The notes under the pieces are model-generated. The model had not been told where the DNA came from, did no database searches, and worked only from the letters and a program-made list of their open reading frames with translations. From Phyllobacterium sp. YR531 (GTDB taxonomy: Bacteria > Pseudomonadota > Alphaproteobacteria > Rhizobiales > Rhizobiaceae), in contig NZ_AKIZ01000037.1 in the NCBI RefSeq assembly GCF_000282595.1, positions 124,001 to 188,000 on the forward strand: a DNA stretch of 64,000 nt. Direction: 5' to 3'. Below, in pieces: positions 1 through 64,000 of the stretch. A program made the translations under genes and the position numbers. Positions within the stretch are counted from its first letter, which is position 1. Every line of letters begins with the position of its first letter.

Positions 1-68
1 ATTGCCTTGGCTATATTTCGCCATTCATCATAATTGGCTGCAGTATCAAGACAAGCTGCTACAGTCAT
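1..68 (-). CDS. UdgX-family uracil-DNA glycosylase-like protein, N-terminus only (partial)
   Basis: Only the first 22 codons lie in the window (MTVAACLDTAANYDEWRNIAKA), reading off the left edge. The ATG at 68 overlaps the stop of the upstream radical-SAM gene as ATGA, which indicates translational coupling. Proteins coupled to this radical-SAM family are usually UdgX-type uracil-DNA-binding proteins (TIGR03914/TIGR03915), and these commonly begin with a short strand followed by a D-x-W-R segment, as seen here. The assignment rests on context and this short N-terminus, so the family is an inference. Confidence 0.55.
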   Translation of the reverse strand, partial: MTVAACLDTAANYDEWRNIAKA

Positions 69-1297
69 AACAATGTCAACTGTTCAGGCTTTGGACTGAA
101 GACTGCCCGCAGATCTGCGCTGTCAATAAGACTATGCGGCGACCACCCTTCGGCGACAATGAATGCTTTTATCTTCTTGATGGAAACACCAAGTCGCCCA
201 AGATCGTCCAGACGAAGACTACGATGCTTGCGCGCTACCAGAATGGCTTTGACTGTCTTCGTCCCAAGCCCGGGAATTCGCAAAAGCATCTCCCGTTCGG
301 CTCTGTTTATGTTTACGGGAAATTTTCCGCGATGAGCCAAAGCCCATGCAAGTTTCGGATCAAGATCAAGATCCAGCATTCCATCCGGCCGGGCTGAAGT
401 GATTTCTTCAATACCAAATCCATAAAAACGATAGAGCCAATCCGCCTGATAAAGCCGATGTTCGCGAACCAGTGGCGGCTTTATGAGCGGCAGGTTTTTT
501 GATGAATCCGGTATCGGGCTGAACGCCGAATAATAGACCCGGCGCAAACTGTAGCTACCATAAAGCCTTGAACTTGTTTGCAAAATTGTAGAGTCACTAG
601 CGGCATCCGCACCAACAATCATCTGCGTACTTTGCCCGCCCGGTATGAATTTTTTGCGCCGTTTAGTCTGTAGCGTCGGATCATTTGCTGCCTCGATCTG
701 CAGCCGAAGGTCGCCCATCGACTTGCGGATATTGCCGGGTTTTTTCTCGGGTGCGAATTTCGCAAGGCCTGAATCTGTTGGCAGTTCAATGTTGATCGAG
801 AGGCGATCTGCATAAAGTCCAGCTTCTTCAATCAGGTGTTGTGAGGCTTCGGGAATGGATTTGAGATGAATATATCCGCGAAAATTATGCGTCGTGCGAA
901 GCTCTTTTGCGATTCTGACCATCTCTTCCATTGTATGATCGGAAGATCGGATAATTCCGGATGAAAGAAAAAGTCCTTCAATGTAGTTCCGACGATAGAA
1001 CTCAAGCGTAAGCCAGATCACCTCTTCTACTGAAAAGCGGGCGCGCTCGACATTACTCGACGATCTGTTGATGCAATATGCACAGTCATAAATACAAAAA
1101 TTTGTGAGAAGTATTTTCAGCAAGGAAATACAGCGCCCATCCGGAGCATAGGCATGACAAATCCCTGACCCTTCCGTAGAGCCCAAACCGCCGGAACGGG
1201 AGGAATCGCGTTTTGTCGTTCCGCTTGAGGCACAGGATGCATCATATTTTGCTGCATCCGATAAAATTGCCAAGCGTTCCTGTAGCGTCTTCTTCAT
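65..1297 (-). CDS. Putative DNA modification/repair radical SAM protein with C-terminal HhH motif
   Basis: This 410-residue protein has the radical-SAM CxxxCxxC cluster at C68, C72 and C75 (NFCIYDCAYC). C47 and C56 lie just before it. A helix-hairpin-helix DNA-binding motif (RIPGLGTKTVKAILVAR) lies about 70 residues from the C-terminus. The family (TIGR03916-type) is annotated as a putative DNA modification/repair protein and is usually encoded beside a UdgX-like protein, as here with a 4-bp overlap. The likely chemistry is a SAM-radical reaction on DNA, distantly reminiscent of SplB photoproduct lyase, but the substrate is not known. The start is the ATG at 1297; its Shine-Dalgarno spacing is poor. 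Confidence 0.85.
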   Translation of the reverse strand: MKKTLQERLAILSDAAKYDASCASSGTTKRDSSRSGGLGSTEGSGICHAYAPDGRCISLLKILLTNFCIYDCAYCINRSSSNVERARFSVEEVIWLTLEFYRRNYIEGLFLSSGIIRSSDHTMEEMVRIAKELRTTHNFRGYIHLKSIPEASQHLIEEAGLYADRLSINIELPTDSGLAKFAPEKKPGNIRKSMGDLRLQIEAANDPTLQTKRRKKFIPGGQSTQMIVGADAASDSTILQTSSRLYGSYSLRRVYYSAFSPIPDSSKNLPLIKPPLVREHRLYQADWLYRFYGFGIEEITSARPDGMLDLDLDPKLAWALAHRGKFPVNINRAEREMLLRIPGLGTKTVKAILVARKHRSLRLDDLGRLGVSIKKIKAFIVAEGWSPHSLIDSADLRAVFSPKPEQLTLL

Positions 1298-1388
1298 GCC
1301 TGTTCACTTTATGTTCTATTGCCTACTCTGTCAAATTCACAAAGTAGAACGGGCCATTGCAGAAGCAGTTCCCTGGCCCATCCTGTTA

Positions 1389-2183
1389 TTATTTTACGTT
1401 GAGCGCATTTCTCACGCTCTTATTGAGGTCAATTTTCGCAGCGAGAAAGTCCGGCACTGCAGTCCAATAACGCAAGGTGATGCTCATCGTGCTTTCTCCA
1501 AGTTCGGCAATAAACGTGCTTGGTGACGGATCACTCTTTACGTGGGGATTCTTGTCGGCGAGGCCGGTCAATACTTTTTGTATCTTGTCGAAATCTTCCG
1601 CGTTATCGATTGTAACGGTGATGTCGTTTCGTCTCGCGCCATTACGTGTGAAGTTTTTGACAGGCTGCGTCCACAAAGTGGAATTTGGCGCAAGCACATA
1701 TATGCCATCGGCCGCACGCAGACGTGTTGCAAAAAGCCCGATCTCTTCGACAGTTCCTGTAACGCTTCCGACTTCCACATATTCGCCAATACGTAGCGGC
1801 CTTAGCGCAAGCAGCATAATTCCCGCTGCGATGTTCTGCAAAGTTCCCTGCAACGCCAAGCCAATGGCCAAACCGACAGCACCTATGGCTGCTATCACTG
1901 ATGCGGTCTGGATACCGAACTGGCCAAGGACCATGACGATCACAAGACCCAAGACAACATAGCGCGCAATCTTCGAAAAGAAACGCCGCAGGGTCATATC
2001 AAAACCGCTGACCTGCCCGAGACCGGCGTAGACCCAGCGTTCTATGAGGCGCGCAACGAGAAAGCCGATTATCAGCAGCAATATCGCCCCTATTACAGAA
2101 AATGAATAGGTCACGATAAGGGCGCTTGCTTGGCGAACAGCCGCTTGAATAGCTGAAAACGCGTTTTGAGGATCAAGTTCCAT
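1389..2183 (-). CDS. Small-conductance mechanosensitive channel (MscS family)
   Basis: The 264-residue protein has the minimal MscS architecture. There are three membrane segments at about 22-45, 70-90 and 96-125. The pore-lining third helix is Gly/Ala-rich (GLAIGLALQGTLQNIAAG) and is followed by the conserved LRPLRIGE, the beta domain and the alpha/beta cytoplasmic domain. It should act in the inner membrane, releasing solutes under hypo-osmotic shock. I chose the ATG at 2183 because AGGAG sits 7 nt upstream; an in-frame ATG at 2204 lacks this. It has the same orientation as the upstream DUF475 gene but is separated from it by about 80 nt, so it may or may not be co-transcribed. Confidence 0.9.
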   Translation of the reverse strand: MELDPQNAFSAIQAAVRQASALIVTYSFSVIGAILLLIIGFLVARLIERWVYAGLGQVSGFDMTLRRFFSKIARYVVLGLVIVMVLGQFGIQTASVIAAIGAVGLAIGLALQGTLQNIAAGIMLLALRPLRIGEYVEVGSVTGTVEEIGLFATRLRAADGIYVLAPNSTLWTQPVKNFTRNGARRNDITVTIDNAEDFDKIQKVLTGLADKNPHVKSDPSPSTFIAELGESTMSITLRYWTAVPDFLAAKIDLNKSVRNALNVK

Positions 2184-2264
2184 GGGGCAGTCTCCTTTCG
2201 GCAAGAAAGGTCCAACCCCTAAGGCGCTAAAATTGTTCCCTCAAAAAATATTCGTTTTGTGGCT

Positions 2265-3311
2265 TTACGCTTCAACAGCTTCCGGGTTACGGCGACGATA
2301 GATGATCGACGAAATCAGCGAGAAGATAATAAGCGCCGCTCCGATAAGGCCTGTTATGACCTCCGGAATATGAACCAGCGTCTGGCAATACATGATGACT
2401 GCAAGAACGAGGATCGCATAAAAAGCGCCGTGCTCAAGATAGCGATACTGGCCCAGGGTCTCTTTTTCCACCAGCATGATCGTCAGTGACCGGACATAGA
2501 ATGCGCCGATGCCGAGGCCAATTGCGATCACGAACAGGTTGGTCGAAAGCGCAAAGGCACCGATAACGCCGTCAAACGAGAAGCTTGCATCGAGCACTTC
2601 CAGATAGAGGAATGCACCAAGCCCCCCCTTGTGAACGGTGTCCATCTGTTCCTGGGTAGCATCCAGTAAGGCACCGATGCCCTCGACGACCAGGAATGTC
2701 AGAAGACCGTAAATCGCCGATGTGAGGAACGTAACAGAATCCTCGCCGACCAATTGCCGCGAGAAGAAAATGATCAGGATGAGGACAACGCCAACCTCGA
2801 TGCCTTGAATCGAAGCGAAGCGTGAAGCGCGGCTTTCAATCACTTTGATCCAGTGAACGTCCTTTTCATGATCGAAGAAGAATTTCAGGCCCACCATCAT
2901 CAGGAAGGTGCCGCCAAAGGCAGCAATGCCCACATGGGCTTCTTTCATGATGCGCGCATATTCTTCAGGATTGGAAATTGCCAGCTTCATCGCAGAAATC
3001 GGATCGATCCATGCCGCAACCGCCACGATGGCAAGCGGGAAAACGATACGCATGCCGAAGACAGCGATGATAATACCCCACGTCAGAAAGCGATGCTGCC
3101 AGACCGGGTCCATATCTTTCAGGATTTTGGCATTCACGATGGCATTATCGAATGACAGCGAAATTTCCAGCACACCCAGAACAGCGCAGATAAACAAGAC
3201 AGCCAAAGCGCCCTGTACATTGCCGGAATAAATGAAACCGATCCAGGCTCCAGCGGCGAGACCGAAAATTGTGAAAAGAATTGGCCAGATGAAATACTTA
3301 TACGTTGCCAT
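2265..3311 (-). CDS. DUF475 / TerC-like integral membrane protein
   Basis: This 348-residue polytopic protein has about nine hydrophobic segments. Two acidic intramembrane motifs, SFDNAIVNAK and SFDGVIGAFA, are the hallmark of the TerC/YkoY superfamily (DUF475 branch), whose members are linked to metal-ion (Mn2+, tellurite) homeostasis. The start ATG at 3311 has AGGA 7 nt upstream. A second, shorter TerC protein lies at 55490-56227, so the genome has at least two. Its 5' region contains a 10-bp direct repeat with 11-bp period (see 3429-3449). The transported ion cannot be read from the sequence. Confidence 0.85.
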   Translation of the reverse strand: MATYKYFIWPILFTIFGLAAGAWIGFIYSGNVQGALAVLFICAVLGVLEISLSFDNAIVNAKILKDMDPVWQHRFLTWGIIIAVFGMRIVFPLAIVAVAAWIDPISAMKLAISNPEEYARIMKEAHVGIAAFGGTFLMMVGLKFFFDHEKDVHWIKVIESRASRFASIQGIEVGVVLILIIFFSRQLVGEDSVTFLTSAIYGLLTFLVVEGIGALLDATQEQMDTVHKGGLGAFLYLEVLDASFSFDGVIGAFALSTNLFVIAIGLGIGAFYVRSLTIMLVEKETLGQYRYLEHGAFYAILVLAVIMYCQTLVHIPEVITGLIGAALIIFSLISSIIYRRRNPEAVEA

Positions 3312-3428
3312 GGGTGTTTCCTGCTCCTGACTCCCTGATTGCTCTCAGGACGGCATTCAAACGTCTTTTAATACGTTAAGAATATGAATTTCCACCCGAT
3401 TGCAATCTCCCGATCCCCTTAGAAAGCA

Positions 3429-3449
3429 TAATCCTGTCTTAATCCTGTC
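3429..3449. promoter_or_regulatory. Tandem 10-bp direct repeat upstream of DUF475 gene
   Basis: TAATCCTGTC occurs twice (3429-3438 and 3440-3449) with one base between copies, giving an 11-bp period that puts both copies on the same face of the helix. It lies about 120-140 nt upstream of the DUF475 start. The spacing is typical of a binding site for a regulator acting as a tandem oligomer. No known consensus was recognised. Confidence 0.35.
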
Positions 3450-3470
3450 GTGGACATGCGTAGACAATCA

Positions 3471-4685
3471 TTACGGCTGCTTGCGCACGGTATAAATAGT
3501 GACTGGCAGCGCCGATCGCCAGCTATCAAAATTGCCAAGCGGCTGCACATGCGAAACGTGGAGCTTGATGAGTTCTCCCCCATAAATTTCCCGCCATTTC
3601 ACTAGTGCCATCTCGCTTTGGATTGTGACAGCATTTGCGACAAGCCTCCCGCCAGGTTTCAGGCCAAGCCAACACGCCTCCAGCACGCCATCATCCGTCA
3701 CGCCGCCGCCAATGAAAATCGCATCTGGCGAGTTGAGCTTTGCGAGCACGCCCGGGGCTTGGCCGCGCACAAGCTCCAGCTCAGGAACGCCCAGAGTTTT
3801 ACTGTTTTGCATAATCAGGGATTGCCGTTTTTCATCAGCCTCAATTGCAAATGCTCGGCAGGCCGGATGCGAGCGCATCCATTCAATACCGATTGATCCA
3901 CAGCCTGCACCGACATCCCACAATGTTTCACCCGGCAGCGGTGCCAGATGCGCCAACGTCACTGCACGCACATCTCGCTTGGTCAGTTGCCCGTCATGTT
4001 GATATGCCTCATCGGGCAACCCGCCAATAACAGGATAGGAAAGTGCAAATTGCTCGGGCGCTCCACAATCCACGGCCAGCACATTAAGATCTGCACATCG
4101 CAGTTTATCCCAGCTTTGTGCTACACCCTCGATCCTGTTTTCTGACGCACCACCCAAATGTTCCAGCACCGACAAGTGTGCGGACGTAAATCCGGATTCG
4201 ATCAGAAGTCGCGCTACATGAGCGGGCGTTTCGCCATCATTGCTAAGGATCAGCAGCTTTGCATTGGGCACAAAAGACTTGGCTAATGTCTCAAGCGGAC
4301 GCCCATGGACGCTTAGCAATTGCGTATCCTGTATAGGCCACCCCATGGCGGCGGCTGCAAGAGAGAATGATGATGGTGATGGCAAAACCAGCATTTCATC
4401 CGGGCTGACATATCGCGTCAGCGTAGCGCCCATGCCGAAATGCATTGGATCACCGCTGGCAAGTACTGCTACATTGTTACCGCGCAAAGCAAGCAACATG
4501 GCATATGCATCCGAAAATGGCGTAGGCCAGGTTACGTGTTTCGCACCAAGCTCCGCAGGCAAGAAATCGAGATGGCGCTGCCCTCCGAATATCGTACCAG
4601 CCGCAGCCAATGCATCGCGCGCATTCTGGCCAAGGCCATCATACCCGTCTTCACCTATCCCTATTACCGTCAGCCACTGCGTCAT
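3471..4685 (-). CDS. cobL: Precorrin-6Y C5,15-methyltransferase (decarboxylating)
   Basis: The protein (404 residues) fuses two methyltransferase domains. The N-terminal half is CbiE-like (MTQWLTVIGIGEDGYDGL, then GDPMHFGMG). The C-terminal half is CbiT-like with a Rossmann SAM site (DVGAGCGSIGIEW) and an acidic loop (IEADEKR). It methylates C5 and C15 of precorrin-6Y and decarboxylates the C12 acetate, giving precorrin-8X in the aerobic cobalamin pathway. The start chosen is the ATG at 4685, where family homology begins; an upstream ATG at 4784 would add an unrelated tail. It is divergent from cobG across a 119-nt gap. cobK and cobM, often nearby, are not in this window. Confidence 0.93.
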   Translation of the reverse strand: MTQWLTVIGIGEDGYDGLGQNARDALAAAGTIFGGQRHLDFLPAELGAKHVTWPTPFSDAYAMLLALRGNNVAVLASGDPMHFGMGATLTRYVSPDEMLVLPSPSSFSLAAAAMGWPIQDTQLLSVHGRPLETLAKSFVPNAKLLILSNDGETPAHVARLLIESGFTSAHLSVLEHLGGASENRIEGVAQSWDKLRCADLNVLAVDCGAPEQFALSYPVIGGLPDEAYQHDGQLTKRDVRAVTLAHLAPLPGETLWDVGAGCGSIGIEWMRSHPACRAFAIEADEKRQSLIMQNSKTLGVPELELVRGQAPGVLAKLNSPDAIFIGGGVTDDGVLEACWLGLKPGGRLVANAVTIQSEMALVKWREIYGGELIKLHVSHVQPLGNFDSWRSALPVTIYTVRKQP

Positions 4686-4804
4686 CATGTATCCCATTGA
4701 ATATCCGACGCATGCATGCATGAAAGGAACGGACGGGTCAACGAAGCACGAAGCAATGAGAATGGTTGGCACACCTTGAACCATCCTGTAAAACCATCAA
4801 AGCC
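4686..4804. promoter_or_regulatory. Divergent cobL / cobG intergenic region
   Basis: These 119 nt must hold the promoters for both cob transcripts. A 6-bp inverted repeat, ATGGTT...AACCAT, lies at about 4762-4785. A run of alternating GCATGC lies near 4711-4721. I looked for a B12 box and the conserved core of a cobalamin riboswitch and did not find them; the gap is also short for one on either side. Regulation is therefore not explained by a visible riboswitch. Confidence 0.35.
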
Positions 4805-6187
4805 ATGAGCCTCGAATTGAAAAACGCACGCGAAACTTTAGTCCATGACCGGCGATGCGCCTGTCCAGGCTTGTTTCGCATGGCGCAGGCGCGCGATGGT
4901 GGTATATGTCGGGTAAAGCTGACTTTTGGCCAACTTACTTCAGATCAGGCGAGAGGAATCGCTGACGCATCCGAGCAATTTGGCAATGGGATTATCGACG
5001 TTACCAATCGGGCAAATGTGCAAATTCGCGGTGTTCAACCGCACAACGAGGATGCGCTGATCGATAGCTTGCTCGGACTTGGACTAGGGCCCTTAACGGA
5101 CAAGGGCGATGACGTGCGCAACGTCATGATCAGCCCGTTTGCTGGAGCCGACAAAACGAGAGTCGACATCCGACCTCTTGCAACGAGTATCCTACGAGAA
5201 TTGCAAACCAGTCCTATTTATCAAACGCTTTCGCCGAAATTCTGTATCTTTGTTGATGGCGGCGAAAATATTGCGATGGTCACCCATCCGCATGATGTCT
5301 GGTTAAGCCCGATCAACCCGGGAGACTTGGCATCGGATTACGCTTTCGGCATCGCGGGTGTTCCACCTGTGGATACGAGCGATCTTTCAACTCTGGGTAT
5401 GGTCAGCGCAAATCAGACCTTCAAACTTGTTACTGCAATTCTTGATCTCTTTATCGAATGGAACCGCGATCACCCAGAAGCATCGCGTCTGCGTCATATG
5501 CTTGCTGATATTGGCAAAGAGAAATTTGTCGATTTAATCAAGCAGAAACTTGCTATTTCTCTGCAAGCTGCCCGCGTCAGAGAATGGCGTAGAACCTCAC
5601 CAAAAGAAAACGGGCATCTCGGCATCGTGAGAACACCCAACCTCGAACATTGTACCGTTGGCGCAATGCCGTCACTTGGTCGCCTGAACCCCGATATGCT
5701 GCGCAACTTGGCCTCTATAGCTGACCGCTACAGTTCCGCGGCGTTGCAGCTGACACCCTGGCAGAGCATTCTTTTTTCCGGCGTCGCAAACGAACACGCT
5801 ACCGCTGCGTGTGACGCGTTGCGCGTCTTGGGGCTCTCTACCAGTTCCCTCGAGCCCTTGGCCACAATGATAAGCTGTTCAGGGGCAGCGGGCTGCAAAT
5901 CAGCGCTGGCATCAACGCAGTTGGATGGTATCAGGCTTGCCGCCCTCTTGGCTGGAAAAGCAGATATTCCGCAAATCCATCTTACTGGTTGCAGCAAGTC
6001 CTGCGCATCGCCTTTGGCGAAACCCGTAACACTCGTTGCAACCTCCGCGGGTCATTACGACATCTTTCTGCACGCGACCAATGGACCGTCGCGATTTGGC
6101 AAGCTATTGGCTAGCAATCGCACTATCGAAGAATCGGCCGATCTCATCGGCGCCAAATTCGGCTCCGGGGGGCCCTTACATGCTTGA
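4805..6187 (+). CDS. cobG: Precorrin-3B synthase
   Basis: The 460-residue protein is related to sulfite/nitrite reductases, with two ferredoxin-like repeats. Four cysteines are placed for a 4Fe-4S cluster: C358 and C364 (CSGAAGC), then C396 and C400 (CSKSC). CobG is the O2-dependent monooxygenase that hydroxylates precorrin-3A and forms the gamma-lactone. Its presence marks the aerobic (late cobalt insertion) route. The ATG at 4805 is chosen because homology starts there (MSLELKNARETL); an in-frame ATG at 4766 is less likely. Its stop overlaps the cobH start by 8 nt. It is the first gene of cobG-H-I-J. Confidence 0.93.
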   Translation: MSLELKNARETLVHDRRCACPGLFRMAQARDGGICRVKLTFGQLTSDQARGIADASEQFGNGIIDVTNRANVQIRGVQPHNEDALIDSLLGLGLGPLTDKGDDVRNVMISPFAGADKTRVDIRPLATSILRELQTSPIYQTLSPKFCIFVDGGENIAMVTHPHDVWLSPINPGDLASDYAFGIAGVPPVDTSDLSTLGMVSANQTFKLVTAILDLFIEWNRDHPEASRLRHMLADIGKEKFVDLIKQKLAISLQAARVREWRRTSPKENGHLGIVRTPNLEHCTVGAMPSLGRLNPDMLRNLASIADRYSSAALQLTPWQSILFSGVANEHATAACDALRVLGLSTSSLEPLATMISCSGAAGCKSALASTQLDGIRLAALLAGKADIPQIHLTGCSKSCASPLAKPVTLVATSAGHYDIFLHATNGPSRFGKLLASNRTIEESADLIGAKFGSGGPLHA

Positions 6188-6806
6188 CTATATTCGCGAT
6201 GGCCAAGCGATCTATGATCGCTCCTTCGCAATTATCCGTGCCGAAGCTGATCTGAGCGCTATTCCTGCAGATCTTGAAAAACTGGCCGTGCGTGTTGCCC
6301 ACGCCTGCGGCATGGTTGATGTTATTCATGACCTTGCTTTCTCACAAAATGCTGCGACCGCGGGGCGCAATGCTTTACTCGCTGGCGCACCTATCCTCTG
6401 TGATGCCCGCATGGTTGCCGAAGGCGTGACACGCGCACGGCTGCCCCATAACAATCAGGTCATCTGCACGCTGAATGATCCTTCGGTAGCTGGATTGGCT
6501 GCCGAAATGGGCAATACCCGATCCGCAGCGGCGCTCGAACTTTGGCGACCCCATCTGGCGGGTGCTGTGGTTGCCTTTGGCAATGCTCCCACGGCTCTTT
6601 TCCGGCTTCTGGAAATGATTGAAGAAGGCGCTCCACGCCCGGCACTGGTGCTTGGCTTCCCTGTTGGCTTCGTGGGCGCGATGGAATCGAAAGTTGCACT
6701 CGCAGAGAATACCTATGGAATTCCCTTTGTTGTCGTTCATGGGCGGCGCGGCGGCAGTGCCATGGCGGCAGCAGCGATCAACGCGCTCGCGTCGGAGAAA
6801 GAGTAA
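6180..6806 (+). CDS. cobH: Precorrin-8X methylmutase
   Basis: This 208-residue protein is a full-length CobH/CbiC family member. It starts [20 protein letters not shown], and the family's catalytic histidine region is present near residue 43 ([14 protein letters not shown]). It moves the methyl group from C11 to C12, converting precorrin-8X to hydrogenobyrinate. The ATG at 6180 overlaps cobG. A longer reading from 6036 exists but would run 144 nt into cobG with no homology. The stop TAA shares one base with the ATG of cobI. Confidence 0.94.
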
Positions 6807-7546
6807 TGCCGGGCAAAGGAAGATTGTTCGGTCTGGGTGTAGGCCCGGGCGACCCCGAACTCATAACTCTGAAAGCCTTGCGCTTGCTCCAAGCTGCTCC
6901 GGTTGTTGCCTATCATGCCGCCAAGGGCAAGAAGGGCAATGCCCTGACCATCGTCGAGAAATATCTCAATGACAGCCAGTTGCTTGTGCCGCTGGTTTAT
7001 CCCGTTACAACGGAAATATTGCCTGCCCATATGAATTATGAGGCAATTGTCAGCGATTTTTACAGCGAAATCACCGCCCTTCTGCGTACGCATCTTGATG
7101 CGGGATCAGATGTTGCTGTTATCGCTGAGGGCGATCCCTTTTTCTACGGCTCCTTCATGTATATTCATGATCGTCTGGCCTCAGAATATGAAACGGAAGT
7201 GGTGCCGGGGGTATGTTCAATCCTCGGCGGTGCCGCCGTTCTGGGGGCACCGCTGGTCTATCGCAACCAGACGCTCACAGTTCTTTCCGGCGTTCTGCCT
7301 TCTGACGAATTGAAGACGCGGTTGGCTGCAACCGAAGCTGCTGCGATCATGAAGCTCGGCAAAAACCTTGCCAAGGTTCGAGATGTTATTGCTGAGCTCG
7401 GCCTGATGGATCGGGCGCTTTATGTGGAGCGGGCGACGATGGACGCCCAGCGAATCATTCCGCTGACGGAAGTTGATCCCTCAACGTCACCCTATTTCTC
7501 GCTTATTCTGGTGCCTGGAGAAAAGTGGCAAGGCAACGGCGAATGA
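6806..7546 (+). CDS. cobI: Precorrin-2 C20-methyltransferase
   Basis: This 246-residue SAM-dependent tetrapyrrole methyltransferase has the family signature near its N-terminus ([20 protein letters not shown]) and the [10 protein letters not shown]-binding loop at about residues 110-116. It converts precorrin-2 to precorrin-3A, the first methylation committed to cobalamin. The start shares a base with the cobH stop, and the stop overlaps the cobJ start as ATGA. The four genes therefore form a tightly coupled translational unit. Confidence 0.94.
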
Positions 7547-8958
7547 CCTCTTCTCCAATCATTCTGGTCCTCTCGGCCTTGGGTTTGCAAACCGCAAGGC
7601 AAATCAAATCGGGCTTGGAAGACAGCATCATTTATGGCTTGAACACCCGTGTTGATGGTGCCGATGAGAGCTTTGAAAATTTCGGTGATACTGTCCGCCA
7701 GTTTTATCAGTCCGGTCACCCCATTATTGCACTCTGTTCAGCGGGAATTACAATCCGTTCCCTCTCTTCCATTCTGGAAAACAAGGGAGCCGAACCACCG
7801 GTTTTGGCTGTAGCGGATGACGGTAGTGCCGTCGTGCCGCTGCTCGGCGGGACAACTGGCGTCAATGTACTTGCGCGGCAGATTGCTGCCATTCTCGATG
7901 TACCGCCAGCGATCACGACGTCAGGCGAGCTTCGATTTGGCACTTGTTTGCTGAACCCGCCACCCGGAATCCAACTGAAGAACCCCGAAAAGGCAAAAAC
8001 ATTCATTGCAGACATGCTTGCCGGGAAAACCGTGCGTATCGAGGGTAACGCACCGTGGCTTGCAGATGCGCGATTACCCCTCGATGAAAATGGCGAGCTA
8101 CTGATACGCGTAACATCAGGCAGCGCAGAGGCAGGCGAGAATGAACTTGTCTATCAATCCAGTTCTGACAATGAGCAAAGCCGTCCGCGCGGCAAGCTTA
8201 CTGTCATAGGTCTTGGACCCGGCGATCCTGATTTCATGATTCCCGCAGTCAAACAGGCCTTGAAGCAGGCTCAGGACATCCTTGGCTACGAAACCTATAT
8301 CCGTATGGCTGGCACTTTCCGTGCGAACCAGATCATTCATGCGACAGACAATCGCGAAGAAATGCAACGTGCCCGCCATGCTTTTGACCTTGCTGCAACA
8401 GGCCGGTCCGTGGTGATGATCTCATCGGGCGACCCGGGCGTTTTTGCCATGGCAACTGCAGTGATTGAAGCTTTGCATGAATCCGATAACCCTGCCTGGC
8501 ACGATGTAGAACTGGAAATACTGCCGGGTGTTTCGGCGGCACTTGCCGCTGCAGGTAAAAGCGGTGCACCGCTCGGCCATGATTTTTGTATCATTTCCCT
8601 GTCGGACAATCTGAAGCCTTGGGAAATTATCGAAAAGCGTATCTCTCTGGCCGCTGAAGCCGACTTTGCTTTTGCCTTTTATAATCCAATCTCCAAGCCG
8701 CGGCCTTGGCAGCTACCACGTGCGATTGAGCTGCTCCGCCAGCACCGCAAGCCGGATACTCCCGTTGTTCTCGGCCGTGATATTGGCAGGCCTGCCGAGA
8801 CCCTTCGAACGATCCGGCTGGGAGATTTGACGCCGGAACAGGTTGATATGCGTACAGTCGTCGTCGTTGGTTCATCCCTGACCCGCAGCTTTCCCAAGGC
8901 CGGCGGCGGGGATTGGACTTATACGCCACGTTGGTATGGCACCAAGCCCCACTCCTGA
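7543..8958 (+). CDS. cobJ: CbiG-like N-terminal domain fused to precorrin-3B C17-methyltransferase
   Basis: The protein is 471 residues, almost twice the size of a stand-alone CobJ (about 250). Residues 1 to about 210 resemble the N-terminal and middle domains of CbiG ([17 protein letters not shown], then a degenerate [16 protein letters not shown] in place of the usual LSGHxGGAN). From about residue 215 a complete CobJ/CbiH methyltransferase follows ([26 protein letters not shown]). CobJ methylates C17 with ring contraction in the aerobic pathway. CbiG opens the delta-lactone in the anaerobic pathway, so the role of this domain here is unclear. The ATG at 7543 (ATGA overlap with cobI) is preferred to a GTG at 7525. 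The CbiG C-terminal (CobE-like) domain is absent. Confidence 0.9.
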
Positions 8959-8987
8959 GATGGACTCATTCTACGGGGGTAAACGCC

Positions 8988-9098
8988 ATGGCCGCCCTCA
9001 ATGATGCCGGAAAAAGGACTGAGCACTTCGTTTTTGTGTCGACGCATTTTCCTGACGCACCCTATGATCCGGCACACTTGCCTAAGACAATTGAATGA
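8988..9098 (+). CDS. Possible 36-residue small protein or leader upstream of purU
   Basis: An ATG at 8988, preceded by a G-run (GGGGG, about 9 nt upstream), opens 36 codons ending in a TGA at 9096-9098. The peptide begins MAALNDAGKRTEHF and is not homologous to anything I recognise. It lies wholly in the 157-nt gap between cobJ and purU, and its stop is 18 nt before the chosen purU start. It could be a real small protein, a translated leader or chance. Conservation of the reading frame would decide. Confidence 0.25.
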   Translation: MAALNDAGKRTEHFVFVSTHFPDAPYDPAHLPKTIE

Positions 9099-9115
9099 CG
9101 ACAGACGGAGTTCCC

Positions 9116-9970
9116 ATGCCAGACCAGAATTATGTCCTGACGCTCACCTGTGAAGACCGCCCGGGGATCGTTGCCTCTGTAACGACCGAGCTGGCAGGCA
9201 TGGATGCAAATATTGCCGAAAGCAATCAATTCTGGGATCGCCAGACCAACCGTTTCTTCATGCGTATCGCATTCACCGCTGCTGAGGGTACATCCAAGGA
9301 TGACGTCGAGCGCGCATTGAAGCCGGCTGTTTCTCGTTTCGACATGAAAACAAGCCTCATCGACCAGTCAAAGAAGCCAAAAATAATCATTATGGTCTCG
9401 CGCTTCGACCATGCACTGCTGCATCTGATTTACCAGATTAAAGTAGGTTGGCTTGATGCAGAGGTTGCCGCCATTGTCTCCAACCACGAGGATAGCCGGC
9501 GCTTTGCGGAGCATGAGGGCATCCCCTATCATGTGCTTCCAGTTTCGAAGGATAACAAGAAAGAGCAGGAAGATGCCCTGCTCAAGATCGTCAAGGATAC
9601 AGGCGCTGACCTCGTAATCCTTGCACGCTATATGCAGGTTCTTTCCGACAATCTATCAAAGCGGCTGTTCGGCAAGGTTATCAATATCCACCACTCGTTC
9701 CTGCCAAGCTTCAAAGGCGCGAAGCCATACCATCAGGCCTTTGAGCGCGGCGTGAAGCTTATTGGTGCAACGGCGCACTACGTGACACCGGATCTCGATG
9801 AGGGTCCTATCATTGAGCAGGAAACCGAACGGGTTACCCACGCCATGAGCGCCGAAGATTTTGTGGCCACGGGCCGCGACATTGAAAGCCGCGTGCTGGC
9901 ACGCGCGGTCAAGAAGCATCTTGAATCACGCGTCATGCTCAACGGCCACAAGACTGTAGTCTTCGGATAA
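9116..9970 (+). CDS. purU: Formyltetrahydrofolate deformylase
   Basis: The 284-residue protein has an N-terminal ACT domain (YVLTLTCEDRPGIVASVTTELAG) and a C-terminal formyltransferase-like domain. The latter carries the family motif INIHHSFLPSFKGAKPYHQA and a downstream GATAHYVTPDLDEGPIIEQ. It hydrolyses 10-formyl-THF to formate and THF, balancing one-carbon pools and supplying formate for purine synthesis. The ATG at 9116 has GGAG at a good distance; the ATG at 9095 is an alternative. It sits after the cob operon and convergent with the next gene, only 10 nt apart. Confidence 0.93.
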   Translation: MPDQNYVLTLTCEDRPGIVASVTTELAGMDANIAESNQFWDRQTNRFFMRIAFTAAEGTSKDDVERALKPAVSRFDMKTSLIDQSKKPKIIIMVSRFDHALLHLIYQIKVGWLDAEVAAIVSNHEDSRRFAEHEGIPYHVLPVSKDNKKEQEDALLKIVKDTGADLVILARYMQVLSDNLSKRLFGKVINIHHSFLPSFKGAKPYHQAFERGVKLIGATAHYVTPDLDEGPIIEQETERVTHAMSAEDFVATGRDIESRVLARAVKKHLESRVMLNGHKTVVFG

Positions 9971-9980
9971 TATTTCGGGG

Positions 9981-10904
9981 CTATTTGGCCGCGAAGTAAT
10001 TATCGAGATTGGAGACAACCCGGTCAGCCATGGCTTTGCGGGTCTCAACCGTGGCACTGCCCATATGCGGCTGCAGGACCACATTATCCAATGCGAACAG
10101 CTCAGTTGGGGCGTTAGGCTCATCGACAAACACGTCGAGCCCTGCGCGCCCAAGCTTCTTCGACTTCAACAACTCTACTAAGGCAACTTCGTCCACGACG
10201 GTGCCACGAGCAACGTTGATGAAGGTTCCCTGCGGTCCAATCGCCTGCAGGACTTCGCGGGAAATAACGCCCTGCGTTGCATCACCACCCGGCAAAATGG
10301 CAATAAGCGCCGCGCAGTCTCCGGCCATCTCAACCAGATTTTCATAATGCCTGAATGGGACATCGGGCTTCTTGTTGCGCGTGTGATAGACGACTTCACA
10401 GCCAAAGGCCAAGAGCTTGTCGGCGATCACACTACCGATGCGTCCCAACCCTACAAGACCGACTTTCTTGCCTTCAATACCGAGTGCGAGAGGAGCTGCC
10501 TCGCCCTTGGCCCAACGGCCTTCCCGGACAAAACGATCATTGGCAACGATATCTCTTGTCGAAGCAAGCAGAAGCGTGATCGCCATATTTGCCGTGTCCT
10601 CATTAAGTACATCCGGCGTATTGGCGATCTTTATGCCCTTTTTGTTGGCATAGGCAACGTCAAGAGAATCCGTACCAACGCCGAAAGATGAGACAATCTT
10701 CACCGCCGTCAAAAGGTCGATCATGTCGGCCTTCAGTCCCGTAAACGTACTGGTTACGGCTGCTTCAAAGCGCCCGGCATTGGCTTGCAGAAAGCCCAAT
10801 GCATCTTTTTCTTCATACAGCTTTTCAATCTCATATTTCTTGCCCAGTTCCTCAATGAGATAGGGCATGAGTGGTCCGAGAATGAGAAGGGGCTGTTTTG
10901 GCAT
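9981..10904 (-). CDS. D-isomer-specific 2-hydroxyacid dehydrogenase (GhrB / hydroxypyruvate reductase-like)
   Basis: This 307-residue enzyme has the substrate/NAD(P) two-domain fold: the dinucleotide site is GLVGLGRIGSVIA, the substrate-binding region NVARGTVVDE, and the catalytic Arg/Glu/His set includes the His in QPHMGSAT. It probably reduces glyoxylate or hydroxypyruvate. The exact 2-oxoacid is not decided by sequence. The ATG at 10904 (MPKQPLLILG) is preferred to an upstream start at 10949. It is divergent from the FMN-dependent hydroxyacid oxidase at 11081, another 2-hydroxyacid enzyme, so the two may share a regulatory region. Confidence 0.85.
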   Translation of the reverse strand: MPKQPLLILGPLMPYLIEELGKKYEIEKLYEEKDALGFLQANAGRFEAAVTSTFTGLKADMIDLLTAVKIVSSFGVGTDSLDVAYANKKGIKIANTPDVLNEDTANMAITLLLASTRDIVANDRFVREGRWAKGEAAPLALGIEGKKVGLVGLGRIGSVIADKLLAFGCEVVYHTRNKKPDVPFRHYENLVEMAGDCAALIAILPGGDATQGVISREVLQAIGPQGTFINVARGTVVDEVALVELLKSKKLGRAGLDVFVDEPNAPTELFALDNVVLQPHMGSATVETRKAMADRVVSNLDNYFAAK

Positions 10905-11080
10905 GGGAGCGAATCCTGTGGAGCATTGGTAAGAATGGCAGCGAACCATAACGATGTTTCAAAGGCAATGACAAACCATTTACTCGTGAAGCACCCACTC
11001 GTATATGATTATGCATGCAAGGGCCTTGCCTCAAAAGGCCATTCATATGAAAACAACACCACAACTATAGCGGGATGATC

Positions 11081-12271
11081 ATGGCAAAGAATTTGGAAAT
11101 AGCCGACTTGAAAAAAATCGCGCAGCGCCGCGTTCCAAAAATGTTCTTTGATTATGCAGACTCCGGCGCCTGGACCGAAAGTACCTACCGCGCCAATGAA
11201 GAGGATTTCGCCAAAATCCAGCTGCGCCAGCGTGTTGCCGTCGACATGACTGACCGAACGCTTGAGACCACGATGGTGGGTCAAACGGTATCAATGCCGG
11301 TTGCTCTAGCCCCGACAGGTTTGACAGGCATGCAGCACCCCGATGGTGAAATGCTGGCAGCTCAGGCGGCTGAAGAATTCGGCGTTCCGTTTACATTGTC
11401 TACTATGAGCATTTGCTCCATTGAGGACGTTGCATCGGTCACCAAGAAGCCTTTCTGGTTTCAGCTCTACGTCATGCGTGATCGTGACTTCATCTATAAT
11501 CTGATCGATCGTGCGAAAGCTGCCAAATGTTCCGCGCTGGTGCTTACACTCGACCTGCAAATCCTAGGACAGCGGCACAAAGACATTCGCAATGGCCTTT
11601 CCGCGCCGCCCAAAATGACACCTGCATTTCTTTGGCAGATGATGACCCGCCCGCAATGGTGCATGGGCATGCTCAAAACAAAGCGCCGTAGCTTCGGCAA
11701 TATTATTGGTCATGCCAAGGGTGTGGAAAACATGTCTTCGCTCGGGGTCTGGACTGCAGAACAGTTCGATCCCCGCCTCTCCTGGAACGACGTCGCATGG
11801 ATCAAGGAACGTTGGGGCGGCAAGCTTATCATCAAAGGCATTCTTGACGTTGAAGATGCAAAGATTGCTGCAGCCACCGGCGCCGATGCAATTATCGTTT
11901 CCAACCATGGTGGCCGACAATTGGATGGCGCACCATCGTCAATTTCCGTACTCGCAGAAATCGTCGATGCTGTTGGCGACAAGATAGAAGTGCTGTTTGA
12001 TGGTGGCATACGTTCCGGCCAAGACGTTCTGAAAGCATTGGCAATTGGTGCAAAAGGCACATTCATTGGCCGCGCGTTTCTCTATGGTCTGGGCGCTGGA
12101 GGCAAGGCTGGCGTAACGGAGGCTTTAGAGATCATCCGTAAAGAGCTCGACATTACCATGGCCCTGTGCGGCGAACGGGATGTGAAAGTTCTCGACCGGA
12201 ACAATCTGTACAAAAGCGGCCTCGAAACCAAACCGCGCATGTCCCAGGTCAAAAAAAAGAAAACTGGCTGA
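11081..12271 (+). CDS. FMN-dependent alpha-hydroxy-acid dehydrogenase (LldD-like)
   Basis: The 396-residue protein is a full-length member of the L-lactate dehydrogenase / glycolate oxidase family. It has the N-terminal IADLKKIAQRRVPKMFFDY, the active-site SNHGGRQLDGAPSS, and the FMN phosphate-binding segments DGGIRSGQDVLKALAIGA and FIGRAFLYGLGAGG. It oxidises an L-2-hydroxyacid, probably L-lactate, passing electrons to quinone or oxygen. The start at 11081 has a GGGA 5-6 nt upstream; an ATG two codons earlier (11075) is an alternative. The downstream GT29-like gene follows 4 nt after the stop, so they are probably co-transcribed. Confidence 0.88.
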   Translation: MAKNLEIADLKKIAQRRVPKMFFDYADSGAWTESTYRANEEDFAKIQLRQRVAVDMTDRTLETTMVGQTVSMPVALAPTGLTGMQHPDGEMLAAQAAEEFGVPFTLSTMSICSIEDVASVTKKPFWFQLYVMRDRDFIYNLIDRAKAAKCSALVLTLDLQILGQRHKDIRNGLSAPPKMTPAFLWQMMTRPQWCMGMLKTKRRSFGNIIGHAKGVENMSSLGVWTAEQFDPRLSWNDVAWIKERWGGKLIIKGILDVEDAKIAAATGADAIIVSNHGGRQLDGAPSSISVLAEIVDAVGDKIEVLFDGGIRSGQDVLKALAIGAKGTFIGRAFLYGLGAGGKAGVTEALEIIRKELDITMALCGERDVKVLDRNNLYKSGLETKPRMSQVKKKKTG

Positions 12272-12275
12272 TTAA

Positions 12276-12920
12276 ATGACAAGTTCATCCGAGGCGGTAA
12301 AACGGATTGTTATCGTCGGCAACGGGCCTGTTGAACCCGGCCTGGCTGACGCCATTGATCGTGCCGATCTCGTGATCCGTTTCAACGAAGCGAATATTCA
12401 GCCAGACTTGACCGGCACCAAGACCGATATTCTTTTTCTAATGAACTCCGGTAAGTCCATGCAGGCGCGGCTGGAAACGCCAGCCTATTGGCAGGAACCA
12501 TTTGTACTGGATGCGAAGGAGATTATTCTCCCTTACCACCCCTCCATAGTGAAGCACTATCATCCAAGGCCAAACTTTCTGTCACGCATCAAAGGTCGAA
12601 AAGCTGACTGGACAGCGGAAACACTTAAAAAGATTGAGGCGCTTGGAAAGAAGGCAACCATAATTTCCGCTGATTTCTACTACGAGACCTGTCGCATACT
12701 TGATATTTCTCAAAGCGAACTCAACAGTGTTTTCCCCAGCTCAGGGCTACTTGCAATTCGGTATACGATTGAAACGTTTCGGCTGGATTCAACCCGGGTC
12801 GAGTTTTGCGGCTTTAGCTGGCAGGGCTGGAAAAGACACTCTTGGGGCAACGAACAGCGCTGGGTTGATGAACAGGTCAACCTCGGCAAATTATCGCCGC
12901 TCCTGCCAAGGGCAGGTTGA
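12276..12920 (+). CDS. Glycosyltransferase family 29-like (sialyltransferase-fold) protein
   Basis: This 214-residue protein shows degenerate counterparts of all the sialyltransferase motifs in order. An L-motif-like IVIVGNGPVEPGLADAIDRA runs on to DLVIRFNEA (residues 11-39). An S-motif-like PSSGLLAIRYTIE (154-166) leads into FCGFSW (177-182), and an H-x4-E very-small motif is formed by H188 and E193. Rhizobiales homologues are annotated either as GT29 or, misleadingly, as a urease operon accessory protein; no urease genes are near. The acceptor and donor sugars are unknown. It has no signal peptide or membrane segment, so it is probably cytosolic. It follows the hydroxyacid dehydrogenase by 4 nt. 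Confidence 0.65.
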   Translation: MTSSSEAVKRIVIVGNGPVEPGLADAIDRADLVIRFNEANIQPDLTGTKTDILFLMNSGKSMQARLETPAYWQEPFVLDAKEIILPYHPSIVKHYHPRPNFLSRIKGRKADWTAETLKKIEALGKKATIISADFYYETCRILDISQSELNSVFPSSGLLAIRYTIETFRLDSTRVEFCGFSWQGWKRHSWGNEQRWVDEQVNLGKLSPLLPRAG

Positions 12921-12954
12921 GCATAACTGGGTCAGCTAACGTTTCGAAGAGTTT

Positions 12955-13029
12955 TGGTACGCCCAAGGGGAATCGAACCCCTGTTTGCGCCGTGAGAGGG
13001 CGCCGTCCTAACCGCTAGACGATGGGCGC
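12955..13029 (-). tRNA. tRNA-Glu (CTC anticodon)
   Basis: Read on the minus strand the gene starts GCGCCCA and folds as a complete cloverleaf. The D-stem is GTCT/GGAC, the anticodon stem GCGCC/GGCGC with loop CTCTCAC, and the T-stem AGGGG/CCCCT with loop TTCGATT. The anticodon is CTC, reading GAG (Glu). The acceptor stem closes with a G-U pair at 1-72, and a CCA end is encoded at 12957-12955. The identity is secure; transcript ends are approximate. Confidence 0.95.
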
Positions 13030-13104
13030 ATCGCAGTATGTGGCGGGTATAATCAAGGCAGGCGAAAAGTGCAATGGCCATTTGCGACCATGGCACTCTA
13101 TTGG

Positions 13105-13503
13105 CTAATTACCATCAGCCTCGGCAATACGCGCGATCACACGCTTGGTCGCAACGTCGTAGAGGAGGATCTGGCGAGTGCCATTGGCAAGTCGGGTTTC
13201 CAGCGAAAGCGTATTATCCGAAAGATTGTGCGAGAGAATCCGGGTTCCCGGGTCAAGCGTGATAGACTCGCCTGCCAGTGCCGCCCCGAGAGGCTGGCCC
13301 GGTGAAGCAACACTTGGCGCAGACGCAACATCTTCCACCGGCTGGTTAATCTTGTAGACAATGGCGGCAAGCACCGCCATAAGACCAATGACCATAATAC
13401 CGATGGACACAGCAAGCAGCCGGATCATCTTGCGGCGGACCCGCTCCATAGCCGGGTCAAGGGGCTGTTCATCGCCATCCAGGTCTGGATTAATATTTGC
13501 CAT
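13105..13503 (-). CDS. Conserved hypothetical single-pass membrane protein
   Basis: The 132-residue product has a charged N-terminal tail (DLDGDEQPLDPAMERVRRK), one membrane helix at about residues 28-50 (MIRLLAVSIGIMVIGLMAVLAAIVY) and a periplasmic C-terminal domain. That domain ends with a strand-rich segment (LSLETRLANGTRQILLYDVATKRVI). The topology is that of an inner-membrane protein with a small periplasmic sensor-like domain. I do not recognise a functional family. The start at 13503 (MANINPD) is supported by the absence of conserved sequence before it. It is divergent from rluD. Confidence 0.7.
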   Translation of the reverse strand: MANINPDLDGDEQPLDPAMERVRRKMIRLLAVSIGIMVIGLMAVLAAIVYKINQPVEDVASAPSVASPGQPLGAALAGESITLDPGTRILSHNLSDNTLSLETRLANGTRQILLYDVATKRVIARIAEADGN

Positions 13504-13593
13504 GCAAGGCATCTCCGAGGTTAGAACGCAGTTCCACATCCAGCTATGAGCGGACGCGGCGCGGTAGGCCTCTGTAACGAAGGGACTAGGTTT

Positions 13594-14598
13594 TTGAAAG
13601 CGCTAATTACCGATAACGATGCTGCCGGCAAGCGTCTTGATGCTTGGTTGTCTGCTCAACTGGCGCCTGACCTTTCCCGAAATCGCATCCAATCTCTGAT
13701 AAGCAGCGGCCAGGTCACAATTGACGGCAAAGTCGTCAGTGAGACCAAACACAAACTTCGCGACGGGATGAACATAGAGATCATCGTTCCGGAACCGGAA
13801 GACGCTACGCCAACAGGTGAAGATATTCCGCTGGACATTCTTTATGAAGACACCGATCTGGTTGTTATCAACAAGCCGGCAGGCCTCGTCGTGCATCCCG
13901 GCAATGGCAATTGGACGGGCACGCTCGTCAACGCGCTCATCCACCATTGCGGCGATACGCTTTCTGGAATTGGTGGCGTTAAGAGACCGGGGATTGTTCA
14001 CCGGCTCGATAAAGAAACCAGTGGCGTGATCGTCGTGGCCAAGAATGATCTTGCTCATCGGCATTTGAGTGCACAATTTGCCGATCATGGCCGTACTGGA
14101 GACCTTGAACGCGCTTATCTTGCCATCGTCTGGGGTACGCCTGATAGAACGACTGGCACTATAGATGCGCATTTGGGGCGCTCACACCGCGACCGGACCA
14201 AACAGGCTATCGTTCATGAGGAGCGCGAAGATGCACGGCACGCTGTCACGCACTTTGAAGTGCTGGAGCGTTTCGGCGCGCGTGAAGACTCAACAGCGCT
14301 GGCATCCCTGATTGAATGCCAACTGGAAACGGGCAGGACTCATCAGATTCGCGTACACATGACCCATATTGGCCATCCACTTGTTGGCGATATGGAGTAT
14401 GGCGGAGCGTATAAAACCAAAGCGAACAAATTCGATGAGCCATTGCAGTCCATCGTCAAAGGCTTCGACCGTCAGGCACTTCACGCGCGACTGCTGGCGT
14501 TCGAACACCCCACAACAGGCGAGATCATGCGGTTTGAAGCTCCGCTGCCGGAAGATATGTTCAAACTGCTGCAAGCCTTTCGCGGGTACAAACACTAG
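13594..14598 (+). CDS. rluD: Ribosomal large-subunit pseudouridine synthase, RluD type
   Basis: The 334-residue protein has an N-terminal S4 RNA-binding domain (RLDAWLSAQLAPDLSRNRIQ) and a pseudouridine synthase domain with the catalytic motif GIVHRLDKETSGVIVVAK, whose Asp is the nucleophile. RluD makes pseudouridines in helix 69 of 23S rRNA, important for ribosome function. I chose the TTG at 13594 because alignment with RluD N-termini begins there and AGGGA lies about 8 nt upstream. An ATG at 13546 in the same frame lacks a ribosome-binding site. It lies 221 nt before rpoH. Confidence 0.88.
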   Translation: MKALITDNDAAGKRLDAWLSAQLAPDLSRNRIQSLISSGQVTIDGKVVSETKHKLRDGMNIEIIVPEPEDATPTGEDIPLDILYEDTDLVVINKPAGLVVHPGNGNWTGTLVNALIHHCGDTLSGIGGVKRPGIVHRLDKETSGVIVVAKNDLAHRHLSAQFADHGRTGDLERAYLAIVWGTPDRTTGTIDAHLGRSHRDRTKQAIVHEEREDARHAVTHFEVLERFGAREDSTALASLIECQLETGRTHQIRVHMTHIGHPLVGDMEYGGAYKTKANKFDEPLQSIVKGFDRQALHARLLAFEHPTTGEIMRFEAPLPEDMFKLLQAFRGYKH

Positions 14599-14819
14599 GG
14601 AACCATTATCAGTTTTGTGCGTTTAGGCGGGTGCACGTAATATGACCTGATTGTTCACATTTATGTGACGCTTTGTTTCATGTCGAAATGCACCGTGTTT
14701 TTGACAAAATGATACCTATATATGCATAGCATTAATCTGCTCGCGCCAATGTTTTGGGCGGGCAGTTGCTGCGAACCTGCCGATAATGGAGGTTCATTTC
14801 AAACGAGGAGGGGTGCTCT

Positions 14820-15731
14820 GTGGCCCAAAATCTTCCAAGTATTCTAGGCGGTGACGGCGGTCTTACCCGTTATCTTGAAGAAATCCGTAAGTTTCCAATG
14901 CTTGAACCGCAGGAAGAGTACATGCTCGCCAAGCGGTATCTTGAGCATACTGATGCGAAAGCCGCACATAAGCTGGTGACCAGCCATCTGCGTCTCGTTG
15001 CGAAAATCGCAATGGGCTATCGCGGTTATGGCTTGCCGATAGGCGAAGTCATATCTGAAGGCAATGTTGGCTTGATGCAGGCTGTCAAACGCTTCGAACC
15101 GGAGCGGGGTTTCCGTTTGGCGACTTATGCCATGTGGTGGATCAAGGCATCCATTCAGGAATATGTCCTGCGCTCCTGGAGCCTAGTCAAAATGGGCACA
15201 ACTGCCAATCAAAAGCGCCTGTTCTTCAACCTGCGTAAGGTGAAGAGCAAGATTCAGGCGCTAGATGATGGCGATCTGAACCCTGAACAGGTCAAGGAAA
15301 TCGCAACGCGACTGAGCGTATCCGAGGATGAAGTGGTTTCGATGAACCGCCGTCTTTCCGGCGATGCATCATTGAACGCGCCGATCCGGTCCTCCGATGG
15401 CGAAGCTGGTGGCGATTGGCAGGATTGGCTGGTCGATGATCATGATAGTGCTGAAACCATGCTAATCGAACAGGACGAGCTGGAAAACCGCCGTGAGATG
15501 CTCTCCGGTGCCATGTCATCCCTGAATGAACGCGAACGCCGGATTTTCGAGGCACGCCGATTGGCAGACGATCCGATCACACTTGAGGACTTGTCGACCG
15601 AATTCGGCATCAGCCGCGAGCGTGTCCGGCAGATCGAAGTTCGCGCTTTTGAAAAGGTTCAGGATGCCGTCAAGGCTGCTGCTATTCGTCAGCAGAAGGC
15701 CTTGGTTTCCGGCGGTGCTGACGCACGCTGA
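14820..15731 (+). CDS. rpoH: RNA polymerase heat-shock sigma factor (sigma-32)
   Basis: The 303-residue protein has regions 2 and 4 of a sigma-70 family member, including the RpoH box NQKRLFFNLRKVK in region 2.5-3, which separates RpoH from housekeeping sigma. The helix-turn-helix (EDLSTEFGISRERVRQIEVRAFEKVQ) is at the C-terminus. It directs heat-shock transcription; alphaproteobacteria often carry two copies and only one is visible here. The start is GTG at 14820, preceded by an excellent GAGGAGG about 8 nt upstream. A TTGACA at 14701-14706 may mark its promoter. A strong hairpin terminator follows. Confidence 0.95.
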   Translation: MAQNLPSILGGDGGLTRYLEEIRKFPMLEPQEEYMLAKRYLEHTDAKAAHKLVTSHLRLVAKIAMGYRGYGLPIGEVISEGNVGLMQAVKRFEPERGFRLATYAMWWIKASIQEYVLRSWSLVKMGTTANQKRLFFNLRKVKSKIQALDDGDLNPEQVKEIATRLSVSEDEVVSMNRRLSGDASLNAPIRSSDGEAGGDWQDWLVDDHDSAETMLIEQDELENRREMLSGAMSSLNERERRIFEARRLADDPITLEDLSTEFGISRERVRQIEVRAFEKVQDAVKAAAIRQQKALVSGGADAR

Positions 15732-15742
15732 AGGCTCCCGCA

Positions 15743-15778
15743 CTAAAAAAAGGCCGCTTCAAGCGGCCTTTTTTGTAT
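15743..15778. terminator. Bidirectional Rho-independent terminator after rpoH
   Basis: AAAAAAAGGCCGCTT and AAGCGGCCTTTTTT form a GC-rich stem of about 8-12 bp around a tiny loop, with an A-run on one side and a T-run on the other. It lies between the convergent rpoH and the 535-residue protein gene, so it can stop transcription from both. Confidence 0.9.
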
Positions 15779-15781
15779 CTA

Positions 15782-17389
15782 TTAACCGCCAGCTTTGGCT
15801 GCCCATGACTTGAGCACTTCATCAAAGGCGCGCTCACCCGGCAAGCCTTTTTCGAGTGTAATCAGAGCACGGCGTCCAGTCTTGTAAGCTATCGGAATAT
15901 CGATCCAGGACATACGACGCATAAGCGAAGTATTTGTATCGACTGCGGTTTTGGCATCATTCATGGCGATGATGAAGAAGTTATCGGCGATCTTTGCCGG
16001 TATCGCAACGAGCGGGCTACCCGGCGCTTCTTCCCTGTCCTTGAATGTCATGCGCGAAACATTATCGATGGAGCCACCGGCAAAACCTTCAGGCACTGTG
16101 AAAATCATCTCGATGAGATGGCTTGCCGGCAGGGTCTTGTCACCATTGCGGCGAATGATCATGCGCAGCTTGATCGCAAGTTCCGGAATATTCACCTCAG
16201 CGCGTATTGCAGGTTCTGGCGGTAGATCATTGCCAGGAGATTCCTGCACAACAGACCAGACGACACCGCCCTCTTCACGACGTTGGGCATCTTGACCCGA
16301 ACGTTCTTCATAAAAGAATGCTTTCTGGCCAATCGGCAAGGCTGCCGGCGGCTGGGTCTGTCCCGCCGGTTGCTGACCTGGTGCTGCCGGTTGAGCAGCC
16401 GGGTCTGAAGTTGACGTGGCTACCGAGGTTCCTTCACCGACTGAAGGTGTGTCATTGGCACGGCCGGGATCAATTTCCTGACCATCGGGAAGTAGCCTTT
16501 GAGTGAGCTTGGGCTCGCCTTTTGGCTCTGTCGAATTTGGTGCAGCCGTAGGTGTAGCTGCTGGCTGAGCCGGTTTGACAGGCTGCTGAGGCGTTGGCTG
16601 TGTCGCCGCTGTCTGGGTCGGCTTTGGAGCGGGAGTTGGTTCGCTGCTGCTTGTAAGGCTGACAATATAATCTTTAGCGGCGCTCGCCTGTTTCGAGATA
16701 TCATCCCTCCAAGTATAGCCCGCATAGGCAACGCCTGCGACAACCGCAAGCAATGCCGCTATGCTGATAAGCGGCACAAGAGACCGCTTGGGTTCCGGCT
16801 GCTTGAGCGGCCCGCGTGTATAGACACCGTAATCACTGCGTGAATCGTCGTCACCACCACGTACCCCAAAGCCTTCGTCGTCGATCGCATCGCGCGATAA
16901 GTTTGAACGTTCGGGAGCGCCTACTGAAAAATCCTCTTCTTCTGGCCCTGCACTTGGTTTGCTCCTGTCCTGGCTGGACAGGAAATCTTCAAGAGCATCC
17001 GGTTGTGTTTCGATAGGCACAAATGGAGGCGTGGCTGCAGGTTCGCTTCTCGTCCACGACGGCGCGGGTGTTGGTGTTGGCTCCGCCTTAGCGACTGGCG
17101 GCGGTGGCGCAACAACTACCTCGGGAACCGTTGGGGGTGGCGCAACCGGCAATGGCTCCGGTACCGGCGCTATGTCTTCGTCAGCCGGTGCAAAACTGGC
17201 TTCGACCTCAGAAATTGCATCGTCAAGCGCAGCAATCTGACGCTTTGCTACAGCTTCAGGCGCATTCAGCGTGACTAGTTTCTGCTCAATCGTTGCGCGA
17301 GCTTTTGCGTACACACGTTGACGGAGCTCGGGAGTTGGGTCCGCAAGCCCGTCAATTGTCTTTCTCAATACTGCAACGAAATCTGCCAT
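15782..17389 (-). CDS. Conserved hypothetical proline-rich single-pass membrane protein
   Basis: This 535-residue protein has four parts. An N-terminal helical segment (about 1-65, MADFVAVLRKTIDGLADPTPELRQ) comes first, followed by a low-complexity Pro/Ala/Val linker (70-195). A single membrane helix lies near 205-228 (LVPLISIAALLAVVAGVAYAGY), with a second Pro/Thr/Gln linker after it. A folded C-terminal domain of about 180 residues ends the protein (starting QKAFFYEERSGQDAQRREEG, with VPEGFAGGSIDNVSRMTFKD later). The layout is of an inner-membrane protein with cytoplasmic and periplasmic modules, similar in style to TolA-like spanners. No known domain was recognised. It is convergent with rpoH and downstream of purA by 54 nt. 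Confidence 0.75.
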   Translation of the reverse strand: MADFVAVLRKTIDGLADPTPELRQRVYAKARATIEQKLVTLNAPEAVAKRQIAALDDAISEVEASFAPADEDIAPVPEPLPVAPPPTVPEVVVAPPPPVAKAEPTPTPAPSWTRSEPAATPPFVPIETQPDALEDFLSSQDRSKPSAGPEEEDFSVGAPERSNLSRDAIDDEGFGVRGGDDDSRSDYGVYTRGPLKQPEPKRSLVPLISIAALLAVVAGVAYAGYTWRDDISKQASAAKDYIVSLTSSSEPTPAPKPTQTAATQPTPQQPVKPAQPAATPTAAPNSTEPKGEPKLTQRLLPDGQEIDPGRANDTPSVGEGTSVATSTSDPAAQPAAPGQQPAGQTQPPAALPIGQKAFFYEERSGQDAQRREEGGVVWSVVQESPGNDLPPEPAIRAEVNIPELAIKLRMIIRRNGDKTLPASHLIEMIFTVPEGFAGGSIDNVSRMTFKDREEAPGSPLVAIPAKIADNFFIIAMNDAKTAVDTNTSLMRRMSWIDIPIAYKTGRRALITLEKGLPGERAFDEVLKSWAAKAGG

Positions 17390-17443
17390 TCACCCAAACC
17401 TATGGTTTTGTTGTGAGATTAACCTCAAGCCACATGCGCGACT

Positions 17444-18736
17444 CTAATCATGAAACGGATCGGTAACAAGTATGGTATCGTCCCGTTCCGGGCTTGTAGA
17501 CAAAAGTGCGATCGGAGCACCGATCAATTCTTCTACATAGCGGACATATTTTATCGCCTGTGCAGGCAGTTCGCTCCAGCTGCGCGCGCCAGCTGTCGTG
17601 TCCTTCCAGCCTTCCAGCGTTTCATAGACCGGCTTGACACGTGCCTGCTGGCCTTGACCCGCTGGAAGATAGTCAATGACTTCGCCATCAAGTTCGTAAC
17701 CAGTACAGACCTTGATCTCATCAAGACCATCCAGCACATCAAGCTTTGTAAGCGCGATACCGCTGATGCCATTATTGGCAACCGCTTGACGCACCAAAAC
17801 AGCATCGAACCAGCCGCAACGACGCTTGCGTCCCGTCACCACACCGAATTCATGTCCACGCTGGCCGAGGAATTCACCAACCTCATTCTGCTGTTCTGTC
17901 GGGAATGGGCCCTCACCTACACGCGTCGTATAGGCCTTGGTGATGCCAAGCACATAGTGAAGTGAACCCGGTCCAATACCAGAACCTGCTGAAGCCTGAC
18001 CTGCAACTGTGTTGGACGAAGTCACAAATGGATAGGTCCCGTGGTCAATATCGAGCAGGGTCCCCTGCGCTCCTTCGAAAAGGATTCGCTCGCCTGCCCG
18101 CTTTTTCTGGTCGAGCACGTACCAGACTCGGTCCATGAATGGCAGAATATGAGGGGCAGCATCATTTAGCTCAGCAAGAAGCTTCGCGCCGTCAACTTCT
18201 TCGATGCCAAGCCCGCGACGCAGCGGATTGTGGTGAGCCAACAGACGCTCAATCTTTGCAGGCAGCGTATCAGGGTCAGCAAGATCAAGGACATGAATGG
18301 CACGGCGGCCGACCTTGTCTTCATAAGCAGGACCGATGCCGCGTCCGGTCGTACCAATCTTGGTGCCGGAGTTTGAAGCCTCGCGCTGCCTGTCCAGCTC
18401 GCCATGAATGGACAGGATAAGCGTTGTATTTTCGGCAATCTTCAGCGTCTCAGGCGTTATGGTAACACCCTGCGCTTCCAGTTTCGCCTTTTCCGCGATG
18501 AAAGCATGCGGATCAAAAACTACGCCATTTCCGATTATCGAGAGTTTGCCCGGGCGAACGACACCGGATGGCAAAAGCGACAGCTTGTAGGTGACGCCAT
18601 CGACGACAAGTGTATGACCGGCATTGTGACCGCCTTGAAAGCGAACGATGATATCAGCCCGTTCTGAAAGCCAGTCGACAATCTTGCCTTTGCCTTCATC
18701 ACCCCATTGCGAACCGATTACGACAACGTTTGCCAT
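17444..18736 (-). CDS. purA: Adenylosuccinate synthetase
   Basis: At 430 residues it is the normal length for PurA. It has the N-terminal GTP-binding loop [16 protein letters not shown] with the catalytic Asp, the QGGHNAGHT motif and the IMP/GTP region [19 protein letters not shown]. It joins aspartate to IMP using GTP, the first step to AMP. It is divergent from the EamA transporter gene and lies 54 nt upstream of the hypothetical membrane protein. The start ATG at 18736 has an AGGAG nearby (read on the minus strand). Confidence 0.97.
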
Positions 18737-18924
18737 TCAAAACTCCTTGAGCCGAATCCTCAATAACGCATTTTGCTTAAATGCGGTGCTTCTATACAGG
18801 CTGGTTTTAAAAAGCGCGACTATTCTTTGCGCTTTGCACGCGACTATTTAGCTTTCTGTTGCGAATAAATCTAATGTTGAACCAAACGGTTGTAGCAATC
18901 GATAAAACAGAAAAGCTGATCCCT

Positions 18925-19836
18925 ATGCATCGCACCGCCTATATCTACCTTTTAATCACGGCTTTCCTGTGGGGCGGCAATGCTGTTGCTGGTAAATTTG
19001 CCGTCGGACATGTTTCTCCAATGCTTTTGACCGTGTTGCGATGGCTTTTTGCTTTTCTGATCGTCGTCGCGTTTAGCAACCGTCAGTTGCAGCAAGATTG
19101 GCATGTTCTTCGCAAGCATCTGGTGCTGCTAGCGGCGCTTGGGGGATTTGGGTTCACCGTGTTCAACATGGCTCTTTACAGTGCGCTGAATTACACCTCA
19201 GCGATCAATGTTACCATTGAGCAGGCGGGTATTCCTATGGTGATCTTCATCGCAAACCTGCTGCTTTTTGGAACCAAAGTCCGCCTTGGCCAGATCTTCG
19301 GCTTCAGTCTTTCACTTATTGGCGTTGCTCTAACGGCTGGTCACGGCAGCCTTGCAAACCTTTCAAGCCTGAAAGTCAATTTTGGTGATGCGCTGATGCT
19401 GATCGCTATACTTGTCTATAGTGGATATACGGTCGCATTGCGTTTTCGCCCTGAGATCAATTGGCAAAGCCTTATGGCGGCAATGACATTTTTTGCCTTT
19501 TTGACCGCAGTTCCGTTTGCGATTTGGGAATGGAACACCGGAGCTGCAGTGCTTCCGGATACAACCGGTTGGGCCGTCATCATTTATACGGCAGTGTTAC
19601 CCTCTATCGCCGCACAGGTGCTTTTCATTAAGGGCGTTGAATATATCGGCGCAAATCGGGCCGGGCTCTTCATTAATGCCGTGCCAATATTCGGTACTTT
19701 TCTTGCAGTATTTCTACTCGGTGAAGCGTTCCAACCTTACCACGCAGTTGCTTTGGTGCTCGTCCTTGGCGGCATCTGGATTGCAGAGCTGAGTGGCCGC
19801 AAGCATGCTGCTCTCAGCGCAGATGCCGCACCATGA
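18925..19836 (+). CDS. EamA/DMT-family transporter
   Basis: The 303-residue protein has about ten hydrophobic helices in two EamA repeats (TAFLWGGNAVAGKF in the first, TAVLPSIAAQVLFIKGVEYIGANRAG in the second). It is an inner-membrane drug/metabolite exporter of unknown substrate. The start at 18925 (MHRTAYIYLLI) puts the first helix at the N-terminus; in-frame starts at 18859 and 18874 would add a hydrophilic tail. Its 3' end overlaps the convergent GNAT gene by 23 nt. Confidence 0.85.
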   Translation: MHRTAYIYLLITAFLWGGNAVAGKFAVGHVSPMLLTVLRWLFAFLIVVAFSNRQLQQDWHVLRKHLVLLAALGGFGFTVFNMALYSALNYTSAINVTIEQAGIPMVIFIANLLLFGTKVRLGQIFGFSLSLIGVALTAGHGSLANLSSLKVNFGDALMLIAILVYSGYTVALRFRPEINWQSLMAAMTFFAFLTAVPFAIWEWNTGAAVLPDTTGWAVIIYTAVLPSIAAQVLFIKGVEYIGANRAGLFINAVPIFGTFLAVFLLGEAFQPYHAVALVLVLGGIWIAELSGRKHAALSADAAP

Positions 19837-20329
19837 AACGCGCATCATCCGAGTAGGTACGCAGTTTTGTTTCCAGCTCGGGCCGGTCATCGGGTAAAAA
19901 TCCCTGTTTCTGCCAAAACCCGGTTGAGCCGTTGACCGCTATAAGCGACATCGTCGTAAACTTCGAATTTTGTGCATGATCCGCGAGAATTGATACGATC
20001 TCCCGCGCAGCACCAGTACCACGGGATTGCGGCATCAAAGCTATATCGTGGAGGTAATATGTGCTGTGTTGGTCCGGAATCTCGCCAAGCAAACTGTTAA
20101 GCGCTGGCATGGTATAGAGACGCCAGGGGTGAGTGATCGCATATCCGATCAAACGCCCATCTTTGTCTTGAAGAACATGGCATCCATTTGGATAAAGCGC
20201 GAGACGCTCCTGATAAACAGCATCTGCCTCAAAGAAATCCGTATGAATGATACTTGCCATGGCGCTGACAGAGGCAAGATCACTTACCTCCATCGGGCGC
20301 CATTGCAATATTTTTGAACCTGCTGCCAT
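19814..20329 (-). CDS. GNAT-family N-acetyltransferase
   Basis: The 171-residue protein has a GNAT fold. Its acetyl-CoA loop is of the R/Q-x-x-G-x-G/A form (MPQSRGTGAAREIVS) after a beta-strand containing YYLHDIALMPQ, with a late NGSTGFWQKQGF segment typical of beta6-beta7. The acceptor substrate is unknown. It lies 15 nt downstream of serA's stop in reverse order (its start is beside the end of serA), so it may be the last gene of the serC-serA transcript. Confidence 0.75.
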   Translation of the reverse strand: MAAGSKILQWRPMEVSDLASVSAMASIIHTDFFEADAVYQERLALYPNGCHVLQDKDGRLIGYAITHPWRLYTMPALNSLLGEIPDQHSTYYLHDIALMPQSRGTGAAREIVSILADHAQNSKFTTMSLIAVNGSTGFWQKQGFLPDDRPELETKLRTYSDDARFMVRHLR

Positions 20330-20344
20330 GAATGGCTTCTACAA

Positions 20345-21940
20345 TCAGGAAACGTCAAACTCCAGTGGCTTGGCTGAAACAATCGCTTTGTTGTCGATCA
20401 ATTCCTGCAAAACGCCATCTGGGATGCGCTCATCAAGGTAAAGCAAGGCGATAGCGTTGCCACCCGGATGATCCCGCCCGAGCGAGAAGTTGGCGATGTT
20501 AACCCCATTTTTTCCGCAGATTGTACCAAGGGTACCGATCATGCCCGGCGTGTCATTATTGGTCGTGTAGAGCATGTGCTGGCCAACCTCAGCATCAAGG
20601 TTGATCCCCTTGATCTGAATGAACCGCGCCTTACCATCAGAGAAGCAGGTTCCGGCAATCGAACGGGTCAGCGAAGCAGTTTTAACTGTCAGCTTTATAT
20701 AGCCATCAAAAACCCCGGATTTATCGCGGCGCACTTCAGAAAGCACGATCCCGCGTTCTTTAACCATGATTGGCGCAGACACCATGTTCACATCGGCTAC
20801 CTGCGGACGGATCAGACCAGCCAAAGCCGCGCTGATCAATGCACGTGTGTTCATAGCGGCTGTAGAACCGTCGAAAAGCACCTCCACTTCTTCGATTGGT
20901 TCTTCCGTCACCTGACCGACAAAAGCACCCAATACTTCAGCCAGCTTGACGAATGGCTTGAGCCGAGGTGCTTCCTCTGCAGTGATAGAAGGCATGTTTA
21001 TCGCGTTCGAAACAGCACCCTTGACCAGATAATCCGACATCTGCTCCGCAACCTGAAGAGCAACATTTTCCTGCGCTTCGCTGGTGGACGCACCAAGGTG
21101 CGGCGTGCAGACAACATTGGGAAGATGGAACAGTTCGTTTTCCGTAGCCGGTTCAACTTCGAAAACGTCAATGCCAGCGCCGGCAACTTTGCCAGATTTC
21201 AAAGCAGCGACCAGATCTTTCTCTACAATCAGGCCACCCCGTGCACAATTGATGATACGAACGCCATCTTTCATCTTGGCGATAGCATCGGCGTTGATGA
21301 TGCCGCGCGTCTTGTCCGTCATTGGTGTGTGGAGGCTGATGAAGTCTGCACGGGCAAAAAGCTCTTCCAGTTCGACCTTCTCAACACCGAGTTCCTCGGC
21401 ACGGCCTTCCGACAGGAAGGGATCGAACGCCACCACGTGCATTTTAAGACCGACACCGCGCGTGGCAACGATGGAGCCGATATTGCCGCAACCGATAACA
21501 CCAAGAGTCTTACCGGTAATCTCGACGCCCATGAAGCGGTTCTTTTCCCACTTACCAGCCCGCGTCGATGCGTCGGCCTCGGGCAATTCACGTGCAATGG
21601 CAAACATCAGCGCTACAGCATGTTCCGCTGTCGTGATTGAGTTGCCGAAAGGCGTGTTCATCACGATGATACCGCGGCGCGAAGCTGCTGGAATATCAAC
21701 ATTGTCGACGCCGATACCGGCGCGCCCGATCACCTTCAGGTTCTTGGCAGCGGCAATCAGCTTTTCAGTGACCTTGGTCGCAGAACGGATCGCAAGACCG
21801 TCATATTGAGCGATAACCTCAAGTAGCTTGTCTTTGTCTTTACCCAGATCAGGCAGGTAATCAACTTCCACACCACGATCTTTGAATATCTGTACGGCTG
21901 TCGGAGAAAGTTTATCGGATACGAGTACGCGTGGTGCCAT
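20345..21940 (-). CDS. serA: D-3-phosphoglycerate dehydrogenase
   Basis: This 531-residue enzyme is the long form. It has the catalytic and NAD domains (IGRAGIGVDNVDIPAA, GVIGCGNIGSIVA, catalytic His in TPHLGASTSEAQ), an intervening ASB domain, and a C-terminal ACT domain (HMLYTTNNDTPGMIGTLGTICG) for serine feedback. It oxidises 3-phosphoglycerate to phosphohydroxypyruvate. The ATG at 21940 has GGAGG five nt upstream, which decides against more distal starts. It follows serC by 72 nt, forming the serine operon. Confidence 0.96.
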   Translation of the reverse strand: MAPRVLVSDKLSPTAVQIFKDRGVEVDYLPDLGKDKDKLLEVIAQYDGLAIRSATKVTEKLIAAAKNLKVIGRAGIGVDNVDIPAASRRGIIVMNTPFGNSITTAEHAVALMFAIARELPEADASTRAGKWEKNRFMGVEITGKTLGVIGCGNIGSIVATRGVGLKMHVVAFDPFLSEGRAEELGVEKVELEELFARADFISLHTPMTDKTRGIINADAIAKMKDGVRIINCARGGLIVEKDLVAALKSGKVAGAGIDVFEVEPATENELFHLPNVVCTPHLGASTSEAQENVALQVAEQMSDYLVKGAVSNAINMPSITAEEAPRLKPFVKLAEVLGAFVGQVTEEPIEEVEVLFDGSTAAMNTRALISAALAGLIRPQVADVNMVSAPIMVKERGIVLSEVRRDKSGVFDGYIKLTVKTASLTRSIAGTCFSDGKARFIQIKGINLDAEVGQHMLYTTNNDTPGMIGTLGTICGKNGVNIANFSLGRDHPGGNAIALLYLDERIPDGVLQELIDNKAIVSAKPLEFDVS

Positions 21941-22012
21941 AATGGCCTCCATCTTTGAAATAGAATGATTGAATGGAAATGGCCGCATGCTGGCGGCCAC
22001 CACTGAAAGGGA

Positions 22013-23188
22013 TCAGGCAGCTTGTTTCAATGCGGCTTTCTGCGACTGGAATGCCCAGTCGAGCCACAAGGTCAAGGCCTGGAGATCAGACGCCTCTACA
22101 GTTGCACCAGCCCATATACGCAGGCCTGATGGTGCATCACGGTAAGCCCCGATATCGAAGGCAACGCCTTCCTTCTCGAGCACGGCAACAAGATTCTTGG
22201 CAAAGGCCGCTTGGGCATCCGCATCAAGAGCCGTGATTTCGGGGTCAATGATTGTCAGGCAAACCGACGTGTTGGAGCGTGTTGCGGGAACAATTGCAAG
22301 ATTGCCCAGCCAAGGCGATTTTTCAACGAATGCGTCCAGCACCGCGAAATTCGCATCGGCTCTGCCGACAAGCCCATCAAGCCCACCAATGGATTTCGCC
22401 CAGTTCAATGCGTCCAGATAATCCTCAACGCACAGCATTGATGGCGTATTGATTGTCTCACCAGCGAAAATGCCTTCGATTAACTTTCCGCCGGATGTGA
22501 GACGGAAAATCTTCGGCAAAGGCCATGCAGGCTTATAGGTCTGGAGGCGCTCGACAGCACGCGGACTCAAAATGAGCATGCCATGTGCGCCCTCACCGCC
22601 AAGCACTTTCTGCCATGAGAAAGTCACGACATCGAGCTTGTCAAAGTCCAGACGTTGGGCAAATGCAGCAGATGTCGCATCGCAAATAGTCAGACCTTCG
22701 CGATCAGCCGGAATGAAATCGCCATTAGGAACACGCACACCGGAAGTCGTGCCATTCCATGTAAAAACTACGTCGCGGTCGAAATCAATTTTGGAAAGGT
22801 CTGGGAGCTCGCCATATCCAGCCTCAATAAGACGGGTGTCGGAGAGCTTCAACTGCTTCACAACGTCTGTGATCCAGCCTGCGCCAAAGCTTTCCCAGGC
22901 AACCATATCAACGCCGCGCTCACCGAGCAGCGACCAAAGCGCCATTTCCACAGCGCCGGTGTCAGAAGCAGGTACGATACCTATGCGATAATCAGCCGGA
23001 ACCTGCAGAATTTCGCGGGTAAGATCGATCGCCTGTTTCAGCTTCGTCTTGCCAACCTTGGCTCGATGCGAACGACCAAGCGGTGCGTCGACGAGCGCTT
23101 GGAGCGACCAGCCGGGGCGTTTGGCACAGGGACCTGATGAAAAATTGGGGTTAGCCGGGCGCTGCGCCGGCTTTGAAAGCGTCGTCAT
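22013..23188 (-). CDS. serC: Phosphoserine aminotransferase
   Basis: The 391-codon gene encodes a class V aminotransferase ([20 protein letters not shown]...). It has the PLP lysine region [16 protein letters not shown] and the [15 protein letters not shown]-terminal motif of the alphaproteobacterial SerC group. It transaminates 3-phosphohydroxypyruvate with glutamate. The start at 23188 has AGGAG at 7 nt. Its leader carries paired hairpins typical of a serC RNA motif (see 23189-23245), so translation may be regulated. Confidence 0.95.
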
Positions 23189-23245
23189 GTTTTCTCCTAT
23201 CCTCTCAGATAGCTCGCCTCTCGTTGGGGAGAGGTGGCCCACTGC
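23189..23245 (-). ncRNA. serC leader RNA motif candidate with two tandem hairpins
   Basis: Read on the minus strand, hairpin 1 is CCTCTC-(CCCAAC)-GAGAGG at 23234-23217 and hairpin 2 is CTATC-(TGAGAG)-GATAG at 23212-23197. Hairpin 2 ends inside the AGGAG ribosome-binding site of serC. A serC RNA motif is known upstream of serC in alphaproteobacteria; position and form agree with it, but I could not run a covariance model. A second GAGAGG lies in hairpin 2, so hairpin 1's left arm has two possible partners. Confidence 0.55.
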
Positions 23246-23304
23246 GGGGATTAGGAGAAATGTCGTTGGCAGTCAAGAAATATGTTCGTGTGCGACACAA
23301 AAGA

Positions 23305-23339
23305 CAAAACGGCGGATCCTGCGATCCACCGCTTTGTTG
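23305..23339 (-). terminator. Rho-independent terminator after Omp gene
   Basis: On the minus strand GCGGTGGATC pairs with GATCCGCCGT around a GCAG tetraloop and is followed by a T-tract (TTTTGTC). It lies just downstream of the outer-membrane protein gene, and separates it from the serC leader. Confidence 0.85.
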
Positions 23340-23354
23340 ATATCATTTGATTTA

Positions 23355-24128
23355 TCAGAATGCGTAACGAACGCCGAGCTTGAAATCGTGAGAGGTGATG
23401 TCCTTGAACTTCACAGACTCATCACGATTTGATCCGTCATTATTGTAGAATGTGCCGGTTCTCGCATCACCAAGATCAACATAGCTGTAGCCAAGGTCGA
23501 TTGTAACGCGGTCAGTAGCTTTGATGCCGACACCGGCATGCAACGCCCATGCGAGATTCCATTCTGATTCGCTGCCGGCATAACCACCGCCGCCCGTGAC
23601 AACATTCACGTCCCGGAAGCCCGAGATTGTATTGCGGGATGCACCGATACCAGCACCTACATATGGCGTTATACCGGCATAGGTGCCAAGGTCAGCATAG
23701 GCATTGGCAAGGAACAGCCATTCAGATTTTTTGGCGCGATAATCGTTTGTGCCATTATCGCCACCACCGGGAATACCATCCGTGTCGTAGTAGTCCTGAG
23801 CGTCGAACTTTGTCTTGCCGCGATATTGTGCCGTTACGTCAGCACGAAGCCAATCATTGAACTGATAGCCGACACCAATCTGGCCCGTCATCCCAGCATC
23901 GAAATCACCATCATTGTTCCAACCGAAATCGCCTGGTTCTGAAAAAGCCGAATAGGTCAGTTTATCCAAACGCTGATTGCTCATGCCCAGATCGCCGCGC
24001 AAGTACCAGCCACCGAATTGCTGCACTTCGACGATCGGTGCTTCCTGAATATCAGCCGCATATACCGGGGCAGCACCCAGGCACAGAAGCGCTGCGCTCA
24101 AAGCAGCATATTTGTTAAAGGTGCTCAT
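23355..24128 (-). CDS. Outer-membrane beta-barrel protein, Omp25/Omp31 family
   Basis: The 257-residue precursor has a Sec signal peptide of about 24 residues ending PVYA-ADIQEAP. It then has alternating hydrophobic strands (GGWYLRGDLGMSNQ, IGVGYQFNDWLRADVTAQYRG, VTIDLGYSYVDLGDA) and ends HDFKLGVRYAF, with the C-terminal aromatic needed for barrel assembly. It is a small outer-membrane porin-like or structural barrel. Start 24128 is chosen at the signal peptide. A perfect CtrA box lies about 80-95 nt upstream (24207-24222), as expected for a gene controlled with the cell cycle. Family membership within Omp25/31 is inferred. Confidence 0.85.
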   Translation of the reverse strand: MSTFNKYAALSAALLCLGAAPVYAADIQEAPIVEVQQFGGWYLRGDLGMSNQRLDKLTYSAFSEPGDFGWNNDGDFDAGMTGQIGVGYQFNDWLRADVTAQYRGKTKFDAQDYYDTDGIPGGGDNGTNDYRAKKSEWLFLANAYADLGTYAGITPYVGAGIGASRNTISGFRDVNVVTGGGGYAGSESEWNLAWALHAGVGIKATDRVTIDLGYSYVDLGDARTGTFYNNDGSNRDESVKFKDITSHDFKLGVRYAF

Positions 24129-24206
24129 TTCCGTTTCCCTCATAGGCCCAAAATCATCGCAGCGGATGCCACCAACAGTTGTGAGTCCCAATATGAGCGG
24201 AAAAAG

Positions 24207-24222
24207 TTAAATCACGCTTAAC
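24207..24222 (+). promoter_or_regulatory. CtrA box upstream of Omp25/31-like gene
   Basis: TTAA-ATCACGC-TTAAC matches all nine fixed bases of the CtrA consensus TTAA-N7-TTAAC. It lies 79-94 nt upstream of the Omp gene (minus strand). In Brucella, CtrA controls outer-membrane composition including Omp25, so position and target fit. A partly overlapping TTAACGTTAAC (about 24244-24254) is nearby and may be part of the same promoter. Confidence 0.6.
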
Positions 24223-24276
24223 CGTGTTTATTCACCATATCTATTAACGTTAACAGATTCTCACGCATGCAAAGGG

Positions 24277-24304
24277 CAATAAAAAGGGCCCGCGAGGACC
24301 CTCT
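24277..24304 (-). terminator. Rho-independent terminator after glmM
   Basis: On the minus strand AGGGTCC and GGGCCCT pair (one G-T wobble) around TCGC, followed by TTTTTATT. It sits directly after the glmM stop and before the Omp promoter. Confidence 0.85.
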
Positions 24305-24326
24305 TAAATTGCAATTGCGACTGGTA

Positions 24327-25670
24327 CTACGCAGCCGATGAAATCACGGAGATGATATCATTGACCACAGCTTCTACCAGCTTGCGGTCGTCCCCTTCCG
24401 CCATAACGCGGATCAGGGGTTCGGTGCCTGACGGGCGAATAACGAGACGGCCGGATGTGCCCAGACGTCCACGCGCATCATCTATGGCGCTTTTTACCTG
24501 CTTGTTCTCAAGTGGCTTGGTGCCGGTCGTCCGCACGTTCTTCAGAAGCTGCGGAACAGGGTCAAACTTGCGGCAAACTTCGCTGACCGGCTTTTCCAAC
24601 TGCTGAACAACAGCCAGAATTTGCAAAGCAGAAACAAGGCCATCCCCGGTCGTTGAGAAATCTGAAAGCACGATGTGTCCCGATTGTTCACCACCGATGT
24701 TGAAACCATGATTGCGCATATGCTCAACCACATAACGGTCGCCTACCTGCGTGCGTGCCAATGTCAGGCCACGGTCACCGAGAAATCGCTCAAATCCAAG
24801 GTTGGACATGATGGTCGCAACAACGCCTCCACCGATGAGACGGTCTGATTCCTGCCATGACTGGGCAATAACCGCCATCAGCTGATCGCCATCAATGATC
24901 GCACCATTTTCATCGACAATGAGCACCCGGTCCGCATCGCCGTCCAGTGCAATGCCGATATCGGCCCGCACTTCATGAACCTTCTTGATAAGACCCAAAG
25001 GATGCGTAGAGCCGCAATCTTCGTTAATGTTTCTGCCGTTCGGTTCGTTGTTTATGGTAACAACATCAGCGCCAAGCTCCCACAACGCAGCGGGCGCTAC
25101 CTTATATGCGGCGCCATTGGCACAATCGACAACGATGCGCAGGCCAGACAGGGAAATATTCTTCGGCATGGTGCGCTTGGCAAATTCAATATAGCGATAG
25201 ATATCGCCGTCAACACGCTTTGCACGCCCTAGAGCTTCAGACGAAGAAAGGCGATCTGTCAGATTCTCATCCATCAACCGCTCGATTTCGAGTTCGATCG
25301 TATCCGAAAGCTTGAAACCATCCGGTCCAAAGAGTTTGATACCATTATCCTGAAACGGATTATGCGACGCCGATATCATAACGCCGATATCCGCACGCAA
25401 GGACCGGCACAGCATCGCTACGGCGGGCGTTGGAATTGGCCCCAGAAGGAAAACGTCCATTCCGGTCGAAGTGAAACCAGCCACCAAGGCATTTTCGATC
25501 ATATAGCCGGAAAGCCTCGTATCTTTGCCGATAACAACGCGGTTGCGGTGCTCACCGCGTTTGAAAGCAAGACCGACAGCCATGCCGACTTTCATGGCGA
25601 TATCGGGAGTCATGGGATAGGCGTTTGCCTGTCCGCGAATACCATCGGTGCCAAAATACTTGCGAGCCAT
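24327..25670 (-). CDS. glmM: Phosphoglucosamine mutase
   Basis: At 447 residues it is full length. It carries the phosphoserine loop [17 protein letters not shown], the metal site DGDADRVLI, the substrate loop [12 protein letters not shown] and the C-terminal phosphate-binding [12 protein letters not shown]. It converts glucosamine-6-P to glucosamine-1-P for UDP-GlcNAc, feeding peptidoglycan and lipid A. It is separated from ftsH by a 200-nt gap with a terminator, so it probably has its own promoter, although ftsH-glmM is a common pair. Confidence 0.97.
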
Positions 25671-25821
25671 GTACGTTATCCAGTTGTTGCGATGCGCAGG
25701 CGTGTGAAACGACTACGATTACTCTGCTTGAATCGGTCTTGCTTATTGCAGAAGAACATCTCTTTCGCAGTTCACAAATTGTGTGACGATTATACTAAAT
25801 TCTGAACCATGAACAATTCGT

Positions 25822-25858
25822 GCAAAAGCGGCCGGTTTTCACCAGCCGCTTTTTATGA
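25822..25858 (-). terminator. Rho-independent terminator after ftsH
   Basis: On the minus strand AAAGCGGCTGGT pairs with ACCGGCCGCTTT around GAAA, one of the strongest stems in the window, with flanking A and T runs. Confidence 0.9.
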
Positions 25859-25870
25859 TTGTTGCTGTGG

Positions 25871-27802
25871 TCAGGATTGGGGCTGAGGCTCCAAGCCCTT
25901 GTCAGGTTCATCACCCTTGCGAGGCTTCTTCGCACCGGCTTTCGGTACAGCCGACCCACGCGAGGGCGGTGTATCGTCCCCAAGATCGCGTGCAGGCTTG
26001 TTGCCAGCCATCAACGCCTTGATCTCTTCGCCACTCAGGGTTTCATATTCCAGAAGACCTTCTGCAATCGCGATCCATTCCTTCTTCTTTTTTGTCAGAA
26101 TGGTACGAGCGGCACTGTAAGCATCATCAATCAGCTTGCGAACTTCCGCGTCGATCAGCTGCGCCGTTTCTTCCGAAACATTCTGTGTGCGGGCAACCGA
26201 GTGACCAAGGAACACTTCTTCCTGGTTTTCGCCGTAGGCAACCTGTCCAAGCTTGTCGGAGAAGCCCCACCGCGTCACCATCGCACGGGCGAGCTTTGTT
26301 GCCTGCTCGATGTCGGACGACGCGCCGGAAGTGATGTTTTCCTTGCCGAACTTGAGTTCTTCGGCAATTCGGCCACCCATCATGATTGCCAGACGCGAAA
26401 TCATCCACTTGTAGCTCATCGAATAGCGATCCGCTTCGGGTAACTGCATCACCATACCCAATGCACGGCCGCGAGGAATGATCGTCGCCTTATGCAAAGG
26501 ATCGGCAAGAGCCACGTTCAGTGCAACAATGGCATGACCAGCTTCGTGATAGGCAGTCAGTTCTTTTTCTGCCTGCGTCATCGCCGTGGAGCGGCGTTCA
26601 GCACCCATCATGATCTTGTCTTTTGCGTCTTCAAACTCCTGCATGGTTACAAGGCGTTTGTTGCGCCGCGCAGCCATGAGAGCACCTTCATTGACAAGAT
26701 TCATCAGGTCGGCACCTGAGAAGCCAGGCGTACCACGCGCCAGAACCTTAAGATCGACATTCGGCGCCAAAGGTACGTTACGGACGTGAACCTTGAGAAT
26801 CTTCTCACGTCCTGAAACATCCGGATTCGGAACAACAACCTGACGGTCAAATCGGCCCGGACGCAACAATGCTGGGTCAAGAACGTCTGGACGGTTGGTC
26901 GCTGCGATGAGGATGACACCTTCATTCGCCTCAAAACCATCCATTTCGACCAGCAACTGGTTCAATGTCTGTTCGCGTTCGTCATTGCCACCGCCGAGAC
27001 CGGCACCGCGATGACGACCGACCGCATCGATTTCGTCGATGAAGATAATGCACGGAGCATTCTTCTTGGCCTGTTCGAACATGTCACGGACACGGGAAGC
27101 ACCCACGCCAACAAACATTTCCACGAAATCCGAACCCGAAATCGTAAAGAACGGCACATTTGCTTCACCGGCGATAGCACGGGCAAGCAGGGTTTTACCG
27201 GTGCCGGGCGGTCCAACGAGCAGGACACCACGTGGGATACGCCCACCGAGACGCTGGAATTTTTGAGCATCACGCAGAAACTCGACGATTTCTTCGAGAT
27301 CTTCCTTGGCCTCATCGACACCGGCCACATCCTGGAATGTCACGCGGCCATGCGCTTCCGTCAAAAGCTTGGCTTTCGACTTGCCGAAACCCATGGCACC
27401 ACGCGAACCGCCCTGCATCTGGCGCATGAAGAAAATCCACACGCCAAGGATAAGGATCATGGGCAACCAGGAAATCAGCATGCCAACCAGTGAAGTCGAC
27501 CCGTCGGATTCAGGACGTGCAGCAATCTGCACATTCTTGCTTTCCAGACGGCCAACAAGACCGGGATCACCAGGTGAATAGGTTTGGAAATTTGCGTTAT
27601 TGTCAGAATACGTGCCCGTGATGCGATCGCCGGTGATCGTCACCGACTTCACGCGTCCGCTGTTCACATCCGTGATGAATTGCGAATACGGCACATCACT
27701 GGAAGCTGAACGCGACGCAGGGCTTTGGAAAAGATTGAACAACGCGATCAGGAGCAAGGCTATTATCGCCCACAGCGCGAAGTTCCGGTAGTTAGGATTC
27801 AT
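25871..27802 (-). CDS. ftsH: ATP-dependent zinc metalloprotease FtsH
   Basis: The 643-residue protein has an N-terminal membrane anchor (7-25), a periplasmic domain and a second helix (about 106-126). The AAA+ ATPase domain has Walker A GPPGTGKT (197-204), Walker [14 protein letters not shown] and the second region of homology [11 protein letters not shown]. The M41 peptidase zinc motif HEAGH follows. FtsH degrades membrane proteins and regulators such as RpoH (also encoded here) and LpxC. The ATG at 27802 begins the usual MNPNYRN; an upstream start at 27844 is not needed. Confidence 0.97.
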
Positions 27803-27895
27803 GTCAGGTCCCATCAATTGCACCCGCAAACGCGGAATTTGCATGTAACATAGGTTCGAAGCGCGCCCTTGCCAAGGCTGGCGTTCGACTTCAGC

Positions 27896-29269
27896 TCAAT
27901 TCTTGTTAATCTGGTTTACAGGAGAACGCTTGTAAGCCTGCATTTTAAACATCATAGCTATGCATTGTGCCAGTAATTCGTCGTATCCGACGAGAATATT
28001 ATCAAACAACCCAAAATGGCGCTCAATTATCACTCCTTCAGGCAATTTACCGTGATCATCAAAAACCTGAAGGCAGTCGGCTCCATTTACAACGATGACC
28101 GGGCTGGATAGCGCCGATGGTCCGTAAACATCCTTCAAACGATCCTTCAGCTGACCAAGTCGCCGGGCACCACAGGCCTCGATAACCAGAGGCTGCCTGC
28201 TTCCGTTCGCTACCCTATATCGACCGTCCCAGACTACAGACACTCCCGGCTCAACATTTACCGCTGGAATTGATCGCATTTCCCGATAAATCAGGATTTT
28301 TCCACTTCTCATTTCGATAATGCAGCGGCCAAGAGACAATTTACGATGCCATGTCGTCTCCTCTATAAACTTCAGAGCCCTTTTACAGGCTGTTGCCGCA
28401 GGCAGGAAGGACTGGCCGCCCATGACAGCAAGCAGCACGCCAACGGCCAGCTGCTGAATCTCAGGCTTGAGCAAGCCCCATCTCCTGTGATCAATCTCTG
28501 CCACAATGCCTCGAGTGATTGTCACGCAGCCCGGTAATGTCTCCGCGACCTCCGCATTGATACGCACCCGGTCTGATGCCCTTTCCCTGATTTCGCGACA
28601 GAACGGCGTCAGATCGTTTCCCATGATCGTTTTTCGAACCCGAACGCGCTCATATTTTGAGCTTTCATTTGACGGGTCATCACGCCATGCAATGCCCAGT
28701 CTGCGCAAATAGCTCCGCAACTCTTCACGACGCATGTTCAGTAGTGGCCGCAATAGCCAGACCTGCCGCTCCAACAAACTTGCTGGTGCCATACCAGCCT
28801 GCCCGCGTTCACTGCCGCCGCTCTTGGAGCGCGCAGAACGCATGATGAATGTTTCGGCTTGGTCATCCAATGTATGGCCGGAGAATATCATACCTGCACC
28901 CACGCTGCGTGCAGCATCACACAAAAGCTTGTAACGCGCTTCACGTGCCTTGGCTGAAACAGCCGTTCCGGGTTTCTCTCCCTGCCACTGCAATATCCGA
29001 TGATTTATATTGGCCTGCCGGCAAAGTTCGCCGACATAATCCGCTTCATCACGGGATTCCCTCCGCAGCCCATGATCGATCGTTACGGCAAGTATTTCCG
29101 GAAACGAGTTGCGTGATGCGCGATATTCCAGAAGCAAATACAGCAAAGCGAGAGAATCGCTCCCGCCAGATACGGCAACAACGATTGATTGCACCCCATC
29201 AAAGTCGATTGCAGAGAAAATGCCGTTCAGATCGATGGATTTTTCAGCACTTGTTGGCAGCACGCTCAT
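27896..29269 (-). CDS. tilS: tRNA(Ile)-lysidine synthase
   Basis: The 457-residue protein has an N-terminal PP-loop ATPase motif SGGSDSLALLYLL near residue 34 and downstream segments FSGHTLDDQAETFIMR and RPLLNMRREELRSYL. It modifies C34 of tRNA-Ile(CAU) to lysidine, which lets it read AUA. The ATG at 29269 overlaps the upstream cpoB by 26 nt; a shorter start cannot be excluded but the motif spacing is normal. cpoB-tilS-ftsH is a conserved alphaproteobacterial order. Confidence 0.94.
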   Translation of the reverse strand: MSVLPTSAEKSIDLNGIFSAIDFDGVQSIVVAVSGGSDSLALLYLLLEYRASRNSFPEILAVTIDHGLRRESRDEADYVGELCRQANINHRILQWQGEKPGTAVSAKAREARYKLLCDAARSVGAGMIFSGHTLDDQAETFIMRSARSKSGGSERGQAGMAPASLLERQVWLLRPLLNMRREELRSYLRRLGIAWRDDPSNESSKYERVRVRKTIMGNDLTPFCREIRERASDRVRINAEVAETLPGCVTITRGIVAEIDHRRWGLLKPEIQQLAVGVLLAVMGGQSFLPAATACKRALKFIEETTWHRKLSLGRCIIEMRSGKILIYREMRSIPAVNVEPGVSVVWDGRYRVANGSRQPLVIEACGARRLGQLKDRLKDVYGPSALSSPVIVVNGADCLQVFDDHGKLPEGVIIERHFGLFDNILVGYDELLAQCIAMMFKMQAYKRSPVNQINKN

Positions 29270-30200
29270 TCTTCACGCGCTCTTTGATCGCTGCCGAAAT
29301 ATTCGGATATCTGGATGTAACCGATGCGAATGTCGCACAGGCCACATCATGATCCTTCATCTTTCCTAATGTCATGCCCAGTTTGAGCAGGTTTTCCGGA
29401 CTTTTCTTCGAATCGGGAAATTGTTTGTGATTATCAAGAAACACCGATGCAGCCTGCTGATAACGGCCTTGGCCATAAAGGGATTCTCCAAGCCAGTATC
29501 GTGCATCAGGATCAGCGGGATCATTGGGGAAACGATCCACATGGCTGCGGAACGCGGCCTCGGCACTGCGATAATCGCCTGAGAGGAACAGTTGATATGC
29601 CTGGCTATACAAAGCCTTGGGATCGTCAGTCTGAGGCAGAGCGGCTACTGTTGTGTTATCTGCCTCGACGTTTTCGTTGCGCGTACCACCGATTACGTTG
29701 CCATTGGCATCAAATTGAATCTGCCCGAGTGTTTGCGGCGGTACACCGAAAACTGAATCGTTGGAAGGTTCAACCTGTGGGTCAATAGCAGCGGAATCGG
29801 TGGAGGCATCTGTCGATGCCTCCGTATTGTGCGGCGTGCGTGGAGCTTCGGCGACCGTCCGGTCGCCTTTGCCGCCTGCGTCAGAACGCTTGCCTTTTTC
29901 GAGCTCCTGAAACCGGAACTCATTGTCGTCCTGGACTTTCCGCATCTGCTCCTGCATCTGCAAAAGCTGGAAATTCAGTTCTTCAATCTTGCCGGTCAGC
30001 TGCCTGATCTGCTCTTCCAGCTGACTGACGCGCGGATCGCCTGCCTGAGCCATGAGAATAGGTGCGTCCATGCTACCGACGGCTGCCTTGGGTGCTGAAG
30101 GGAAGAACCCGCCGCCGCCGCTAGCCGCATGGCTTGCGCCGGTCGCCAGGAATGGCACCACCGTCATCGCCAATACGAAACTCTTCAATCGTTTGTTCAT
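29244..30200 (-). CDS. cpoB: Tol-Pal system periplasmic protein CpoB (YbgF)
   Basis: The 318-residue precursor has a signal peptide (about 1-25, VPFLATGASHA-A). It then has a coiled-coil trimerisation helix (about 57-105, VSQLEEQIRQLTGKIEELNFQ), a disordered linker and a C-terminal TPR domain (from ALYSQAYQLFLSGDYRSAEAAF). CpoB coordinates outer-membrane constriction with peptidoglycan synthesis through TolA. It belongs to the tol-pal cluster, with pal 158 nt upstream and tilS overlapping its end. Confidence 0.93.
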   Translation of the reverse strand: MNKRLKSFVLAMTVVPFLATGASHAASGGGGFFPSAPKAAVGSMDAPILMAQAGDPRVSQLEEQIRQLTGKIEELNFQLLQMQEQMRKVQDDNEFRFQELEKGKRSDAGGKGDRTVAEAPRTPHNTEASTDASTDSAAIDPQVEPSNDSVFGVPPQTLGQIQFDANGNVIGGTRNENVEADNTTVAALPQTDDPKALYSQAYQLFLSGDYRSAEAAFRSHVDRFPNDPADPDARYWLGESLYGQGRYQQAASVFLDNHKQFPDSKKSPENLLKLGMTLGKMKDHDVACATFASVTSRYPNISAAIKERVKNERAANKC

Positions 30201-30302
30201 TCCTTACCGCCCCTGATATGGGAATTTAACACTGCAACCTTTTGCAGCAGCCCTATCTATCATGAGCAAGGCGACTTCGGCCAAATTTTGTTTCAACTTG
30301 TT

Positions 30303-30341
30303 ATAAAACAAAAAAAGCGGCCCTAAAGCCGCTTTTTCTTG
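30303..30341 (-). terminator. Rho-independent terminator after pal
   Basis: On the minus strand AAAAAGCGGC and GCCGCTTTTT pair around a short TTTAGG loop and continue into a T-tract. It implies that cpoB has its own promoter or depends on read-through. Confidence 0.9.
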
Positions 30342-30358
30342 ATTTCAGTTGGTTTGGC

Positions 30359-30859
30359 CTAGCTGCCTGCGCCACCGAGAACGGTGATTGCACGGCGATT
30401 CTGCGACCAGCATGATTCCGAATCGCAAACGGCAACCGGGCGTTCATTGCCGTAAGACAGTGTCTTGATGCGCTGTGCTGGCAAACCGCGCGATGCAAGG
30501 AAGTTGCGTGTAGCGGCTGCACGGCGCTGACCAAGGGCCAGATTGTATTCGCGAGTGCCGCGTTCGTCGGCATGACCTTCAACTGTGATGGCGTAGTTTG
30601 GATAGCGCTGCAACCACTGGGCCTGCTTCGACAGGGTCTGCTGGGCGTCGGCACGAATGACGGACGAGTCAACGTCGAAGAAAATGCGGTCACCAACGTT
30701 AACCGTGAAGTCCTGCGTCGAACCGGGCGTTGCTGCACCGGCACCGAGGCCAAGATCACCGGCACTGTTGACTGGCTTCTTCGCGCAACCAGCTATGGCG
30801 AGCGACAAGAAGAGGGCGACGAAAACTGGACTGCGGGCGATCATTTCGAAGCGGCGCAT
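30359..30859 (-). CDS. pal: Peptidoglycan-associated lipoprotein (Omp16-type)
   Basis: The 166-residue precursor has a lipoprotein signal peptide with lipobox IAGC, the lipidated cysteine being C25. An OmpA-like domain follows (FFDVDSSVIRADAQQTL, EGHADERGTREYNLALGQRRA), which binds meso-diaminopimelate. It anchors the outer membrane to peptidoglycan. The ATG at 30859 has AAGGAG 8 nt upstream. Two cysteines (C-x5-C, VCDSESCW) near the C-terminus are typical of alphaproteobacterial Pal. A CtrA box lies 84-99 nt upstream. Confidence 0.97.
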   Translation of the reverse strand: MRRFEMIARSPVFVALFLSLAIAGCAKKPVNSAGDLGLGAGAATPGSTQDFTVNVGDRIFFDVDSSVIRADAQQTLSKQAQWLQRYPNYAITVEGHADERGTREYNLALGQRRAAATRNFLASRGLPAQRIKTLSYGNERPVAVCDSESCWSQNRRAITVLGGAGS

Positions 30860-30942
30860 AGCCTGGACTCCTTAGGAATTGAATTTGTTTCGGTGATCAA
30901 GCAGTAACCATATTGAGGTTAAGACCAGTTCAAGAAACAGGG

Positions 30943-30958
30943 TTAATCCACTCTTAAC
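30943..30958 (+). promoter_or_regulatory. CtrA box upstream of pal
   Basis: TTAA-TCCACTC-TTAAC matches the CtrA consensus exactly. It lies 84-99 nt upstream of pal (minus strand). A TTGAAC (about 30927-30932 on the minus strand) lies between it and the gene and may be the -35 element. Further TTAAC/TTAA words are nearby (30970s). Confidence 0.5.
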
Positions 30959-31025
30959 ATCAGGATTAACGGCGAAACTTAATGAATATGACGCATCCTT
31001 AATGTAACGAATGCGGCGGAAAAAC

Positions 31026-31062
31026 GACATTCCCGGCGATGTTGGTAAACAACGCCGGGAAT
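31026..31062 (-). terminator. Rho-independent terminator after tolB
   Basis: A perfect 10-bp stem ATTCCCGGCG/CGCCGGGAAT, followed on the minus strand by GTCGTTTTT, lies just after tolB and before the pal promoter. Confidence 0.85.
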
Positions 31063-31089
31063 CGACTTAATTCATGGAAATGGTGCCAT

Positions 31090-32406
31090 TTATTCGAGAA
31101 GCGGCGACCATGCCGGATCCGAAGCGAGGTTCGGCGTCTGGATTTGACGCAGGTTACGCCCAGTCAGATCAACAGTCATGAGATGCGGACTGTTTGATCC
31201 GGGAGGCATGCGGAAGAACATCAGTACGCGGCCGTTGGGTGCCCATGTCGGGCCTTCATCATGATAGCCGCTTGTCAGAATACGCTCGCCGGAACCATCG
31301 GTTTTCATGACACCGATGGAGAACTGACCGCCAGACTGTTTGGTGAACGAGATCAAGTCACCGCGCGGAGACCAGACTGGCGTGGAATAAGAACCATCGC
31401 CGAATGATATACGCTGCGGATTGGAGCCGTCTGCACCCATTTTGTAAATCTGCGGACGTCCGCCACGGTCAGATTCAAACACGACCTGCGTGCCGTCTGG
31501 CGAATAGGATGCACCAGTATCAATTGCGGACGTACTTGTAAGGCGCGTTGTTGTCCTGCTACGCAAATCCATTGCATAAACATTGGCGCTGCCATCTTCC
31601 TGCAGAAGGCTCATTACAACCTTCTGGCCATCGGGCGAGAAGCGCGGTGCAATAGTCATGCCCGGGAAGTTGCCGACAAGTTCACGCTGGCCAGTCTCGA
31701 GCTGCAGTAGATAAATCTGCGGCTTGCCACCCTCATAGGACATATAGGTGATTTCCTGACGGCTTGGAGAGAATCGCGGCGTCAGCACAAGATCCTTGCC
31801 ATTCGTCAGATAACGAACGTTTGCGCCATCCTGATCCATGATTCCAAGGCGCTTGATACGCTTTTCCTTGGTACCGGATTCGTCAACAAACACGACGCGC
31901 GTGTCGAAGTAACCCTTTTCACCGGTCAGCTTCTCATAGATCGCGTCGGCGATAATATGAGCAACGCGGCGCCAGCTATCTGGAGCTGTGAAGAACTGCT
32001 GTCCTTCAAGCTGTTGGCCAGCAAATGTATCCCAAAGCCGGAACTCGGCTTTCAGCCTGCCATCGCCCTGCTTGGTAACACGACCAGTCACCAACGCCTG
32101 AGCATTGATAACTTTCCAGTCTTCGAAGCGGGGCGCCGCATCAGGATTGGAAATCTTCTCGATGAAGGCTCCCTTATCCACCGGAGCGAATAGGCCGGAG
32201 CGTTCAAGATCGGCAGCAATAACGCCCGAAATTTGTGCGCCCAGCTGATCTCCCGAAAGGAAATCCGTAATAGCGATGGGCATAGGCTCCACAACACCTC
32301 TGGTGATGTCGAGTTTAAGCTCAGCGCGAGCTGGCAAAGTTGCGATCATGGATGTTGCCATGATCAACGCAACTGCGGAGAGGAATAAACGGGATAGTTT
32401 CAGCAT
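31090..32406 (-). CDS. tolB: Tol-Pal system beta-propeller protein TolB
   Basis: The 438-residue precursor has a signal peptide ending [10 protein letters not shown]. An N-terminal domain and a six-blade beta propeller follow, the propeller built of repeated SPDG/SPR segments ([51 protein letters not shown]). It bridges TolA and Pal in the periplasm. The start at 32406 places the signal sequence; an upstream ATG at 32448 would overlap tolA by 4 nt and give an unusually long leader. Confidence 0.95.
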
Positions 32407-32444
32407 CAGTTCAGGGCCCTCTTTTGGCTGGCCTATGGTGAGTT

Positions 32445-33551
32445 TCAAGTTGCACCCGGGTAGAATGTCAGCTCGACAGTCGACCAGGTGTCATATTTGT
32501 CTTGTGGCAAGTTGAACGGCGCAGAGCGCATGACAGCACGCAGGGCACTGCTCTTGACCGCATTCAATAGTCCTGCATCCGCTCCGGTACCGCTTACCTC
32601 AGGGCTGCCATCAATCTGGCCATCCTGGGTCAGGCGAAACCGTACAACAATTTTCATGTCAGGCGACTCTTCGGCACCAACCGGTTTGTTCCAGTTGCCC
32701 TCGATGAGACCGCGCAGTGCATCCATCTCGCTCTGGCTAAGCGTACTTCCACCTGTGGTCCTGCTCGCACCCGTGGAAGCTTGATCACTCGAACGCTTCG
32801 CACCACCCGCTGAGGCTTTCTGCTTGTTAAGCAGATCGGCAACCTGATCAGCACTTCCATCCTTTTCCTTAGATGGCGTTGCAGCGGTCTGCGTTTTCGG
32901 CTTTTCAGGCGTTTCCTTCCGATCAGGCGTTTTGGCCGTCTGCGCTGGAGGAGTAGGCTTTGCCTGAGGCGTGGCGACTTTTTCGGGCAGTTTAAACTCT
33001 GGTTCGACCGGCTTTTCGGCTTGAGGCGCAGGCTCTGCCTTTGGCGTCTCTGCCGGGGCTGGCTGTGGTTTCACGTCATTGATCGCTTCTGCAACGGGGT
33101 CAGGCTTGACCTCCTGCTGCGGTGTTGGCTCTGGCTTTACCTCAGTTGCAGGCACAGGCGTTGGCTTGGGCTCTGGCTTCATTTCCGGCTTTGGTTCAGG
33201 CTGCGGATCTGGCTTGGCTACGGGCGTCTCTGAAGGCTTTGGCGCTTCTGCGGCTTCAATAGGCTTCGGCTTGGTTTCCGTCGTGGGTTTGGTTTCCACG
33301 TCCGTTTCGCTGTCACCGACATTTTGCGCATCAGGGATTGTCTGCGGTTTTTGAGTGGGCTTAGGAGCCGCCTTTTCTTTCTTCTCGGCTTTCTTTTCGC
33401 CTTTTTGCAGCTGGCTTACATCCGACACGATATCAATAGGCATCGATTCCGAATTGGCCATATCCATTGGGGTTGGCGCAGAAAACGACAACAGTCCCCA
33501 GCCGAGCAGAGCGGCGTGGATTATTGCTGAAGATGTGATGCTGCCCCGCAT
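32445..33551 (-). CDS. tolA: Tol-Pal system protein TolA
   Basis: The 368-residue protein has an N-terminal inner-membrane anchor (about 8-24, [18 protein letters not shown]) and a long Pro/Lys/Glu-rich middle region (KPEPKPT-type repeats from about 50 to 220). Its C-terminal domain ([30 protein letters not shown]) resembles TolA III/TonB. The middle part is proline-rich rather than a long alpha-helix as in E. coli, a common alphaproteobacterial form. It transmits force from TolQR to the outer membrane. Confidence 0.92.
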
Positions 33552-33557
33552 AATGGA

Positions 33558-34007
33558 TCAGTTACCCTCTGGCAGGCTTACGAGACCGATATTCTTGAAT
33601 CCCGAGCCGGAAATCTGCGCCATCACTTTCATGATGGTGCCGTAGTCAGCAGCCTTGTCACCCTTGACGAAAATGCGTTCCTTGTAGCCGGTCTTGGCGA
33701 TTGCCTGCAGCTTGGGCACAACTTCTTCGAGCGGAATCTCGGTTTCCTGCAGATAAATCTGACCTTGCTGATTGATGGTGACGTAGATCGGATCGGCTTC
33801 ACTGTTCAGCGTCTGGGCTGATGTTTCCGGCATATCAATCGGCACACCAACAGTCATCATCGGTGCGGTCACCATGAAAATGATCAGCAGCACCAGCATG
33901 ACGTCAACCAGCGGCGTAACGTTGATTTCGCTCATCACGCCCTTGCTGTGGCGGCCGCGACGACGGCGACTGCCGCCTGAACCATTATTTCCTAAAGACA
34001 TGCCCAT
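33558..34007 (-). CDS. tolR: Biopolymer transport protein TolR (ExbD family)
   Basis: The 149-residue protein has a basic N-terminal segment (RRRRGRHSKG), one membrane helix with the ion-binding Asp35 in VTPLVDVMLVLLIIFMV, and a small periplasmic domain. With TolQ it forms the proton channel that drives TolA. The stop lies 6 nt before tolA. An alternative start two codons later is possible. Confidence 0.95.
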   Translation of the reverse strand: MGMSLGNNGSGGSRRRRGRHSKGVMSEINVTPLVDVMLVLLIIFMVTAPMMTVGVPIDMPETSAQTLNSEADPIYVTINQQGQIYLQETEIPLEEVVPKLQAIAKTGYKERIFVKGDKAADYGTIMKVMAQISGSGFKNIGLVSLPEGN

Positions 34008-34046
34008 GGCATCAATTCTCGCAATTGCTGTATCGGGTGCGCAGGC

Positions 34047-34754
34047 TTAAGTCCGCGGCAGTTTCTCATCGATTTGCCGCGATAGTATGGCAGAGAATTC
34101 GTCGGCAAAGCCCTCCATGCGTGCAGTCAACTTGCCCGCATCACTTGAAAGCTTGTTGTAGGCGATAACCGCCGGAATAGCCGCAACAAGGCCGATTGCC
34201 GTTGCCAGAAGCGCTTCGGCGATACCTGGTGCAACAACCGCAAGACTCGTGGACTTCGAACCGGCAATGCCCATGAATGATGTCATAATACCGATAACCG
34301 TACCGAAAAGGCCGATAAACGGACCTGCTGAACCGATAGTAGCGAGTGATGTCAGCCGCGCGGCCAGATAATCACTTTCGCGTGCAAGTGCTACGTCCAT
34401 TGCCTTGTCGATACGCATCTGCAGGGCGATTGGTGATCGCGCGCCCTTTTCAAACGACTTCTTCCATTCGCGCATGGCAGCGATGAAGATCGCGCCCATG
34501 CCTGTTGTGCGCTTGTCGCCAAGATTGCGGTAAAGCTCCTCAAGAGATTGACCCGACCAGAAGACCTGCTCAAAGCGATCGAACGCGCGCTTGGCTCTAC
34601 CAAATCCGAGACTCTTGTCGAGAATGATGCCCCAGGTCCAGATTGATGCACCAAGCAATCCCACCATCACGAGCTTGACGATAAAACCCGCCTGCCAGAA
34701 CAATCCCCATAGGGAAACATCTGTATGAACGGCAACGGCTGTTAGATCTTCCAT
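34047..34754 (-). CDS. tolQ: Biopolymer transport protein TolQ (ExbB/MotA family)
   Basis: The 235-residue protein has three membrane helices (about 17-40, 130-155 and 170-192) and the TolQ signature GPFIGLFGTVIGIMTSFMGI, followed by APGIAEALLATAIGLVAAIPAV. It is the stator subunit paired with TolR. The ATG at 34754 is chosen (MEDLTAVAVHTDVSLWGL); an upstream ATG at 34808 lacks homology. The 237-nt upstream gap holds a 12-bp palindrome GGCGTTAACGCC (34890-34901) and an eight-of-nine CtrA match. Confidence 0.95.
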   Translation of the reverse strand: MEDLTAVAVHTDVSLWGLFWQAGFIVKLVMVGLLGASIWTWGIILDKSLGFGRAKRAFDRFEQVFWSGQSLEELYRNLGDKRTTGMGAIFIAAMREWKKSFEKGARSPIALQMRIDKAMDVALARESDYLAARLTSLATIGSAGPFIGLFGTVIGIMTSFMGIAGSKSTSLAVVAPGIAEALLATAIGLVAAIPAVIAYNKLSSDAGKLTARMEGFADEFSAILSRQIDEKLPRT

Positions 34755-34889
34755 ATTTATCCTCGAATCCGAAAACCCGGCTTGTTGACCGGGGCACAAT
34801 CGTTTCAATCCAGATGAGCCACGTTAAAAACCGGATTTATTTCCAGTAACCTTAACGCGGCTTCTTTACGTTAATTTTGGTAAAACGAA

Positions 34890-34956
34890 GGCGTTAACGC
34901 CAAACGCCCCGTTTCATAGCCTTATTCATGATTTGTTATGGTTAAGGATCAGTTAT
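34890..34956. promoter_or_regulatory. Palindrome and near-CtrA site upstream of tolQ
   Basis: GGCGTTAACGCC (34890-34901) is a perfect 12-bp palindrome. GTTAA-GGATCAG-TTAT (34941-34956) matches eight of nine bases of the inverted CtrA consensus. Both lie within about 140-200 nt of the tolQ start, between ybgC and tolQ. They may regulate tolQRAB separately from ybgC. Confidence 0.3.
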
Positions 34957-34991
34957 GATTCACACATCTGATCGATATAAATGGCATAAAC

Positions 34992-35432
34992 TTATGTCCG
35001 AGGATTAAAAAGCTTCACCCACTCCGCCGGAAATCTTCTCGGACGGCCTGCACTATTGATCATTGCCGCCTCGACGACAGCGGAGATAAGCAACTCCTCG
35101 CCCCGCTTGATTGACTGATGCATTTTGACTCTCGCACCCGAAATTGCTGCTGTGTGAGTCTCGACAGTCAAGATATCATCAATGCGGGCGGGCGATCTGA
35201 AGTCGATCTCCATACGGCGCACAACCCATACAAGATTTTCGCCGAGCTTGCCTTCTGCAAGCTCCGTGTGGTGCACACCAAGCAACCGGAGATAATCAGT
35301 TCGACCGCGCTCCAAAAACTCAAGATAGCGAGCGTGATAGACCACACCGGAAAAGTCCGTGTCCGCATAATAGACGCGTGCTTCAATACGATGACCATCA
35401 TCTGTAAGCTCACCGGCCAGCCCGCTCATCAT
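34992..35432 (-). CDS. ybgC: Tol-Pal associated acyl-CoA thioesterase YbgC
   Basis: The 146-residue hot-dog-fold protein has the motif [26 protein letters not shown], whose first Asp is catalytic. YbgC-type thioesterases act on acyl-CoA or acyl-ACP and are encoded beside tolQ in many bacteria. Its start overlaps the ruvB stop as ATGA, linking the ruv and tol groups. The gap to tolQ is 237 nt. Confidence 0.92.
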
Positions 35433-36469
35433 TCATCATCCTGGAAAAGCGCAATCTGCTGCTGAACAATGTCGGCAGGTGCGGTCAGTCCAAGGTGTTT
35501 CCAGGCATTGGCTGTCAGCACGCGGCCACGCGGCGTCCTTTGAAGGAAGCCCTGCTGGATCATGTAAGGTTCTATAATGTCTTCAATAGCGTCGCGCGGC
35601 TCTGAAAGACCTGCTGCTATGGTTTCAATTCCGACCGGGCCACCACCGAAATTATGCGCGATCATCGCAAGATAGCGACGATCCAACTGATCGAGACCAA
35701 GCTTGTCTACCTCAAGTCGCAAAAGGGCCGAATCCGCTGTTTCCCTGTCAATCTTGTCTTTACCATCGACAATGGCGAAGTCGCGCACGCGTCGCAGCAA
35801 ACGCCCAGCAATGCGTGGGGTGCCGCGCGAACGCCGGGCAACTTCCAGCGCGCCGTCATCAGTCATGCCGATGCCCATGATGCGCGCGCCACGCCGCACT
35901 ATATGCTCAAGCTCTTCGACAGTGTAGAAATTCAACCGCACCGGAATGCCGAAACGATCACGCAAGGGCGTTGTCAGCAAGCCGAGCCGGGTGGTTGCGG
36001 CAACAAGAGTAAATTTTGCCAGATCAATCTTTACTGATCGGGCTGCAGGCCCCTCGCCGATGATCAGGTCAAGCTGATAGTCTTCCATCGCAGGATAAAG
36101 GATTTCCTCAACGGCAGGATTCAGCCGATGGATTTCATCAATGAAAAGGACGTCATTCTCTTCAAGATTGGTTAAAAGCGCCGCCAGATCACCTGCTTTG
36201 GCAATAACCGGCCCCGAGGTTGAGCGAAAGTTGACACCAAGCTCCTTCGCCATGATCTGAGCCAAGGTTGTCTTGCCAAGGCCGGGAGGACCGACAAACA
36301 ACACATGGTCGAGAGCTTCACCGCGGGTTTTTGCTGCCTCAATGAATACTTTGAGATTGGCGCGTGCAGCCGCCTGCCCGACGAAATCGGCCAAGGTTTG
36401 CGGACGCAACGACGTATCGAGGTCTTCCCCGCGTTTTTCTGGTGTAATCAGACGGCTTGCATCACTCAT
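35429..36469 (-). CDS. ruvB: Holliday junction branch migration ATPase RuvB
   Basis: The 346-residue AAA+ motor has Walker [13 protein letters not shown], Walker [10 protein letters not shown], sensor 1 AATTRLG and the arginine finger region [11 protein letters not shown]. The C-terminal winged-helix DNA-binding domain ends [14 protein letters not shown]. It drives branch migration with RuvA. The ATG at 36469 ([14 protein letters not shown]) is the usual N-terminus; 36502 is rejected. It overlaps the preceding membrane protein by 8 nt. Confidence 0.97.
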
Positions 36470-36968
36470 CAGTGCCCCCACCATATCGTGCACGTGAGGC
36501 AAGCCGATAACAGAATAATGTAGGAATAACGTGATACAAAACTGTAGTTCCAGACATTAGAGCCGTATTTGACACTGTTTCGACCGTCAGTACGGTTGGC
36601 GGATAAATAGCCCGAAAATTGGATAGAATAATTGGGACGGACGTCAAAAAACCAACCAGAGCGGCGCCCCAGCCACCCAGTCTGCCTCTAAACCACTCAT
36701 ATATACAGATGAGGAAACCAGCAGCCAATGCTTGAAGACCACCGATCATATAGGAAAGAAAGATAGCGAGCGGAGAGATCAGAATGAACGTATTGTCCAT
36801 AAAATAGTTCATCGATTGCGCTCCAAGAACGACTTTGGCGAAGCCAACTATCATAGCAATGGCAGCAAGGCTAAAACATCCTATTGGCGGTCCAATGAAA
36901 ACAAACAGGAGTATCGTTTGCATAATGACGATTCCCGATCTGTAGCGAGTGCGTGTAGCCGTTGACAT
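36462..36968 (-). CDS. Conserved hypothetical membrane protein between ruvA and ruvB
   Basis: The 168-residue protein has four or five hydrophobic helices (about 14-45, 58-85, 90-102, 109-128 and 140-155) and no recognised domain. Its ATG at 36968 overlaps the ruvA stop (ATGA) and its stop overlaps the ruvB start by 8 nt, so it is translationally coupled on both sides. That makes it part of the ruv operon rather than a chance insertion. Similar proteins are annotated as hypothetical in relatives. It may simply be carried along, or it may link DNA repair to the membrane; nothing in the sequence decides. Confidence 0.7.
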
Positions 36969-37585
36969 CACCGCGACAGTTCTTTCAGACCAAGGCGGAT
37001 CAGCTTGGCGGAGTCCGCGTCCTCGCCGGCATTTTTCAAAGCAGCGGCAATGGCGTTGGCAGCCTGATCACGCGAATAACCAAGATTAGTGAGGGCTGAA
37101 ACCGCATCAGTCACAGGCGCGGGAGCTACCCCCTCGCCCAATTCCTGCTTCAGTCCGATTGTCCCCATGGCCTCGCCAGCGAAGGCAGGTGCCTTGTTCT
37201 TCAATTCCGTGACGATGCGTTCGGCGACACGTTTGCCAACGCCGGGCGCTCGCGAGACCATCGGGATATCGCGCAACGCGATTGCGTTTGCCAGATCGGA
37301 TGGGGTCAATGTACCAAGCACGCTCAGGGCCACCTTCGCTCCAATGCCCTGAACACTTTGCAACAGACGAAACCATTCGCGCTCAAGCGCGGTTCCGAAG
37401 CCGAACAGCCGGATAAGATCTTCGCGAACATAGGTTTCGATCAAAAGCACGACTGCTTCACCTGCTGCCGGCAGGTTGGACAATGTCCGAATTGAGCAGA
37501 AAACGACATAACCAACACCGTGCACATCAACAATGACGTGGTCTTCCCCGATTTCGTCAACAGTACCTTTGAGTTTGCCTATCAT
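36968..37585 (-). CDS. ruvA: Holliday junction DNA-binding protein RuvA
   Basis: The 205-residue protein has the OB-fold domain ([26 protein letters not shown]), two helix-hairpin-helix motifs ([36 protein letters not shown]) and the flexible domain III for RuvB contact ([16 protein letters not shown]). It recognises four-way junctions. The ATG at 37585 overlaps the ruvC stop by 4 nt. Confidence 0.97.
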
Positions 37586-38109
37586 GCCATCGCCGCCAGT
37601 TTCTGCTCTATCAGAAGGCGCCCGATTGCACTTTGCCTGTGGTGAGCATGGCAAATGGCCACGGCAATGGCATCGGCCGCATCGTCCGTATCAAATGTCG
37701 CTTTCGGCATCAAAACCTTGACCATCATGTGAATTTGCTTCTTCTCGCCATGACCCACCCCGATTACCGCCTTTTTCACGGCGTTTGGAGCGTATTCGGC
37801 AACTTTGAGTCCCGCAAGAGCCGGAACGAGAAGAGCAATCCCGCGTGCCTGCCCGAGCTTCAGCGTCGCAGTCGCATCCTTGTTGACGAAAGTGTGCTCG
37901 ACTGCCGACTCGTGGGGCTGGTGGTTATGAATGACCCCTGCAAGCCCGTCGTGCAGCTGGCAAAGCCTTGAAGCAAGGTCAAGTTTGGCATCGGAAAGAA
38001 CCGTTCCGGAAGCAACGAAACGCAGCGAATTACCCAAGGTCTCGATAATCCCCCAACCGGTACGGCGGAGACCGGGATCAATACCGATAATGCGAATCGC
38101 TTCTTTCAT
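37582..38109 (-). CDS. ruvC: Crossover junction endodeoxyribonuclease RuvC
   Basis: The 175-residue RNase H-fold resolvase has the first catalytic aspartate in [16 protein letters not shown] (D11), plus the later acidic residues in [22 protein letters not shown] and [17 protein letters not shown]. It resolves Holliday junctions with RuvAB. It leads the ruvC-ruvA-membrane protein-ruvB-ybgC chain. yebC, usually directly upstream in relatives, is instead at 53.6 kb. Confidence 0.97.
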
Positions 38110-38183
38110 TGCCGAACCTTATCTGTGTGTCATTCATCTTGACAGCACAAAGGTGAACAAAAGAGAAACATATACCGTAAAAA

Positions 38184-38714
38184 TCAGCGATGACCGAATG
38201 CGGTGGCCAGTAGGCTGATCTGATCCGAAACAGGATTGGTCGACATGAAGCGGTCATGTTCAATGCCCGCGCCGTCATTATAGATTTCATCATCCATCTG
38301 GCGGACGCGGGCCTGCAGTCGCAGCGAGCGATGGACTATATCGCAATAGGAAAGCGATATCTCGTTCCATCCCTCGACAGTGTCCGGAGCGGAATCCGTA
38401 TCAAGCCTTACCTTGGCTTTTTCCGACATCACCTGTTCAAGCGTCATTTCGCCGCTGCGGGAAGCTCTCTGCAGCAAAAGCCAAGATGCAACCTGCATCA
38501 ACCGGGTTGTGAGGCGCATCGATTCGGCAGCATACAGCGTCGCCGCAACCCTTGAGAGTTGACGCGCCGCCTCACGCCCCTCACCATCCAGGTAAGAGGC
38601 TGCTTCCTCGACGAGGCTCATGCCTTCATCATATATGTGATTGAAACTTTCGGAGCGAACCATCCGGTCCGCAAGCCGGATAGTGTTGTCTGCCTTGAAT
38701 TCCTGTTCACCCAT
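38184..38714 (-). CDS. rcdA: DUF1465 protein, RcdA-type protease adaptor
   Basis: The 176-residue helical protein belongs to the DUF1465 family that includes Caulobacter RcdA, an adaptor that helps ClpXP degrade CtrA and other regulators. The N-terminal region (NTIRLADRMVRSESFNHIYDEGMSLVEEAA) and ARQLSRVAATLYAAESMRLTTRLMQVASWLL form the expected helical bundle. The ATG at 38714 has AGGG six nt upstream; ATGs at 38717 and 38729 are alternatives. A perfect CtrA box sits about 155-170 nt upstream, matching CtrA control of rcdA known in Caulobacter. Confidence 0.82.
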   Translation of the reverse strand: MGEQEFKADNTIRLADRMVRSESFNHIYDEGMSLVEEAASYLDGEGREAARQLSRVAATLYAAESMRLTTRLMQVASWLLLQRASRSGEMTLEQVMSEKAKVRLDTDSAPDTVEGWNEISLSYCDIVHRSLRLQARVRQMDDEIYNDGAGIEHDRFMSTNPVSDQISLLATAFGHR

Positions 38715-38869
38715 CATATGCCCTGTCATCTAAAATATGCGCTGCCGCAATCCGCAATTTCGTCAAAGCAGTGGCCCCTTACTGAAGGAGGAGCCGGAAC
38801 AGCACAACGGCCGGCGGGCAGTATTCCCCCGCAACCTGCCCGTATGTGCACAGTGACGCAAGTTTATCC

Positions 38870-38885
38870 TTAATAAAGGGTTAAC
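38870..38885 (+). promoter_or_regulatory. CtrA box upstream of rcdA
   Basis: TTAA-TAAAGGG-TTAAC matches all nine fixed positions of the CtrA consensus. It lies between rcdA (minus strand, downstream) and the terminator of the candidate small RNA. CtrA directly activates rcdA in Caulobacter. Confidence 0.6.
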
Positions 38886-38920
38886 GGCAGAGCGATCGGC
38901 AACTATCGGGAAGATATAAA

Positions 38921-38957
38921 CATAAAAAAAGAGCCGCAAAAACGAGGCGGCTCTCAG
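38921..38957 (-). terminator. Rho-independent terminator
   Basis: AGAGCCGC and GCGGCTCT form a perfect 8-bp stem, followed on the minus strand by seven Ts. It ends the candidate small RNA and could also end read-through from the acyl-CoA synthetase gene. Confidence 0.9.
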
Positions 38958-39022
38958 GAGTCTAACAGGGAGGCGTCAAACAAAGTGGCCAAACCACTTG
39001 GTAAGAATCCAGAAAACTGGAT
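38921..39022 (-). ncRNA. Candidate trans-acting small RNA with anti-Shine-Dalgarno motif
   Basis: Read on the minus strand from about 39022, the sequence forms hairpin 1 (ATCCAG-TTTT-CTGGAT) and hairpin 2 (AAGTGG...CCACTT). An unpaired segment GACGCCTCCCTGTTAGACTC containing the anti-Shine-Dalgarno word CCTCCC follows. A terminator, AGAGCCGC...GCGGCTCT with TTTTTTTA, closes it. A TATAAA (39034-39029) sits at the -10 position and a perfect CtrA box lies just before it. The form (about 100 nt, two hairpins, C-rich open region, terminator) resembles Rhizobiales sRNAs of the AbcR / alpha-r15 type. That family assignment is an inference. Confidence 0.55.
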
Positions 39023-39045
39023 GACTTATTTATAGATTGTAATGC

Positions 39046-39061
39046 TTAACGAATGGTTAAC
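39046..39061 (+). promoter_or_regulatory. CtrA box at candidate sRNA promoter
   Basis: TTAA-CGAATGG-TTAAC matches the CtrA consensus exactly. It covers the position of the -35 element of the minus-strand promoter whose -10 is TATAAA at 39034-39029, a layout typical of CtrA-activated promoters. Confidence 0.55.
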
Positions 39062-39121
39062 TTGGATAAATCGAGACAATATTGCCTAAAAAGCCACCAA
39101 TATTGCATTGTCCTTCCATCT

Positions 39122-40768
39122 TTACCCTCGATTTTCTCGCGCTCTTTTGCGCAACTCGAACTTCTGGATTTTCCCGGTGGATGTCTTGGGTATTTCCTCG
39201 AACACCACGTGCCTCGGACATTTGAAACCCGCAAGCAGGCCTCGGCAATGAGCAATCAGTTCGTCAGCAGTGGCAACATATCCCTGTTTCATCTCAACGA
39301 AGGCCATGGGTGTCTCTCCCCATTTATCGTCCAGACAGGCCACAACCGCACAGGCGCTTACACCTGGAAACTTGTAAAGAGCATCTTCAACTTCAATTGA
39401 CGAAATGTTCTCTCCGCCAGAGATGATAATATCCTTCGAACGGTCCTTTAGCTGGATATAGCCATCGGGATACATGACACCCAGATCACCCGAATGGAAC
39501 CAGCCACCCGCAAAAGCTTCATCGCTCGCCTGCCGGTTTTTAAGGTAGCCTTTCATGACTATGTTGCCACGAAACATGACTTCGCCAATCGTTTCCCCAT
39601 CCGGCGGCACCGGGTTCATGGTTTCCGGATCAAGCACCGCCAATCCTTCCAGCGGCGTATAGCGAACACCTTGCCGTGCCTTGCGCGCAGCCTTGGAGGA
39701 CGATTCCAGTTCATTCCATTCATCCTGCCATTCATTCACCACGGCAGGTCCATAGGTCTCCGTCAGCCCGTATAGATGCGTGACTTCAAAACCTGCTTCC
39801 GCCATCCCTGCCAATATTGATTCAGGTGGAGACGCTGCTGCAGTATTGAACGACACGGTCTGGGGAAATGTGCGTTTCTCTCGCTCGCCAGCATTTATCA
39901 GTGTCGACATCACGATGGGTGCGCCGCAAAGATGCGTTACACCATGATCGGCAATCGCATCATAGATTGGTTTTGCCCTCACCCAACGCAGACAAACATG
40001 CGTCCCGAATTGCAAAGCCAATGTCCACGGAAAGCACCAGCCATTGCAATGAAACATCGGCAACGTCCAGAGGTAAACCGGATAACGCCCAAGCCCTGAC
40101 GCGACGATATTGCCATATCCCATCAATGCAGCACCGCGATGATGGTAGACCACTCCCTTGGGATTGCCGGTCGTGCCGGATGTATAGTTCAGTGTTATCG
40201 CATCCCACTCATCATCAGGCATTGACCAGGCATATTCCGGATCGCCGCTTTGTAAGAAAGCCTCATAGTCAAGTTCACCGATACGCGGTCCCTGCTCATG
40301 CGGCGCGTCATCAGGATACTCGGCATCCACAAAATCAATAATGAGTGGCTTCACCTTCGCCAATTTGAGCGCCTCGCTGAATACCTTTGAAAATTCGGTA
40401 TCCACAATCGCGATTTTGGTCTCCGCATGATCTAACTGGAAGGCAATAATGGCAGCGTCCAGCCGTGTATTGAGTGAATGCAGCACTGCCTTTGTCATGG
40501 GAACACCGAAATGCGCCTCCAGCATTGGTGGTGTATTCGAAAGCATGACAGTGACGGTATCGCCTTTGCCTATTCCCCTGGCGGCAAGCGCCGAGGCCAA
40601 CTGGCGTGTCCTGCGATAGAAATGTTCGTAATCTGTGCGCTGGGAACCATGGATGATGGCAGTTCTGGTCGGATAAACCCGCGCGGCACGCTCCAGATAG
40701 GTAAGCGGCGTCAATGGTTGGTGGTTTGCCGGGTTTCGGTCCAGATCCTGCTCAAAAATACTACCCAT
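39122..40768 (-). CDS. Acyl-CoA synthetase (AMP-forming, FadD/AlkK-like)
   Basis: This 548-residue adenylate-forming enzyme has the phosphate-binding loop YTSGTTGNPKGVVYHHRG, the motif YGLTETYGP, the hinge YIQLKDRSKDIIISGGENISS and the catalytic C-terminal Lys in PKTSTGKIQKFELR. It activates a carboxylic acid, probably medium- or long-chain fatty acid, to its CoA thioester. The start at 40768 (MGSIFEQDLDRNPAN) is chosen over 40792. It is a single gene, with the OpgC-like gene upstream separated by its own terminator. Confidence 0.88.
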   Translation of the reverse strand: MGSIFEQDLDRNPANHQPLTPLTYLERAARVYPTRTAIIHGSQRTDYEHFYRRTRQLASALAARGIGKGDTVTVMLSNTPPMLEAHFGVPMTKAVLHSLNTRLDAAIIAFQLDHAETKIAIVDTEFSKVFSEALKLAKVKPLIIDFVDAEYPDDAPHEQGPRIGELDYEAFLQSGDPEYAWSMPDDEWDAITLNYTSGTTGNPKGVVYHHRGAALMGYGNIVASGLGRYPVYLWTLPMFHCNGWCFPWTLALQFGTHVCLRWVRAKPIYDAIADHGVTHLCGAPIVMSTLINAGEREKRTFPQTVSFNTAAASPPESILAGMAEAGFEVTHLYGLTETYGPAVVNEWQDEWNELESSSKAARKARQGVRYTPLEGLAVLDPETMNPVPPDGETIGEVMFRGNIVMKGYLKNRQASDEAFAGGWFHSGDLGVMYPDGYIQLKDRSKDIIISGGENISSIEVEDALYKFPGVSACAVVACLDDKWGETPMAFVEMKQGYVATADELIAHCRGLLAGFKCPRHVVFEEIPKTSTGKIQKFELRKRARENRG

Positions 40769-40841
40769 CCAACACGCCTCCCCTATTATCAAGCGAGCTT
40801 AGCTTAGGTTTGTCAGTGGCGGCTAGTTGATTCTTGGATTG

Positions 40842-40880
40842 AAAAAAATCGCCCGCAGAAACACGATTCCACGGGCGATC
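40842..40880 (-). terminator. Rho-independent terminator after OpgC-like gene
   Basis: ATCGCCCG and CGGGCGAT form a perfect 8-bp stem, followed on the minus strand by TTTTTTC. Confidence 0.85.
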
Positions 40881-40885
40881 TGATT

Positions 40886-42082
40886 TCAGGACATGACTGC
40901 CCTTGTGGCAGGCTTCAAAGTATTTCCGGCAATCGACTTGCTGACCAGGACAGGCTTTGCAGGTGCTGCTTTTTGAACCGGACGACCACCCCAACCGATG
41001 CGCGGCAGCCACTCCAGATAATAGGCCAGAGCAAACTGAGCCATGATGCCGCTTGCAACAAGCAGCGTATCATCCAGCAGGCCGCCCGGGTTCATCACTT
41101 TTACAACCTGAGCAACCATAGCGAGGATAGTTCCCGCGACGAACACAGGCAGCGAATGCTTGCCGAGAATTGCCAAAGGATGATCCTGTGACGTACGCGC
41201 CAGGTTGGAAATTGCAGGCACCGAGACGATAACATAGGCCAGTGCCAGAACATGAGCCAAACGGGTCAACGACAGGAACGTCTTGTCAAATCCGGTCACC
41301 ACCATTGGCAGACCAAGCGACGTATCAACGCCCCAAAGCGGCCAACGCACCCAGACCAGTGCAATCAGGATATAAGCCACTGACAGGCCGAACAGATATT
41401 TGTTGAAAGCGATGGCGCCCCCGCGACGTACATGCATCACGCCAGCAATACCGATAACGAAAAGGAACTGCCATGATAGTGGGTTAAGAAACCAAACGCC
41501 GTCAGTCGGGTAGTTCGGTGGCGCAATCTGATAGACGCCGGATACGAGCCACAATACACCGGAGACACCAACCATGGCACTCAGGCTGTAGCTGCCAATC
41601 AAGAGAAAGAGCGGCAGCATCAACAGCAGGACTCCGTACATGGAAAGAATATTGTTGTATCCAAGCTGATGGCCCATTGTCGCAAGGCCAATCAAGGCTT
41701 TTGCGGGTTGATCCATCAAAGGGCCGATATTGATAAACGACATGAAATCCGGGCGTTTGAGGTAAAGCCCCGCAGCACAGAATATCGTCAGCGTAGCAAC
41801 AGTGGTCAGGATGTGGGTGCTGTAGAGCGTAGCTGCACGCCGCCATGCCTTTAAGGTCATAAGGAGACGATTGCCCTGCTCAAATTTGGAGCCATAAGCC
41901 AAACCCACCGCAATGCCGGAAATCAGCACGAATGCTTCTGCCGAATCGGAAAAGCCCAGATTTTTATGGGTCAGGTGTTCGAAAATCGTACCCGGAATGT
42001 GGTTGATGAAAATGGTCAGCAGCGCCAAAGCCCGGAAAACATCAATGCGGGTATCCCGCTGCTTGATTTGGGTTTGTGTCAT
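40886..42082 (-). CDS. OpgC-family integral membrane acyltransferase
   Basis: The 398-residue protein has about ten membrane helices. It begins RDTRIDVFRALALLTIFINHIPGTIFEHLT, with the invariant His and the later EAFVLISGIAVGLAYG of the OpgC / acyltransferase-3-like family. OpgC proteins succinylate osmoregulated periplasmic glucans; in Brucella a related protein modifies cyclic beta-1,2-glucan. The start at 42082 has GGTGA five nt upstream; an ATG at 42094 is too close to its SD. The short C-terminal tail is Lys/Pro-rich and cytoplasmic. Confidence 0.82.
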   Translation of the reverse strand: MTQTQIKQRDTRIDVFRALALLTIFINHIPGTIFEHLTHKNLGFSDSAEAFVLISGIAVGLAYGSKFEQGNRLLMTLKAWRRAATLYSTHILTTVATLTIFCAAGLYLKRPDFMSFINIGPLMDQPAKALIGLATMGHQLGYNNILSMYGVLLLMLPLFLLIGSYSLSAMVGVSGVLWLVSGVYQIAPPNYPTDGVWFLNPLSWQFLFVIGIAGVMHVRRGGAIAFNKYLFGLSVAYILIALVWVRWPLWGVDTSLGLPMVVTGFDKTFLSLTRLAHVLALAYVIVSVPAISNLARTSQDHPLAILGKHSLPVFVAGTILAMVAQVVKVMNPGGLLDDTLLVASGIMAQFALAYYLEWLPRIGWGGRPVQKAAPAKPVLVSKSIAGNTLKPATRAVMS

Positions 42083-42217
42083 GAAGTTCACCATTTCCTG
42101 TCAATGCTATGCAAGCAGTGCGTTCCCGGCCTCGTTGGGAGCGACTCATTTGGGGCAGTTGTGATTTGATAATGTTTACCTAGGGCAAAAGTTGCGGCGA
42201 TGCCGATCAACTTTGGT

Positions 42218-42991
42218 TCAAGAATATAACAACGCGACAATTCCGTCGTAAGTCAGCTTCAGGCCCATCAGCAAAATCATGCCGTACATGAAGGGGTAAA
42301 ATATCTCTGGCCGCATGCGTTTCACGATCCAGGCGCCCGCAAAAGTAGCGAGTGGCGCAAGTGGCATGAGCACCGCAGAAGCTTGCAGATTCGTTGTGTC
42401 GAACTGCCCCAGAGCAAAATATGGAATGACTTTTACCGCATTGACCACCGCAAAAAATATGACGCTTGTTCCATTATAGACCTTGGGGTCCTGACGCAGA
42501 GGCAGGGCATAAACCTGGTAGGGTGGCCCGCCTGCGTGGGCGACAAAACTTGTGAACCCGGCTATCGCTGACCAGAAGGTGGCCGATACCACATTGTGAG
42601 GTTGCGCCTTGGCGCGCCTTTCTGCACTGGCAGATATATACCGTGCAAAGAAGATGATCGCGACCAGCCCGACGATGAGCTTCACCATATCGTCGGTAAC
42701 AAAAGAGGCAGTCAGCCAGCCGATACCGATGCCAAGCAAAGCGCCGGGCAGCATCAGCTTGAGTGTTGTTGGATCGCGGTGCCCCCGCCATGTCCAAAGG
42801 CTGGCCACATCCATTATGATCAATATAGGAAGCATGATTGCAGCGGCCTGAACGGGCGGCATGACCAATGCCATAAGCGGCACGCCAACTTGTCCCATCG
42901 CGCCGCCGAGACCACCTTTCGACAGTCCGATAAGGATGGTAGCTGGCACGGCAGCAGCATAGAACCAAGGGTTCATCAAAAGATCGGACAT
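42218..42991 (-). CDS. TauE/SafE-family membrane permease
   Basis: This 257-residue protein has about eight hydrophobic helices in two repeats, the first with ATILIGLSKGGLGGAMGQVGVPLMALVMPP and the second with GFTSFVAHAGGPPYQVYALP, both typical of TauE/SafE (DUF81). Members export sulfite, sulfoacetate or related organic anions. The substrate here is unknown. It is a lone gene; the divergent ThiE-like gene is 203 nt away. Confidence 0.85.
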   Translation of the reverse strand: MSDLLMNPWFYAAAVPATILIGLSKGGLGGAMGQVGVPLMALVMPPVQAAAIMLPILIIMDVASLWTWRGHRDPTTLKLMLPGALLGIGIGWLTASFVTDDMVKLIVGLVAIIFFARYISASAERRAKAQPHNVVSATFWSAIAGFTSFVAHAGGPPYQVYALPLRQDPKVYNGTSVIFFAVVNAVKVIPYFALGQFDTTNLQASAVLMPLAPLATFAGAWIVKRMRPEIFYPFMYGMILLMGLKLTYDGIVALLYS

Positions 42992-43194
42992 GGCAGGAAG
43001 ACCTGTAAGGAGGAGACTTTCGTCTTAATCCTGATCGAAGCAATTGAGAAACGCTTTCTCAGGAAAATCACCAGAAAATCTCATATCGCCTTTTCAGATA
43101 GTTCAGGGGGGCCTGTTCAAAGCAGCCCCCATCCTTTATGCCCGAATTCGATCATGATTTAACAGTTAAAGAAGAACGATAGTCAGGGTTACAA

Positions 43195-43851
43195 ATGAAC
43201 AGCGAACCTACTCCCCAACGTTGCCGTATCGTTCTGGTTGCACCCAATGCAGCGAGCGCCGATGAAACTATAGCGAAACTTGGCGCTGCACTGGCCGGTG
43301 GCGACGTGGCGTCCGTACTATTGCCGCCCTACGAAATGGATGAAACATCGTTCCAGAATTTAGCTGAAGTTGCGGTCCCGCTCATTCAAAACTCTGGCGC
43401 TGCGGCGATTATCGTTGGCAACACGCAGATTGCGGGACGCGTCAAGGCTGATGGTTTGCACTTTGAAGGACCAACTGCCGAATTGGCAGAGAATGTTCAG
43501 AGGCTTTCTCCAAAGCTGATCGTTGGAACCGGCAACATTAAAAACCGGCACACTGCGCTGGAAATTGGCGAAGCAATGCCGGATTATGTGCTGTTCGGCA
43601 AAATCGGTGCGGATAACAAGCCAGAGGCGCATCCGCGTAATATTGATTTGGCTGATTGGTGGGCATCCATGGTGGAAATCCCTTGCATCATTCAAGGTGG
43701 AAACACGCTCGAGAGCATTCCGGATGCAGTCATAACCCGTGCGGAATTCATTGCCTTGGGTGCAGCAATATTTGATAACGCCGATCCTGCCGCCGCGATC
43801 AAGGAGGCAAACCGCCTGCTTGATGAACATGCTCCGGCATTTGAAGACTGA
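43195..43851 (+). CDS. Thiamine-phosphate synthase-like protein
   Basis: The 218-residue TIM-barrel protein resembles ThiE, with the phosphate-binding IVGTGNIKN and IIQGGNTLESIPDAVITRAEFIALGAAIF. The conserved ADGVHLGQ of active ThiE is altered to ADGLHFEGP and the usual DYxxxGP motif to DYVLFGKIG. It might be an authentic but divergent ThiE, or a relative with a different substrate. No other thiamine gene is adjacent. It precedes the Sel1 gene by 24 nt and is probably co-transcribed with it. Confidence 0.7.
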   Translation: MNSEPTPQRCRIVLVAPNAASADETIAKLGAALAGGDVASVLLPPYEMDETSFQNLAEVAVPLIQNSGAAAIIVGNTQIAGRVKADGLHFEGPTAELAENVQRLSPKLIVGTGNIKNRHTALEIGEAMPDYVLFGKIGADNKPEAHPRNIDLADWWASMVEIPCIIQGGNTLESIPDAVITRAEFIALGAAIFDNADPAAAIKEANRLLDEHAPAFED

Positions 43852-43875
43852 AAGAAAGCGAAGCAGGACTGACTG

Positions 43876-44940
43876 ATGCAATTGAAGCGTGTTGCTCTCC
43901 TTATTCCGGTCTTGGCAATGACGGTAATGCCGGCATCGCTTGGTTTTGCCCAACAGGCCGACACGCCGCCGACCGCAACAAGCCCTGCTCCCAAGCAAAC
44001 GGACCCAGCGCCAGCACCTCTTCAATCGCCCGACACCACACCGAAACAGGATAAGCCAAAACCCTTGGGCGCACCTGTGAGCGACCCGATCAACCCCACG
44101 CGCTTTGGCAAAGGCGCGGAGGACGAAGCTTTTGGTGCCTATCAGCGTGGGCTTTATAAAACTGCGTATAATTTAGCGCTGCCTCGCGCCGAAGCTGGCG
44201 ATGCAACAGCTCAAGTACTCGTTGCCGACATTCTCGCCCGAGGTCTGGGTGTACCTGCCAGCTTGGCAGAATCGGCGAAATGGTACGAAAAAGCGGCTAA
44301 TTCGGGAGCACCGGAAGCGCAGTTCCGGTATGCCGGCATCCTGCTGGAAGGCAAATATGCGACCAAAGATCCTGTCAAAGCCAAGGAACTGATGAAGGCA
44401 GCTGCCGATTCGGGCAATGCGGCAGCACAGTTTAATCTCGGCCAAATTCTCATGCAGGAACATCCCGGTGAGATCGGTCTGGATAATGCATATCCATGGT
44501 TCTTGCAGGCGGCTGAAAAGGGACTTCCTGATGGCGAATATGCTGTCAGTCAGATTCTGGCCAACGGTACAGTCAAGATTAAACGCGACGAGTCCACAGC
44601 GCGCCAGTATCTCATAAAGGCAGCCATAAAAGGCTATGATACTGCCCAGATGGACCTTGGGACATGGCTGGTTGAAGGCCGCGGCGGCAAGCGTGATTAC
44701 AAATCGGGATTTGGCTGGATGCTGCGTGCCGCTGTGGGTGGCAATATTGCCGCTCAGGCGAGGCTTGCAAAACTCTATCGCGATGGCTTGGGTGTAGAAG
44801 GTGACAGCATCAAAGCAGCTGCTTGGTATATTGTGGCAAGGCGCGCCGGACTGAATGATCCCGATCTGAATTCTTTCATGGACGGACTGGATGACGATCA
44901 GATGAAAGCAGCCATTACCGAGGCAAACAAGCTTCGTTAG
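43876..44940 (+). CDS. Periplasmic Sel1-repeat protein
   Basis: The 354-residue protein has a signal peptide (about 1-26, ending SLGFA-QQ) and a proline-rich stretch (about 30-70). About six Sel1-like TPR repeats of some 36 residues follow (ATAQVLVADILARGLGVPASLAESAKWYEKAA and similar). Such proteins scaffold partner proteins at the envelope; in rhizobia ExoR is one example, but I see no proof of that identity. It is close downstream of the ThiE-like gene and upstream of efp. Confidence 0.82.
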   Translation: MQLKRVALLIPVLAMTVMPASLGFAQQADTPPTATSPAPKQTDPAPAPLQSPDTTPKQDKPKPLGAPVSDPINPTRFGKGAEDEAFGAYQRGLYKTAYNLALPRAEAGDATAQVLVADILARGLGVPASLAESAKWYEKAANSGAPEAQFRYAGILLEGKYATKDPVKAKELMKAAADSGNAAAQFNLGQILMQEHPGEIGLDNAYPWFLQAAEKGLPDGEYAVSQILANGTVKIKRDESTARQYLIKAAIKGYDTAQMDLGTWLVEGRGGKRDYKSGFGWMLRAAVGGNIAAQARLAKLYRDGLGVEGDSIKAAAWYIVARRAGLNDPDLNSFMDGLDDDQMKAAITEANKLR

Positions 44941-45055
44941 CTGCTGTTTTTGCGCTTTCACTTGCCTATTGCGCGAATTTGTGGTCTTGGAGCGCCATTA
45001 TTGGACGCCGCTTTTCATGTAGGCGCCAACTCTCAACTTCAATCCGGATAGACAA

Positions 45056-45619
45056 ATGAAAATCAACGGTAATGAAATCCGTCCTGGCAATGTGATTGAA
45101 CATGATGGCGGACTCTGGGTCGCAGTCCGCACCAACCATGTCAAACCCGGCAAAGGTGGCGCTTACAATCAGGTGGAACTGAAAAACCTTATCAACGGCA
45201 CAAAGCTGAATGAGCGTTTCCGCTCCGCTGAGACTGTTGAAAAAGTTCGCCTTGAGCAAAAGGACTTTTCCTTCCTCTACGAACAGGGTGAAGCGCTGGT
45301 TTTCATGGATACTGCCAGTTACGAGCAACTCGAGCTGCAGAAAGATTTCGTCGGTGATCGTGCTGCATTCCTGCAGGACGGCATGATGGTTACCGTTGAG
45401 CTTTACGACGAACGTCCAATCGGTATTTCCCTCCCGGATTATGTAACTTTGGAGATCACCGAAGCTGATCCTGTCGTGAAGGGTCAGACGGCTGCATCGT
45501 CCTACAAGCCTGCCGTTCTTGAAAATGGTATTCGTGTTCTGGTGCCGCCATTCATTTCGGCTGGTGAACGTATCATCGTCGATACCAATGAACTCACCTA
45601 TGTTCGCCGGGCTGATTAA
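45056..45619 (+). CDS. efp: Translation elongation factor EF-P
   Basis: The 187-residue protein has the three beta-barrel domains of EF-P, with the modified lysine in the loop [12 protein letters not shown] (K33, equivalent to E. coli K34). It relieves ribosome stalling at polyproline, relevant here because TolA, the Pro-rich 535-residue protein and others carry proline runs. The modification enzymes (EpmA/EpmB) are not in the window. A strong hairpin follows the stop. Confidence 0.96.
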
Positions 45620-45629
45620 AACCGGTCAT

Positions 45630-45672
45630 AAGCGGCAACACAGTCAAAGCGTGTTGCCGCTCTGATTTTATA
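45630..45672 (+). terminator. Hairpin terminator after efp
   Basis: AGCGGCAACAC and GTGTTGCCGCT form a perfect 11-bp stem with a 9-nt loop, followed by CTGATTTTAT. It separates efp from suhB. Confidence 0.8.
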
Positions 45673-45692
45673 CTACGGAGAAAGTAAGTCGA

Positions 45693-46484
45693 ATGGCGCG
45701 TTCAGCGATACTCAATGTGATGGTTCAGGCTGCCATGAAGGCAGGCCGCTCGCTCGCTCGTGATTTTGGCGAAGTACAGAACCTGCAGGTGTCCCTCAAG
45801 GGTCCAGGCGATTATGTCAGCCAAGCTGACAAGAAGGCCGAAGAAATCATCTTTGCGGAGCTCAAGCGCGCGCGCCCGGATTACAGCTTTCTCATGGAAG
45901 AGTCCGGCGCAATCGAAGGCAACGACGGACAGCATCGTTGGCTGGTTGATCCACTCGACGGCACCACTAATTTTCTGCACGGCATTCCGATGTTCGCGGT
46001 TTCCATCGCGCTTGAACGTCAGGGCCAGATCGTTGCAGGCGTCATCTTCAACCCCGCCATGGACGAACTTTACACGGCTGAACGCGGCGGCGGAGCATTC
46101 CTCAACGATCGCCGCCTGCGCGTTTCGGGACGCACAAAGCTCGTAGACTCCATTATCGGTACGGGTGTTCCGCATCTGGGTCGTGGTGATCATGGTAATT
46201 ACCTCCTGCAGCTGCGCAATATCATGGGTGAAGTTTCGGGCGTTCGCCGTATGGGCGCTGCTGCGCTGGATCTGGCCTATGTTGCCGCTGGACGCTTTGA
46301 CGGCTTCTGGGAAGATGGCCTCAACCCTTGGGACATTGGCGCGGGCATCATCATGATCCGCGAGGCAGGTGGATACGTGACTGATCTCAATGGCGGCCAG
46401 GATGTCGTCGAGAGCAAAGCTATTGTTGCCGGTAACGAAGCAGTCCAAAAGGCGCTTGTAAAGGCACTTAAGAAGCCAGTTTGA
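45693..46484 (+). CDS. suhB: Inositol-1-monophosphatase family protein SuhB
   Basis: The 263-residue Mg2+-dependent phosphatase has the metal motifs FLMEESGAIEG, WLVDPLDGTTNFLHG and WDIGAGIIMIREAGG of the inositol monophosphatase family. Besides hydrolysing inositol-1-phosphate, SuhB takes part in rRNA transcription in E. coli. The ATG at 45693 has GGAGAAAG upstream. It is followed after 153 nt by the MotA-like gene. Confidence 0.93.
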   Translation: MARSAILNVMVQAAMKAGRSLARDFGEVQNLQVSLKGPGDYVSQADKKAEEIIFAELKRARPDYSFLMEESGAIEGNDGQHRWLVDPLDGTTNFLHGIPMFAVSIALERQGQIVAGVIFNPAMDELYTAERGGGAFLNDRRLRVSGRTKLVDSIIGTGVPHLGRGDHGNYLLQLRNIMGEVSGVRRMGAAALDLAYVAAGRFDGFWEDGLNPWDIGAGIIMIREAGGYVTDLNGGQDVVESKAIVAGNEAVQKALVKALKKPV

Positions 46485-46637
46485 TCTCTGCTGCTCTTTA
46501 GGCCTTACGATTGGAATTATTGTCCCATCGTTACCTTATTGCGTCTTTCATTTGCAGCATATTTTCGGCTAGGGTTCGCAGAAATCGATTTGGCCGGCGT
46601 TTAACCGCGCGGCCGACCGAACTGCGGAGACGATGCC

Positions 46638-47660
46638 ATGGCTGATTTCAGTTCGACCCGCCAAGGTCTGGACCATGATGATTACGATCCTTACCGGCTT
46701 TCCAGCCCAAGGTTCGTACTCCTTTCCATGGCGATATTTCTGGTGATCGTCGCTTTTCTCGGAGCCATTCTTTTTCGTCAGATATCCGGATTCTTCACCA
46801 CAAACCCCGGACTGAACGGCCTGATTATTGGTGTGCTGATCGTCGGCATCCTTCTTGGCTTTGGTCAGGTCATTCGTCTGTTTCCTGAAGTAAAATGGGT
46901 CAATTCCTTCCGGAAGGGCAACAACGACCCGGACGCAAGGCCTGTCATGCTGGCGCCCATGCGTGCGCTGATCGGGCGACGGCAATCTATGGCCCTCTCC
47001 ACAAGTGCCATGAGCTCAATGCTCGATTCCATTGCTGCACGCCTGGATGAGACACGCGATATTTCCCGTTATCTCATAGGCCTGCTCGTGTTTCTTGGTC
47101 TGCTTGGTACATTTTGGGGTTTGCTGGAAACCATCGGTTCGATCGGCACAACCATCCAATCGCTTGACCCCCGCGTTGGTGACGCAAACAGTGTTCTGGA
47201 TTCTTTGAAGGCGGGGCTAGAATCACCGCTTCGCGGCATGGGTACTGCTTTTTCGTCATCCCTGTTCGGACTTTCCGGATCACTGATCCTTGGCTTCCTC
47301 GACCTTCAGGCAGGGCGGGCCCAAAACCGTTTTTATACGGAGCTTGAAAACTGGCTCTCCAGCGTTACTGACCTTGGGTCTGATCTTCACGCAATTGACG
47401 CTGCCAACAGCGGTACATCTGATGAGTTACGCGTTCTATCCGAGCGTTTGCAGAATATTCAGGAGACAGGCGGTTCAAGCCAACGGACAACAGCAGCCTT
47501 GGCCAGCCTTGCCGAGGGCATCCAAGGACTTGTCAAGAATATGCGAGCAGAGCAGCAGATCATGCGTGACTGGGTGGAAAAGCAGGCTGACGAGCAAAAG
47601 GCCATTCGCAAGACGCTTGATAAGCTCGGCGATTCTATCGAACGCAACAAGGCAAACTGA
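46638..47660 (+). CDS. MotA/TolQ/ExbB-like proton-channel protein
   Basis: The 340-residue protein has four membrane helices at about 25-47, 58-80, 143-165 and 200-222. The third carries FLGLLGTFWGLLETIG and the fourth GMGTAFSSSLFGLSGSLILGF, which match the two conserved TolQ/ExbB/MotA helices. A cytoplasmic helical tail of about 100 residues ends the protein. It is 2 nt from a MotB-like gene, so the two form an ion-driven channel pair. It is too short for ZorA, lacks flagellar neighbours and is separate from tolQ, so the role of its work output is unknown. Confidence 0.75.
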   Translation: MADFSSTRQGLDHDDYDPYRLSSPRFVLLSMAIFLVIVAFLGAILFRQISGFFTTNPGLNGLIIGVLIVGILLGFGQVIRLFPEVKWVNSFRKGNNDPDARPVMLAPMRALIGRRQSMALSTSAMSSMLDSIAARLDETRDISRYLIGLLVFLGLLGTFWGLLETIGSIGTTIQSLDPRVGDANSVLDSLKAGLESPLRGMGTAFSSSLFGLSGSLILGFLDLQAGRAQNRFYTELENWLSSVTDLGSDLHAIDAANSGTSDELRVLSERLQNIQETGGSSQRTTAALASLAEGIQGLVKNMRAEQQIMRDWVEKQADEQKAIRKTLDKLGDSIERNKAN

Positions 47661-47662
47661 CC

Positions 47663-48694
47663 ATGGGTCTGGGTCGCAAGCGCCGTCCTATCCGTCATGT
47701 CGATTATTGGCCAGGCTTCGTTGATGCGCTGTCGACGCTGCTCCTGTCGATCATGTTCCTTTTGTCGGTGTTTGTACTTGCCCAGTTTCTTCTCAGTCAG
47801 GAAATAACCGGCAAGGATGCCGTTCTCAACCGGCTCAACTCGCAGATCAATGAACTTACACAGCTCCTTTCCCTCGAGCAGGGCAATAAGCAGGACCTCG
47901 AAGATACCATCGCCAATCTGCAAGCTTCCTTGACCAATGCCCAAAGTGAGCAATCGCGTTTGCAATCATTGCTGTCTCAAGGCGCTGGCGCAGGTGCGGC
48001 GGCTGAAGGCAAGATAAGCGAGCTATCCACCGGCCTTGAAAACGAGAAGCAGATTAGTGCCCGGGCCTTGTCCCAGGTGGAATTGCTGAATCAGCAAATT
48101 TCTGCTTTGCGCAGGCAGATCGGCGCGCTTGAAGAAGCATTGAATGCCTCTGAGTCGCGGGACAAGGAATCCAATGCCAAGATCGCCGATCTCGGCAAGC
48201 GGTTGAACGTAGCCTTGGCACAACGTGTGCAGGAATTGAATCGCTATCGGTCTGACTTCTTCGGACGCCTGCGCGAAATTCTTTCAGACCGCGAGAATAT
48301 CCGCATCGTTGGCGACCGTTTTGTCTTCCAGTCCGAAGTGCTGTTTCCGTCAGGTGCGGCGGTCTTGAATCCGGCTGGTTCTGAGGAAATGAAGAAGCTG
48401 GCGCTGGCGTTGATTGATCTGCAAAAAGAAATCCCGGACGATATCAATTGGGTTTTGCGCGTTGATGGTCACACGGACGATATCGCCTTATCCGGCACAG
48501 GCCAGTTCAAGGATAACTGGGAGCTTTCATCAGCGCGTGCAATTTCCGTTGTGAAATTCTTGATCGCAAATGGCGTTCCGGCAAACAGGCTCGTCGCCGC
48601 AGGCTTCGGCGAGTTTCAACCCCTGGAACCCGGCGAAACTCCCGAGGTTCGCGCAAGAAATCGCCGCATCGAGTTGAAACTGACCGAACGCTAA
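47663..48694 (+). CDS. MotB-like protein with OmpA peptidoglycan-binding domain
   Basis: The 343-residue protein has an N-terminal basic tail, one membrane helix (about 18-42) with the conserved ion-binding Asp21 in WPGFVDALSTLLLSIM, and a long coiled coil (about 48-180, repeated Leu/Gln heptads). A C-terminal OmpA domain follows (VDGHTDDIALSG, LSSARAISVVKFLI, ARNRRIELKL). The order is that of MotB and ZorB: proton-binding helix, spacer, cell-wall anchor. It starts 2 nt after the MotA-like gene and its stop overlaps the convergent DUF1304 gene by 4 nt. Confidence 0.8.
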   Translation: MGLGRKRRPIRHVDYWPGFVDALSTLLLSIMFLLSVFVLAQFLLSQEITGKDAVLNRLNSQINELTQLLSLEQGNKQDLEDTIANLQASLTNAQSEQSRLQSLLSQGAGAGAAAEGKISELSTGLENEKQISARALSQVELLNQQISALRRQIGALEEALNASESRDKESNAKIADLGKRLNVALAQRVQELNRYRSDFFGRLREILSDRENIRIVGDRFVFQSEVLFPSGAAVLNPAGSEEMKKLALALIDLQKEIPDDINWVLRVDGHTDDIALSGTGQFKDNWELSSARAISVVKFLIANGVPANRLVAAGFGEFQPLEPGETPEVRARNRRIELKLTER

Positions 48695-49044
48695 ATTCCG
48701 TAAAGTGTAGCAATCAACGCAAGTAGTGCCGGGAAAGCCTGTACGTAGAGGATTTTCCGGCCGACTGTTGCAGCGCCAAACATCCCTGCCACCAGCACAC
48801 AGCCGAGGAAGAACACTTTGATGGCGAAACCTCCTTCGCCCAGCCACAGGCCCCAAACCAGACCAGCAACCAGAAAACCGTTGTAAAGGCCCTGGTTCAT
48901 AGCCAGTGTTTTAGAAGCGGTCGCGAACTCCTGCGTTAGCCGGAATGTTTTCAGGCCTTGGGGTTTGTCCCAAACAACCATTTCCAGATACATGAAATAG
49001 ACGTGGAGCAGTGCAACCAGCCCCGTCAAAATATTTGCAATCAT
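48691..49044 (-). CDS. DUF1304 membrane protein
   Basis: This 117-residue protein has four hydrophobic helices covering almost its whole length (ANILTGLVALLHVYFMYLEM, then LYNGFLVAGLVWGLWL and onward), matching the DUF1304 family. The function of this family is unknown. It is convergent with the MotB-like gene (4-nt overlap) and follows the ABC exporter gene in the same orientation by 53 nt. Confidence 0.8.
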   Translation of the reverse strand: MIANILTGLVALLHVYFMYLEMVVWDKPQGLKTFRLTQEFATASKTLAMNQGLYNGFLVAGLVWGLWLGEGGFAIKVFFLGCVLVAGMFGAATVGRKILYVQAFPALLALIATLYGI

Positions 49045-49097
49045 CCTGATTCCCCCACACGCAATCCAACCAGAACACCTTCAGGCAAAGATGGCAA

Positions 49098-50909
49098 CTA
49101 TTCAGCAGCGCCTCTGAAGGCATCGGCCCCCGCCTCAAACTGCAGTTTCGCGAGATGAGCGTAAATCCCATTTTTCTTGACAAGCACCTGGTGGGTACCC
49201 TCTTCGACAATCCGCCCATTCTCCATGACCAGAATGCGATCCGCTTTCAGAACTGTTGCAAGTCTATGGGCGATAACCAGAGTCGTTCGCCCTTCCATCA
49301 AATGATCGAGAGCTTTCTGCACCAGCATCTCGCTTTCGGCATCAAGGGCTGAAGTTGCCTCGTCGAGCAGCAATATTGGCGCATTCCGCAATATAGCGCG
49401 AGCAATCGCAACGCGTTGACGCTGCCCACCCGAAAGCGTTACGCCACGCTCGCCAACCTGCGTTTCGTAGCCTTGGTCTAGCGCACTGATGAAATCATGC
49501 GCCAATGCGGCCTTGGCTGCAGCTTCGATGTCGGCATTGCTGGCACCAGGACGACCAAACCCGATATTCTCGCTTACCGTTGCAGCAAAAATAGTGGTGT
49601 CCTGCGGGACTATTGCAATCCGTGCGCGCAGATCTGCCGGATCAACATTCCGGATATCGATGCCATCAACATTAATGCTGCCTGAGGCCGGATCATAATA
49701 GCGCAACAACAAAGAGAAGACAGTACTCTTCCCTGCGCCTGACGGGCCAACTATAGCGACTGTTTCACCGGGATTGACCGTAAAGTTCAGCCCTCGTAAT
49801 GCCGGTGCATCAGGGCGGGCAGGATAATTGAATTGCACCTGATCAAAATCGACTGACCCGACAGGCGGCTGCGGTAGGGCTACAGGGTTTGCCGGGGCTG
49901 CAATAGCCGGTTCCTCGTTGAGAATTTCTGTCAGCCGCTCGGCAGCACCGGATGCTTGCGAGAGTTCGCCCCATACCTCGGAAAGCGCGCCCAATGCACC
50001 TGCTGCAAAAACCGAGTAAAGCAGGAACTGTCCCAATGTACCCGGCGTCATGACGCCGGAAAGCACATCGCGCGAACCGAACCAAAGCACGGCGACAACA
50101 CTGGAAAAAATCATGAAAATCGCAAAGGCTGTAAGAAAAGCCCGGGCTTTCACAGATGCGCGTGCTGCCAGAAATGCATCTTCCACGGCACCGCCAAAGC
50201 GCGACGTCGCCAACTTCTCATTGGTAAAGGCCTGTAATGTGCGCACTGAAACGATGGACTCGCTTGCATAGGCAGTTGCATCGGCAAGCGTATCCTGCGC
50301 TCTACGAGAGCGCCTGCGTACGGATCGGCCAAAGGCGACCAATGGTATGATGATGACCGGAATTGCCGCAATCACCAGACTGGAAAGTTTCAGGCTTGTA
50401 ATCACCATCATGAAGATAGCGCCGAGTGCCAGTATCAAATTCCTCAAGGCTATGGATGCCGTTGCCCCAACGGCAGATTTTATCTGTGTCGTATCGGCTG
50501 TGAGGCGCGAAACAATTTCACCGGATTGCGTGCCATCAAAGAATGCCGGCGAAAGCTTGGTCAGATGTGCAAATACGTCGCGGCGCAGATCGGATATAAT
50601 CCGTTCACCCAGTGTAATGACAAAATAGTATCGTCCCGCCGACGCAACAGCCAGCAATGCAGCGAGCAGTACGAGCATTCCGAAGTAATTATCGATGAAC
50701 GCTCCGTTCGCGCCGGTGAACCCATGGTCGATCATTCGCCTTACCGCCAGCGGCAAAGTCAATGTTGTTACCGCCGCCAATATCAGGGACACAAGCGCAC
50801 CTGCCAGCATGCCTTTATAGCGGGACATATAGGGGAAGATACGGCTCAGCGGTTTCAGCGAGCGGCGCTTTCTCTCTGTCTCTAGGCGAGATTGAGCCGA
50901 ATCGGCCAT
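49098..50909 (-). CDS. ABC-type exporter, fused permease/ATPase (MsbA-like)
   Basis: The 603-residue protein has a six-helix exporter domain (about 30-320) and a nucleotide-binding domain with Walker A GPSGAGKS, Q-loop IVPQDTTIF, signature LSGGQRQR, Walker B ILLLDEATSALD and the H-loop VIAHRLATV. It should form homodimers in the inner membrane and export lipids or drugs. MsbA-type lipid A export is possible, but no lipid gene is adjacent. It has its own start region. Confidence 0.9.
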   Translation of the reverse strand: MADSAQSRLETERKRRSLKPLSRIFPYMSRYKGMLAGALVSLILAAVTTLTLPLAVRRMIDHGFTGANGAFIDNYFGMLVLLAALLAVASAGRYYFVITLGERIISDLRRDVFAHLTKLSPAFFDGTQSGEIVSRLTADTTQIKSAVGATASIALRNLILALGAIFMMVITSLKLSSLVIAAIPVIIIPLVAFGRSVRRRSRRAQDTLADATAYASESIVSVRTLQAFTNEKLATSRFGGAVEDAFLAARASVKARAFLTAFAIFMIFSSVVAVLWFGSRDVLSGVMTPGTLGQFLLYSVFAAGALGALSEVWGELSQASGAAERLTEILNEEPAIAAPANPVALPQPPVGSVDFDQVQFNYPARPDAPALRGLNFTVNPGETVAIVGPSGAGKSTVFSLLLRYYDPASGSINVDGIDIRNVDPADLRARIAIVPQDTTIFAATVSENIGFGRPGASNADIEAAAKAALAHDFISALDQGYETQVGERGVTLSGGQRQRVAIARAILRNAPILLLDEATSALDAESEMLVQKALDHLMEGRTTLVIAHRLATVLKADRILVMENGRIVEEGTHQVLVKKNGIYAHLAKLQFEAGADAFRGAAE

Positions 50910-50956
50910 TAATCAATATCCTCACATCGCTTTCGCGACTTTGCAGCCAGACGGCC

Positions 50957-50985
50957 TTGTTATTGCTTGAAGGCTGATGTATAGG
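50957..50985 (+). promoter_or_regulatory. Sigma-70-type promoter candidate for rpmE
   Basis: TTGTTA (50957-50962), 17 nt, then TATAGG (50980-50985). The spacing is ideal and it would give a 5' leader of about 130 nt, long enough for a ribosomal-protein regulatory leader. It is upstream of rpmE and divergent from the ABC exporter. Confidence 0.35.
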
Positions 50986-51123
50986 CTCGCCAACAGTTTT
51001 GGAAGCCCCAACCGTCTGCAGTCCCTGTGGCGTTTGGCTTCATCTTTAACAATCGGCTTCCGACCGGAACCACCACAACGATAGTGGCTCCAGTTTTACG
51101 CCCTCCAGTTTAGGACAATACCG

Positions 51124-51345
51124 ATGAAAGCCAACATTCATCCTGACTACCACAACATCAAAGTCGTCATGACCGATGGTACCGAATATGTCACACGTTC
51201 CACATGGGGCAAGGAAGGCGATACGATGAACCTCGATATCGATCCATCCACACATCCAGCATGGACAGGCGGCAATGCGCAGCTTTCCGATCGCGGTGGC
51301 CGCGTTACCAAGTTCAAGACACGCTTCGGCAATCTCGGCATATAA
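51124..51345 (+). CDS. rpmE: 50S ribosomal protein L31
   Basis: At 73 residues this is the normal length for L31 ([21 protein letters not shown]...). The zinc-binding Cys pairs of the C+ form are absent: there are no cysteines at all, so it is the zinc-independent type. It has a solid terminator after it. Confidence 0.95.
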
Positions 51346-51379
51346 TTCTATTTGCCACTATGGCATTACGAAACGGCCC

Positions 51380-51406
51380 TGTTCTACAGGGCCGTTTTTG
51401 TTTGTG
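51380..51406 (+). terminator. Rho-independent terminator after rpmE
   Basis: AAACGGCCCTG and CAGGGCCGTTTTTG form an 11-bp stem closed by TTCTA, followed by a T-run. Confidence 0.92.
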
Positions 51407-51428
51407 GATTATTGCGCGGAGTTGAACC

Positions 51429-52076
51429 ATGAGAATTGCCCTACTCCACACCGCAGAGAGTAACGTTGTCGGGTTTGAACAAGCCGGACGAACTTTGGGA
51501 TTATCTGAAGGAACGCTTGTCCACGAGGTCCGCGCCGACCTTCTCCTTGCAGCTCGGGAGGCAGGAGGACTGACAGCATCGATTGCCAAGGACACTGCCT
51601 TGGCCCTGCGCGCGTTAACAAGCCACGCTGACGTCGTCGTATTGACGTGTTCCACCCTCGGCCCGTCGATCGACGAAGTCGGTGCCAAGAGCGTTCCAAT
51701 CTTGCGTGTTGATGCAGCACTGGCCGAACATGCGGTTCGTGGTGGCGGCTTGGTTGTTGCACTTTGCGCTTTAGATACCACAGTCGAGCCAACGACGCGG
51801 CTTTTCGCGCAAACTGCAGCCAAGATTGGTGCACAGGTGGACGTCCGCCTGATTCCGGATATCTGGGATCTGCTTCTGGCGGGAAATCATGCTGCCTATT
51901 ATGACGCAATCGCCAAGGCAGCAGATGCTGCTTATGACAAGGGAGCGAGCGTTGTAGCTCTGGCACAAGCCTCAATGTCTCCAGCAGCTGATCTGGTCAT
52001 GAGGGGTCCAAGGCCTTTGGATTCACCAAGCTCGGGGCTGGCAGCAGCCATCGCCATTGCCCGAGCCGCTGTTTGA
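51429..52076 (+). CDS. Asp/Glu racemase-like protein lacking the second catalytic Cys
   Basis: The 215-residue protein has the two-domain Asp/Glu/hydantoin racemase pattern. One cysteine is in the first active-site strand (VVVLTCSTLGPSID, C74). The second site, normally a Cys-Thr-His or similar after a beta strand, is VALAQASMSP, with A181 and S182. Such proteins are unlikely to work as two-base racemases, and homologues are usually left as hypothetical. It could be a decarboxylase- or isomerase-like relative, as in AMDase where one Cys suffices. It lies 64 nt upstream of an amino-acid permease. Confidence 0.65.
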   Translation: MRIALLHTAESNVVGFEQAGRTLGLSEGTLVHEVRADLLLAAREAGGLTASIAKDTALALRALTSHADVVVLTCSTLGPSIDEVGAKSVPILRVDAALAEHAVRGGGLVVALCALDTTVEPTTRLFAQTAAKIGAQVDVRLIPDIWDLLLAGNHAAYYDAIAKAADAAYDKGASVVALAQASMSPAADLVMRGPRPLDSPSSGLAAAIAIARAAV

Positions 52077-52140
52077 CAAGCTGCTGTTTCGCCAATAGCT
52101 TTTCCCTAGCATATCAGCATGCATAGGGAGGGACCATGCA

Positions 52141-53562
52141 ATGACGGACGTGACTTCCGGAGCCGGAAAAGCAACTGGCGCAACGATTGAACCAAGTCTG
52201 CATAGGGTAATGGGGCCGTGGCTCCTCCTTCTTTTCATTGTAGGCGATATTCTCGGCACAGGTATTTATGCTCTGACAGGACAGGTCGCGAAACAGGTTG
52301 GCGGCGTTGTGTGGCTACCATTCCTGATTGCCTTCGTTGTGGCCGTTGTTACAGCATTCAGCTATCTGGAGCTGGTGACCAAATATCCGAAAGCCGCTGG
52401 CGCAGCACTCTATACACACAAGGCCTTCGGCATCCATTTCATTACATTCATCGTTGCCTTCACCGTCATGTGCTCCGGCATAACCTCGGCATCGACAGCC
52501 TCCCGTGCATTTGCCGCCAACCTTTCAGGTGCATTCCAGCTCAATCTTGAGTCGGGCATAGGTATCTCCCTTGTAGCACTCGCTTTCATGGCACTTGTTG
52601 CCATCGTCAATTTCCGCGGTGTCGGCGAAAGCGTGAAGGCAAATGTCGTGCTTACGGTCGTGGAACTGACAGGCCTGCTCATTATTATCTTCATCGGATT
52701 GTGGGCCATCAGTGCCGGTCAGGGTGACGTATCACGCATCACGCAATTTGCGACCTCTCCAGATTCCAGCATTTTCTGGTCGGTCATGGCTGCCACGACG
52801 CTGGCATTTTTTGCCATGGTGGGCTTTGAGGATTCCGTGAACATGGCGGAGGAATGCAAAAACCCTTCGAATATCTTTCCGAAGGTGCTTTTGGCAGGTC
52901 TGTTCATCACCGGCATCATCTATGTGCTGGTTTCGATTTCCGCCATAACGCTCGTCTCGCCCGCAGACCTTGGTGAAGGCGAAACACCTTTGCTCAAGGT
53001 GGTGCAGGCTGGTGCCCCCAATTTCCCGCTATGGATATTCGGCTTCATTACAATGTTTGCGGTCGCCAACAGCGCTTTGATCAACATGCTCATGGCGAGC
53101 CGTCTTGTTTATGGCATGAGCCGCGAGCATGTATTGCCGCCCATATTCGGCAAGGTGCACGCGTCGCGTCGTACACCCTATCTTGCTATCGCCTTCACCA
53201 CCCTGCTGGCTTTCGGCCTGATCATGTTTGTGGGTGAAGTTCCTGCGCTCGGGGGAACAACCGCGCTTTTGTTGCTGTTTGTTTTCACAATCGTCAACAT
53301 TGCTGTGCTGATCCTGCGCCGTGAAAAGGTCGATCATGACCATTTCCGCACACCGACATTCCTTCCCGTTATCGGTGCTATCTCCTGCGCATTCTTCGCT
53401 GGCCCCTGGACTGGCCGCGATCCTGTTCAGTACAAGATCGCGGGGATTTTGATCGCTGTCGGCGTTGCTCTTTGGGTGGTTACCATTCTGGTAAACCGGG
53501 CGACCGGCGTTACTGAAAAGTCTGACCTGAGCACTTTGGGTGGCGACGGCCCGGTCAACTAA
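52141..53562 (+). CDS. APC-family amino-acid permease
   Basis: The 473-residue protein has about twelve helices. The first helix has the APC unwound motif IVGDILGTGIYALTGQVAKQVG, and helix 6 has FFAMVGFEDSVNMAEECKNP. It is an inner-membrane amino-acid/amine transporter of unknown specificity. The racemase-like gene directly upstream suggests they may act together on an amino acid. It is convergent with yebC across a terminator. Confidence 0.88.
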   Translation: MTDVTSGAGKATGATIEPSLHRVMGPWLLLLFIVGDILGTGIYALTGQVAKQVGGVVWLPFLIAFVVAVVTAFSYLELVTKYPKAAGAALYTHKAFGIHFITFIVAFTVMCSGITSASTASRAFAANLSGAFQLNLESGIGISLVALAFMALVAIVNFRGVGESVKANVVLTVVELTGLLIIIFIGLWAISAGQGDVSRITQFATSPDSSIFWSVMAATTLAFFAMVGFEDSVNMAEECKNPSNIFPKVLLAGLFITGIIYVLVSISAITLVSPADLGEGETPLLKVVQAGAPNFPLWIFGFITMFAVANSALINMLMASRLVYGMSREHVLPPIFGKVHASRRTPYLAIAFTTLLAFGLIMFVGEVPALGGTTALLLLFVFTIVNIAVLILRREKVDHDHFRTPTFLPVIGAISCAFFAGPWTGRDPVQYKIAGILIAVGVALWVVTILVNRATGVTEKSDLSTLGGDGPVN

Positions 53563-53565
53563 ACG

Positions 53566-53604
53566 CATTAAAAAACCCTGCCCCGTGTTTACGGCGCAGG
53601 GTTT
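53566..53604. terminator. Bidirectional terminator between permease and yebC
   Basis: AAAACCCTGC and GCAGGGTTTT pair as a 10-bp stem with an 11- to 14-nt loop. It serves both convergent genes. Confidence 0.85.
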
Positions 53605-53625
53605 TGCTTTGCTTGCCTGTAAGGT

Positions 53626-54375
53626 TCAGGCGGCGCTCAATTTGGCCAGAACTTCGTCACTGACTTCAAAGTTTGCATAGACGTTCTGAACATCATCATC
53701 ATCGTCAAGAGTTGCGATCAAACGCAGGACCGATTGTGCCTTTTCTTCATCGACTGGCGCAGTTGTCGCCGGTTTCCAGATAGGCTTGATGGATTCCGCT
53801 TCACCCAAAGCTGCTTCCAAAGCCTTTGAAACATCACCAATGTCTTCGAAGGCGCAAATGATGACATGGCCCTCTTCATCGCTTGCAACATCTTCAGCGC
53901 CTGCTTCGATAGCCGCCTCCATAACCTTGTCGGCATTGCCGACTTCAGTCTTGTAGGTGATCTCGCCAACCCGGTTGAACATGAATCCAACAGAACCTGT
54001 TTCACCAAGCGCTCCGCCAGCCTTGGTAAAAGCAGCGCGTACATTTGAAGCCGTGCGGTTACGGTTGTCGGTCAGCGCCTCGACGATGACAGCAACACCG
54101 CCCGGGCCATAGCCCTCGTAGCGCACTTCTTCATAGTTCTCGGCATCGCCACCAGCGGCCTTCTTGATGGCACGCTCAATATTGTCTTTCGGCATTGACT
54201 GCGCACGGGCGTTTTGGACAGCCAGACGCAGGCGCGGGTTCATCAAAGGGTCAGGCAGACCCTGCTTGGCAGCGACCGTGATTTCGCGCCCGAGCTTGGA
54301 AAAGATTTTTGACCGCACGGCGTCCTGGCGCCCTTTGCGGTGCATGATGTTCTTGAATTGTGAATGGCCTGCCAT
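53626..54375 (-). CDS. yebC: YebC/PmpR-family translation/transcription regulator
   Basis: The 249-residue protein starts [19 protein letters not shown] with the typical MAGHS(K/Q)(W/F) N-terminus and has the DNA- or RNA-binding domain and acidic C-terminus. YebC proteins act as regulators, and recent studies link the family to relief of ribosome stalling. In most relatives it precedes ruvC; here ruvC is at 37.6 kb, 15.5 kb away. Confidence 0.95.
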
Positions 54376-54458
54376 GGCACCCCTGCATGCTTGTCTGCGG
54401 TTTTGGAATGGTGGCCCTTATAAGTAAAAACGGTCCCGCCGTCCAGCACCACCGGAAT

Positions 54459-54887
54459 TCATTCCGCCACGCGTAATTTCACGCCGGAATAAGCATTTGC
54501 CGATACTGCTGTACAAAGTTCAAACCATTCGCAGCCGGAACATGCCGTGCGCGTTATTCCATCAACGAAAGCCTGGCGGAAACTTTCAAGTGTCGGATAT
54601 CCTATCGTCACCCGGTCACCAATCTGCAGTTTCTGGCCCAGCAGTTGCCCCACATCATGCAGAGCCTGTGCGTCCCGCTCCATAACACTGTCATTATGAC
54701 AATGCGGGGCATCCGTTTCCAGAAGGGGCTGGCAAATCTCGTCCGGCCCCTCCCCGATCATGATTTCTTCACCCCGTACCAGTCTTTCGATGATCCTGTC
54801 ATAATTGTCGGTGAAGGCCTGACTGTAGCCTTTACCGACATAAGTCAGCATGCAAAGCAGATGGTGCGGGCGAAGCCTTATCGTCAA
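54459..54887 (-). CDS. DUF1284 protein, probable iron-sulfur protein
   Basis: The 142-residue product begins IRLRPHHLLCML and has several cysteines, including one early (LLC), one in HCHND and CSGCEWFELC near the C-terminus. This spacing matches DUF1284 proteins thought to bind a 4Fe-4S cluster. The start appears to be TTG at 54887, whose TTGA overlaps the bioY stop. A longer reading from 54989 has no homology. It is co-transcribed with bioY. Confidence 0.75.
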   Translation of the reverse strand: MTIRLRPHHLLCMLTYVGKGYSQAFTDNYDRIIERLVRGEEIMIGEGPDEICQPLLETDAPHCHNDSVMERDAQALHDVGQLLGQKLQIGDRVTIGYPTLESFRQAFVDGITRTACSGCEWFELCTAVSANAYSGVKLRVAE

Positions 54888-55459
54888 AGCAACCGAATGC
54901 CCGAACGACGGATACCTTCGATCGTTGCTGCTGCCAGTGCAGATTTGAGCACACCACCAAGAATGAATGGCGCAACGCCGGAAGTCCAAGCGACTTCAGC
55001 CCCGAAAAGACCAGCCAGCCACAATCCGCCGACAGCAAGGCAAAGTGCGTTGCCGAGAAGCATGACGATAGTCGAAATGAACGGGTTGCGGGTGAATCCG
55101 CGTTCAGCCAGAAAACCAACCACCGCAGCAACAACAGGAAAGGCAAACATATAGCCTGCTGTCGGCCCTGCAAAAGCTAGCTGGCCCGGCATTCCCTCCG
55201 CAAGCACCGGCAAGCCGATGAACGACTGGAGCAGCCATGCGACTACAGTAATCCCACCCAGACGCCAGCCATAAAGTGCACCAACCATCGTGACGGCAAA
55301 GGTTTGCATCGTTACCGGTACTGGAACCATAGGTACGGATATCCATGAACTCACTGCCAGGAACATTGTACCGATAAGAACTGCCAGGGCCTGAAAGCCA
55401 AGAGAACGATCAGCAAGCTTCAAAGGTACGAAGGCTTGGGCAGGATTAGTCTGTGTCAT
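54884..55459 (-). CDS. bioY: Biotin transporter substrate-binding component BioY
   Basis: The 191-residue protein has six hydrophobic helices and the BioY pattern VPVTMQTFAVTMVGALYGWRLG with the later GPTAGYMFAFPVVA. It binds biotin in the membrane. The ECF ATPase and energising subunit genes (bioM, bioN) are not next to it; a solitary BioY may work alone or with units elsewhere. It lies directly downstream of the terC gene with 30 nt between them. Confidence 0.93.
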   Translation of the reverse strand: MTQTNPAQAFVPLKLADRSLGFQALAVLIGTMFLAVSSWISVPMVPVPVTMQTFAVTMVGALYGWRLGGITVVAWLLQSFIGLPVLAEGMPGQLAFAGPTAGYMFAFPVVAAVVGFLAERGFTRNPFISTIVMLLGNALCLAVGGLWLAGLFGAEVAWTSGVAPFILGGVLKSALAAATIEGIRRSGIRLL

Positions 55460-55489
55460 TTCACATTTCCCCGAAAAGGTTGAGTATAG

Positions 55490-56227
55490 TTAGCGCTTAC
55501 GGCGGCGCGCAAACATGTTGAGCGCCTCGACCAAAGCAGAAAAGCCCATCGCCGCATAGATATATCCCTTCGGCACATGGAAGCCAAATCCGTCAGCAAT
55601 CAGTGTCATACCGATCATGAGCAGGAATCCTAGTGCCAGCATGACGATTGTCGGATTGTTGGCAATGAACTTCGACAAAGGCTCGGCAGCGAAAAGCATA
55701 ACAGTAACAGCGGCGAGAACTGCGATGACCATAATAGCGATCTCATCAGTCATGCCCACTGCCGTGATGATCGAGTCCACAGAGAACACCAGATCAAGCA
55801 GCAATATCTGACCGATCGCCGCGCCCATGGTGAGTGTGACTTTCCGGCCGATGACATCATCCTTGGCGTCTTCATGGTCTACCGTATGATGGATTTCCTT
55901 GGTTGCTTTCCACACCAGAAACAAACCACCGGCGATGAGAATTATGTCGCGCCATGAGAAACCATGTCCGAAAGCCTCAAAAACTGGCTCGGTGAGCTGG
56001 ACGATAATGGAAATGGTGAAAAGCAATGCCAAACGCAGAACAAGAGCGGCACCAATACCGAGACGGCGAGCGCGCGCCTGCTGCTCTTTCGGCAATTTGT
56101 TGGTGAGGATGGAGATGAAGATCAGATTATCGATCCCGAGCACGACCTCCATTATAACCAGCGTTACAAGCGCTATGAGACCGGCTGGTTGATAGATGAA
56201 ATCAAAATGAGAAAGAAAGGTTTCCAT
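55490..56227 (-). CDS. TerC-family integral membrane protein
   Basis: The 245-residue protein has seven or eight helices with acidic intramembrane motifs [15 protein letters not shown] and [17 protein letters not shown]. TerC proteins are linked to manganese or tellurite handling and to metalation of secreted proteins. It is shorter than and only distantly related to the DUF475 protein at 2.3-3.3 kb. No yybP-ykoY-like core was found in the 244 nt upstream. Confidence 0.88.
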
Positions 56228-56471
56228 GGGGTCGTATGTCCCTTGTTAAATGACCGGATGGGCAAACTTCATGTGTGACCTAATGGTCGCATTTAACATT
56301 TGCATCCTGTTTCGATCAAGCTGGCAGCAAATGTTAAAACGCATAAGATCACTAGCAAGTATATGTTTCCAGTGGCGTTTTCGAATTTGACATTTCATCA
56401 GAGCCAGCGCCCTGGGTGAGTTTCAAATACCAAATTCACTCCACTAGGAGTGTACGGAACCAAACGCCATC

Positions 56472-57296
56472 TTATTTCCAGAATGCAGGAATTGTTTCTT
56501 CAAGCCGCGGACCGATACGCAATGGCGCAATCTTTTCGGCCAGTCCTGTTCTGTCAGAAATCTCCACACCAACGCCGCATATCGTAGCTTTGCCACTCGC
56601 AGCCTCAAACCGGCCTTTAGGCACTTTGGAGAGGAACCGGTTGAGGGGTTCTTCCTTGTCCATGCCGAGCGACGAGTCATAGTCTCCGCACATGCCCGCA
56701 TCGGACATATAGGCAGTACCGCCGTTCAGTATCTGGGCATCCGCTGTTGGTACATGGGTGTGGGTTCCAACCACAAAGCTGGCGCGACCATCGACGAAAT
56801 GGCCGAAGCACTGCTTTTCACTGGTCGCTTCCGCGTGAAAGTCAAAGACCACCGCATCCGCCTGTTCTCCCAAGGGACAGGCCTTGAGTATCTCTTCAGC
56901 AATAGTGAAAGGATCATGCAGATCAGGGTGCATGAAAACGCGGCCCATGATGTTTGAGACGAGCACTCGCGCGCCATTCTTGGCAAGGAATACACCGGAG
57001 CCTTTGCCCGCTGTGCCAAGTGGGAAATTGGCCGGACGCAAAAACCCCTGCTCTCTATCGGCGAAAATCAATGCTTCCCGCTGGTCCCAGACATGATTTC
57101 CCGTAGTAACAACATCCGCGCCGGCATTGATCGTATCGTGGAATATTTCCTCGGTAATTCCGAAGCCACCGGCGGCATTTTCACCATTGACGATGGTGAA
57201 GTCGAGTTTCAGGTCAGAAATCAAACCGGGCAGTTGTTCATAAACTGCTGTCCGGCCGGAACGACCCACCATGTCACCAAGAAAAAGTAATCTCAC
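56472..57296 (-). CDS. YmdB-family metallophosphoesterase
   Basis: The 274-residue protein is a TIGR00282-type metallophosphatase with MRLLFLGDMVGRSGR at its N-terminus, then NGENAAGGFG, TGNHVWDQRE and FVVGTHTHVPTADAQI. The two-metal phosphodiesterase site (Asp, Asn, His) is complete. Bacillus YmdB hydrolyses 2',3'-cAMP. The GTG at 57296 is chosen: AGGA lies 7 nt upstream and homology starts there. It lies 19 nt downstream of the cyclo-ligase gene and is probably co-transcribed. Confidence 0.92.
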   Translation of the reverse strand: MRLLFLGDMVGRSGRTAVYEQLPGLISDLKLDFTIVNGENAAGGFGITEEIFHDTINAGADVVTTGNHVWDQREALIFADREQGFLRPANFPLGTAGKGSGVFLAKNGARVLVSNIMGRVFMHPDLHDPFTIAEEILKACPLGEQADAVVFDFHAEATSEKQCFGHFVDGRASFVVGTHTHVPTADAQILNGGTAYMSDAGMCGDYDSSLGMDKEEPLNRFLSKVPKGRFEAASGKATICGVGVEISDRTGLAEKIAPLRIGPRLEETIPAFWK

Positions 57297-57315
57297 GCAA
57301 GCATCCTGAATTTCG

Positions 57316-57921
57316 TTAATTGGCTTTATCGATACTGCCAAAGCTGTGCAACCCGCTTTCCGTTAGGATCGCTTCGAGCGGCACATCATGCGGCTCGTCA
57401 GGCACAATTTCTACCTTTTGGCAGTCAAAGGCTGTGCCGATCAGCCTCGGGTTGATGTCAAGATTTTGCAATCTCGCTATAGCCCTGTCGTAATAGCCTG
57501 CTCCGTAACCAATGCGATGGCCACGTTCGTCGAACGCCGCCAATGGCACCAGCATGAACGTGGGATCGACAACCGGCGCATCTTCGTGCGGACCTGAAGT
57601 GCCGAACCCTGTCTCTATCATGGGCATATCCTGCAGCAGCTCCCGGAAAACAATCGTCTGTTTGTCGATGATGACGGGCAGGCACAACCTTGCCCCCCTA
57701 TCGCGCAATGCAAAAAGGAGCGGGCGCAAATCCACCTCTGAGCGTATCGGCCAGAAACCGGAGATGATTTCTCCCGGCGCAAATGAAATCGCCGAGATAC
57801 CATGGCCGGCAATCTGCAGGGAAGCATTGCTGCGATAATCCGCGGGCAAAGCATCGCGCCGCGCCAGCGCTTCAAGACGCAGGGCTTTTTTCAGTTCTTT
57901 TATGGGGGATTGGGTTTGCAA
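57316..57921 (-). CDS. 5-formyltetrahydrofolate cyclo-ligase
   Basis: The product is about 201 residues with the family core ISGFWPIRSEVDLRPLL and the nucleotide-binding LVPLAAFDERGHRIGYGAGYYDRAI. It converts 5-formyl-THF to 5,10-methenyl-THF. No good ATG exists near the start of homology (TQSPIKELKKALRLEALARRDALP); TTG at 57921 is the best of the visible choices and has no clear ribosome-binding site. The gene lies just downstream of a 6S RNA, the conserved ssrS-fau arrangement of proteobacteria. Confidence 0.88.
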   Translation of the reverse strand: MQTQSPIKELKKALRLEALARRDALPADYRSNASLQIAGHGISAISFAPGEIISGFWPIRSEVDLRPLLFALRDRGARLCLPVIIDKQTIVFRELLQDMPMIETGFGTSGPHEDAPVVDPTFMLVPLAAFDERGHRIGYGAGYYDRAIARLQNLDINPRLIGTAFDCQKVEIVPDEPHDVPLEAILTESGLHSFGSIDKAN

Positions 57922-57939
57922 GGCAATAATTTCATGAGG

Positions 57940-58087
57940 CGCTGGCAAGAGCCAGCTCGGGATGAAACAGTGGCGTCCACACAACCGATGGAGAAGTCGA
58001 TCCCGGGAACCTACAAAGTAGGTGGGTGCCGTGTGAAGAAGCCCACGGGCCTCTCCAGGGACAGCTCCCTAAGGGATTATTAAGGCC
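57940..58087 (-). ncRNA. ssrS: 6S RNA
   Basis: On the minus strand a GGAGAGG/CTTCTCC stem followed by CCCG/CGGG leads to an apical region with GTGGG/CCCAC and ACCTAC/GTAGGT hairpins. A 5' and 3' single-stranded bubble flanks it (TTAATAATCCC on one side, ATCGGTTGTGTGGACGCC on the other). It lies immediately upstream of the 5-formyl-THF cyclo-ligase gene, as in other proteobacteria. CATATT (58099-58094) is at the right place for a -10 box, giving a start near 58087. The 3' end is approximate; a GCTGGC/GCCAGC hairpin (57940-57956) may be part of it or follow it. 6S RNA sequesters sigma-70 RNA polymerase in stationary phase. Confidence 0.72.
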
Positions 58088-58268
58088 CCGGGGAATATGT
58101 CTCTCCTGTCGTGAGGCGCAGAGCGCCAATCCGAATATAGGACGCCCGCACCAATAGCGCCAGTGGACCAAACACGATTTTCCATTCCTGACACAACATT
58201 GTCTGCAGCCATGTTGTTGACTGCGTCCAGTCGCTGTAGTTTCGAGCCTTGAGGGGGAGACTCACTAT

Positions 58269-58868
58269 ATGACGATAACAATGTACCAGGCATCCGTTCC
58301 GGTTTTCCAGCGCCTGCTTACCAACTGCATAGCTATTCTCAAGAAAGCGGAAGCCCATGCTGTTTCAAGCGGCAGCGACACGAGGCTGATGACAGAGGCA
58401 AAACTGGCCTCCGACATGTTCCCTTTGAGAGTGCAGATACAGATTCTCGCTGACGGAGCGCGCGGATGCGTAGCGCGGCTTGCGGGGCATGATTTGCCAG
58501 CACCCGATGCGCGGCAATTTGCTGTGTTCAATCGAGGCTATCATCAGGATTTTGCTGAATCACACCAAACCTTTGCATCCCTGATCGCTTATCTTCGTGA
58601 CGCCATCGATTATCTGGATGCGATAACCCCAGCCAATGTCGATGGGAGTGAAAACACTCCGATTGAGGTGACCTGGCGCGAAAATACCCGTTATTTTCAT
58701 GGGCTGCCTTTTCTTCGGGATTATGCACTTCCCAATTTCTACTTCCATTTGACAATCAGCTACGCAATCCTGCGTATTGCAGGCGTTCCTTTGGGAAAAC
58801 AGGATTTCGAGGGTTCTCCCGCTTACTCCACCGGGCCAGCGGCTCCACACCAGACATGGCAGCATTAA
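58269..58868 (+). CDS. DUF1993 family protein
   Basis: The 199-residue helical protein resembles the DUF1993 family (DinB-like four-helix bundle). Conserved features are MTITMYQASVPVFQRLLTNC at the start, the segment FPLRVQIQILADGARG, and NFYFHLTISYAILRIAGVPLGKQDF near the end. The biochemical role is unknown. It precedes the GNAT gene by 19 nt. Confidence 0.8.
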   Translation: MTITMYQASVPVFQRLLTNCIAILKKAEAHAVSSGSDTRLMTEAKLASDMFPLRVQIQILADGARGCVARLAGHDLPAPDARQFAVFNRGYHQDFAESHQTFASLIAYLRDAIDYLDAITPANVDGSENTPIEVTWRENTRYFHGLPFLRDYALPNFYFHLTISYAILRIAGVPLGKQDFEGSPAYSTGPAAPHQTWQH

Positions 58869-58887
58869 TATAAGGAATGCGTAGATT

Positions 58888-59334
58888 ATGAGTGTTCATG
58901 TTCGCCCTTTGCGAAAATCTGATGAAGCCGAATGGCGGCGTCTATGGACGGGATATCTGGATTTCTATGAGACGAAGGTGTCCGAGGAAGTTTACCAGAC
59001 TACCTTCGCACGGCTGAATTCGGGTGATACCCATGAATATAGCGGTCTTATAGCTGAGGTTGATGGCAAGCCGGTTGGCCTAACCCATTATCTATTTCAC
59101 CGGCACAACTGGAGCATCGAGGATGTTTGCTACCTGCAAGACCTCTATGCGGACCCGGAAGTGCGCGGCAAAGGCATTGGCCGGGCTTTGATCGAAGCTG
59201 TGCATATCGAAGCAAAGAAGGCAGGTGCTCATTCAGTTTATTGGCTCACCAACCAGAGTAATGACACGGCTCGCCAGCTCTATGACCGGATTGCCAAGGT
59301 AACGCCGTTCATCAAATATGTGAAAGCTGTCTAA
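58888..59334 (+). CDS. GNAT-family N-acetyltransferase
   Basis: This 148-residue acetyltransferase has the CoA-binding loop VRGKGIGRALIEAVH after a beta-4 strand (YLQDLYADPE) and ends NQSNDTARQLYDRIAKVTPFIKY. Its substrate is unknown. It is probably co-transcribed with the DUF1993 gene and ends 110 nt before the GntR regulator. Confidence 0.85.
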   Translation: MSVHVRPLRKSDEAEWRRLWTGYLDFYETKVSEEVYQTTFARLNSGDTHEYSGLIAEVDGKPVGLTHYLFHRHNWSIEDVCYLQDLYADPEVRGKGIGRALIEAVHIEAKKAGAHSVYWLTNQSNDTARQLYDRIAKVTPFIKYVKAV

Positions 59335-59384
59335 ACTGATCTTTTCCACTTAGCTTTATACCTGATCCCCAAGTGCTTTGCCCC

Positions 59385-59434
59385 TTGACGCGTTCATGTG
59401 ACAGGCTTATTAGTCAAGTCATCTGATGACTTGA
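59385..59434 (+). promoter_or_regulatory. Promoter and palindromic operator of the GntR-MFS operon
   Basis: TTGACG (59385-59390), 17 nt, then TATTAG (59408-59413) form a good promoter. Directly after it lies a perfect 21-bp palindrome, TCAAGTCATC-T-GATGACTTGA (59414-59434), over the expected start of transcription. The inner GTCATCTGATGAC is the type of site bound by FadR-subfamily GntR regulators. This points to autorepression of the GntR gene at 59445. Confidence 0.75.
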
Positions 59435-59444
59435 GGATTTAACT

Positions 59445-60122
59445 GTGCAACCCGCCACACGAAGCAATCTTGCCGATAACGCTGTCGCCAATATCCGCGC
59501 GGAAATTACGGCAAACCGCTGGCAGGTCGGTGAGCGGATCCCGAACGAGGCAACACTGGCCGATATGCTGGGCGTCAGTCGCGGCACAGTTCGCGAGGCA
59601 GTACGCGTTCTCGTCGCTCAAGGCTTTCTGGACACACGCCAAGGGTCCGGCACTTATGTTCAGTCAACTACGAGTTCTGAAGACAGCCTGCTTCGCATTC
59701 GCCGCACAGGTCTGCGCGATCAGGTGGAAACCCGTTGTGCGCTGGAGGTTGAAGGAGCACGGTTGGCCGCCACTCGCTTCACTCCGGAGATCATAATCAA
59801 CCTGCGCGACATTCTTGCGGATCGCGGCGAATATAACCCGGCCACCCATGATCGCTATATCGAGCGGGATTTGAAGTTCCACAAAGCTATCGTTGCGGCT
59901 TCCGGCAATCGCGCGCTCATTGAAGTTTACGACTTCTTTTCGATTTCCACCGGTGAGATCATCAAGGCGACTGTTACGGGAGAATTGCCCGAACCTGACA
60001 TGGCGGCTCACGCCGCAATCATCGATGCCATCGAATCCGGCAACGCTGAAAAAGCGGAAGCCACCACGCGCGCTTTCATGGCCCCCATTCTTCTTGAACT
60101 TGATCGGCTTCTTGCATCATGA
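59445..60122 (+). CDS. GntR-family (FadR subfamily, FCD domain) transcriptional regulator
   Basis: The 225-residue protein has an N-terminal winged helix (TLADMLGVSRGTVREAVRVLVAQGFL, about residues 36-61) and a C-terminal all-helical FCD ligand domain (from about 85). The latter contains metal-ligand type residues in RDLKFHKAIVAASGNRAL and AAHAAIIDAIESG. Start is GTG at 59445, 10 nt after a perfect palindromic operator, so it probably autoregulates. Its stop overlaps the MFS gene by 4 nt (ATGA), so it most likely controls that transporter in response to its substrate. Confidence 0.9.
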   Translation: MQPATRSNLADNAVANIRAEITANRWQVGERIPNEATLADMLGVSRGTVREAVRVLVAQGFLDTRQGSGTYVQSTTSSEDSLLRIRRTGLRDQVETRCALEVEGARLAATRFTPEIIINLRDILADRGEYNPATHDRYIERDLKFHKAIVAASGNRALIEVYDFFSISTGEIIKATVTGELPEPDMAAHAAIIDAIESGNAEKAEATTRAFMAPILLELDRLLAS

Positions 60123-61414
60123 ACCAGCATATTCCCAGCCAGAGCACCGCCTCCATTGAACAATTGATAGATGCGGAAATCGACTCCACTCCGACACCGA
60201 GGGCTCCGGTTTTTTCAAGCCGTGCCGTTGAAATCATCACCGGCCTTAGTCTTGTGCTCATCGCTTTCAACCTGCGCCCGGTCTTTTCAAGCGCTTCCGC
60301 TCTCCTGCCGGAAATCATCGCACAGACAGGGCTTTCATCGCTCGGCGCTGGTGTTCTCACAACTCTTCCTGTCGTGTGTCTGGGCGTGTTTGCCCCGATA
60401 GCGCCAAAGCTTGCTCAGCGCATCGGTGCGGAGCGCACATTGCTTGGCGTTCTGCTGTTGCTCGCGCTGGGGACGGCGTTGCGCGGCTTCTCTTCCCTAC
60501 CCCTGCTTTTCCTTGGAACAGCGCTTGCCGGTGCCTGCATAGCTGTTGGAAATGTGCTGCTCCCCGGGTTGGTAAAGCGTGATTTTGCCAGCCGCACTGG
60601 CATGATGACAGGGCTTTACACAATGGCCCTGTGTGCTGGCGCGGCCAGCGCCGCTGGCTTCACGACACCCCTTCAGCATGCATTCGGCGGATCATGGTCA
60701 CTGGCGCTAGGCGCTTGGGCAGTTCCCGCTCTGATCGTTGCTCTGATCTGGTTTCCCCATGCCTTCTTCCGGAAGGTCAGAACCAAACATGCCGGGTTCC
60801 GCGTTGAAGGTCTCTGGCGCGATCGCCTCGCCTGGCAGGTAACGTTCTTTATGGGCTTGCAGTCGTCTTTGGCTTACTGCGTGTTCGGGTGGCTTTCCCC
60901 TATCTTACGCGATCGCGGGCTTGACGGTGTTACAGCTGGCGTTGTGGTGTCTGTTTCCGTGATGGCGCAGGTCGTGACCTGTCTGGGTGTGCCTTCTATC
61001 GCCGTACGTTGCAAAGACCAGCGGCTGGTAAGTGTCACGCTTGTCGCCTTTGCCATAATCGGCTTGCTGGGAATGCTTTTCGCACCATTGGCTGGCGTTT
61101 GGTATTGGGCAATCATTCAAGGCATAGGCCAAGGCGGATTGATTGCCTTGGCGATGACGATCATCGTCCTGCGCTCACCGGATTCGCATGTTGCATCCCA
61201 CCTGTCCGGCATGGCGCAATGCATTGGATACATGCTTGCCGCTGTCGGTCCGCTGCTTGTTGGTCTCATCCATAATCTGACCGAAAGCTACAGCGCGACA
61301 GCGATACTTTTTGTCCTGCTCGGATTGGCAACGGCCTTTTTCGGCTGGGGCGCAGGACGTCCTTTACATGTTGGCGCGCGTACCGTGGATGTTTCCGCCA
61401 AACGCCCTCAGTAA
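60119..61414 (+). CDS. MFS transporter, CynX/NimT-like family
   Basis: The 431-residue protein has about twelve helices and an N-terminal cytoplasmic stretch of about 35 residues. It carries FNLRPVFSSASALLPEI and later GLQSSLAYCVFGWLSPILRDRGL, typical of the CynX/NimT cyanate/2-nitroimidazole group. The substrate is unknown. It is co-transcribed with, and translationally coupled to, the GntR regulator. Confidence 0.87.
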   Translation: MNQHIPSQSTASIEQLIDAEIDSTPTPRAPVFSSRAVEIITGLSLVLIAFNLRPVFSSASALLPEIIAQTGLSSLGAGVLTTLPVVCLGVFAPIAPKLAQRIGAERTLLGVLLLLALGTALRGFSSLPLLFLGTALAGACIAVGNVLLPGLVKRDFASRTGMMTGLYTMALCAGAASAAGFTTPLQHAFGGSWSLALGAWAVPALIVALIWFPHAFFRKVRTKHAGFRVEGLWRDRLAWQVTFFMGLQSSLAYCVFGWLSPILRDRGLDGVTAGVVVSVSVMAQVVTCLGVPSIAVRCKDQRLVSVTLVAFAIIGLLGMLFAPLAGVWYWAIIQGIGQGGLIALAMTIIVLRSPDSHVASHLSGMAQCIGYMLAAVGPLLVGLIHNLTESYSATAILFVLLGLATAFFGWGAGRPLHVGARTVDVSAKRPQ

Positions 61415-61479
61415 AAAAATCGCTTGGAACAAAAGCTTCTTAACGGCATTCTTCCCAATGGCGTGTAGGGAGTTGAGCG

Positions 61480-62331
61480 TTGGCACCGAGAGCGAACTGG
61501 AAAGGCTATTTGAAAGTTGGCGAGCTGACGTGCCCGGTCGCACTCTACACCGCGGCTTCAACGTCTGATCGGATCGCTTTCCACACACTTAATCGCGTAA
61601 CTGGCAATCGCGTCCACCGTCAGTTTATTGACAGCGACAACGGCAAGCCCGTCGAGCGCGAAGATCAGGTAAAGGGTTACGAAGTCGGCGATAACGACTA
61701 CATTGTGCTTGAGCAGGAAGAAGTTGCTGCCGCTGTGCCGGATAGCGATAAGACGCTATCCATTGAAGCCTTCGTCGGCGTCGATGACCTTGATGACGTC
61801 TATTTCGACAAACCCTATTATCTCGCTCCGAGCGACAAGAACGGCGATGAAGCCTTTGCTCTTATCCGGGAAGGCCTGAAAGCAAATAAAGTAGCGGCGC
61901 TCGCTCAGACTGTAATTTTCCGCCGTGCCCGGACACTTCTCATTCGCGCTGAAGATCAGGGGCTGGTCGCGACCACACTTAATTTCGATTACGAAGTGAA
62001 ATCCGCCAAAGAAGCTTTCAGCGATGTCCCGGAAATGAAAATCAAAGGCGAGATGCTCGATCTCGCCAAGCATATTATCGAGACGAAAAAAGGCTCTTTC
62101 GATCCGTCAAAATACGAGGATCGTTATGAGGCTGCCCTTGCGGAATTGGTCAAGGCCAAGCTTGAGGGTAAAAAGATCCCTGCCAGAAAGTCGGTCAAAT
62201 CCGACAAGGTGGTCGACCTTATGGAAGCCTTGCGCGAAAGCGCCAAGGCTCTGGGTGGCAAGAAACCGGAAACTGGCAAAAAGACCAAAGCCAAAACCAA
62301 GGCGGAACCGGCACGACGGAAAGCGAGCTGA
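61480..62331 (+). CDS. ku: Non-homologous end-joining protein Ku
   Basis: The 283-residue protein has a Ku core (APRANWKGYLKVGELTCPVALYTAA, RIAFHTLNR) and ends in a Lys/Ala-rich tail (AKTKAEPARRKAS) that can bind DNA and LigD. Ku binds double-strand ends and recruits LigD. Start is TTG at 61480 with AGGGAG 7 nt upstream. It is followed after 3 nt by ligD, so they are co-expressed. I take the pair as a bacterial NHEJ system. Confidence 0.95.
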   Translation: MAPRANWKGYLKVGELTCPVALYTAASTSDRIAFHTLNRVTGNRVHRQFIDSDNGKPVEREDQVKGYEVGDNDYIVLEQEEVAAAVPDSDKTLSIEAFVGVDDLDDVYFDKPYYLAPSDKNGDEAFALIREGLKANKVAALAQTVIFRRARTLLIRAEDQGLVATTLNFDYEVKSAKEAFSDVPEMKIKGEMLDLAKHIIETKKGSFDPSKYEDRYEAALAELVKAKLEGKKIPARKSVKSDKVVDLMEALRESAKALGGKKPETGKKTKAKTKAEPARRKAS

Positions 62332-62334
62332 TCC

Positions 62335-64000
62335 ATGGTGGCGCTTGAAACCTACCGCAAGAAACGCGACTTCAAGACGACATCCGAACCCAAAGGCCGC
62401 AAGTCACGCAAAACCGGCAACAGTTTCGTCATACAGAAACATGACGCTACACGGTTGCACTATGATTTCCGGCTCGAAATGGACGGCGTTTTGAAAAGCT
62501 GGGCGGTGACACGTGGCCCGAGCCTCGTACCCACGGAAAAGCGGCTTGCAGTGCATGTCGAAGACCACCCGCTCGAATACGGCGATTTCGAAGGCACGAT
62601 TCCCAAAGGTGAATATGGCGGTGGCACAGTCATCGTCTGGGATCGTGGCACATGGGAACCCGTATACGATCCGGAACGCGGCTATGCCAAAGGCCATATG
62701 GAGTTCGAACTGCATGGCGAAAAACTCGGTGGTCGCTGGCATTTGGTACGCATGCATGGAAAACCACGTGAGAAGCGGGAGAACTGGTTGCTCATCAAGG
62801 GCGATGATGATCTGGCGCGCACCTCCAAAGACCCCGACATCTTGAAAGAAATGCCGGATTCCGTGAAGACAGGGCGGAATCTTGCGGCGGTAGCCGGCGA
62901 GGACCCGGGATGGTCATCCAAGACCGGAAAGATTGATAAGAAAAAGGTCGCAAAAACCAAGCCAACCGCTAAAGCGGAAAAAACCGAGCTTGCTGAAATT
63001 GATGTCCCGGACCCTTCCAGCATCAAGGGCACAAAGAAAGCGGCGTTACCGGACTTTGTGGAACCAACTCTTGCGACACTGACCACCAAGCCACCCGAGG
63101 GTGATCGTTGGATTCACGAGATAAAGTATGATGGCTACCGCCTTCAGGCGCGTATTGAGGCCGGGCGTGTCAAGCTGCTTACCCGTACTGGGTTGGATTG
63201 GACAAAGAAATTTGGCAAAGAAATCGTCAGCGCCTTTCAAGATTTGCCAGTCGGCAAGGCGCTGATTGATGGCGAACTTGTAGTCGAAACATCTGCCGGA
63301 GCGTCAGACTTTTCTTCTTTGCAAAATGACCTGAGCGAGAACCGCACCGACCGCTTTATTTTCTACGTGTTCGACCTGCTTCATCTGGACGGATATGATT
63401 TGACTGCTCTTCCTCTCGTCGAACGCAAAGCTCTTCTTGAAAAGCTTGTCGGTGACACCGGCGATCCCATCCGCTACAGCGGTCACTTCGAAGAAAGCGG
63501 CGCGACGGTACTTAGTCACGCCTGCCGCCTTAGCCTTGAGGGTATCGTTTCCAAGCTGCGTGATGCTGCCTATCGTCCCGGCCGTGGCAAGAGCTGGATG
63601 AAGGCAAAATGCTCGTCCCGGCAGGAGTTCGTCATTGCCGGTTATGTGCCATCTTCTACCTCTCGCCGGGCCATCGGCTCGCTCGTTATGGGAGTGTATA
63701 ACGGCAAAAACCTTGAGCATGTCGGCCGTGTCGGTACGGGCTACAGCACGGCCGTGGCAGAAGATCTGTTCAGGCGACTTGAGCGAATTCGAACATCCGA
63801 AAGCCCTTTTGCAGAACGTTTGAACGCAGATGCTGCAAGAAAGGTCCGTTATACAAAGCCGCAGCTTGTCGCCGAGGTGGAATTCCGTGCCTGGACCGGC
63901 GATGGTAATCTGCGACACGCCGCCTTTCGTGGTCTGCGTGAAGACAAGGTTCCTACTGACGTGGTCCGCGAAATCCCGAAATCCGTTTCTGCACCCAAAT
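62335..64000 (+). CDS. ligD: ATP-dependent DNA ligase LigD (3' part beyond the window)
   Basis: The open frame runs from ATG at 62335 to the window end (555 codons). An N-terminal phosphoesterase (PE) domain has the catalytic signature HDATRLHYDFRLE and HVEDHPLEYGDFEG. The ligase domain follows, with the adenylation lysine in HEIKYDGYRLQ and GELVV motifs. The polymerase domain, expected C-terminal in this order, is outside the window. It follows ku by 3 nt. Confidence 0.93.
   Translation, partial: MVALETYRKKRDFKTTSEPKGRKSRKTGNSFVIQKHDATRLHYDFRLEMDGVLKSWAVTRGPSLVPTEKRLAVHVEDHPLEYGDFEGTIPKGEYGGGTVIVWDRGTWEPVYDPERGYAKGHMEFELHGEKLGGRWHLVRMHGKPREKRENWLLIKGDDDLARTSKDPDILKEMPDSVKTGRNLAAVAGEDPGWSSKTGKIDKKKVAKTKPTAKAEKTELAEIDVPDPSSIKGTKKAALPDFVEPTLATLTTKPPEGDRWIHEIKYDGYRLQARIEAGRVKLLTRTGLDWTKKFGKEIVSAFQDLPVGKALIDGELVVETSAGASDFSSLQNDLSENRTDRFIFYVFDLLHLDGYDLTALPLVERKALLEKLVGDTGDPIRYSGHFEESGATVLSHACRLSLEGIVSKLRDAAYRPGRGKSWMKAKCSSRQEFVIAGYVPSSTSRRAIGSLVMGVYNGKNLEHVGRVGTGYSTAVAEDLFRRLERIRTSESPFAERLNADAARKVRYTKPQLVAEVEFRAWTGDGNLRHAAFRGLREDKVPTDVVREIPKSVSAPK

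Follow-up and report, generated by a model that had tools for sequence, protein, structure and literature searches.

The small RNA described here belongs to a known family whose named members are sm84/SmelC671 of Sinorhizobium meliloti, ReC71 of R. etli and BjrC1505 of Bradyrhizobium. The family spans Rhizobiaceae, Phyllobacteriaceae, Brucellaceae, Bradyrhizobiaceae and Methylobacteriaceae with extensive microsynteny, and ReC71 was placed in it as a member of the SmelC671 family (PMC3927594), the name ReC71 being absent from the main text of the R. etli paper itself. In strain 1021, sm84/SmelC671 comprises 100 nt on the plus strand between two plus-strand genes (PMC2873474, PMC2573895). On a Northern blot it appeared as a band of about 80 nt, microarrays detected it under all six stress conditions, and a sigma-70 promoter was assigned to it in 2008 (PMC2573895); SmelC671 is listed in nodule zone II only (PMC7143759, Table 1). 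Neither a function nor a regulator was found for sm84/SmelC671, ReC71 or BjrC1505 in the open-licence literature searched, where no link of CtrA to the RF02356/SmelC671 family and no naming of rcdA as its neighbour came up. BjrC1505 is reportedly lower in soybean nodules.

RcdA participates in CtrA degradation (PMC4433202, PMC8959179). In S. meliloti, CtrA was bound at the rcdA promoter region by ChIP-seq, yet CtrA depletion caused no significant change of rcdA by microarray, qPCR or fusions (PMC4433202). The rcdA genes of three agrobacterial lineages have multiple start sites in all of them, with possible CtrA sites further upstream than in Caulobacter (PMC10469942), and CtrA of Hyphomonas neptunium is reported as not regulating rcdA (PMC7200025). 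A start-site study of S. meliloti sought CtrA motifs upstream of protein genes only (PMC3616915), and this restriction may be the reason why a CtrA link to the RNA was missed. An earlier note on the present DNA had taken CtrA control of such an RNA to be new; this is half right, as a precedent is CcnA, reported as CtrA-dependent in Caulobacter (PMC8959179), but for RF02356 the literature searched gave none.

The locus was identified in a 64-kb stretch of DNA from Phyllobacterium sp. YR531, called the window below. It occupies a gap of 392 bases on the minus strand, where all its elements lie, between an acyl-CoA synthetase gene upstream (39122-40792, NCBIfam NF006020) and rcdA downstream (38184-38729), the adaptor for CtrA proteolysis. 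The product of the latter, DUF1465 by its Pfam name and labelled likewise in the S. meliloti Ak57 annotation, matches the RcdA equivalog NF051867 of NCBIfam with 213 bits (cut-off 170) and the RcdA structure PDB 3CTW at E 1.6e-31. Among its named relatives, the neighbouring gene is closest to a Rhizobiales isolate (96%) and thirteen Phyllobacterium loci (81-88%). CtrA itself is encoded in the genome, with 99% identity over 201 aa to a CtrA query sequence.

The small RNA comprises about 100 nt (38924-39022, predicted 5' end) and was matched to RF02356 by cmscan with 77.4 bits and E 8e-13. Its parts are hairpin 1 (AUCCAG...CUGGAU, 39007-39022), hairpin 2 (AAGUGG...CCACUU, 38983-38999), the presumed pairing region GUUUGACGCCUCCCUGU with its anti-Shine-Dalgarno core (38965-38981, conserved over 102 matches) and the intrinsic terminator GAGAGCCGC...GCGGCTCT followed by seven T (38924-38955), seen in the sequence, the fold and the pairing over 102 rows. 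A TATAAA sequence at 39029-39034 is the -10 element, supported by a TA-rich block conserved among aligned promoters, and the CtrA box TTAA-N7-TTAA (TTAACCATTCGTTAA) lies at 39046-39060, about -38 to -24 from the start that we infer, ending 11 nt before the -10 element. A second exact box (TTAACCCTTTATTAA, 38870-38884), identified by the exact-site scan, presumably belongs to the promoter of rcdA.

The elements named by the earlier note were thus largely recovered: the two minus-strand hairpins (39022-39007 and 38999-38983), the terminator stem (38955-38929) with its seven Ts (38930-38924) and the TATAAA at the -10 position (39034-39029) are all present. The CtrA box is perfect as claimed and occupies 39060-39046, the base 39061 included with it being a flanking one. 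The CCTCCC motif of the segment described as open is at 38973-38968, inside GUUUGACGCCUCCCUGU, but in the predicted fold it forms the loop of a third, weak hairpin.

The window contains four exact TTAA-N7-TTAA sites where 0.26 are expected, a number reached by none of 100 shuffles, and two of the four are in the RNA/rcdA intergenic region. The remaining two, at 24207-24221 and 30943-30957, could mark other CtrA-controlled genes. A plain consensus scan of 38700-39200 identified no sigma-70 promoter with a -35/-10 spacing of 16-18 nt, which makes an activator plausible. The terminator was also absent from the scan output for this region, because its loop of 9 bases exceeds the limit of 8 used by the scan. 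Other elements of the window above Rfam cut-offs are a 6S RNA (57971-58127, minus strand), which is also found near the orthologous RNA in S. meliloti Ak57, a serC leader (23192-23244, minus strand) and a tRNA (12958-13029, minus strand).

RF02356 is the sole Rfam family above cut-off at the locus (cut-off 50), and the match covers positions 1-140 of the 140 in the model. Up to E 10 four families were matched, BjrC1505, mmgR, SorY and SorX, and none was an AbcR or alpha-r family, so the kinship with AbcR/alpha-r15 proposed by the earlier note gives way to RF02356. The Rfam match extends over 38924-39070 and covers the promoter too. Since the opening part of the model aligns with the CtrA box and promoter, the Rfam entry probably contains untranscribed promoter DNA, and it probably needs trimming at the 5' end as well as widening toward Sinorhizobium and relatives.

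Of 297 genomes sampled across the order, 245 contain RF02356, representing 107 of 123 genera, and the own genome holds one match to the small RNA. A promoter-blind model (R1) was derived from 38 transcripts trimmed to begin 5 bases upstream of the predicted start of the window RNA. It matched 89 of 101 genomes sampled from the family, belonging to 88 of 100 genera, and 50 of 385 genomes across the class, 4 of them from the own order; these class-level matches were taken down to E 0.001 and some may be false. The loci counted outside the order are 26, and two more (L229, L230) were fetched. The Rhizobium/Sinorhizobium-like branch is diverged, its core being TTCTCCCTGTTTTACC, and four of its members score 29-40 bits in Rfam, below the RF02356 cut-off. 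In one family outside the order, two genomes (G504 and G670, loci L131 and L132) contain two or three RNA copies, some in tandem; both copies of L132 also resemble SorX, SorY and mmgR, below the cut-offs of those families.

Twelve family genomes had no R1 match and 10 of these contain rcdA. Among nine readable upstream regions of rcdA from these genomes, the RNA was recognized by eye, below threshold, in two (L300, L302), a third (L303) presented box and terminator only, and no RNA was seen by eye in the other six (L301, L304-L308). The latter belong to the same family and keep rcdA, five of the genomes being of at most 2.0 Mb. Two of them (L301, L306) have an exact CtrA box upstream of rcdA.

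The S. meliloti Ak57 record contains the box, the RNA, the second box and rcdA in the same order. Counted from a start 38 bases past the beginning of the box, its RNA reaches the last T after 100 nt, and the span between the 6S start and the end of the RNA measures 13.1 kb in Ak57 against 14.4 kb in 1021. By position, rather than by printed sequence, this orthologue is probably sm84/SmelC671. A 3.7-Mb S. meliloti record labelled pSymB (L403, CP090106.1) appears to be a chromosome mislabelled as a plasmid; tkt, gap, phosphoglycerate kinase, 6S RNA and rcdA are all on it.

The minus strand (102 nt, predicted) folds at -34.7 kcal/mol with a z of -5.8, and none of 200 shuffles was as low. Over 102 aligned matches from 100 loci, 97.6% of the pairing cells are paired against 92.3% in shuffles, and two-sided changes were found in 15 of 21 pairs against 6.8, in an alignment fitted to the structure of the R1 model and therefore favouring it. 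The signal was lost when the pairing partners were slid along the alignment, and a MAFFT alignment of 38 rows gave two-sided changes in 5 of 21 pairs. By helix, over the 102 rows, two-sided changes occur in 4 of 4 counted pairs of hairpin 1 and in 5 of 6 of hairpin 2, and 99.9% of the cells of the terminator stem are paired. The helix with the poorest support is the third hairpin, with CCUCCC in its loop, which is also missing in the best predicted fold of the S. meliloti orthologue. The compensatory changes that the earlier note proposed to look for are therefore present: hairpins 1 and 2 and the terminator covary, while helix 3 is weak.

The small RNA of the earlier note was borne out, and its C-rich anti-Shine-Dalgarno core is strongly conserved. 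CUCCCUG was identified in 100 of the 102 aligned matches, CCUCCC in 94, GACGCCUCCCUG in 85 and the whole 17-mer GUUUGACGCCUCCCUGU in 61. The core is also present in all 38 rows of alignment A1, partly by construction, because these rows were picked by the core pattern.

The conservation of the CtrA box was evaluated by counting TTAA-N7-TTAA sites with no more than one mismatch at the corresponding position relative to the RNA, after collapsing near-identical upstream windows. Loci with a failed core pattern were left out (8 of 119 in the R1 set, 3 of 80 in the protein-anchored set and 2 of 91 in the Rfam set), and the sets were counted apart because the Rfam model includes the promoter and could bias its loci. 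The promoter-blind R1 set comprises 109 non-redundant loci, 74 with an exact box and 103 within one mismatch, against a mean of 5.1 and a highest value of 12 within one mismatch in 200 rounds of shuffles; the box that the earlier note had seen where a -35 element would lie is in this way conserved among promoter-blind homologues. The protein-anchored set has 40 exact boxes and 42 within one mismatch in 42 non-redundant loci, and the Rfam set 31 and 81 in 83. Exceptions, with a box beyond one mismatch, are six promoter-blind loci and two of the Rfam set, all non-redundant, and include the weak match L230, with three mismatches. Outside the order R1 gave 26 loci, of which 2 were not placed and 22 are non-redundant; the box is exact in 11 of these 22 and within one mismatch in 19, the shuffles giving a mean of 2.1 and at most 7.

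Taken over all 227 non-redundant loci, the box is exact in 139 and within one mismatch in 219. Two control windows further upstream of the same loci contained 1 and 2 boxes within one mismatch and none exact, a fairer control than shuffles because related genomes share sequence. Exact boxes at other spacings (3-6 and 8-12) numbered 0-5 against 139 at spacing 7. Under the one-mismatch rule, 114 of the 227 loci also fit spacing 3 and 49 fit spacing 6, probably because a TTAA-rich sequence follows the second half-site; spacing 7 is thus singled out by exact matches only. In 133 aligned promoters the half-sites carry 1.6-1.9 bits, a value inflated because these rows were preselected for a box within one mismatch, with 6 loci removed. 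None of the 23 columns from -25 to -3 upstream of the box exceeds 0.35 bits. A further conserved stretch, reading TTTACT or TATAAA and located +27 to +32 from the start of the box, is the -10 element. As read from these promoters, the CtrA box fills the -35 place of the RNA promoter, and by analogy its position near -31 would fit activation.

In the family, 85 of 87 loci have rcdA next to the RNA; the figures are 88 of 91 for the Rfam set and 18 of 32 at class level. In all 261 loci where both were placed by script, rcdA is downstream on the same strand, a count that includes loci fetched through rcdA (80 of 290), in which this is so by construction. The median distance from terminator to rcdA is about 145 nt. 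A second box within one mismatch was identified between them in 104 of 198 non-redundant regions, 90 of them exact, against a mean of 7.0 and a highest value of 16 in shuffles. No rcdA match was identified in 14 of the 32 class loci, one of which (L131) has a diverged rcdA. In the remaining 13, all outside the order, the box of the RNA is within one mismatch in 12 and missing in L230. The next gene is a Cys/Met-metabolism enzyme in L118 and L120, dehydrogenase-like in L129 and an EamA transporter in L134, and L135 ends about 200 bases past the RNA, so that the absence of rcdA is not judgeable there. Since the box is kept in 12 of 13 loci without rcdA nearby, the sequences indicate that it goes with the RNA rather than with rcdA.

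Targets were sought by pairing. Silencing at ribosome-binding sites is the natural guess because the conserved core is anti-Shine-Dalgarno; the mRNA repression put forward by the earlier note would act in this way, and the pairing searches gave no standout target. The 10-mer AACAGGGAGG occurs at 5 genomic places besides the RNA, 3 of them at ribosome-binding sites. Partner sites before N3-9-ATG in 20 genomes of the genus numbered 75 with AAC, 53 with CAA and 14 with ACA, in a tally where a site with two ATGs may count twice. In 19 genomes outside the genus the values were 15, 24 and 21, with no enrichment of complementary ribosome-binding sites; AAC exceeds ACA only within the genus, and exceeds CAA there by little. 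Several exact partners from inside and outside the genus resemble exported solute-binding proteins by reading. By a crude signal-peptide rule of our own, applied to the returned loci rather than to all sites, the true triplet gave 10 exported-like products in 20, and the permuted ones 7 in 22 and 5 in 20; strong ribosome-binding sites in general may be behind this trend. In L294 and L295, AACAGGGAGG is at the start of a GutM-like gene (by reading) and of a solute-binding protein gene, the latter site being kept in L327 and L333.

The best duplex among 59 window leaders was formed by the acyl-CoA synthetase leader with the C-rich stretch of the RNA (-22.2 kcal/mol), its ribosome-binding site (aggggaggcgt, 40774-40784, minus strand) matching ACGCCUCCC of the RNA. 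Against the same 59 leaders, ctrA, gcrA and rcdA ranked 35, 28 and 37 over -40..+15, and 44, 4 and 36 over -200..+30. For gcrA, 27 of 30 loci were scorable and only 5 of these 27 had at most 5 of 60 shuffles pairing as well, the lowest being 2 of 60. The pairing of the ctrA and rcdA leaders was unremarkable, and gcrA, a weak lead, was not clearly above shuffles.

Building on the family, structure, box conservation and rcdA linkage established here, we regard as the likely reading a trans-acting RNA of the RF02356/SmelC671 family that is activated by CtrA and silences mRNAs through its C-rich stretch. Phosphorylated CtrA would activate the promoter through the box over the -35 region. The RNA would rise with active CtrA, in G1 and late predivisional cells by analogy with Caulobacter, and fall as CtrA is switched off or degraded. 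Pairing of the conserved C-rich stretch with G-rich ribosome-binding sites would then lower the translation of a set of mRNAs. As rcdA has a CtrA box of its own, CtrA could drive from one locus both the output of the RNA and its own destruction. What we infer in this proposal is activation rather than repression, where transcription starts, which mRNAs are targets and how they are silenced.

Among the alternatives, the RNA could be a 5' leader or attenuator of rcdA, in which the transcript from the upstream box mostly terminates, read-through sets the level of RcdA and the short RNA is a by-product. The constant downstream position of rcdA on the same strand (261 of 261, some fetched via rcdA), its median distance of about 145 nt and the multiple agrobacterial start sites of rcdA (PMC10469942) agree with this arrangement. 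We nevertheless judge it unlikely, as a second box separates terminator and rcdA in 104 of 198 regions, the box is kept in all four loci followed by other genes (L118, L120, L129, L134), the terminator is nearly perfect, which a leader does not need, and six genomes, five of which are no larger than 2.0 Mb, keep rcdA but show no visible RNA. An RNA similar to AbcR/alpha-r15 that represses transporter mRNAs would explain the anti-Shine-Dalgarno core and the exact partners resembling exported solute-binding proteins, but the lack of any AbcR or alpha-r match in Rfam up to E 10 and a trend in exported-like products that may only mirror strong ribosome-binding sites make it very improbable.

The promoter could also be an ordinary sigma-70 one on which CtrA acts as a repressor or has no effect when bound, the box then causing dips of the RNA in the cell cycle. 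The sm84 signals in all six stress conditions (PMC2573895) and the distance of only 11 nt from the box end to the -10 element speak for it; from these signals and the sigma-70 assignment of sm84, strict CtrA dependence of expression is not required. Against it, the box occupies the -35 place, the scan gave no -35/-10 pair with 16-18 nt spacing, and the listing in nodule zone II only (PMC7143759) fits a loss alongside CtrA activity. We therefore find this reading distinctly unlikely and retain the activated, trans-acting RNA.

With CtrA, the family of sm84/SmelC671, ReC71 and BjrC1505 gains a candidate regulator and a testable place in the cell cycle, and the wide conservation of the promoter box, with the RNA in 88 of 100 family genera, points to CtrA and a cell-cycle role. 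A separately terminated RNA gene that CtrA drives upstream of rcdA could partly explain the multiple agrobacterial start sites and the oddity of S. meliloti, where CtrA is at the rcdA promoter region and rcdA expression is unresponsive to it. The explanation is only partial because a separate exact box precedes rcdA in S. meliloti too, so that the ChIP signal is not assignable to the RNA alone. A wider and more tentative view is that the CtrA-driven RNA predates the order, the box being kept even without adjacent rcdA or with replaced stems; the RNA would be a general CtrA output across the order and some of its sister orders, and its pairing with rcdA would let CtrA switch on a translational brake together with its own destruction, and much of the CtrA binding at the "rcdA promoter" would be that of the RNA.

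Compared with the described systems, the RNA of the window is a full-length covariance match to RF02356 BjrC1505, alike in hairpins, core and terminator and with no structural difference. The likeness to sm84/SmelC671 is one of position: plus strand, two plus-strand genes, terminator, 100 nt and about 13-14 kb from 6S. The S. meliloti RNA differs from that of the window in its shorter conserved core (CUCCCUGUU) and has no RF02356 match above cut-off. A core similar to CUCCCU before the terminator is shared with mmgR (RF00519), SorX (RF02784) and SorY (RF02651), but the window RNA is below their cut-offs, with 23.9 of 41, 13 of 46.6 and 15.4 of 111, respectively. EcpR1 and GspR of S. meliloti are likewise rhizobial small RNAs tied to the cell cycle, and their accounts do not describe them as CtrA-driven (PMC4414408, PMC7143759). 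EcpR1 is located downstream of divK-pleD and has the loop motif UCCGCCGCAUCU, absent from the window RNA, whose neighbours are other ones, whereas GspR is at another locus and likely restricted to Sinorhizobium (PMC4414408, PMC7143759). CcnA of Caulobacter crescentus shares a CtrA box before a small RNA, a C-rich loop and a proposed action at ribosome-binding sites, and differs in its location at the replication origin, its 182 nt and its action on ctrA and gcrA (PMC8959179). The RNA of the window, in contrast, precedes rcdA, has the acyl-CoA synthetase gene on its other side and presents no clear pairing with the ctrA or gcrA leaders.
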